A stretch of DNA of 32,184 nt from Anaerolinea sp. (GTDB lineage: Bacteria; Chloroflexota; Anaerolineae; UBA4142). The DNA is taken from contig DYLA01000001.1 in NCBI GenBank assembly GCA_020722265.1, positions 23,766 through 55,949 on the forward strand, in the 5' to 3' direction. The notes beneath the pieces are model-generated. The model had not been told where the DNA came from and made no database searches. It saw only the letters and a program-made list of their open reading frames with translations. The position numbers and the translations under genes were made by a program. Below are positions 1 through 32,184 of the stretch, piece by piece. The stretch's first letter is position 1; each line of letters opens with the position of its first letter.

Positions 1-39
1 AAAGTGGTCGTGATACTCGATGCGTTTGCCGGTATCAAT

Positions 40-876
40 TCATCCGATGCCAAGCGGTTGGCAAATCGGACAGAAATGCGTGCCGCGCTGTGCGACGACG
101 ATTTTCCGAATGGGCGCGCCGCAGCGATAGCAAGGCTGCGCCGTGCGGGCGAACGCGCGGAGCGAATTCTGCCCGGCGCCGCTGCTACCATCGAGTCGCG
201 TGTACATCACGTCAATGCTGGTCCCGCCGAGCGCGATCGCGCCCACCAGCACACGTCGAATCGCACGATACAATCGCCCGCGTTCGGCGCGCGTCAACGA
301 TTCGACCCGGCGGAGCGGGTGCAGGCGCGCGTGCCACAACGCTTCGTCCGCGTAGATGTTCCCGATGCCGGCGAGAAAAGTCTGGTCGAGCAGCAGCGGC
401 TTGAGTCTGCCGCGTCGCGCTTGGAACAAACGATGGAAGGTGCGCGCCGAAATCTTCAGCGGCTCTGGACCCAACTTGCCGACGACGCGCGCCGGGTCAT
501 CCACCAGCCACATCCGGCCGAACTTGCGCGGATCGCGAAAACGCGCCTCGCGTCCATCATCGAGTCGCAGACAAACGCGGATATGTTTTTCGCGCGGTGC
601 CGCGTGTGGCTCGATCCGAAAACTACCCGTCATTCGCAGATGTACCAGCAGGTATCGTTCGGCTGGGACGTTGTGAGCGCGCAGGCGAAAGATCAAGAAT
701 TTGCCGCGCCGCGTCAGTGCGACGATGCGGTGGCCACGAATCCGTCGCGCGAACGCGCGCGCGCTCGGCTCGGCAATCGTGCGCTGCCAGCGCACCGTCG
801 CCCCAACGATGACGCGCCCGCGGAGGTGCGCCCGCAGGTCGCGCACCATCGTTTCGACTTCTGGAAGTTCCGGCAT
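40..876 (-). CDS. fpg: Formamidopyrimidine-DNA glycosylase (MutM/Fpg)
   Basis: N-terminus MPELPEVETMVRDL with catalytic P2/E3, and C-terminal zinc finger CYRCGAPIRKIVVAQRGTHFCPICQ. Start set to the ATG at 876 rather than the longer ORF start. Confidence 0.95.
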   Translation of the reverse strand: MPELPEVETMVRDLRAHLRGRVIVGATVRWQRTIAEPSARAFARRIRGHRIVALTRRGKFLIFRLRAHNVPAERYLLVHLRMTGSFRIEPHAAPREKHIRVCLRLDDGREARFRDPRKFGRMWLVDDPARVVGKLGPEPLKISARTFHRLFQARRGRLKPLLLDQTFLAGIGNIYADEALWHARLHPLRRVESLTRAERGRLYRAIRRVLVGAIALGGTSIDVMYTRLDGSSGAGQNSLRAFARTAQPCYRCGAPIRKIVVAQRGTHFCPICQPLGIG

Positions 877-887
877 TCGCGGCTTCC

Positions 888-2930
888 TCATCCCTTGAGT
901 GCGGCGCGCACCGAGCCATTCGCCGCGCGCAGACGCGCCCGCGCCTCTGCCGGCGAGACGCGCGCCAGTTCGCTGACGATGGCGGTTTTCACTTCGCCGT
1001 TGCACTGCGCCAGCCGCGCTTCGGCTTCTTCCAAGGAGAGATGGCACGCGGTCGCGACGATGCGCTGCGCCCGGTCGCGCAGTTTGGTGTTCGTCGCCTG
1101 CACGTCCACCATCAAATTGCCGAACGTCTTGCCGAGTCGAATCATCACGCCGGTGCTGATCATATTGAGCGCCATCTTTTGCGCGGTGCCGGCTTTGAGC
1201 CGCGTCGAACCGCTGATGATTTCGGGACCGACGAGGAGCGCGATGCTTACATCGGCGATTTCCTCGACCGGCGTGTGGCGGTTGCACGCGAGACTCACGA
1301 CGAACGCGCCGCGGCGTTTCGCTTCGCGCAGCGCGCCGATGACGTATGGCGTGCGCCCGCTCGCGGCAATCCCGACGACACTATCGCGCGCGGAGACCTG
1401 GCGCGCGGCAAGGTCACGCGCGCCAGCCTCTGCGTCATCCTCCGCGCCTTCGACGGCTTGCGTGATGGCGCGCGCACCGCCGGCAATGAGCGCGAGCACC
1501 TGATCGGGCGCGGTGTTGAACGTCGGCGGACACTCCGCCGCGTCGAGTACGCCCAAGCGGCCCGAGGTGCCCGCGCCGACGTAAATCAATCGTCCGCCGC
1601 CGCGCATCCGTTCGGCGATGTGGTCAATCGCGCGCGCCAGTGGAACCAGTTCGGCGGAGACCGCGCGCGCGACGTGCATGTCTTCGCTGTTCATCAAGCG
1701 CAGAATGTCGAGCGTGGCGAGGGTGTCAATCTCTTCAGCGGCAGGGTGGTGGGCTTCCGTGAGATCGCGCGCGTCGTGGAGCGCGGGGCGTGGTCGTCCG
1801 GGTGTGAGGTTGCCGAGGATGACCGGCTGACGCGCGCCAGTCGCGCCGGGCAAATTGCCGGGGCGATGAAACCACGCTTCGTACGCGAGGATCGCGAAGG
1901 CAATCGCTTCCTTCGCTGCCGCGCCGAGACCGAACGCGTCGGAGGGGAGTGTGCGCGCCGGTGCGAGCGCGTCGCGCAGCATCGCCATCAGGGTTGGATT
2001 GCGCGCGCCGCCGCCGCTGACGATCACTTCGTCCGGACGTGTTGGCAGAAAATCGGCGTACGCTTGCGCGATGGAACGCGCGGTGAACGCTGTGAGGGTC
2101 GCCACGATGTCGGCGTCCGCGAGCCGGCGCGCTTGGGCTGCCTCCCAGACGCGCGCGCCAAACGACGCGCCGAAAAGTTCGCGTCCGGTCGTCTTGGGTG
2201 GTTTCTCGCGTAGGTACGGCTCGCGCATCAGTTCGGCCAGCAGGTGTTCGTCCACGCGACCTTGCGCGGCGAGTTTGCCCTCGCGATCGTACGTCCATTC
2301 GCCGGCGGTGGCGCGACTGGCAGCGTAATCAATCAGCACATTGCCGGGACCGGTATCGAACGCTAGGGGTTGGGGCGCGGGCGTGGTGGTGGGCGGCAAG
2401 TAGGTCACGTTGCCAATGCCGCCGATGTTCTGCGCCGCGCGTGTGAGAGTTGGATGCGACAGCAACAGCGTGTCCACGTAGGCGACGAGCGGCGCGCCTT
2501 GTCCGCCAGCCGCCATATCGCGCGTGCGAAAATTGGAAATCGTCGCGATGCCGGTGCGCTCGGCGATGACCGCGGGTTCGCCCAATTGCAGCGTGGAGGC
2601 GTCCGCGCCGGTGGGGATGTGCCACAGCGTTTGTCCGTGACTGCCGATGAGGTCAACCTGCGCGGGGGTCACGCCGGCTTGGGTGATCGCGCGCAGCGCG
2701 GCGTCCGCGAACGCCGCGCCCAGTCGAAAGTTGAGCGCGCACAGGCGATCCACCGTGCCTTGTTCCGGCTGAACGCACGCGAGGATCTCGTCGCGCAGCG
2801 CGGCGGGGTACGGGACATGGAGGTGCGCGCGCAATCGCCAGGCGAGCGCGGGAGGCGCGCCGTGAATCTCAACTACCGCCGCGTCAATTCCATCTGCCGA
2901 TGTTCCCGACATTAATCCGACGACAATCAT
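888..2930 (-). CDS. anmK-murQ: Fusion protein: anhydro-N-acetylmuramic acid kinase (AnmK, N-terminal) and N-acetylmuramic acid 6-phosphate etherase (MurQ, C-terminal)
   Basis: One uninterrupted frame. AnmK motifs: [54 protein letters not shown]. MurQ motifs: [49 protein letters not shown]. The start overlaps the upstream GNAT stop (ATGA). Confidence 0.93.
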
Positions 2931-3436
2931 ACGAGTTCCGATTCTCCCGCGGGTTTTGAGACCTGCGGGAGGCGCGGGGCGCGTTTCCAGAAGATCAATT
3001 CGCTCACGCCGGGGACGACGTAATCCGGCAGCGCGCCGACTGGCTGGTAGCCGAGCCGCCGATAGAAACGCTGCGCGTCCGCGTTGAAATCGGATACCAG
3101 GAGGAATAGATCGCGCCCTTGCGCGAACATCTGCGCCTCGACGAATTCCATCAACGCCCGGCCCACGCCGCTCTGACGCGCCGCCGGGTGCACGCCGATC
3201 AGTTGGATATAGCCGCTGCGATCGAACGCGCCGCGCGCAACCAGCCATACGAATCCGACGACCTCACCGGCGCGTTCGGCAACGTAGATCGTCGCCCCTT
3301 CGTCCAGCCCGGCGCGCAGACGCGCCGCGATGGCAGACGCGGTGACGGCATAGCGCTGCCACAGCGGCGTCTCGGCGATCCACCGCGCACACGCGGGGAT
3401 GTCTGCCAGTGTCATCGAGCGAATGTGAGTGAGCAT
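2927..3436 (-). CDS. GNAT family N-acetyltransferase
   Basis: [17 protein letters not shown]...[25 protein letters not shown]...[18 protein letters not shown], typical GNAT acetyl-CoA binding region. Confidence 0.9.
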
Positions 3437-3456
3437 AACCGGTCTAGACCACTTTG

Positions 3457-3485
3457 ATTCTACCCCGTTCGTGCGCGTTTGTCAA
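3457..3485 (-). promoter_or_regulatory. Sigma70-like promoter for the GNAT/anmK-murQ/fpg unit
   Basis: On the minus strand, TTGACA-17 bp-TAGAAT, about 20 nt upstream of the GNAT ATG. Confidence 0.7.
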
Positions 3486-3502
3486 AACCGCGCGCGTCGG
3501 CG

Positions 3503-3530
3503 TTACAAAAATGGGCAGGCGTGGTATAAT
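3503..3530 (+). promoter_or_regulatory. Sigma70-like promoter for dus
   Basis: TTACAA-16 bp-TATAAT, ending 7 nt before the GTG at 3538. Confidence 0.65.
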
Positions 3531-3537
3531 CGGCCGC

Positions 3538-4542
3538 GTGGACGAGTCACGCCAACCGGCTTTTCACATTCGCGAGATTCCCATCTGGGGCGACCTCATT
3601 CTCGCGCCGATGGATGGTTATTCCGATTTGCCGTTCCGTTTGCTCGCGCGCGAATTCGGCTCCGCTATGTCGTACACCGAGTTCGTCAACGTGGACGCGC
3701 TGTCCGCGCGCGCGCCGAACCCAGTCGTCCAGCGCAAACTCTGCTTCGACCCGCGCGAGAGACCGATTGCGTTTCAAATCTACGGGCATGACGAAGAGCA
3801 TCTGGTCGAGATGGCGCGTCGCCTGGAGGATCAAGGCGCGAGTATTATTGATGTCAATATGGGCTGCTACATCCACAAAATCGCCGGGCGCGGGGCGGGC
3901 GCGGGACTGCTGCGCGAGCCAGCGAAGGTGGCGCGCCTCTTCGCGCGGCTGACGCGCGCGCTGCGCGTGCCGGTCACCGCGAAGATTCGGCTGGGCTGGG
4001 ACGACCAAACGCGCAACTATCTGGAGATCGCGCGCATCCTCGAAGAGAACGGCGCGAGCCTAATCGCCGTTCACGCGCGCACCAAAGTGCAAGGGTACGC
4101 CGGACGCGCGGACTGGGACACCATCGCCGAAATCAAGCAAGCCGCGCACATCCCGGTCGTCGGCAACGGCGACGTGCGAACCGTCGCCGACATCGCGCGG
4201 AGGCGCGCCCAGACCGGCTGCGATGGTGTGATGATCGGGCGCGGTGCGATCGGCAACCCGTGGATTTTCTCGCGCCGCGATCGCAACACGGTGCCACTCG
4301 CCGAGAAAATCGCGTTGATGCGGCGTCACCTCGCGCACAACGTCGAGTTCTACGGCGAACCGCGCGGGGTGATTCTCTTTCGCAAACACGCGTACCGCTA
4401 CACGCAGGGCTTGCCGTGCAGCGACCGCTTGCGCGCCGCGTTGATGCGTTGCGTCACGCGGGGCGAGTTCGACGTTTTGATAGATGAGTACGCCAACTCT
4501 CCCGCTCGTTCGAACTTGCCGGCGGGTGGTCAACCGCAATGA
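3538..4542 (+). CDS. dus: tRNA-dihydrouridine synthase
   Basis: LILAPMDGYSDLPFR, INVNMGC-like DVNMGCYIHKIAGRGAGAGLL, VTAKIRLGWDD, AVHARTKVQGYAGRADWD, VVGNGDV, GVMIGRGAIGNPWIF. GTG start chosen from promoter position. Confidence 0.92.
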   Translation: MDESRQPAFHIREIPIWGDLILAPMDGYSDLPFRLLAREFGSAMSYTEFVNVDALSARAPNPVVQRKLCFDPRERPIAFQIYGHDEEHLVEMARRLEDQGASIIDVNMGCYIHKIAGRGAGAGLLREPAKVARLFARLTRALRVPVTAKIRLGWDDQTRNYLEIARILEENGASLIAVHARTKVQGYAGRADWDTIAEIKQAAHIPVVGNGDVRTVADIARRRAQTGCDGVMIGRGAIGNPWIFSRRDRNTVPLAEKIALMRRHLAHNVEFYGEPRGVILFRKHAYRYTQGLPCSDRLRAALMRCVTRGEFDVLIDEYANSPARSNLPAGGQPQ

Positions 4543-7500
4543 ACACCGCTTCACCCTCTCCCGAACACACCGCGGAGACACACCCCGAATCGGTTCAGCC
4601 GATTTTCTACGATCCGCACGCGCGGCGTTGGAGGCGTTTTCGCGGCGCGGTGATGTTGCTCGCTTTCGTGCTGATGGCGATTTTCGGCGCGCTCACGTTC
4701 AGTATCCTGACGACGCCCGCGCTGCCGCGCCTCGCGCTGACGCCGACGCGCGGAGTTTCGCCGGCGAGTCACGTTTCCGCCGGCGCGCCGACGCCGACGG
4801 CACAGCCGACGATTCCCGCCAAGTACGTCGCCGCGCCGCCGGCGCTGCCAACGCTGCCGCCGCGCGCGACGGCGACACGCGTCGCGGTACCGGGCAAGGC
4901 GACCGTCGCGAACCCAACCGCGCAGGCGCATCGCGACCAAGCCAAAGCCGCGTACGTGGAGAAAAAAGCCACGCAAAGCGCGCGTCAACTCGGCAATCGG
5001 TTCCACCCCGCTGCCACCCCCACCGCGCGTCCGCCCACTCCGCGCGCGCGCGCCACACCGACGGCGATGCCGCGCGCGACGCCCGCGACCTTCAACCCCG
5101 TCACGCCCACCGCGCGCGGTCGGATGGAACTCGTTGCCTTTTTCGTGGACTGGGACGATGCGAGTCTGGCATCGTTGAAGCAGAATCTCGCGACGATTGA
5201 CAAACTGGTTCCCGAATGGCTGCATCTCGCGGACGCGCGAGGGACGCTCGCGCCGGACGCCCCGTGGCGACAGCAGATGGTCATCGAGTACATCCGCAAG
5301 CATCGCCCCGATTTGCCGATTGTGCCGCTCCTCAACAACTATAACGCAGCGACCGAAGAGTGGGAAGGCGAGAAACTTGCCCAGATGCTGGCTGACCCGT
5401 CCGCGCGCGCGCGGGTCATTCAATCGCTTTTCGATTACGTGCAGCAAAATCGTTTTGCCGGCGTCTGCGTGGATTTCGAAAACGTTCCACGCGCGAGTCA
5501 GCCTGCGCTCAAAACGTTTATGCGCGAATTGTACGCGCGGTTCCATCCGCTCGGTTGGGAGGTGTGGCAGACCGCGCCGGTGGAAGATGGCGACTGGGAC
5601 TATGCCGCGTTTGCGCAATCGAGCGACGCGTTGATTCTGATGGCGTACGACGAGCATTGGAGCGGGAGCGCGCCGGGTCCCCTCGCGTCGCAGCGATGGT
5701 TCGCGGACGCGCTGCATCGCCGGCTGGCTCAGGTGGCGCCCGCCCAGTGCTTCATCGGTATCGGGAACTATGGCTATGATTGGCTGGTGGAGGCGCACAC
5801 GGGCGCGGACATTGCCTTCCAGCGAGTGATGCTCACGGCAGAAGCGTTCGAAGCGGAAATCGTTTTCGATGCCGTGTCGCTCAACCCCACCTTCAACTTT
5901 TTCGACGACGAAGGACGCTGGCATCAGGTCTGGTATCTCGACGCGGTGACCGCGTTCAACCAGATGGCCGAATCGAATCGGTACGGCGCGCGCGGGATCG
6001 CACTGTGGCGCTTGGGCGCGGAGGACCCCTCGCTCTGGCGCGTGCTGGAGCAACGCGCGCGTCTCGACAAGAATGTGGCGAACGCGCTGCGCGAACTACA
6101 CGCCGGGCACAGCATCGAGTACGAGGGCGAAGGCGAGGTGCTACAGGTGACGGTGATGCCGCGCGACGGCGCGCGCGAAATCGCCTACGACGACCGGCTG
6201 GGTCTCGTCGTCGGCGAACGGGTGACCGCGTATCCTTCGCCGTACGTGGTGACGCGCTGGGGTGCGCACGATCCCCAGCAAATCGCGCTCACGTTCGACG
6301 ATGGACCCGATGCGCGTTACACCCCGCAGATTCTCGATATCCTGAAAGAGTACCAAGTCAAGGCAACCTTTTTCATTCTCGGCGCGAACGCCGATCTCAA
6401 TCCCGGCTTGCTCGAACGCCTCGCGAACGAGGGACACGAGATCGGCAATCACACCTTCACGCACCCAGACGTTTCGCTGATTCCGCTGGAGCAGTTAGCC
6501 CTCGAACTGAACGCGACGCAACGACTGCTCGAAAGTCGCATCGGTCGCCGGACGGTGCTCTTTCGCCCGCCCTACGGCGAGGACATCGAGCCGGAAACGC
6601 CGGCGCAAGTCAAGCCACTGTTGTACACGAGTCAACTCGGTTACTATACGATTGGGATGCAGGTGGACCCACACGACTACAAGAATCTCGACGCCGAGTT
6701 CATCCTCGCGGACGTGGTGGACGAGGTGAGGCGCGGCGAAGGACACGTGATTCTGTTGCACGATGGCGGCGGCGAGCGTTCGCAAACGGTCGCCGCGCTT
6801 CCCGGCATCATCGAAGAATTGCGCGCGCAAGGATTTCGCTTCGTCACGATTTCCGAGTTGCTGGGATTGACGCGCGAGGAGGTGATGCCGCCGCTTCCGC
6901 CGAGTGAGCGTCTCCTCGCCGGCGTGAACGATGCGGGCTTTCAAATCGCGAGCGCGGTGAATGGATTTTTCTACGCGCTCTTCGCACTCGGAATCGGATT
7001 GGGGGTGTTGCGTTTCGGCGTCATCGGTTTCCTCGCCGTCGGCGAGTGGCTGCGCGCGCGCCTCACGACGTATCCGGCGCGCTACCAGCCCTCGGTGAGT
7101 GTCATCGTCCCAGCGTACAACGAGGCGAAGGTGATTGGCAAGACGCTCGACGCGCTCCTCGCCTCGACGTATCCGAACTTGGAGATCATCGTCGTGGACG
7201 ATGGTTCGACAGACGACACCGCCGCGCGTGTCATCGCGCGCTACGGCGATAATCCGCGCGTGCGCGTGTTCACCAAACCGAACGAGGGCAAGGCGCGCGC
7301 GCTCAATTTTGGCATCCAGCAATCGCGCGCGGACATCGTCGTCGCGCAAGACGCGGACACGATCGTCCTGCCGAACGCGATCGCGAAATTGGTGCGCCAC
7401 CTCGCGTTGCCGGGTATCGGCGCGGTCGCGGGGAACGCCAAGGTGGGCAACCGCGTCAACCTGCTGACCGAGTGGCAGGCACTCGAGTACATCACGAGCC

Positions 7501-8201
7501 AGAACCTCGACCGCCGCGCGTTCGCGCTGCTGAACTGCGTCACCGTTGTCCCCGGCGCGATCGGCGCGTGGCGGCGTGCCCTCGTCGTCGAACTGGGCGG
7601 GTTTACGAGCGACACGCTCGCGGAGGACGCGGACCTGACGCTGCGGATTTTGCGGCGCGGCTATCAGATTGATTACGAGGAGGAAGCGATCGCGCTCACC
7701 GAAGCACCGGACACGGTGCGCGCGTTTCTCAAACAGCGATTTCGTTGGATGTTCGGCACGCTCCAAGCCGCGTGGAAACATCGCGACACGCTCTTGCGCC
7801 CGCGCTATGGCGCGCTCGGTTTCGTCGCGCTGCCGAACGTCTTGGTGTTCCAAATCCTTTTTCCGCTCATTTCGCCGATTATGGATTTGATGGTGTTTGG
7901 GTCGGCTGCCGCGCTGGGCGTGCAGTTGATTCAACATCCTGCCGCGCCAGCCAGCGAGGCGTTTGCGCGCGTGCTGTTGTTCTATGTCTTTTTCCTCGTG
8001 CTCGATTTTCTCGCCGCGCTGCTCGCGTTTGCGTTGGAGCGCCAAGAGGATGGGTGGCTGCTCTTCTGGCTTTTCTTCCAGCGCTTTTGCTATCGCCAAC
8101 TGATGTACTATGTCGCCGCCAAATCCACGCTGGCTGCGCTGCGCGGGCGATTGGTGGGCTGGGGTAAGTTGGAACGCAAAGCGACGGTGGGGGTGGGGTG
8201 A
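4539..8201 (+). CDS. Tripartite membrane protein: GH18-like glycosidase, NodB/CE4 polysaccharide deacetylase, and GT2 glycosyltransferase
   Basis: 1220 aa. N-terminal TM, then a Pro/Thr/Ala-rich linker. GH18-like: FAGVCVDFENV and LILMAYDEHW. CE4: IALTFDDGPDARYTPQILD, HEIGNHTFTHP, RPPYGED. GT2: VSVIVPAYNEAKVI, VVDDGSTDDT, QDADT, EDADLTLR, QRFRW. C-terminal TMs. Confidence 0.92.
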   Translation: MNTASPSPEHTAETHPESVQPIFYDPHARRWRRFRGAVMLLAFVLMAIFGALTFSILTTPALPRLALTPTRGVSPASHVSAGAPTPTAQPTIPAKYVAAPPALPTLPPRATATRVAVPGKATVANPTAQAHRDQAKAAYVEKKATQSARQLGNRFHPAATPTARPPTPRARATPTAMPRATPATFNPVTPTARGRMELVAFFVDWDDASLASLKQNLATIDKLVPEWLHLADARGTLAPDAPWRQQMVIEYIRKHRPDLPIVPLLNNYNAATEEWEGEKLAQMLADPSARARVIQSLFDYVQQNRFAGVCVDFENVPRASQPALKTFMRELYARFHPLGWEVWQTAPVEDGDWDYAAFAQSSDALILMAYDEHWSGSAPGPLASQRWFADALHRRLAQVAPAQCFIGIGNYGYDWLVEAHTGADIAFQRVMLTAEAFEAEIVFDAVSLNPTFNFFDDEGRWHQVWYLDAVTAFNQMAESNRYGARGIALWRLGAEDPSLWRVLEQRARLDKNVANALRELHAGHSIEYEGEGEVLQVTVMPRDGAREIAYDDRLGLVVGERVTAYPSPYVVTRWGAHDPQQIALTFDDGPDARYTPQILDILKEYQVKATFFILGANADLNPGLLERLANEGHEIGNHTFTHPDVSLIPLEQLALELNATQRLLESRIGRRTVLFRPPYGEDIEPETPAQVKPLLYTSQLGYYTIGMQVDPHDYKNLDAEFILADVVDEVRRGEGHVILLHDGGGERSQTVAALPGIIEELRAQGFRFVTISELLGLTREEVMPPLPPSERLLAGVNDAGFQIASAVNGFFYALFALGIGLGVLRFGVIGFLAVGEWLRARLTTYPARYQPSVSVIVPAYNEAKVIGKTLDALLASTYPNLEIIVVDDGSTDDTAARVIARYGDNPRVRVFTKPNEGKARALNFGIQQSRADIVVAQDADTIVLPNAIAKLVRHLALPGIGAVAGNAKVGNRVNLLTEWQALEYITSQNLDRRAFALLNCVTVVPGAIGAWRRALVVELGGFTSDTLAEDADLTLRILRRGYQIDYEEEAIALTEAPDTVRAFLKQRFRWMFGTLQAAWKHRDTLLRPRYGALGFVALPNVLVFQILFPLISPIMDLMVFGSAAALGVQLIQHPAAPASEAFARVLLFYVFFLVLDFLAALLAFALERQEDGWLLFWLFFQRFCYRQLMYYVAAKSTLAALRGRLVGWGKLERKATVGVG

Positions 8202-8207
8202 CGCGCT

Positions 8208-8236
8208 TTGCCGCGATTGCCGTTTTGCGCTATAAT
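8208..8236 (+). promoter_or_regulatory. Sigma70-like promoter for topIB
   Basis: TTGCCG-17 bp-TATAAT, then a GAGGAG Shine-Dalgarno at 8261-8266. Confidence 0.65.
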
Positions 8237-8275
8237 CCGCCCCGACTTTCTGACTTTTGTGAGGAGCGAATAGAC

Positions 8276-10666
8276 TTGAAGTGGCAGACCCTTCGGCACA
8301 ACGGGGTCGCGTTCCCGCCGCCGTACGACTATCGCGGGCTTACCGTCCGCATCGCCGGCGAGCGCGTCCAACTCGAACCGCTGCCGGAAGAGATGTTGAT
8401 GGCTTGGGCAAAGAAGAAGGACACCCCCTATGTGCTCGACCCGGTGTTCCAACAGAATTTTCTGGACGACTTGAAAAAAGTCCTGCCCGAACGGTTCGCC
8501 GGCATCACGCTCGCCGAGATTGATTTTTCCGAACTGCACGCGATCGCCGAGCGCGACAAGACCGCGCATCTCTCCGACGATGAGAAGAAGCAGCGCGCTG
8601 CCGAGCGCAAACGGACGCGCGAAGAACTCAAGGCAAAATTCGGCACCGCGATCATTGACGGCGTAGAGACCGAAGTGGGCGCGTACCTCGTCGAACCGCC
8701 GGGACTTTTGATGGGGCGCGGCGCGCATCCCCTGCGCGGCAAGTGGAAGCGACGCGTTGTCCCGGAGGACGTGACGCTCAACTTGGATGAAGATGCCCCC
8801 ATCCCTCCCGCGCCCGCAGGACACCACTGGGGCGAAATTGTCCACGAACACGATTCGATGTGGATCGCCTCGTGGCACGACGAACTCTCCGACAAGCGCA
8901 AGTACATCTGGCTTGCCGATTCGGCGCGTCTGCGGCAAGAGCGCGACAAGGGGAAATACGTCCAAGCCGCGAAACTGGAGACGAGTATCGCGCGCGTCCG
9001 CGCGGAAATCGCCAAGCGTATGGACTATCGGGACGCCCCCGCGCGCGCCGCGCTCGAACACAGTCGCGAGCGATGCCGTGCCCAGCGCGCTGCGCTCGAA
9101 GAGCGGTTGCTGGCAGCGACCGCCGTCGGCGATCGCGCGACGCGCCGGAAACTCGAAGACCAACTCGCCCAGTTGCACAAGCAAGACGCCGCGCTGGACA
9201 AACGCTTTGCCCGGCTGGAGGCCGCCGAGAGGAAAACGCGCCAACTCGCGACGGTCTGCTATTTGATTGATCGCCTCGCGATGCGCGTCGGTGACGAAAA
9301 GGACGAGGACGAAGCGGACACCGTCGGCGCGTCCACCCTGCGCGTCGAACACATCCGCCTCAATGCCGCAAGCGTCGAGTTCAATTTTCTCGGCAAGGAC
9401 AGTGTCGAGTGGCAGAAAGCGCTCCCGCGCGATCACGACGGCGCGCTCTTGGCGCGTAACCTGGAAGAGTTTATGCGCGGCAAACAGCCGGGCGATCAGG
9501 TCTTCGATCAAATTGATTCGACGCACGTCAATCGTTTTCTCGGCAGCATCGTCGAGGGACTGACCGCGAAGGTGTTCCGCACGTTTCACGCGACGGTCAC
9601 CGTGCGCGACTATCTCCGTCGTCAGGCGCACCTCACTCCCGACGCGCCGATGTACGAGAAGGAGTACGTCGCGAAACTCGCGAATCTGGAAGCGGCAGTG
9701 GTGTGCAATCACAAGCGGACGCCGCCCAAGAATTGGCAGGCGAGTCTCGCCAAGCGCGAGGCGGAGTTGGCGCGTTTACGCGCCGCCTCGCCGAATCCGG
9801 CAAAGTTCGAGGCGCAGATTCGGCTGCGCGAGCAATCGCTGCAAAAATGGCGCGCCGCGCCTCCCGACCCGGCGAAACTTGCCGCACAGGTTCACGCGCG
9901 CGAAGAAGCACTGCAAAAAGCCCAAGCCGCTGTCGCCGCGCTCCCGCAACTGGATGCGCGGGTTCAGGCGCGCCAAGCCGCGCTCGACCGCTGGCGCGCC
10001 GCGCAGAAATCGGCGCAAGCCGCCGCGCAAGAGATTTTGCAGAAAAAGCAAGCCGCGCTCGCCAAACTCGAAAAGTACAAGCCGCCGAAAGCGAAGCGAG
10101 CGCTCGCCGCGTACAAACGGCGACTGCGCGCCGCGCGCCAGGCGGTTGCCGAGACGAAAAAAGCCAACGACGCGAAACTCGAACGGCTCGCGGCGCGCGT
10201 CGCGGCGGCGCAGCGCGCGCTCAAGACGGCGACGCGCACCCAACGGGAGCAGACGCGGCGCGCGCAGGCACGCCTCGCCCACGCGCGCGTCGCGCTCGAA
10301 CGCGCGCGTCACGCGCGCGAGACCAAGCCATTGCGCTATGCGGAGCGACTCGCCCAAGCGGAGGAGGCGCTCGCCCAAGCGCGACGCGCGTCGGAAGCGG
10401 CGCGGCAAAATCATGCCGAACGCGTCGAGCGCGCCGCGCGTCAACTCGACCTAGCCAAGCGGACGCGCGATTACAATCTCGGCACGTCGCTCAAGAATTA
10501 CATTGACCCACGCGTGTACAAAGCGTGGGGCGATTACATCGGTTACGATTGGAAGCGACTGTACACCAAGGCGCTCCAGCGCAAATTTGCGTGGGTGGAA
10601 CGCGAGCGAACCCAGTGGCGAAGTGTAGGTGTACATTCCGCAAGGGGGCAATTCGATGCAAGATGA
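8276..10666 (+). CDS. DNA topoisomerase IB, eukaryotic (nuclear) type
   Basis: KWQTLRHNGVAFPPPY, EPPGLLMGRGAHPLRGKWKRRVVPEDV, DRLAMRVGDEKDEDEADTVGASTLRVEHI, FLGKDSVEW, GLTAKVFRTFHA, VCNHKRTPPK, LGTSLKNYIDPRVYKAWG, QRKFAW. Counterparts of the human catalytic residues R488/K532/R590/H632/Y723 are all present. TTG start has SD GAGGAG 9 nt upstream. Confidence 0.95.
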   Translation: MKWQTLRHNGVAFPPPYDYRGLTVRIAGERVQLEPLPEEMLMAWAKKKDTPYVLDPVFQQNFLDDLKKVLPERFAGITLAEIDFSELHAIAERDKTAHLSDDEKKQRAAERKRTREELKAKFGTAIIDGVETEVGAYLVEPPGLLMGRGAHPLRGKWKRRVVPEDVTLNLDEDAPIPPAPAGHHWGEIVHEHDSMWIASWHDELSDKRKYIWLADSARLRQERDKGKYVQAAKLETSIARVRAEIAKRMDYRDAPARAALEHSRERCRAQRAALEERLLAATAVGDRATRRKLEDQLAQLHKQDAALDKRFARLEAAERKTRQLATVCYLIDRLAMRVGDEKDEDEADTVGASTLRVEHIRLNAASVEFNFLGKDSVEWQKALPRDHDGALLARNLEEFMRGKQPGDQVFDQIDSTHVNRFLGSIVEGLTAKVFRTFHATVTVRDYLRRQAHLTPDAPMYEKEYVAKLANLEAAVVCNHKRTPPKNWQASLAKREAELARLRAASPNPAKFEAQIRLREQSLQKWRAAPPDPAKLAAQVHAREEALQKAQAAVAALPQLDARVQARQAALDRWRAAQKSAQAAAQEILQKKQAALAKLEKYKPPKAKRALAAYKRRLRAARQAVAETKKANDAKLERLAARVAAAQRALKTATRTQREQTRRAQARLAHARVALERARHARETKPLRYAERLAQAEEALAQARRASEAARQNHAERVERAARQLDLAKRTRDYNLGTSLKNYIDPRVYKAWGDYIGYDWKRLYTKALQRKFAWVERERTQWRSVGVHSARGQFDAR

Positions 10667-12215
10667 TGCGAGCGCGACAACTCCAGCCTTTCCGGCGCGA
10701 CGTGCGTGGCTGTGGCAGCCGAATCTCATCGTCTTTGTGTCGAGCGCGTGCATTATGATTCTCGAACTCGTCGCGGGGCGGATGATCGCGCCGCACGTGG
10801 GCGTCTCGCTGTACACGTGGACGAGCGTGATTGGCGTCGTCCTCGCTGGCATCAGCCTGGGCAATTATCTTGGCGGACGCTTGGCAGATCGGTGGGCGTC
10901 GCTCCGTCTGCTCGGCATCGTCTATCTGTTCGCCGCGCTGACGAGTCTCGTCGTGCTGTACGTGGACCGGACGTACCGCCTCACGCCGGACGATTGGTCT
11001 ATCGTCGTCGAAATCATCGCGCTCACGGCGGCGATGTTCTTTGTCCCCTGCACGCTCCTTGGGATGATCTCGCCCATCGTTGCGAAACTCGCCGTGAGCG
11101 ATCTCGCCACGACCGGCAGTACCGTCGGCAAGATTTACGCGGCGGGCGCGGCGGGGAGTATCGTTGGCACGTTCGCGACGGGGTTCGTCTTGATTTCGTG
11201 GTTCGGCACGTACACGATTGTCTGGGGGGTCGCGCTGCTGCTGGGCGCGCTGGGACTGTTCTTTTTTCTGGCTGGGCGTTGGCAAGCCGCGCTGTTCGCG
11301 GTGGTGATCATCGTGGGCGGGTCGGCGCTGGCGTCCAATCAGAATTGGCTGCGCGGTCCGTGCGTGCGCGAGACGAATTACTATTGCATCAAGATTTACG
11401 ATACGCAAGAGGGGGACGAGCCGGTGCGCCAGGTGGTGCTCGACCATCTGGTGCATAGTTACGTGTCGCTGACGAATCCGCGTACCCTCATCTATGGTTA
11501 CGAAAAGGCGTACGCCGAGGTCGCCGCGTATCGCGCCGCGCGGGACGAGCATATGAGTTTCTTGATGATCGGCGGCGGCGGTTATACGTTCCCGCGTTAT
11601 GTGGACGCCGTTTATCCGGGCAGCGACGTGCATGTGGTTGAAATTGATCCGGGCGTCACGCAAGTGGCGTACGATTTGCTTGCGCTGAATCGCGAGGCCA
11701 AGATCGTGACGTACAACGAAGACGCGCGTCTGTTCTTTGCGCGCGCGCCGACGATGCAGTACGATCTGGTGCTCGGCGACGCGTTCAATCACTATGCGGT
11801 GCCGTACCACCTGACCACCCAAGAGTTCAACGATCGCGTGCGCGCGTGGCTCGCCGACGATGGTTTGTACGTCATCAACCTCATTGACGGACCGCGCGGC
11901 GAGTTCGTTCGCGCGTACTTTCACACACTGCGCCAGACGTTTCGCTATGTTTACCTGGCGGAAGGGAATTACGATTGGCGCAAAGCGACGCGCAGTTTCT
12001 TTTTGCTCATCGCCACTGATACGCCGCTCGACACGGCCGAGTTCGCGCACTTGGATGCCGGCGACGGCGACGCGCTCCTCGCGCGCCTGCTCGCGGACGA
12101 CGCGGAGGTCAACCGCCTCCTCACCGAAGCGCCGCTTGTCCTGCTCACCGACCAGTACGTGCCGGTAGACCAGATGCTCGCGTCGGTGCATCGCGACGAG
12201 GCACCGCCGGAATGA
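10656..12215 (+). CDS. Membrane-anchored spermidine-synthase-like protein (fused MFS/spermidine synthase type)
   Basis: N-terminal TM helices (FVSSACIMILELVAGRMIAPHVGVSLYTWTSVIGVVLAGISLGNYLGGRLAD), then a SpeE-like Rossmann domain (FLMIGGGGYTFPRYV, HVVEIDPGVTQVA, YDLVLGDAFNHYAVPYHLTTQEF). Overlaps the topIB stop by 11 bp. Confidence 0.85.
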   Translation: MQDDASATTPAFPARRAWLWQPNLIVFVSSACIMILELVAGRMIAPHVGVSLYTWTSVIGVVLAGISLGNYLGGRLADRWASLRLLGIVYLFAALTSLVVLYVDRTYRLTPDDWSIVVEIIALTAAMFFVPCTLLGMISPIVAKLAVSDLATTGSTVGKIYAAGAAGSIVGTFATGFVLISWFGTYTIVWGVALLLGALGLFFFLAGRWQAALFAVVIIVGGSALASNQNWLRGPCVRETNYYCIKIYDTQEGDEPVRQVVLDHLVHSYVSLTNPRTLIYGYEKAYAEVAAYRAARDEHMSFLMIGGGGYTFPRYVDAVYPGSDVHVVEIDPGVTQVAYDLLALNREAKIVTYNEDARLFFARAPTMQYDLVLGDAFNHYAVPYHLTTQEFNDRVRAWLADDGLYVINLIDGPRGEFVRAYFHTLRQTFRYVYLAEGNYDWRKATRSFFLLIATDTPLDTAEFAHLDAGDGDALLARLLADDAEVNRLLTEAPLVLLTDQYVPVDQMLASVHRDEAPPE

Positions 12216-12304
12216 CGCGCGCGATTTTACCCTCTCGCCGCTGTGCGCCTGCCGATCAATCGGCTGGTTGAGCCTAGATTTCGCACTTGCACGCTTGAAA
12301 AAGC

Positions 12305-12329
12305 AGAGACGCCCCGGCGGGGCGTCTCT
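12305..12329. terminator. Strong GC-rich hairpin; possible terminator or dispersed palindrome
   Basis: AGAGACGCCCC-ggc-GGGGCGTCTCT: perfect 11-bp stem with 3-nt loop, 90 nt after the previous stop. No T-tract on the plus strand. Confidence 0.6.
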
Positions 12330-12388
12330 AAGGGTAAAAACCCACAAAATCGTTCAAGGATAATCGTCATTTAGTAGCAAAAAGTGCC

Positions 12389-12417
12389 TTGACAAACAAA
12401 ATCAGTCGTGGTATATT
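12389..12417 (+). promoter_or_regulatory. Sigma70 promoter for the deoR/ABC locus
   Basis: TTGACA-17 bp-TATATT. Confidence 0.8.
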
Positions 12418-12419
12418 CG

Positions 12420-12450
12420 AAAGCAGAGATTCATCCCGGGTCTCTGCTTT
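12420..12450 (+). promoter_or_regulatory. Inverted repeat at the predicted transcription start; candidate DeoR operator or leader hairpin
   Basis: AAAGCAGAGA-(11 nt)-TCTCTGCTTT, perfect 10-bp arms. A second AAAGCAGAGA lies exactly 120 bp upstream (12300-12309). Confidence 0.55.
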
Positions 12451-12483
12451 CCTCATTTTCCATTCTCCTATCCGAGCGTGTTG

Positions 12484-13281
12484 ATGAAGAACTTGGACGA
12501 TCTCATTCCTGCTGAACGGCACGAGTATATCCTCAATCTCATTCGGCAGAACAGAACGGTACGCGTTTCGACATTGAGTGAGGCGTTGGGGGTCTCTGAG
12601 ATTACGATTCGGCGTGATCTGGAGAAACTCGAAGAGCAGGGCTTGTTGGAACGGACACACGGCGGCGCGATCTTGACTCAACGGATGCGCCAAGAGCCGT
12701 TGTACGTTCAGAAAGAACGTCTGGAGATCGAAGCGAAACGCGCCATTGGCAGAGCGGCAGCGGGCTTGGTCAGCGAAGGCGAGACGATTTTCATCAACAG
12801 CGGTTCGACGACGCGGCAGATTTTCTCGCACCTTGGACGCTTTTCTCGCTTGCGCGTGATCACGAGCAACGCGGCCGCCATCGCGGAACTTGGCGATCAT
12901 ACCGAATCCATCGAGTTGATCGTGGTGGGCGGAACGTATCGCTGGCAGTCCAACAGTTTGGTTGGACCGCTCGCGCTCGCGACGATTCACCAGATCAACG
13001 CCTCCAAAACATTTCTGGGTGTGGACGGCATCAGCATCCAACACGGCTTGACCACGCCGATTCAAGACGAAGCCGAGGTGGCGCGCGCGATGATCGCACA
13101 GACGCGCGGCGCGCTCATCGTCGTCGCCGATCATACCAAGATTGGCGTGGTCGCGGAGTTCGTGACGTGCCCGCTCCGTCGCGTCGAGACGATTGTGACG
13201 GACGCCAACCTCGATGCCGACTGGCGTGACGCGTTGAACGAACAGGGGATTCGGGTAATCGTAGCGGAACCAACGGGTTGA
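12484..13281 (+). CDS. DeoR/GlpR family transcriptional regulator
   Basis: ERHEYILNLIRQNRTVRVSTLSEALGVSEITIRRDLEKLEEQGLLERTHGGAIL, plus the DeoR C-terminal sensor (FINSGSTTRQIFSHL, KTFLGVDGIS, DHTKIGVVAEF). Start could also be the in-frame GTG 12478 or TTG 12481. Confidence 0.92.
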   Translation: MKNLDDLIPAERHEYILNLIRQNRTVRVSTLSEALGVSEITIRRDLEKLEEQGLLERTHGGAILTQRMRQEPLYVQKERLEIEAKRAIGRAAAGLVSEGETIFINSGSTTRQIFSHLGRFSRLRVITSNAAAIAELGDHTESIELIVVGGTYRWQSNSLVGPLALATIHQINASKTFLGVDGISIQHGLTTPIQDEAEVARAMIAQTRGALIVVADHTKIGVVAEFVTCPLRRVETIVTDANLDADWRDALNEQGIRVIVAEPTG

Positions 13282-13384
13282 ATCCCGATAGGGTTGAATC
13301 GGTTGGCGAGAGAGGAGGTGAGTTCCCAGCAGCGATTTCTTCGGAAAACGGTATCAAGATTAAGTTAGCCTCAAGGAGGAGAAA

Positions 13385-14830
13385 ATGAGAATCAAAGCGA
13401 TCGTCATTCTAGTCGCGTTCGCGCTCGCCCTCGCGGCGTGCGCGCCCGCCCCTGCGCCGACCGCCGCGCCGGCAGCGCCGGCAGCGCCGACCGCCGCGCC
13501 GGCAGCGCCGACTGCACCTGCTGCCAAGCCGGCCGCGCCAGCCGCGCCGACTGCGCCCGCCGCTTTGCCTGTGGTCGGCGCGGATGTCAAGCCCGCCGCC
13601 ACTGAGGTGCTGTTCTGGCACGCGATGAGCGGCAGTCGCGGCGATGTCATCAAAGCGTTCGCCGATGAGTTTAACAAGACGAACAAGTACGGCATCACGG
13701 TCAAGCCGGAGTACACCGGCTCGTACGCCGAGACAGTCACCAAGGCGCTCGCGGCGTACAAAGCCGGCAAGCCGCCGCACATCGTGCAGGTGTACGAAGT
13801 CGGCACGCAAACGATGCGCGATTCCAAAGCGATCGTGCCGGTCTACACCTTGAATCGCGGCGATGTGGATTTCGGCGACGTGGTGCAGCCCATCGTCAAG
13901 TACTACAGCGTGGGCGGTCAAGTGGTGTGTATGCCGTTCAACAGTTCGACCGCGATGCTGTACTACAACAAAGACGTATTCAAGAAAGCCGGTCTCGACC
14001 CGAACAAGCCGCCGACGACGTTCGACGAGTTGTACGAGTACGGCAAGAAGATTGTGAGCAGCGGCGCTGCCAAGGGCGGTGTTTCGTTCGGCTGGCCCGC
14101 CTGGATCTTGGAGCAGATGTTCGCGACGCACAATCAATTGTTCGCGAACAACGATAACGGGCGCAGCGGCTTGGCGAGCGAGGTGTACATCAACAGCCCC
14201 TTTGGTGTCAAGGTGTTGACCGAGTGGCAAAAGTGGGCGAAGGAAAAAGTGTTGGTGTATGGCGGGCGGGAGTACGATGCGAACGCACCGTTCCTCGCCG
14301 GCGAATTCGCCATGCTGGTGCAATCCACCTCGTCGCTGGGCGGTATCCAGAAAAGCGCCACAGGCAAGTTCGAGTTGGGCACCACGTTCTTGCCGCGCTT
14401 GCCCGGCTATCCGTCGGGCAACTCGGTGGTCGGTGGCGGCTGTCTCTGGGTGATGAAGGGACGCTCGGACGCGGAAAATCTTGCCGCGTGGGAGTTCCTC
14501 AAGCACATCAACAAGTTGGAAAACCAGATCACCTGGCACAAAAAGACCGGCTACTTCCCCGCGACGAACCGAGCGGTTACCGCGCTCTTGAATGAAGGCT
14601 GGTTTGCACAACAGCCGAATCACATCACGGCGTTCATGGAAATCTTGTTGGGCGTGGACACGCCTGCCGCGCGCGGCGTGTTGCTCGGCAACTTTGTCGA
14701 GATTCGTGATGTGGCGGGCGCGGCAATCGAAGACGTAGTCGTCAATATGAAAGACCCCAAGACCGTGGCAGACGACGCGGCGAAAAAGATCAATCAAATC
14801 CTGAAAGACTACGCCGAAGTCAACAAGTAA
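13385..14830 (+). CDS. ABC transporter sugar/glycerol-phosphate substrate-binding lipoprotein (UgpB-like), system 1
   Basis: Lipobox LALAAC, Ala/Pro/Thr linker, LFWHAMSGSRGDVIKAFADEFNKT, MPFNSSTAMLYYNKDVFKKAGLDP. SD AAGGAGGAG. Confidence 0.9.
   Translation: MRIKAIVILVAFALALAACAPAPAPTAAPAAPAAPTAAPAAPTAPAAKPAAPAAPTAPAALPVVGADVKPAATEVLFWHAMSGSRGDVIKAFADEFNKTNKYGITVKPEYTGSYAETVTKALAAYKAGKPPHIVQVYEVGTQTMRDSKAIVPVYTLNRGDVDFGDVVQPIVKYYSVGGQVVCMPFNSSTAMLYYNKDVFKKAGLDPNKPPTTFDELYEYGKKIVSSGAAKGGVSFGWPAWILEQMFATHNQLFANNDNGRSGLASEVYINSPFGVKVLTEWQKWAKEKVLVYGGREYDANAPFLAGEFAMLVQSTSSLGGIQKSATGKFELGTTFLPRLPGYPSGNSVVGGGCLWVMKGRSDAENLAAWEFLKHINKLENQITWHKKTGYFPATNRAVTALLNEGWFAQQPNHITAFMEILLGVDTPAARGVLLGNFVEIRDVAGAAIEDVVVNMKDPKTVADDAAKKINQILKDYAEVNK
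13454..13510 (+). repeat. 30-bp tandem duplication in the lipoprotein linker
   Basis: gcgccgaccgccgcgccggcagcgccg occurs twice with 30-bp period, encoding repeated APTAAPAAPA. Confidence 0.85.
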
Positions 14831-14844
14831 TTTGATCGCTGCTT

Positions 14845-14891
14845 AGTTGGATAGTTGGTCAGTTGACTTGTGCTAGCCAACTATCCAAACT
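14845..14891 (+). promoter_or_regulatory. Intercistronic hairpin between the substrate-binding protein and first permease
   Basis: TGGATAGTTGG / CCAACTATCCA arms (11 bp, extendable with a bulge), about 18-nt loop. Confidence 0.55.
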
Positions 14892-14903
14892 AACCAACTA
14901 GTC

Positions 14904-15785
14904 ATGCACACTCGCTTTCCCAACAAATTCCTTCCGTACATTTTGCTCTCGCCGAGCATCGTCATCGTTCTGATTTTCTTCGTCGTGCCCAGTTTGCAGA
15001 GCATCCAACAGAGCGTCTATCGCAGCAACATTTCCGGCACGCGCCAGATTTTCGTGGGCTTGCGCAATTACGAGCAATTATTTTCCACCCCCGAGTATCT
15101 CAACTCGCTGCAGGTGACCGCGCTCTTCGCGCTCTTCGTCGTGGGCGTGGGGCTCGCGCTGAGTTTGTTCATCGCGCTCGTGGCGAATCAACGCTATGCT
15201 GGCTTTACGATCTATCGCACGCTGCTCATCTGGCCCTACGCCCTCTCGCCTAACATCGCCGGTGTGATTTGGGGCTTGATGTTGGAGCCCACGATCGGAA
15301 TGTTGACGAACGCGGTTGGTTTTGTGGGCATCCACTTGAACTGGCGCGGCGACGCGGCGAGCGCGCTCCTCTTTATCGCGATGGCGGCGACGTGGAAGAT
15401 GCTGGGCTACAACATCATCTTTTTCCTCGCCGGGATCCAGGGCTTGCCGCGCGAAATTCTGGAGGCAAGCGAAGTGGATGGCGCGAATCAGTGGACCAAG
15501 TTCTGGAAAATCACCTTCCCCTTGCTTTCGCCGACGACGTTTTTCCTGTTCATTATGAACACCCTCTACGCGTTCTTCGAGGGCTTTGGCTTGATCCACG
15601 TGACGACGAGCGGCGGGCCCGGCTACGCGACCGATTTGATGGTGTACAAACTCTACCGCGATGGCTTTATCGCAATGAACACCGGCTTTGCCGCCGCGCA
15701 ATCCGTGGTGTTGTTGTTGATCGTTGCGTCGCTGACGTTCCTGCAGTTCCGCTACGCGGGACGCCACGTGTACTACGGAGGATGA
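14904..15785 (+). CDS. ABC sugar/glycerol-phosphate permease, UgpA/MalF-like, system 1
   Basis: Multiple TM helices and the EAA-type loop EILEASEVDGANQWTKFWKITFPLLSPT. Confidence 0.9.
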   Translation: MHTRFPNKFLPYILLSPSIVIVLIFFVVPSLQSIQQSVYRSNISGTRQIFVGLRNYEQLFSTPEYLNSLQVTALFALFVVGVGLALSLFIALVANQRYAGFTIYRTLLIWPYALSPNIAGVIWGLMLEPTIGMLTNAVGFVGIHLNWRGDAASALLFIAMAATWKMLGYNIIFFLAGIQGLPREILEASEVDGANQWTKFWKITFPLLSPTTFFLFIMNTLYAFFEGFGLIHVTTSGGPGYATDLMVYKLYRDGFIAMNTGFAAAQSVVLLLIVASLTFLQFRYAGRHVYYGG

Positions 15786-15788
15786 CGG

Positions 15789-16643
15789 ATGACGTTGCTG
15801 AATTCGCACCGCCAGTTTTCGCCGCTGCGTTTGGGGCGCGCGCTCTCCGCGCACGCCGTGATGGTGTTCGCCGTCGCGCTGACCTTGTTCCCGATGGTGT
15901 ACGCGCTGTTGGTCAGCACGCAGACGACGCAAGAGTATTACACCTTTCCGCCGAATCTATTGCCCGGCACGGGGACGCTCCACAACTTTGCCGTCGCGTT
16001 CGAACGCGCCGCGCTGGCGCGCCTGGTTTTCAACACGACCCTCATCTCGCTCGCCGTCGCGTTCGGCAAGATGATTTTGAGCGTCACGGCGGGCTTTGCG
16101 TTCGTCTATTTCGATTTTCGTGGCAAACTGGTGTTCTTCATTGTGATTTTCTTGACGCATATGCTCCCCGTGCCGGTGCGTATCGTGCCGACGTTTCAAT
16201 TGATGGATCAACTGGGCTGGGTCAACACGTACTGGGCGCTGACGATTCCGTTTTTTGCGAGTGCCACCGGGACACTCTTGTTTCGGCAGTTGTATATGAC
16301 GGTCCCCGCGTCGCTGGCTGACGCCGCGCGGATCGACGGCGCAGGTCCTTTGCAATTCTTGTGGAACATCATCGTTCCCATCTCGCGCACCAATTTGATG
16401 GCGCTCTTTCTGATCGAGTTTATTTATATGTGGAATCAGTACCTGTGGCCCCTCATCGTCGCGAACGCCGAGACGACGCGTGTCATCCAAGTCGGTTTGA
16501 AAGTGCTGATTGCGACGGACGCGGCGGTCGAGTGGAATATCGTAATGGCGGGCGTCGTCGTCGCTATGATTCCGCCGCTCATCGTTTTGCTGTTGACGCA
16601 AAAAAGTTTGATCACGGGCTTGTCCTTGTTCGAGGAAAAGTGA
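15789..16643 (+). CDS. ABC sugar/glycerol-phosphate permease, UgpE/MalG-like, system 1 (full-length copy)
   Basis: 284 aa with EAA-type loop LADAARIDGAGPLQFLWNIIVPIS. Confidence 0.9.
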   Translation: MTLLNSHRQFSPLRLGRALSAHAVMVFAVALTLFPMVYALLVSTQTTQEYYTFPPNLLPGTGTLHNFAVAFERAALARLVFNTTLISLAVAFGKMILSVTAGFAFVYFDFRGKLVFFIVIFLTHMLPVPVRIVPTFQLMDQLGWVNTYWALTIPFFASATGTLLFRQLYMTVPASLADAARIDGAGPLQFLWNIIVPISRTNLMALFLIEFIYMWNQYLWPLIVANAETTRVIQVGLKVLIATDAAVEWNIVMAGVVVAMIPPLIVLLLTQKSLITGLSLFEEK

Positions 16644-16645
16644 AA
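16005..16645 (+). repeat. Direct repeat copy 1 (641 bp), 3' part of the ugpE-like gene
   Basis: Aligned base by base with 20160-20800. One mismatch (C at 16036, T at 20191). Confidence 0.95.
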
Positions 16646-17586
16646 TGGGCAAGAATCCCTTTGCCAAGCCCGCGTCCCAGCCGCCCTTCCTGCATCAGAT
16701 GTTGGGGTTGACGCGCTATCACCGCGTCGAGCGACTGGCCTTTCTCGCGCTCATCGCACCGAACTTTATCCTCTTCGGCGTGTTTACGTTTTGGCCCCTC
16801 CTTTACAACCTCTACTTGTCGTTTACCAAGTGGAATATGATCGTGCCTAACCCCACGTGGATCGGCTTGGACAATTACGCGGCGATGATCCAGGATCCAA
16901 TTTTTTGGCGCGTGCTGTGGAACACGATCTACCTCGCGACGGGTTCGATCACGATTCGCTTGGTGATGGCTTTGGCGTTGGCGTTGGTGTTGAATCAAAA
17001 ACTCGCTGGACGCGATGTGTATCGCGCGATCATTTTCTCGCCGACGTTCACCACAGGCGCGGCGATCGCGCTGGTGTGGGCGTGGATCTTTCACAAAGAT
17101 TTGGGGCTGTTGCGTCTGCCGCTCAGCTGGCTCGGTCTCCCTTCGCCCAACTGGCTGGCTGATGTCAACTGGACGATCCCCGCGCTCATCATCGTCACGA
17201 TTTGGCGCGGGCTGGGGTACGATATGGTGATTTTTCTCGCGGGCTTGCAAGGCATCCCCGCCGAGTTGTACGAAGCCGCGCGCGTGGACGGCGCAGGACG
17301 GTGGGCGTTGTTCCGCCACATCACCTTGCCGCTCCTCTCACCGATTACGTTCTTTTTGATCGTCACTTCGATTATCGGCGCGTTGCAGGTTTTCGACATC
17401 GTCGCCGTGATGACGCAGGGCGGACCGATGAACAGTTCCAAAGTGTACGTCTACTATGTCTACGAGAACGCGTTCAAGTTCTTCAAAGTCGGTTACGCCG
17501 CCGCGCTCTCGATGGTCTTGTTCCTGATCACGCTGGCGATTACGATTTTCCAAACGCGCCTTTCGCGCCGCTGGGTGCATTACTAA
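16645..17586 (+). CDS. ABC sugar permease, MalF/UgpA-like, system 2
   Basis: AFLALIAPNFILFGVFTFWPLLYNLYLSF, ELYEAARVDGAGRWALFRHITLPLLSP. Confidence 0.9.
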   Translation: MGKNPFAKPASQPPFLHQMLGLTRYHRVERLAFLALIAPNFILFGVFTFWPLLYNLYLSFTKWNMIVPNPTWIGLDNYAAMIQDPIFWRVLWNTIYLATGSITIRLVMALALALVLNQKLAGRDVYRAIIFSPTFTTGAAIALVWAWIFHKDLGLLRLPLSWLGLPSPNWLADVNWTIPALIIVTIWRGLGYDMVIFLAGLQGIPAELYEAARVDGAGRWALFRHITLPLLSPITFFLIVTSIIGALQVFDIVAVMTQGGPMNSSKVYVYYVYENAFKFFKVGYAAALSMVLFLITLAITIFQTRLSRRWVHY

Positions 17587-17598
17587 ACAGGTGGCACC

Positions 17599-18462
17599 AT
17601 GTTGGCAAGTAAATCCATTTCCCATTCCCAAGTGGTCATCCAACGCCTCGTCAGCCGCGTGACGTCGCACGCGGTTCTCATCTTCGCTTCCATCATCATC
17701 GGCTTGCCGTTCTTTTGGATGATCAGCACGTCGTTCAAGAGCGATGTCGAAGTCGGTTTGTTTCCGCCCGTGTGGATTCCCGCCGAACTGTTGTGGGAAA
17801 ACTATGCGCGTGTGTGGACCGCTGCGCCGTTCGAAATGTTCTACATCAACAGTGTCATCACCACCCTGGCGGGTTTGATTCTGGAAGTTATCATCGGTGC
17901 GATGTCCGCGTATGCATTCGCGCGCATCGAGTTTCCGCATCGCGACGCGCTCTTCCTCGTCGTGTTGGCGACGATGATGATTCCGGGCGAGATGGCGCTG
18001 GTGCCGAATTATTTGACGCTGCGCAACTTGGGTTGGATCAACACGTATCAAGGCATTGTCATCCCGTACGTCTCCAGCGCGTTCGGTTGCTTTTTGTTGC
18101 GCCAAGCGTTCCTCTCGATTCCGCAAGATTTGTTCGACGCCGCGCGGATGGACGGCGCGGGACACTTGCGGATGCTGGTGGGCATCGCGTTGCCGATGGT
18201 GCGTCCAGTCGTCGCGACCTTCGCGCTGTTCCTCTTCATCGCCAAGTGGAACGCGTACCTGTGGCCCCTCATCGTGACGAATACATGGAATATGCGAACG
18301 TTGCCCATCGGCTTGATGATGGTGCGCGAAGCGGAAGGGACGCTGGGCTGGCAACATGTGATGGCGGCATCGCTCTTGGTGCTATTGCCGGTCCTCGTCG
18401 TCTTTTTCCTCGCGCAGCGCCAAATCATCGAAGGGATCGCGCGCGGCGCAGTCAAGGGCTAG
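17599..18462 (+). CDS. ABC sugar permease, MalG/UgpE-like, system 2
   Basis: PFFWMISTSFKSDVEV, LFDAARMDGAGHLRMLVGIALPMVRP. Confidence 0.9.
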   Translation: MLASKSISHSQVVIQRLVSRVTSHAVLIFASIIIGLPFFWMISTSFKSDVEVGLFPPVWIPAELLWENYARVWTAAPFEMFYINSVITTLAGLILEVIIGAMSAYAFARIEFPHRDALFLVVLATMMIPGEMALVPNYLTLRNLGWINTYQGIVIPYVSSAFGCFLLRQAFLSIPQDLFDAARMDGAGHLRMLVGIALPMVRPVVATFALFLFIAKWNAYLWPLIVTNTWNMRTLPIGLMMVREAEGTLGWQHVMAASLLVLLPVLVVFFLAQRQIIEGIARGAVKG

Positions 18463-18533
18463 CGCGCGTTCGTTCTGACGAAAGACGAAGGACGAACGAC
18501 GAATTTCGTCTTTTGTTCTTCGTCGTCTGATAC

Positions 18534-18562
18534 CGCTCACGCGGAAGAAGAGCGCGTGAGCG
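18534..18562 (+). promoter_or_regulatory. Hairpin in the leader of substrate-binding protein 2
   Basis: CGCTCACGCG-(9 nt)-CGCGTGAGCG, perfect 10-bp stem, 35 nt before the ATG. Confidence 0.5.
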
Positions 18563-18597
18563 TGGAAACCAGATTCCATTTTTCAAAGGAGGAAGCA

Positions 18598-19992
18598 ATG
18601 AACAAATTGATTGGTACGATGCTTGTGCTGTTCGTACTGTTTGGCGCGCTGGCAGGTTGCGCCGCGCCGGAGCCGACCAAAGCACCGCCACCGGCCCCCA
18701 CCCGAGCCCCCGCGACGAGCGTGCCACCCGCGGCGACGAAACCACCCGCCACTGCGGCGCCCGCGCCGACCACTGCGCCAACCGCCGCGCCGGTTCAAGC
18801 GCCAGTGAAGATCGTCTACTGGCGCGCGCTCTCTGGCGCACCGGGCAACGCGCAAGAGGAACTTGCCAAGCGTTTCAACGCGGCGCAAAAAGAAGTCCAA
18901 GTGGAAGTGCAGTTCCAAGGCACGTATCCGGAATTGCGACGCAAACTCCAAGCCGCGCTCGCCGCGCGCACCACGCCTGACCTTGTGATGTTGGATTCGC
19001 CGCAAATGCCGTACTTTGCCAAGAACGGCGCGCTCGCGCCGTTGGACGATTTTGCCAAAGGCGCGGACGGCGTTGACCTCAAGAACTTTATTCCCGGTTT
19101 GCTCGGCGATAGTTACTACGATGGCAAGTTGTACGCGATGCCGTTCGCGCGCAGCACGCCGATCCTGTACTACAATCGCGATATGTTCAAAGCCGCCGGC
19201 TTGCCCGATCGTGCGCCAGAGACGTGGGAAGAGTTCTACGATTTCTGCAAGAAACTGACCAAGAAAGATGCCACCCCCGCGCGCGTGGGTTACGCGGTGC
19301 AGATGGGCGCGACGACCGCGCACTGGTACTTCCAAGAACTGCTCTACGCGTACGGCAGCGACGTTTCCGATGACAAGTTCAAAGTGTTGCTGGATCAGCC
19401 CGAAGCGATTGCCGCCGCCAAGTTCTTGCAAGATATGGTCAAAGAAGGCGTGGTCGTTCCCGGCACCGGTCCCGATGGCGCGCAAGGCGAATTCACGAAT
19501 CAACGCGCGGGAATGCACTTTGGTTCCACCGGCAGTCTGGTCAACATCATCTCGACGAGCAAGTTCCAGGTGGGTGTTGGCTTTATGCCCGCCGCCAAGC
19601 GTCGTCAAGTTCCTATCGGCGGTTCCGTGATCGCAGTGTTGAGCGCATCGCCCAAAGAAAAGCAAGCCGCCGCGTGGAAGTTCCTCAAGTTTATGACCAG
19701 CACCGAGAGCAACGTCTACTTTGTGCAAAAGACCGGCTATATGCCGATCAGCACATCGGCGGTGAACAGCGCGGAGATGAAAGAGTTTATGACGAAGAAT
19801 CCGGCGTTCAAAGTCGCGGTGGATCAATTGCAATTCGTGCGCCCACAGGCGAGCATCATTGCCGTTCCCGAATCTACCGAAATCTTCCGCCAACTGGTGG
19901 AGAAACTCACGGTCGGTCTGGTAGACCCTGCGACGGCAATGAAAGAAGCCACTGCCGCGCTGACCAAAGCGTACAACGAATCGTTCAAGTAA
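18598..19992 (+). CDS. ABC sugar substrate-binding lipoprotein, system 2
   Basis: MNKLIGTMLVLFVLFGALAGCAAPEPT (lipobox LAGC), VKIVYWRALSGAPGNAQEELAKRFNAAQKEVQVEVQFQGTY, AMPFARSTPILYYNRDMFKAAGLPD. SD AAAGGAGGAA. Confidence 0.9.
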   Translation: MNKLIGTMLVLFVLFGALAGCAAPEPTKAPPPAPTRAPATSVPPAATKPPATAAPAPTTAPTAAPVQAPVKIVYWRALSGAPGNAQEELAKRFNAAQKEVQVEVQFQGTYPELRRKLQAALAARTTPDLVMLDSPQMPYFAKNGALAPLDDFAKGADGVDLKNFIPGLLGDSYYDGKLYAMPFARSTPILYYNRDMFKAAGLPDRAPETWEEFYDFCKKLTKKDATPARVGYAVQMGATTAHWYFQELLYAYGSDVSDDKFKVLLDQPEAIAAAKFLQDMVKEGVVVPGTGPDGAQGEFTNQRAGMHFGSTGSLVNIISTSKFQVGVGFMPAAKRRQVPIGGSVIAVLSASPKEKQAAAWKFLKFMTSTESNVYFVQKTGYMPISTSAVNSAEMKEFMTKNPAFKVAVDQLQFVRPQASIIAVPESTEIFRQLVEKLTVGLVDPATAMKEATAALTKAYNESFK

Positions 19993-20025
19993 TCGCGGCA
20001 CACGCTTTCGGTCGTCCCATTCTGT

Positions 20026-20059
20026 AATCAGGGTGACCGCGCGCGCGATCACCCTGATT
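20026..20059 (+). terminator. Hairpin downstream of substrate-binding protein 2
   Basis: AATCAGGGTGA-(12 nt)-TCACCCTGATT, perfect 11-bp stem. Only a weak T run follows. Confidence 0.6.
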
Positions 20060-20082
20060 GCCTGTTTGCGTCGAGGTACATT

Positions 20083-20193
20083 GTGATCAAACCAATCGCA
20101 TTGGTGTTGTTAGGTGTGTTGTTGTCCGCGTGCGCGCCGCGCGTCAGCGACGCGGCGCCCGCGCCGCGCTGGCGCGCCTGGTTTTCAACATGA
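20083..20193 (+). pseudogene. Truncated lipoprotein N-terminus
   Basis: GTG-start ORF MIKPIALVLLGVLLSACAPRVSDAAPAPRWRAWFST*. Signal peptide with lipobox LSAC, then runs into the duplicated permease fragment and stops at the SNP-created TGA. Confidence 0.7.
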
Positions 20194-20800
20194 CCCTCAT
20201 CTCGCTCGCCGTCGCGTTCGGCAAGATGATTTTGAGCGTCACGGCGGGCTTTGCGTTCGTCTATTTCGATTTTCGTGGCAAACTGGTGTTCTTCATTGTG
20301 ATTTTCTTGACGCATATGCTCCCCGTGCCGGTGCGTATCGTGCCGACGTTTCAATTGATGGATCAACTGGGCTGGGTCAACACGTACTGGGCGCTGACGA
20401 TTCCGTTTTTTGCGAGTGCCACCGGGACACTCTTGTTTCGGCAGTTGTATATGACGGTCCCCGCGTCGCTGGCTGACGCCGCGCGGATCGACGGCGCAGG
20501 TCCTTTGCAATTCTTGTGGAACATCATCGTTCCCATCTCGCGCACCAATTTGATGGCGCTCTTTCTGATCGAGTTTATTTATATGTGGAATCAGTACCTG
20601 TGGCCCCTCATCGTCGCGAACGCCGAGACGACGCGTGTCATCCAAGTCGGTTTGAAAGTGCTGATTGCGACGGACGCGGCGGTCGAGTGGAATATCGTAA
20701 TGGCGGGCGTCGTCGTCGCTATGATTCCGCCGCTCATCGTTTTGCTGTTGACGCAAAAAAGTTTGATCACGGGCTTGTCCTTGTTCGAGGAAAAGTGAAA
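20160..20800 (+). repeat. Direct repeat copy 2 (641 bp) of the ugpE-like 3' region
   Basis: Identical to 16005-16645 except 20191 (T for C). Confidence 0.95.
20190..20798 (+). pseudogene. N-terminally truncated UgpE-like permease (202 aa, lacks residues 1-82 of the full copy)
   Basis: Protein identical to the C-terminal part of the 15789-16643 product. Begins at a new ATG (NTTL to NMTL). Confidence 0.8.
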
Positions 20801-21583
20801 CCAATCAAAGGATTCATCCTTGACCTCGACGGCACCGTTTACCTCGGCGCGCGCGCGATCCCGGGCGCGCCCGAGGCGATCGCCCACGTGCGCGCGCGCG
20901 GACTCAAGACCGTCTTCATCTCGAACAAGCCGCTAGAATCGGCGAGCGCGTACGCCGCCAAATTGACGCGGCTGGGCATTCCAACTTCTCCCGACGATGT
21001 GATCACCGCCGCGCGCGTGCTGGCGACGTACTTGCAGCGCACCGCGCCCAAGGCGCGCCTCTTCGTCATCGGCGAGCCGTCGCTGCTCGATGAGATGCAG
21101 CAAGCCGGGATGACTCTCACCGATGACCCCGCGCGCGTCCAAGTCGTCGTCGCCGCGTTCGATCGCACCTTCGACTATCGCAAGTGGACGATTGCGTTTC
21201 AGGCAATCAAGTTTCACGGCGCGCGTTTCGTCGCCACGAACGCCGACAAGTCCTGTCCGGTCGAAGGAGGCGAAATTCCGGATTGCGCCGGCATCATCGC
21301 CGCCCTCGAAGCGACGACCGGCAAACGCGTCGAGTTCGTCGCCGGCAAACCTTCGCCGCACATCATCCAGACCGCCATCGAGCGAATGGGTGTGCGCGCC
21401 GACGAGTGCCTCGTCGTCGGCGACCGGCTGGAAACGGATATCGCGATGGGGCGCGCCGCCGGCGCGCGCACCGCGCTCGTGCTCACCGGCGTCACGCGCC
21501 GCGAGCACCTGGCGGGTGTGACGCCGCCGGATTTTGTGCTGGAGAGCATCGCCGACCTGAAAACAATCCTCCCGCCGATCTAA
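20795..21583 (+). CDS. HAD-IIA family phosphatase (NagD / phosphoglycolate or glycerol-3-phosphate phosphatase-like)
   Basis: GFILDLDGTVYLGARAIPGAPEAI, VFISNKP, GARFVATNADKSCP, AGKPSPHIIQTAIERMGV, VVGDRLETDIAMG. GTG start overlaps the permease-fragment stop (GTGA). Confidence 0.9.
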   Translation: MKPIKGFILDLDGTVYLGARAIPGAPEAIAHVRARGLKTVFISNKPLESASAYAAKLTRLGIPTSPDDVITAARVLATYLQRTAPKARLFVIGEPSLLDEMQQAGMTLTDDPARVQVVVAAFDRTFDYRKWTIAFQAIKFHGARFVATNADKSCPVEGGEIPDCAGIIAALEATTGKRVEFVAGKPSPHIIQTAIERMGVRADECLVVGDRLETDIAMGRAAGARTALVLTGVTRREHLAGVTPPDFVLESIADLKTILPPI

Positions 21584-21608
21584 CGACCGACGGGAGGATT
21601 TTGATTTT
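21565..21608. terminator. Bidirectional rho-independent terminator between convergent genes
   Basis: AATCCTCCCG-(16 nt)-CGGGAGGATT followed by TTGATTTT. On the minus strand it is followed by a short TGTTTT. The loop contains both stop codons. Confidence 0.8.
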
Positions 21609-22419
21609 GAACCCCGAACCTCGAACGCCACACCAGCACCGCTTCCAGCGCGCCACCGCCGATGGCGAGTGCCTTGTCACTGATCGAAAAGCAATGCTCG
21701 CGCGCGGCGCGCGGATCCACATCGCCGATTTTTGCGCCGGCGTGGACGGCGAGTCCATCGCGCATCAGCCCGCGCAAAATCCCGTCGAAGGGCGCGCACA
21801 CTTCCGCCTCACCGACGTGTGCGATTACCGCGCCCCGCGTGACACGATCTCCGATTTGCAGATCTCCCTTGACGATTCCAGCGCGCGGCGCGCGCAAGAC
21901 TCGCTCCGCCGCTTTGCCGCCGATTTCGCCGGGGATGCCGGTGTCCGGCGCCGCGGCGCGATTCCACAGCACGCGCCCCAAATCGTGACCGCGCTGCGTC
22001 TCGATGACCGCGTGGCAGTCCACGCCCGGCGTAAAGCCGGGACCCAGCGCGAGGACAAAGGGCGCATCGGTGAGGCGCGTGCCGGTGTTGCGCTTGGCCA
22101 TCACGGCGTCCACCAGCACGCGCGGCGAAAAGAATTCGCGCGCGCGCGTCTCTGGGTCCACCAGCACCGGGACGATGCCAGCCTCGAGCAGCGCGCGCGC
22201 ACCCTCGAACGAGTCGGCGCGGCGCGCGGTCACTCCTTCGACGGTGAGGCTGCCGTCGTACACCGCGCTGGCGAAAGCGACCGTGCGCCGGATGACGCGC
22301 GGCTCGGCGAGTTCGGTGACGAGCACTGGAAAGCCGGCGCGATGCAGGCGATACGCGACGCCGGTGCCGAGATCGCCCGCGCCTTTGAGGAGAATGAGAG
22401 TATCGGGGAAAGCAACCAC
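21580..22419 (-). CDS. yqeB: YqeB-like selenium-dependent molybdenum hydroxylase accessory protein (EF2563 family)
   Basis: LILLKGAGDLGTGVAYRLHRAGFPVLVTELAEPRVIRRTVAFASAVYDG, ALGPGFTPGVDCHAVIETQRGHDLGRVLW. GTG start at 22419 preferred (ORF extends to 22461). Confidence 0.8.
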   Translation of the reverse strand: MVAFPDTLILLKGAGDLGTGVAYRLHRAGFPVLVTELAEPRVIRRTVAFASAVYDGSLTVEGVTARRADSFEGARALLEAGIVPVLVDPETRAREFFSPRVLVDAVMAKRNTGTRLTDAPFVLALGPGFTPGVDCHAVIETQRGHDLGRVLWNRAAAPDTGIPGEIGGKAAERVLRAPRAGIVKGDLQIGDRVTRGAVIAHVGEAEVCAPFDGILRGLMRDGLAVHAGAKIGDVDPRAAREHCFSISDKALAIGGGALEAVLVWRSRFGVQNQNPPVGR

Positions 22420-22474
22420 CGCGCCACCTCGAATTGCCAATCGCTTGGCGGTGTGATACAATTGTGGTACCGCG

Positions 22475-23347
22475 CTAATTCGTCATCAGTTTCACATAGA
22501 TCTCTTCGAGCGCGGATTCCTGCACGGAGAGGTCTACCAGCGCCCAGTTGCGTTCGGAGATGCGTTCGAGCACACGCGCGATCCCGCCTACATCGTTCGT
22601 GCGAAAAACATAGTTGCCGTCGCGCCGTTCGAAATCGAGCGATTCGTCCGCTTTGAAAATCACCTGATATTCGCGCTGGCCCAGTCCGCGCCGAATCGCC
22701 TCCATCGTATCGAAGACGAGGAGGCGTCCGTTCTTGAGAATCGCGACGCGGTCGCAGACGTACTCGACGTGAAAGAGGTTGTGCGCGCTCAGGAGAATCG
22801 TCTTGCCCGCGCGCTTGAGCGTTCGCAAATAGTTGATGATGAAGAACGACGTGAGCGGGTCGAGTCCGGCATTCGGCTCGTCGAGGATGAGCAGGCGCGG
22901 ATCGTGCAGGAGCGCGCGCGCGATGGCGACTTTGCGCTTCATCCCTTTGGAGAATTCGCCGGTCAATTTGTCCTTCTCCGGCAATTTGAGCGAATCGAGC
23001 AGCGCCTCAATTTGTGTGTGCGCGACACGGCGCGGCAGGCGGTAGAGTTCGGAGAAGAACAGGAGATACTGCCGCGCGGTCATATTTTCGTAGAGTGGGC
23101 TTTCTTCCGGCAAAAAGCCGATGTCGCGCTTGATCGCCACGCTCTCTTTTTCGATGTCGCGCCCGAGCACGCGAATCGAACCGGCGGTGGGCGCGACGAG
23201 ACCGGCGATCATCTTGAGCGTGGTACTTTTGCCCGCGCCGTTGTGCCCGATGATGCCGACGATTTCGCCGGCGTGAACGTGGAGATTCAAGTCGTTGATA
23301 GCGACGAAATCGCGATACAGTTTGCTGACGTGAGTGAGTTGGATCAC
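22475..23347 (-). CDS. ABC-2 type transporter ATP-binding protein
   Basis: Walker A GHNGAGKST, signature region GEFSKGMKRKVAIARALLHDPRLLILDEPNAGLDP, H-loop LLSAHNL. Confidence 0.95.
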   Translation of the reverse strand: MIQLTHVSKLYRDFVAINDLNLHVHAGEIVGIIGHNGAGKSTTLKMIAGLVAPTAGSIRVLGRDIEKESVAIKRDIGFLPEESPLYENMTARQYLLFFSELYRLPRRVAHTQIEALLDSLKLPEKDKLTGEFSKGMKRKVAIARALLHDPRLLILDEPNAGLDPLTSFFIINYLRTLKRAGKTILLSAHNLFHVEYVCDRVAILKNGRLLVFDTMEAIRRGLGQREYQVIFKADESLDFERRDGNYVFRTNDVGGIARVLERISERNWALVDLSVQESALEEIYVKLMTN

Positions 23348-23353
23348 GTCTTG

Positions 23354-23382
23354 ATTTTACCCCAAAGCGACGACGAACGCAA
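23354..23382 (-). promoter_or_regulatory. Promoter for the ABC ATPase gene (apparently leaderless)
   Basis: Minus strand TTGCGT-17 bp-TAAAAT, ending 6 nt before the GTG start at 23347. Confidence 0.5.
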
Positions 23383-23394
23383 AACGCAGAGCCA

Positions 23395-24990
23395 ATGAGA
23401 CAAATTGCTACGCTGTCCCTCCGCGAGGTCACACGCCTCCGTCAACGTTTTCGCGGCGGCACGAGTCCGCTCACCGTCGTGATTCTGCTCGGCGCGCTCG
23501 CGCTGGCAGTTCTCGCCTTCCGCGAAACATCGCTCCTCGGCAACGGCTTGTATCGCGTCGGCGTTGCGCCGGACGCGCCGGCGATTCGCGACAGCAAGTT
23601 CGCCGTCGTCGCGGCGGACCCGGCGCGCGGACGCGCGCTCGTCGAACAGCGCGCGCTCGACGCGTACGTGGACGGTGCGCGCGTTTTCGCGCGCCCAGAC
23701 GACAAATCGCTCTACGCCGTCGGCGCGCTCAAACGCTACCTCGAAAAGGCGGAACTGGCGCGCCTCAGCGCGACGTACGACCGCGCGCGCGCGTTCCCCC
23801 TGCGCGTCGAAATCAACTATGGCAGCATCGCCGAGAACGAGACCGGCGCGACACCCAAGGCAATCGTCATTCCGTCGCTAATGACGCCCCCGGCGCCTTT
23901 TGCGTACGTCATCGTCGCACTCCTCTACGTGCTCCCCATCACCTTCATCAGCGTCTTTTTCACTAGCAGTTTCATGGACGAAAAGATCAATCGGCGGTTG
24001 ACGATTCTAATGTCCGCGCCGGTCACGCCCTTGCAAATCATCGTCGGCAAGATGCTGCCGTACGCGCTGTTTGCGCTGACGACGACGGCCGTGCTGGCGT
24101 ACGCGACCCAGGCGGAGGTGTGGCTCGCGTTCCTCATCTACACGCCGACGATTCTCTTCGTCTTTTCGATTTACTTGATGGTGCCGCTGTTCTATCGCAC
24201 TTTTCGCGACACGACTTTTATCTCGATGTTGGTAACGACGCTGATGACGGCGTATCTCGTCTTTCCAGCGATGTTCATCGGCATCAGCGATCTCGCGTTC
24301 ATGTCGCCGCTGACGCTGGCGGTGAAGATGTATCGCCACGAAGCGTTCGGCTGGCAAGAGTATCTCTTTCCCTCCGCGCCGATGCTGTTGATTTTCGGAC
24401 TAGCGGTGTACGCCGGCACGCGCTTGTTGAACGAAGAATTCCTGATGGGCTATCGCCCGATCACGCGCAAACTCGCCGATGCCATCTTTCTCGTCCTCGA
24501 CCGCGCGCATCCGTACGCCTCCGTCGCGCTCTTTAGCGCGCTCGTCATTCCGATCGTGTACGTGGCGCAGTTGGGCATCCTCGTCGTCTCGACGAATCTG
24601 CCGCTGCGGTTGATGCTCGGCGGCGCGCTCGTCGCCTCCGCGCTGGTCGAGGAGATTGCCAAGTCGGCGAGTATCGTGACGCTGGTGGAGCATCGCCTCG
24701 CGCGTTCGACGCGGCAGGTGCTCGCGCTGGCGTTCCTCTCCGCGCTTGGCTTTCTCATCGGCGAAAAGTTGCTGGTACTCTTTTCGGTTAGCGTTGTGTC
24801 GCAGACGATTCTTTCGGCGGCGTTGTTCAGCACCGGCTTTTTGCTCGTTCCGCTCGTCGCGCATTTCGTCTTTACCGCGCTCGTCTGCGTGTTGAACGCG
24901 CGCGCGCGGGTGCCTTATCCAATCGCCGTGGGCGCGGGTGTTGTCGTCCACGCGATTTACAATGTGATCGTCACACAGGTGGCGTTATGA
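23395..24990 (+). CDS. Fusion of ABC-2 permease (NatB-like) and PrsW-like intramembrane protease
   Basis: N-terminal ABC-2 features: SSFMDEKINRRLTILMSAPVTPLQIIVGKMLPYALFAL. C-terminal PrsW-like motifs: SALVEEIAKSASI (EExxK), ALGFLIGEKLL (FxxxE), AHFVFTA (H), HAIYNVIV (HxxxN). Confidence 0.8.
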   Translation: MRQIATLSLREVTRLRQRFRGGTSPLTVVILLGALALAVLAFRETSLLGNGLYRVGVAPDAPAIRDSKFAVVAADPARGRALVEQRALDAYVDGARVFARPDDKSLYAVGALKRYLEKAELARLSATYDRARAFPLRVEINYGSIAENETGATPKAIVIPSLMTPPAPFAYVIVALLYVLPITFISVFFTSSFMDEKINRRLTILMSAPVTPLQIIVGKMLPYALFALTTTAVLAYATQAEVWLAFLIYTPTILFVFSIYLMVPLFYRTFRDTTFISMLVTTLMTAYLVFPAMFIGISDLAFMSPLTLAVKMYRHEAFGWQEYLFPSAPMLLIFGLAVYAGTRLLNEEFLMGYRPITRKLADAIFLVLDRAHPYASVALFSALVIPIVYVAQLGILVVSTNLPLRLMLGGALVASALVEEIAKSASIVTLVEHRLARSTRQVLALAFLSALGFLIGEKLLVLFSVSVVSQTILSAALFSTGFLLVPLVAHFVFTALVCVLNARARVPYPIAVGAGVVVHAIYNVIVTQVAL

Positions 24991-26024
24991 GCGCATTTTT
25001 CGCCATCGTCAAGAAGGAATTGCGCGCGATCGCGCGCGAGCGGACGATTCTGATCGCGATGGGTATTCAACTGTTCATCGCCTCTTTCTCTTCCGCGCTC
25101 CTCATCGGCTTGCTGTCGCTGTACGATCCCGATTCGGTTGGCATCTACGGGCGCATCAACTTGCGAGTAGGCTGGGTGGGCGCGACGGATAGCGCCCTCA
25201 TCACGCGGTTGGACGAGCGCGGCGTCAACGTCGTCCCCTTTGCCACTGCCGCCGACGCGGACGCAGCGTTTCGACGCGAGGAGGTCGCGGCAATCCTCGT
25301 CGCGCCGGAAGAACGGGGCGAGGTGGTGGAGATGAAGTTGTACCTGCCGCGCCTGGAAGCGCGCGCGTCATTGATTCAGATGATTTTGCAAGAACCCCTC
25401 AAACGCTACGAGAACGTCTTGCGCGCGCCGCGCGGGGTCGAGGTGCGCTACACTGATTTGCAGGGACAGCCGCCGACGACGTTCGAGTTCATCTACTCCG
25501 CGCTCGTTCCGATTTTGATGTTCTTTCCCGCGTTCGTCGCGGGCGGCATCGTCGTGGATTCGCTTTCGGAAGAGATCGAGAACGGCACACTCGGTACGCT
25601 TCTCGCCGCGCCCCTCTCGCTCGACATCGTGGTCGGCGCGAAAATCGCCGCTGCCATCACGCTCGCGGCGCTGCAGTGCGTCGCGTGGCTCGCGCTCTTG
25701 TCGCTGAATCGCATTCTGGTCGAGAATGTCGCGCTCGTGTTGCTGCTCGCGATCATCGTGGCGGCGATCATCGCTTGCGCCTCCGCGCTGGTGACGGTGA
25801 TGTTCGAAGATCGCGAGCGGTCGCAGTTCGTGTACGCGCTCTTCATCCTCGTCGCTGCGAGTGTGAGTTACTTGCTGGACGTGTCGCCGATCAAAACGAT
25901 CGCGCGGTTGGCAAGCGGCGATTATTTCACCGGCGCGGCGGAGGTGGCGTTGTTCGCAGGTGTGTTGGCGGGGATAGCGAGTGTGCTCCTCTTCGTGACG
26001 CGACGTGTCGGGGCATTTCGTTGA
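24987..26024 (+). CDS. ABC-2 type transporter permease
   Basis: KKELRAIARERTILIAMGIQLF, SLSEEIENGTLGTLLAAPLSLDIVVGAKIAAAITLA. Start overlaps the previous stop (ATGA). Confidence 0.88.
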   Translation: MSAFFAIVKKELRAIARERTILIAMGIQLFIASFSSALLIGLLSLYDPDSVGIYGRINLRVGWVGATDSALITRLDERGVNVVPFATAADADAAFRREEVAAILVAPEERGEVVEMKLYLPRLEARASLIQMILQEPLKRYENVLRAPRGVEVRYTDLQGQPPTTFEFIYSALVPILMFFPAFVAGGIVVDSLSEEIENGTLGTLLAAPLSLDIVVGAKIAAAITLAALQCVAWLALLSLNRILVENVALVLLLAIIVAAIIACASALVTVMFEDRERSQFVYALFILVAASVSYLLDVSPIKTIARLASGDYFTGAAEVALFAGVLAGIASVLLFVTRRVGAFR

Positions 26025-26029
26025 CACTC

Positions 26030-26662
26030 CTACGATTCGATCAACACCGCGCGTGCGGGCGCGCCGTCGCCGCCGGCGATTTTGAGCGGCAGGCATACCA
26101 GCGAGTACGCTCCCGGTGCGATCGCGCGCAAGTTCAGTCCTTCGACGATGACGATCCCCGCGCCGAGCAAGAGGCGATGCGTCTGCGGCTCGCGCGCGTC
26201 GAACGCTTCGATGCTGAGATAGTCAATGCCGACGAGTTGAACGCCGCGTCCGATCAGCCACTGGGCGGCGTCTGGCGCGAGCGCGACGAAATCGGTCTGG
26301 AAGTTCGCGCGCTCCCACAACATCGAGTTGCGTGTCTTGAAGAGGACGCGTTTGGTGCGGCGCGGAATTCGCGCGCGCGCGAGATCCGACGCGGTGATGG
26401 TGCGCTCGACGCGCGTCAGGTCCACGACGCGCGCCGGACCGACAAGGGCGCGCAGATCGAGTTGATCTACCGTTTTGCCGCCCGGCACAAAGTGAACCGG
26501 CGGGTCAACGTGAGTACCGGTGTGATTGCCCAGCGAGAGGTGCGAGACGTTCGCCGCGTCCCCCTGGGTGATTTGTTTTTCCGGCGTCACGCGCACCGGC
26601 GGATCGCCGGGGAACGTGGGCATGGCCGGGGTGATGGGGATAGAAATGTCGTGGATTTTCAT
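26030..26662 (-). CDS. Cyclase / kynurenine formamidase-like hydrolase
   Basis: IHDISIPITPAMPTFPGDPPVRV, HLSLGNHTGTHVDPPVHFVPGGKTVDQL, VGIDYLSIEAFD (HxGTHxDxPxH metal motif). Confidence 0.9.
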   Translation of the reverse strand: MKIHDISIPITPAMPTFPGDPPVRVTPEKQITQGDAANVSHLSLGNHTGTHVDPPVHFVPGGKTVDQLDLRALVGPARVVDLTRVERTITASDLARARIPRRTKRVLFKTRNSMLWERANFQTDFVALAPDAAQWLIGRGVQLVGIDYLSIEAFDAREPQTHRLLLGAGIVIVEGLNLRAIAPGAYSLVCLPLKIAGGDGAPARAVLIES

Positions 26663-26720
26663 AGTCATTTTCCTCCTCAAGGCGATTACCGAACGATTCG
26701 CCGGATTGTCGCGCGCTCGC

Positions 26721-26748
26721 ATAGTACACCTTTGCAGGATTCGGTCAA
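26721..26748 (-). promoter_or_regulatory. Promoter for the cyclase gene
   Basis: Minus strand TTGACC-16 bp-TACTAT. Confidence 0.5.
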
Positions 26749-26767
26749 GTAGGGACGAGGCGATCCG

Positions 26768-27565
26768 ATGAATACCCTGACTATTGCACTGGCTCAAATG
26801 GACCTTGCGCTCGGCGAGCCGACGCGCAACTTGGCGACGGTGCGCGCGCATCTCGCCGAGGCAAAAGCGCGCGGCGCCGACGTGATCGTGCTGCCGGAAT
26901 TGTGGAGCAGCGCGTACGACTTGGCGCGCGCCGCCGCGCACGCGTCCGCGCTCGACGATGGGATGTTCGCGGCGATTGCCGACGCCGCGCGCGAACATCA
27001 GATCGCGGTAGTTGGCTCGCTGCTCGAAGCGAAGGAGGGGCGCGTGTACAACACGGCGACGCTGCACGACGCGCGCGGCGAACGCGTCGGCGTGTACCGC
27101 AAATTGCACCTTGTCCCGATGCTCGATGAGGACAAGTTCCTTGCTGCCGGCGATGAGGCGCCCGTTTTCGACGCGCGCTGGGGCAAGGGCGCGCTCGCGG
27201 TCTGCTACGATTTGCGCTTTCCGGAACTGTGGCGGCATTACGCGCTCGCCGGCGCGCGCCTCGTGTTCCTGCCGGCAGAGTGGCCCCAGAAGCGCATCGC
27301 GCACTGGCGCGCGCTCGTGCCGGCGCGGGCAATCGAAAACCAACTTTTCATCGCAGCCTGCAATCGCGTCGGCACGTCGAAAGGCGAAACATTCGGCGGC
27401 AACTCGATGATCGTCAACCCGTGGGGCGAAGTGCTCGTTCAAGGCGACGACCGCGCGGCATTGCTCGTCGCGCCCATTGACCTCGATCGGGTGGACGAGG
27501 TGCGCCAACGCGTGCCAGTGTTTCGGGATCGGCGCGCGGAGGTGTACGCCAAGTGGCGGGGCTAA
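26768..27565 (+). CDS. Carbon-nitrogen hydrolase (nitrilase superfamily, omega-amidase-like)
   Basis: Catalytic triad contexts VIVLPELWSSAYD (E), YRKLHLVPMLDEDKF (K), LAVCYDLRFPELWR (C). Confidence 0.93.
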   Translation: MNTLTIALAQMDLALGEPTRNLATVRAHLAEAKARGADVIVLPELWSSAYDLARAAAHASALDDGMFAAIADAAREHQIAVVGSLLEAKEGRVYNTATLHDARGERVGVYRKLHLVPMLDEDKFLAAGDEAPVFDARWGKGALAVCYDLRFPELWRHYALAGARLVFLPAEWPQKRIAHWRALVPARAIENQLFIAACNRVGTSKGETFGGNSMIVNPWGEVLVQGDDRAALLVAPIDLDRVDEVRQRVPVFRDRRAEVYAKWRG

Positions 27566-27586
27566 GTTCGAGGTTTCGCCTCGAAC
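27566..27586 (+). promoter_or_regulatory. Intercistronic hairpin
   Basis: GTTCGAGG-tttcg-CCTCGAAC, perfect 8-bp stem directly after the nitrilase stop. Confidence 0.5.
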
Positions 27587-27605
27587 CACCAACTCGAGGA
27601 GGACT

Positions 27606-28523
27606 ATGTTCAACGCGATTACGGATGTCGAAGGGATTTTGGTAGGGCATTACACGGACGCCGAGAACAAAACCGGCTGCACCGTCGTGCTCTGCCCACC
27701 CGAAGGCGCGGTGGGTGGGGTGGACGCACGCGGTCCCGCACCGGCGACGCGCGAGACCGATTTGCTGCGTCCCGCGCATCTAGTCGAACGCGTGAACGCG
27801 ATCCTGCTGACCGGTGGGAGCGCGTTTGGGCTCGATGCGGCGGCGGGCGTGATGCGCTTTCTCGAAGAAAAGCACATCGGCTACGAGACCGGCGTTGCGC
27901 GCGTGCCGATCGTTCCAGCGGCGGCGATTTTCGATCTCGCCGTGGGCAGTGCGAAGGTGCGTCCGGACGCGGACGCCGGCTATCGCGCGTGCCTCGCCGC
28001 GACCTCCGGCGCGGTCGAAGAAGGACGCGTGGGCGCGGGAACTGGCGCGTCGGTCGGGCACTTGCTGGGACCCAAGTTCACGTCGCCGGGTGGTGTTGGC
28101 ACGGCGAGTCAGTCCATCGGCAAAGGCATCGTCGTCGGCGCGCTCGTCGTCGTGAATGCGCTCGGCGACGTGGTAGACCCGCGCACCGGCGAAATCATCG
28201 CGGGGACGCGCAAGCCGGTCGTCGGCGGCTGGCTCGATTCCGGCAGCGCCATCAAAGGTGGTCTCGCGCAGACGATTCTCGCGCGGGCGCAGACGACGCT
28301 TGGGGTCGTCGCGACGAACGCCGCGCTGACGAAGGAAGAGACGCATCTCGTCGCGATGATGGCGCACGATGGATTCGCGCGCGCGCTGCGCCCAGCGCAT
28401 ACGCTGTACGATGGCGATGTGATTTTCGTTTTGAGCGCGGGCAAGCCCAAGGGGATTGTGAGTGCCATCGGTCACGCGGCGGCGGAAGTGGTCGCAGAGG
28501 CGATTGTGCGCGCGGTGAGGTGA
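27606..28523 (+). CDS. P1 family peptidase (S58/DmpA-like Ntn hydrolase)
   Basis: AITDVEGILVGHYTD, LLTGGSAFGLDAAAGVMRFLEE, GAGTGASVGHLLG, VVVNALGDVVDPRTGEIIAG. ATG 27606 with SD GAGGAGG. Confidence 0.92.
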   Translation: MFNAITDVEGILVGHYTDAENKTGCTVVLCPPEGAVGGVDARGPAPATRETDLLRPAHLVERVNAILLTGGSAFGLDAAAGVMRFLEEKHIGYETGVARVPIVPAAAIFDLAVGSAKVRPDADAGYRACLAATSGAVEEGRVGAGTGASVGHLLGPKFTSPGGVGTASQSIGKGIVVGALVVVNALGDVVDPRTGEIIAGTRKPVVGGWLDSGSAIKGGLAQTILARAQTTLGVVATNAALTKEETHLVAMMAHDGFARALRPAHTLYDGDVIFVLSAGKPKGIVSAIGHAAAEVVAEAIVRAVR

Positions 28524-28560
28524 TTTTCGATTGGCGACTTGGTTTTCGTAATCGAAAATC
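28522..28560 (+). promoter_or_regulatory. Inverted repeat between the P1 peptidase gene and coaX
   Basis: GATTTTCGATT-(17 nt)-AATCGAAAATC, perfect 11-bp arms. Confidence 0.55.
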
Positions 28561-28575
28561 GTTGGGGAGTTTAGG

Positions 28576-29361
28576 TTGGCAACGATTCTACTGTTCGATA
28601 TCGGCAATACGCGCATCACGCTCGGTGCGTATCGCGGCGATGAACTCGTGGCGACATGGCGTATCGCCACGCGCGTCGAGGGAACGCCGGACGAGTACGC
28701 GGTGATCCTGCGTTCGCTCTTGCGCCAGCGCGGCGCGAATGGCTTGACCTTCGACGGCTGCGCGATCGCGTCATCGGTACCGCCGCTCGTCTCGACCTTC
28801 GTCGAGTTGTGCGCGCAGCACTTGCGCCTTGAGCCGGTCGTCGTCAGCCCGGCGACCGAAACCGGGCTGGTCCTTCGCACCGATTCGCCGGACGAGGTAG
28901 GTGCGGATCGCATCGCGAACGCGGTCGCGGCGAAGACCCTTTACGGCGCGCCTGCCATCGTGATAGACTTTAGTCCGCTCGCGACGATTTTCGACGCGTT
29001 GAGCGCGGCAGGGGAATATCTCGGTGCGGCGATCGCGCCCGGCATCGTGACGGCGGCGGAGGCGTTATTCGCGCACGCGGCGCAGTTACCGCGCGTCGAA
29101 CTGGTCGCGCCAGCCTCGCGCAGTCCCATCGGCAAGAACACGGTGAGCGCGGCGCAAGCCGGCTTGGTCTACGGCTACGTCGCGCTGGTGGAGGGGATGA
29201 TCGCGCGCGTGAAGGGGGAGTTGGGCGCGGCGGCGCGCGTCATCGGTACCGGCGAGATGGTGCGGCTGATTGCGCGCGAGACGCGCGCGCTGGACGTGGT
29301 GGACGAGGAGTTGACGTTGAAGGGACTGAAGATGATTTGGGAGATGAATATGAGAGTGTGA
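28576..29361 (+). CDS. coaX: Type III pantothenate kinase (CoaX), with atypical phosphate/adenosine loops
   Basis: LLFDIGNTRITLGAY, DSPDEVGADRIANAVAA, AAIAPGIVTAAEALF, SPIGKNTVSAAQAGLVYGYVALVEGMI, LTLKGLKMIWE. TTG start. Confidence 0.85.
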   Translation: MATILLFDIGNTRITLGAYRGDELVATWRIATRVEGTPDEYAVILRSLLRQRGANGLTFDGCAIASSVPPLVSTFVELCAQHLRLEPVVVSPATETGLVLRTDSPDEVGADRIANAVAAKTLYGAPAIVIDFSPLATIFDALSAAGEYLGAAIAPGIVTAAEALFAHAAQLPRVELVAPASRSPIGKNTVSAAQAGLVYGYVALVEGMIARVKGELGAAARVIGTGEMVRLIARETRALDVVDEELTLKGLKMIWEMNMRV

Positions 29362-29413
29362 CCTCCACGGTCTTGCGTGGATACTGTGCATCAGGAGGAG
29401 CCGAGGCATCCCT

Positions 29414-30331
29414 ATGAAAACCCAATTCATCATCAACCCCGCGTCTGCGCGCGGCAAAACACGCGAACGTTGGCGCGATATCGAGACGATCCTGCGTACC
29501 GAGGGCTTGGCGTTCGATTCCACCTTCACCGAGCGGTCGGGGCACGCGGTCGAACTGACGCGCGCCGCGCTCGACGCCGGCGCCACTCTCATCGTCGCGG
29601 TCGGCGGCGAAGGCACGCTCAACGAGGTGGTCAACGGGATGGTGACGCCTGATGGTACACCGCGCAACCCGGACGCCGCGCTCGGCGTCATTCCCTGCGG
29701 TACCGGCGGCGATTTCGCGCGTACCGCCGGCATCCCGCGCGATCCCCGCGCGGCGGCGCGGCACCTCGCGCGTGCGACGCGCACGCGCCCGCTCGATCTC
29801 GGCGAAATGGTTTACACGCGCGACGGCAAAGAGACGCGCCGATTTTTCGTGAATATCGCCGGCATCGGTTTCGACGCCGAAGTGATCGAACGCACGGAAT
29901 CCGGCAGCAAGCGCGGCGGCGGCACGATTCCGTACTACACCGCCCTCATCACGACGATTTGGAGATACCAGAACAAAGAGGTCGTCGTGCGGATGGACGA
30001 TCAGCGCGTCGAAGGTACGATGAACGCCGTCGTCGTCTGCAATGGAAAATTCTTCGGCGGCGGGATGCAGATCAGCCCAAACGCCGCGCTCGACGATGGC
30101 TGGTTTCACGTCATCATCCTCGGCGATCTGGGTCGGCTCGAAGTCGTGCTGAACACCCCCCGCTTGTACAATGGCACGATTCTCGAACATCCCAAGGTGT
30201 CCGAGTACCGCGCCACGACCGTCACTGTCGAGCCGAAGCAGCGCATGCTGATCGAAGCCGATGGCGAGTTCATCGGTCCAGGCCCAGCGACGTTCCGGCT
30301 TCATCCCGGCGCGCTGCGACTGCGCGTGTGA
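29414..30331 (+). CDS. Diacylglycerol kinase-like lipid kinase (DagK/YegS family)
   Basis: FIINPASARGKTRERW, IVAVGGEGTLNEVVNGM, LGVIPCGTGGDFARTAGIP, GFDAEVIERTE, NGKFFGGGMQISPNAALDDGWF. Confidence 0.93.
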   Translation: MKTQFIINPASARGKTRERWRDIETILRTEGLAFDSTFTERSGHAVELTRAALDAGATLIVAVGGEGTLNEVVNGMVTPDGTPRNPDAALGVIPCGTGGDFARTAGIPRDPRAAARHLARATRTRPLDLGEMVYTRDGKETRRFFVNIAGIGFDAEVIERTESGSKRGGGTIPYYTALITTIWRYQNKEVVVRMDDQRVEGTMNAVVVCNGKFFGGGMQISPNAALDDGWFHVIILGDLGRLEVVLNTPRLYNGTILEHPKVSEYRATTVTVEPKQRMLIEADGEFIGPGPATFRLHPGALRLRV

Positions 30332-30334
30332 CAA

Positions 30335-31546
30335 GTGAACCCGCAAATCATCCTCAAGCCCGGCAAAGACAAGGCTCTTCGCGCGCGTCATCCGTGGATT
30401 TTCTCCGGCGCGATTGCGCGCGTGGACGCGGCGCGCGACGGCGACACGGTGGACGTGTGCGATGCCGCTGGGCATTGGCTCGCGCGCGGGTATTACAACT
30501 CGCGTTCGCAAATTGCCGTGCGCGTTTGGACCTGGGAGGACGAGCCGATTGACCGCGCCTTTTTGCGCGCGCGGCTGGAGCGCGCCATCGCCGCGCGCGA
30601 CGCGTGCGTGAACCGCGCCGCGACGAACGCATATCGGCTCGTCAACGCGGAGAGCGATTTCCTCCCCGGCTTGGTCGTGGATCGTTACGCGGATTTCGCG
30701 GTGGCGCAGTTCTTGACGTTGGGAGCGGAGGCGCGCAAAGCCGAACTGGTCGAATTGATCGCGGAATTGCTCGCGCCGCGCGGCATCTACGAGCGCAGCG
30801 ACGTGGACGTGCGCGAGAAGGAGGGACTTGCGCCGGCGGTGGGTGTGTTGTGCGGCGACGCGCCGCCCGAGCGGGTGGAGATTTGCGAAAACGGTTTTCG
30901 GTTTCTGGTGGACATCCCGCGAGGGCACAAGACCGGGTTCTATCTCGACCAGCGCGAGAATAGAAAACGGGTTGCCGAATTTCTGAGCGCGGGGGGCGAC
31001 GCCCAGCAGTCGGCGGGCGAGGTGTTGAACGTGTTCGCTTACACCGGCGCGTTCGCGGTGTACGCGTCCGCAGCAAACCCCAGCGCGCGCGTCGTCAACC
31101 TCGACGCGTCGCGCGACGCACTGAACCTCGCGCGCGAAAATATGCGGCTGAACGACTGTGCGGACCGTGGCGAGTTCATCGAAGGGGACGCGTTCTACCT
31201 CTTGCGCCGCTATCGCGATCAGGGCAAATCGTTCGACACGATCATTCTCGATCCGCCCAAATTCGTTCATACGCGGTCGCAGATGGAAGCGGGATTGCGC
31301 GGCTACAAGGATATCAACCTCCTCGCGTTCAAACTCCTCGCGCCGGGCGGCATCCTCGCCACGTTCTCCTGTTCGGGGCAGGTGAGCGCGGCCATGTTCC
31401 AGAAAATCGTCTTTGAAGCCGCGCACGACGCGCGCCGCGACGCGCACATCCTCGCCCACCTCTCGCAATCGTCCGACCATCCGATTCTGCTGGCGTTTCC
31501 GGAATCGGAATATCTCAAAGGACTCATCTGCCGCGCGGTCTACTAA
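30335..31546 (+). CDS. rlmI: 23S rRNA (cytosine-C5) methyltransferase RlmI-like (PUA + SAM methyltransferase)
   Basis: HPWIFSGAI, NAESDFLPGLVVDRYADFAVAQFL, GHKTGFYLDQRENRKRV, VLNVFAYTGAFAVYA, ILDPPKFV, TFSCSGQVS. GTG start. Confidence 0.92.
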   Translation: MNPQIILKPGKDKALRARHPWIFSGAIARVDAARDGDTVDVCDAAGHWLARGYYNSRSQIAVRVWTWEDEPIDRAFLRARLERAIAARDACVNRAATNAYRLVNAESDFLPGLVVDRYADFAVAQFLTLGAEARKAELVELIAELLAPRGIYERSDVDVREKEGLAPAVGVLCGDAPPERVEICENGFRFLVDIPRGHKTGFYLDQRENRKRVAEFLSAGGDAQQSAGEVLNVFAYTGAFAVYASAANPSARVVNLDASRDALNLARENMRLNDCADRGEFIEGDAFYLLRRYRDQGKSFDTIILDPPKFVHTRSQMEAGLRGYKDINLLAFKLLAPGGILATFSCSGQVSAAMFQKIVFEAAHDARRDAHILAHLSQSSDHPILLAFPESEYLKGLICRAVY

Positions 31547-31587
31547 CGAATGGCGCACAGGTACTTCACCCAACAAATCCGGCGGGG

Positions 31588-31643
31588 TCGGTTCGCCTCG
31601 AGACCTGTGAGGTCTTCGGGACCGCGCCGGTCTTGCGAACCGA
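31588..31643. repeat. Compound palindrome predicted to form a three-way junction
   Basis: Outer arms TCGGTTCGC/GCGAACCGA (9 bp) enclose AGACCT-gtg-AGGTCT and GACCG-cgc-CGGTC. Confidence 0.65.
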
Positions 31644-31650
31644 ATCAAAA

Positions 31651-31681
31651 AACGCCGACCATCGTACCGATGGTCGGCGTT
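31651..31681 (-). terminator. Rho-independent terminator of the minus-strand small membrane protein gene
   Basis: AACGCCGACCATCG-tac-CGATGGTCGGCGTT (14-bp stem), followed on the minus strand by a T-rich tract (TTTTGATT). Confidence 0.85.
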
Positions 31682-31690
31682 GTGGCTTTT

Positions 31691-32119
31691 CTACTTTTCC
31701 CTTAGGTTGAAGCCGGAAATTTTCCACTCGCTCCCGATCTGCTGGAGCACCAGACGCACCGTTCCCTCTCTGTTTCCAACAAACGTCACACTGCCATCGA
31801 GTTGCGCTTCGCTGCCGGAGACGTTGCGGGAAGAGAAACTCCACGCGGTCGGCTGCACTTTGGCGTTCTTAACCCGCGTTTCCAGATTGCGCGCGTTCCC
31901 CAGTTCGCGTTGCAGGGTGGGGGCGCATAGGCCGTACGCCTGATCAAAGTTCCCGTTCTTGAGCGCGGTCATAAACGCTTCGCCCGCGTCGGCTGCTGGT
32001 TGCGTCAACCCTAGCGCGGTCAATCCGCCGGTCAACGCGATGCCGATGAAGACCGCCGCGCAGCATACGCATAGACCCAGCACTACCGCGACGATGATCA
32101 ACAAGGTTTTTCTGTTCAT
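31691..32119 (-). CDS. Small single-TM protein with a DUF4878/NTF2-like extracytoplasmic domain
   Basis: TM segment TLLIIVAVVLGLCVCCAAVFIGIALTGG, then AADAGEAFMTALKNGNFDQAYGLCAPTLQREL...VRLVLQQIGSEWKISGFNLREK. SD AGGAGG. Confidence 0.75.
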   Translation of the reverse strand: MNRKTLLIIVAVVLGLCVCCAAVFIGIALTGGLTALGLTQPAADAGEAFMTALKNGNFDQAYGLCAPTLQRELGNARNLETRVKNAKVQPTAWSFSSRNVSGSEAQLDGSVTFVGNREGTVRLVLQQIGSEWKISGFNLREK

Positions 32120-32137
32120 GGTTTCCTCCTGGGCACG

Positions 32138-32166
32138 AGTCTAGCATTATGTAGGGGTCTTGTCAA
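32138..32166 (-). promoter_or_regulatory. Promoter for the small membrane protein gene
   Basis: Minus strand TTGACA-17 bp-TAGACT. Confidence 0.6.
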
Positions 32167-32184
32167 TAGGGGGTGCCCTCTCTA

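Follow-up and report, generated by a model that had tools for sequence, protein, structure and literature searches.

How a eukaryote-type topoisomerase IB (TopIB) in a bacterial genome came to carry a linker far longer than that of the human enzyme, and what such an arm might do, is the question raised by this locus. We analysed the whole stretch of DNA (the window, 32,184 nucleotides), in which the sole open reading frame matching topoisomerase IB domains was a GTG ORF of 822 residues at 8198-10666. Pfam placed Topoisom_I_N (PF02919, 3e-66), Topoisom_I (PF01028, 4.6e-62) and Topo_C_assoc (PF14370, 1.9e-18) in that order in its product, each above the curated cut-off. Small bacterial and poxviral TopIB enzymes (2f4q, 2h7f) have the catalytic fold in common with this protein but are short, are marked by the absence of Topoisom_I_N, and have a different, small capping domain and no such linker, whereas the window protein carries both PF02919 and PF14370. 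The nearest solved structures were Caldiarchaeum TOP1 (6z01) and human topoisomerase I, and Foldseek matched the window model to 6z03 (E 2e-46) and 1k4t (E 9.6e-38). Five residues, R337, K374, R435, H479 and Y742 in TTG numbering, were invariant across 41 sequences, and we take them by motif to be the counterparts of human R488, K532, R590, H632 and Y723. Judged from its sequence, the gene product is a eukaryote-type TopIB that has the N, core and C domains and a complete set of five catalytic residues.

Because the promoter-like site (score 10/12, 0.3 expected in shuffles, and the sole promoter match at the gene) lies downstream of GTG 8198, and because GAGGAG precedes TTG 8276, translation probably starts at TTG 8276. 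His505 and Tyr768 are named in GTG-8198 numbering and are H479 and Y742 in TTG numbering. The reading frame and motifs of the original prediction were recovered at the positions it had given, with CNHKRTPPK at residues 503-511, residue 768 as the catalytic Tyr within LGTSLKNYIDPR and the segment 9746-10462 equal to 239 codons (feature coordinates are collected in Table 1). This is the one TopIB of the host assembly (2.68 Mb, 209 contigs), which also encodes a TopA-type enzyme and the A subunit of a gyrase or topoisomerase IV. The gene immediately preceding the topoisomerase (window 4539-8201) codes for a 1220-residue protein in which a glycoside hydrolase 18-like domain is fused to polysaccharide deacetylase and glycosyltransferase family 2 domains. 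Window 10629-12215 encodes a membrane protein with a weak MFS match, and the C-terminal half of this protein may resemble a spermidine synthase-type fold. Elsewhere in the window, a perfect 641-bp direct duplication (16005-16645 and 20160-20800, 4155 bp apart) takes in the 3' portion of a gene for a sugar ABC-transporter-like permease, its second copy being a truncated ORF, and is either a recent duplication or an assembly artefact.

Table 1 Features of the topoisomerase gene, its core insert and its linker
Feature	Window position	Strand	Basis or remark
Promoter-like site, sigma-70-like, TTGCCG-17-TATAAT	8208..8236	+	Consensus scan 10/12; sequence match only, function not implied
Eukaryote-type DNA topoisomerase IB gene	8276..10666	+	Probable TTG start, 796 aa
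f1-specific core insert, 65 residues, helical hairpin between two core helices	9035..9229	+	Interval lengths and AF2
Catalytic His505 (human H632)	9710..9712	+	Invariant column H479 (TTG numbering)
Ascending arm, four 24-residue units	9755..10042	+	Lag-24 autocorrelation z=7.8; AF2 helices interrupted near Pro motifs
Ascending units	A1 9755-9826, A2 9827-9898, A3 9899-9970, A4 9971-10042	+	Unit table
Tip segment, 46 residues	10043..10180	+	Turn near 10076-10093 (YKPPKA); AF2 turn 601-606 (TTG numbering)
Descending-arm single predicted helix, 123 residues, about 18 nm	10094..10462	+	AF2 helix 607-729 (TTG numbering), pLDDT mostly about 90 or above
Descending arm, four 25-residue units	10181..10480	+	Lag-25 autocorrelation z=5.2; hydrophobic period 3.57
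Descending units	B1 10181-10255, B2 10256-10330, B3 10331-10405, B4 10406-10480	+	Unit table
Catalytic Tyr768 (human Y723)	10499..10501	+	Invariant column Y742 (TTG numbering)

The distance from His505 to Tyr768 is 263 residues, against 91 between H632 and Y723 of the human enzyme, and the segment between the CNHKRTPPK and Tyr motifs is 249 residues long, 239 of them covered by 9746-10462. Four ascending units of 24 residues, a tip of 46 and four descending units of 25 account for the linker without remainder. Against a null of 1000 composition-preserving shuffles, the ascending arm of the window protein gave autocorrelation peaks at lag 24 (z=7.8) and lag 48 (z=6.1), and the lag-24 and lag-25 peaks of the two arms were matched by 0 of 1000 shuffles. 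The expanded, basic and repeat-built linker of the original prediction was therefore borne out, with its four 24-residue units exactly in register, but its account of the repeat had missed the four 25-residue units of the descending arm, where lag-25 autocorrelation reached z=5.2 in the window and 6.3 as the family mean, and where the hydrophobic period of 3.57 residues equals 25/7. The ascending lag-24 peak was likewise family-wide, at a mean z of about 7.2-7.7. Tandem Repeats Finder reported no 72-bp DNA array over the ascending arm; the repeat is visible at the protein level only, and the duplications are therefore old. Units A1-A3 were mutually similar (z 4.2-7.1), with A4 a weak member (z 1.8-2.4 to A1-A3). 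Set against the units of the sister family, A1-A3 were like its A1 and A4 like its A2, and B1-B3 were like its B1 (B2 weakest) and B4 like its B2, which is the pattern expected if one unit per arm had been amplified separately.

AlphaFold2 (AF2) models of the window protein and of a sister-family protein each contained a single linker hairpin, in keeping with the hairpin anticipated for this enzyme, at a mean pLDDT of 91.6 each, although AF2 may be overconfident on Ala-rich helices. In their own numbering, the ascending arm spans 487-600 in the window protein versus 422-487 in the sister-family protein, and the descending helix 607-729 (123 residues) versus 494-566 (73 residues), so that the window arm is longer by 48 residues ascending and 50 descending with the turn in the same place. 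The two models and the 3.57-residue period together point to a pair of antiparallel helical arms with a short turn between them. With a rise of 1.5 angstrom per residue, 123 residues correspond to about 18 nm, or roughly 50 bp of DNA, and the predicted 18-nm helical arm would be about three times longer than the human one.

Across about 100 distinct homologs we determined the distance between His and Tyr; the set included the window protein's family (f1) and its sister family in the same order (f2). The gene was present in 18 of 21 genomes of the order, including all 11 high-quality ones. The distance was 262-263 in 10 of 11 f1 genomes (8 of 9 genera) and 165 in L010, the sole genome of the ninth genus; it was 165 in six of seven f2 genomes and 128 in the remaining one (L009). 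In other same-class Chloroflexota it was 109-117, and in most archaea 56-66. The f2 linker follows the plan 2x24 + 46 + 2x25, with a weak repeat signal in its ascending arm (lag-24 z=1.4), and a 46-residue tip is shared by the 165 and 263 classes; short archaeal linkers (His-Tyr 65) have a tip-equivalent segment of about 44-45 residues. When the 263 class was aligned with the 165 class, the ascending arm showed a 48-residue gap and the descending arm gaps adding up to 50, and the partition 15 + n*24 + 46 + n*25 + 10 was exact for n=2 and n=4 and held within one or two residues for n=0. We rejected a universal 49-residue ladder of linker lengths, since 99, 122, 128 and 154 fall off the grid; the 116/117 class fits a step numerically, yet belongs to another clade and has no such repeats.

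Other linkers in the set departed from this plan in their own ways. The core of L009 groups closely with L004, yet its linker is 128 rather than 165 residues and apparently unrelated in sequence, and it looks as if the entire linker was replaced. In three Thaumarchaeota of the 122 class (L059, L061 and L079), paired cysteines at the linker tip (CVVCN...CEDEKLH type) suggest a small metal-binding knuckle at the hairpin end. Open frames in L014, L024 and further f38 class members run to about 735-790 residues, whereas in L014 and L024 the C domain stops near 563-578; some 160-170 residues therefore seem to extend these TopIBs at the C-terminus. Viral relatives were found on four contigs (proteins of about 470-600 aa), and the one linker measured there was short (about 68).

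A second difference lies in the core. The interval between two core helices was 99-100 residues in 10 of 10 f1 members measured, against 35 in almost all homologs outside f1 (33, 36 or 43 in a few), and AF2 modelled the insert as helix 254-284 plus an N-terminal extension of helix 287-334 (TTG numbering). The core insert and the long linker are separable, because L010 has the insert with a 165-residue linker.

Trees were built from the core only, with the linker and core insert excluded. In a small, careful core tree f1 and f2 grouped together with support of 100/99 and adjoined Nitrososphaerota/Bathyarchaeota-type enzymes, while the remaining enzymes of the class fell in a separate clade with other archaea; the simplest reading of this unrooted tree is two separate acquisitions from archaea. 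In the best tree the nine 262-263 proteins formed a clade with L010 outside (weak support, 68/68), which suggests that the 165 linker preceded the 263 linker. Among eight f1 members the linker was an identical 243 codons long at a mean identity of 60.5% and a median dN/dS of about 0.33, the core-insert interval had 51% identity and a dN/dS of 0.28, and the core had 83.5% identity and a dN/dS of 0.12 from only six equal-length pairs, all of these ratios being rough with dS near saturation. The linker is under purifying selection, as supported by computation. A fixed length combined with a changing sequence has the look of a structural rod under selection, and the arm is probably a working part because its length is almost invariant across the family.

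Charge is concentrated in one region of the linker, with a mean net charge of +12.0 for the tip (nine f1 members), +7.0 for B1 and +3.3 for B2, and of -0.3 to +1.9 for every other unit; L010, whose tip has a charge of -2, shows that not every f1 tip is basic. While the expanded basic arm of the original prediction stood, this concentration at the tip, the balanced 48+50 growth and the core insert had escaped it. Homology, the intact active site, both periods, the 48+50 growth, the near-invariant length, purifying selection and the predicted hairpin are all supported by computation; the structure and modular growth of the arm are well supported, and its function is what we infer from them. With moderate confidence, we favour a rigid antiparallel hairpin, grown in paired 24+25 modules, that acts as a spacer between the active site and a basic tip 17-18 nm away. 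The linker has been lengthened in paired modules of 24 residues ascending and 25 descending, four per arm in f1 and two in f2, and the proximal near-neutral units may form a stiff spacer that holds the strongly basic tip and the distal part of the descending arm at about that distance. From there the basic tip could reach DNA about 50 bp downstream, or another duplex where supercoiled DNA crosses itself. A contact of this kind would hold the enzyme more firmly on supercoiled DNA and govern the friction that strand rotation and religation meet, much as the human enzyme's shorter linker does.

A more specific version, which we offer tentatively and consider doubtful, would make the arm a module-built molecular ruler in which paired 24+25 units set the distance where the basic head grips a second DNA site; if so, that site might be another duplex at a supercoil crossing, and swivelling would be topology-sensitive at about 17-18 nm. 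Alternatively, the arm might serve as a rod on which a partner protein (RNA polymerase, gyrase or a nucleoid protein) docks, without action on DNA. Long helical hairpins commonly dock proteins, and f1 also gained the second helical insert in its core, but no conserved gene neighbour of TopIB hinting at a partner was found across the order and the charge pattern points to nucleic acid, which makes this alternative unlikely. It is less likely again that the arm makes no distal contact and sets dynamics only, its flexibility or drag slowing strand rotation or religation: deletion or replacement of the human linker does alter religation and drug response (PMC3699648), but the concentration of charge at the tip would be left unexplained. 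That arm length influences religation or rotation is nonetheless plausible by analogy, since changing the human linker affects religation and, in CsTOP1, the linker has a basic tip and runs almost parallel to the DNA cavity (PMC8748870).

A further possibility is that the arm tracks downstream DNA, with one 24/25-residue unit per helical turn, each touching the backbone, and growth by whole-turn additions. The length of a unit (about 36-37 angstrom at 1.5 angstrom per residue) is close to a B-DNA turn (about 35 angstrom), but 25 residues are also seven helical turns (3.57 residues per turn), a number that would be kept anyway for coiled-coil phase, and the charge does not recur from unit to unit, since A1-A4, B3 and B4 are near neutral. 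With the charge located in the tip, B1 and B2, we prefer the model of a stiff spacer bearing a basic head to turn-by-turn tracking, which we regard as improbable. Neutral accretion of GC-rich Ala/Arg/Lys sequence without function, to which the composition of the linker (Ala 28%, Arg 15%) and its GC-rich codon positions might point, is already contradicted by the length held in 10 of 11 f1 genomes, the identity retained without length change, the dN/dS and matched growth at two separate places in the gene, and deserves next to no credence. The original prediction had looked to short-linker homologs without a repeat as a sign of local low-complexity expansion: such homologs occurred outside the order (the 116/117, 122, 154, 99 and Asgard 165 classes had no dominant 24 or 25 peak and mainly generic coiled-coil periods such as 7, 11, 14 and 18), but within f1 the length is fixed and the sequence conserved, and that explanation was rejected.

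Among known systems, the Caldiarchaeum subterraneum TOP1 (PDB 6z01/6z03), a BAT-type archaeal TopIB from the neighbouring clade in the tree, has the same N, core and C domains and catalytic residues at 36-37% identity (structural alignment), but these enzymes have short linkers and no core insert. Human topoisomerase I (1k4t, 1a36) has the same core fold and a hairpin linker between the His and Tyr segments, but the linker is about 77 residues and the 65-residue core insert is absent. Other Chloroflexota eukaryote-type TopIBs (116/117 class) have the same domains and a linker longer than the archaeal one, yet sit on a separate tree branch without 24/25 repeats. The Asgard archaeal TOP1 (L095, 165 here) likewise has a long linker in a eukaryote-type TopIB, and longer linkers in Asgard TOP1 are already in print (PMC8748870), but it belongs to another lineage and shows heptad-type periods of 7/14/21/28 instead of 24/25. 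The 92-residue linker of Plasmodium falciparum Top1 raised the religation rate when placed in the human enzyme (PMC3699648), although it is only 16 residues longer, by a coil-helix-coil added at the tip. No paper pairing TopIB with Chloroflexi was found among open-licence full texts, and an arm of such size with paired 24/25 modules, fixed length and an extra core insert was not found in the literature searched.

Point mutants, deletions and swaps have tied the human TopIB linker to religation and drug response, in which it may act through DNA contact, flexibility or drag. Natural relatives of the window enzyme carry zero, two or four matched modules while the core is conserved, and one f1 member has the core insert but only two modules; linker length is therefore a clean variable for rotation and religation assays.
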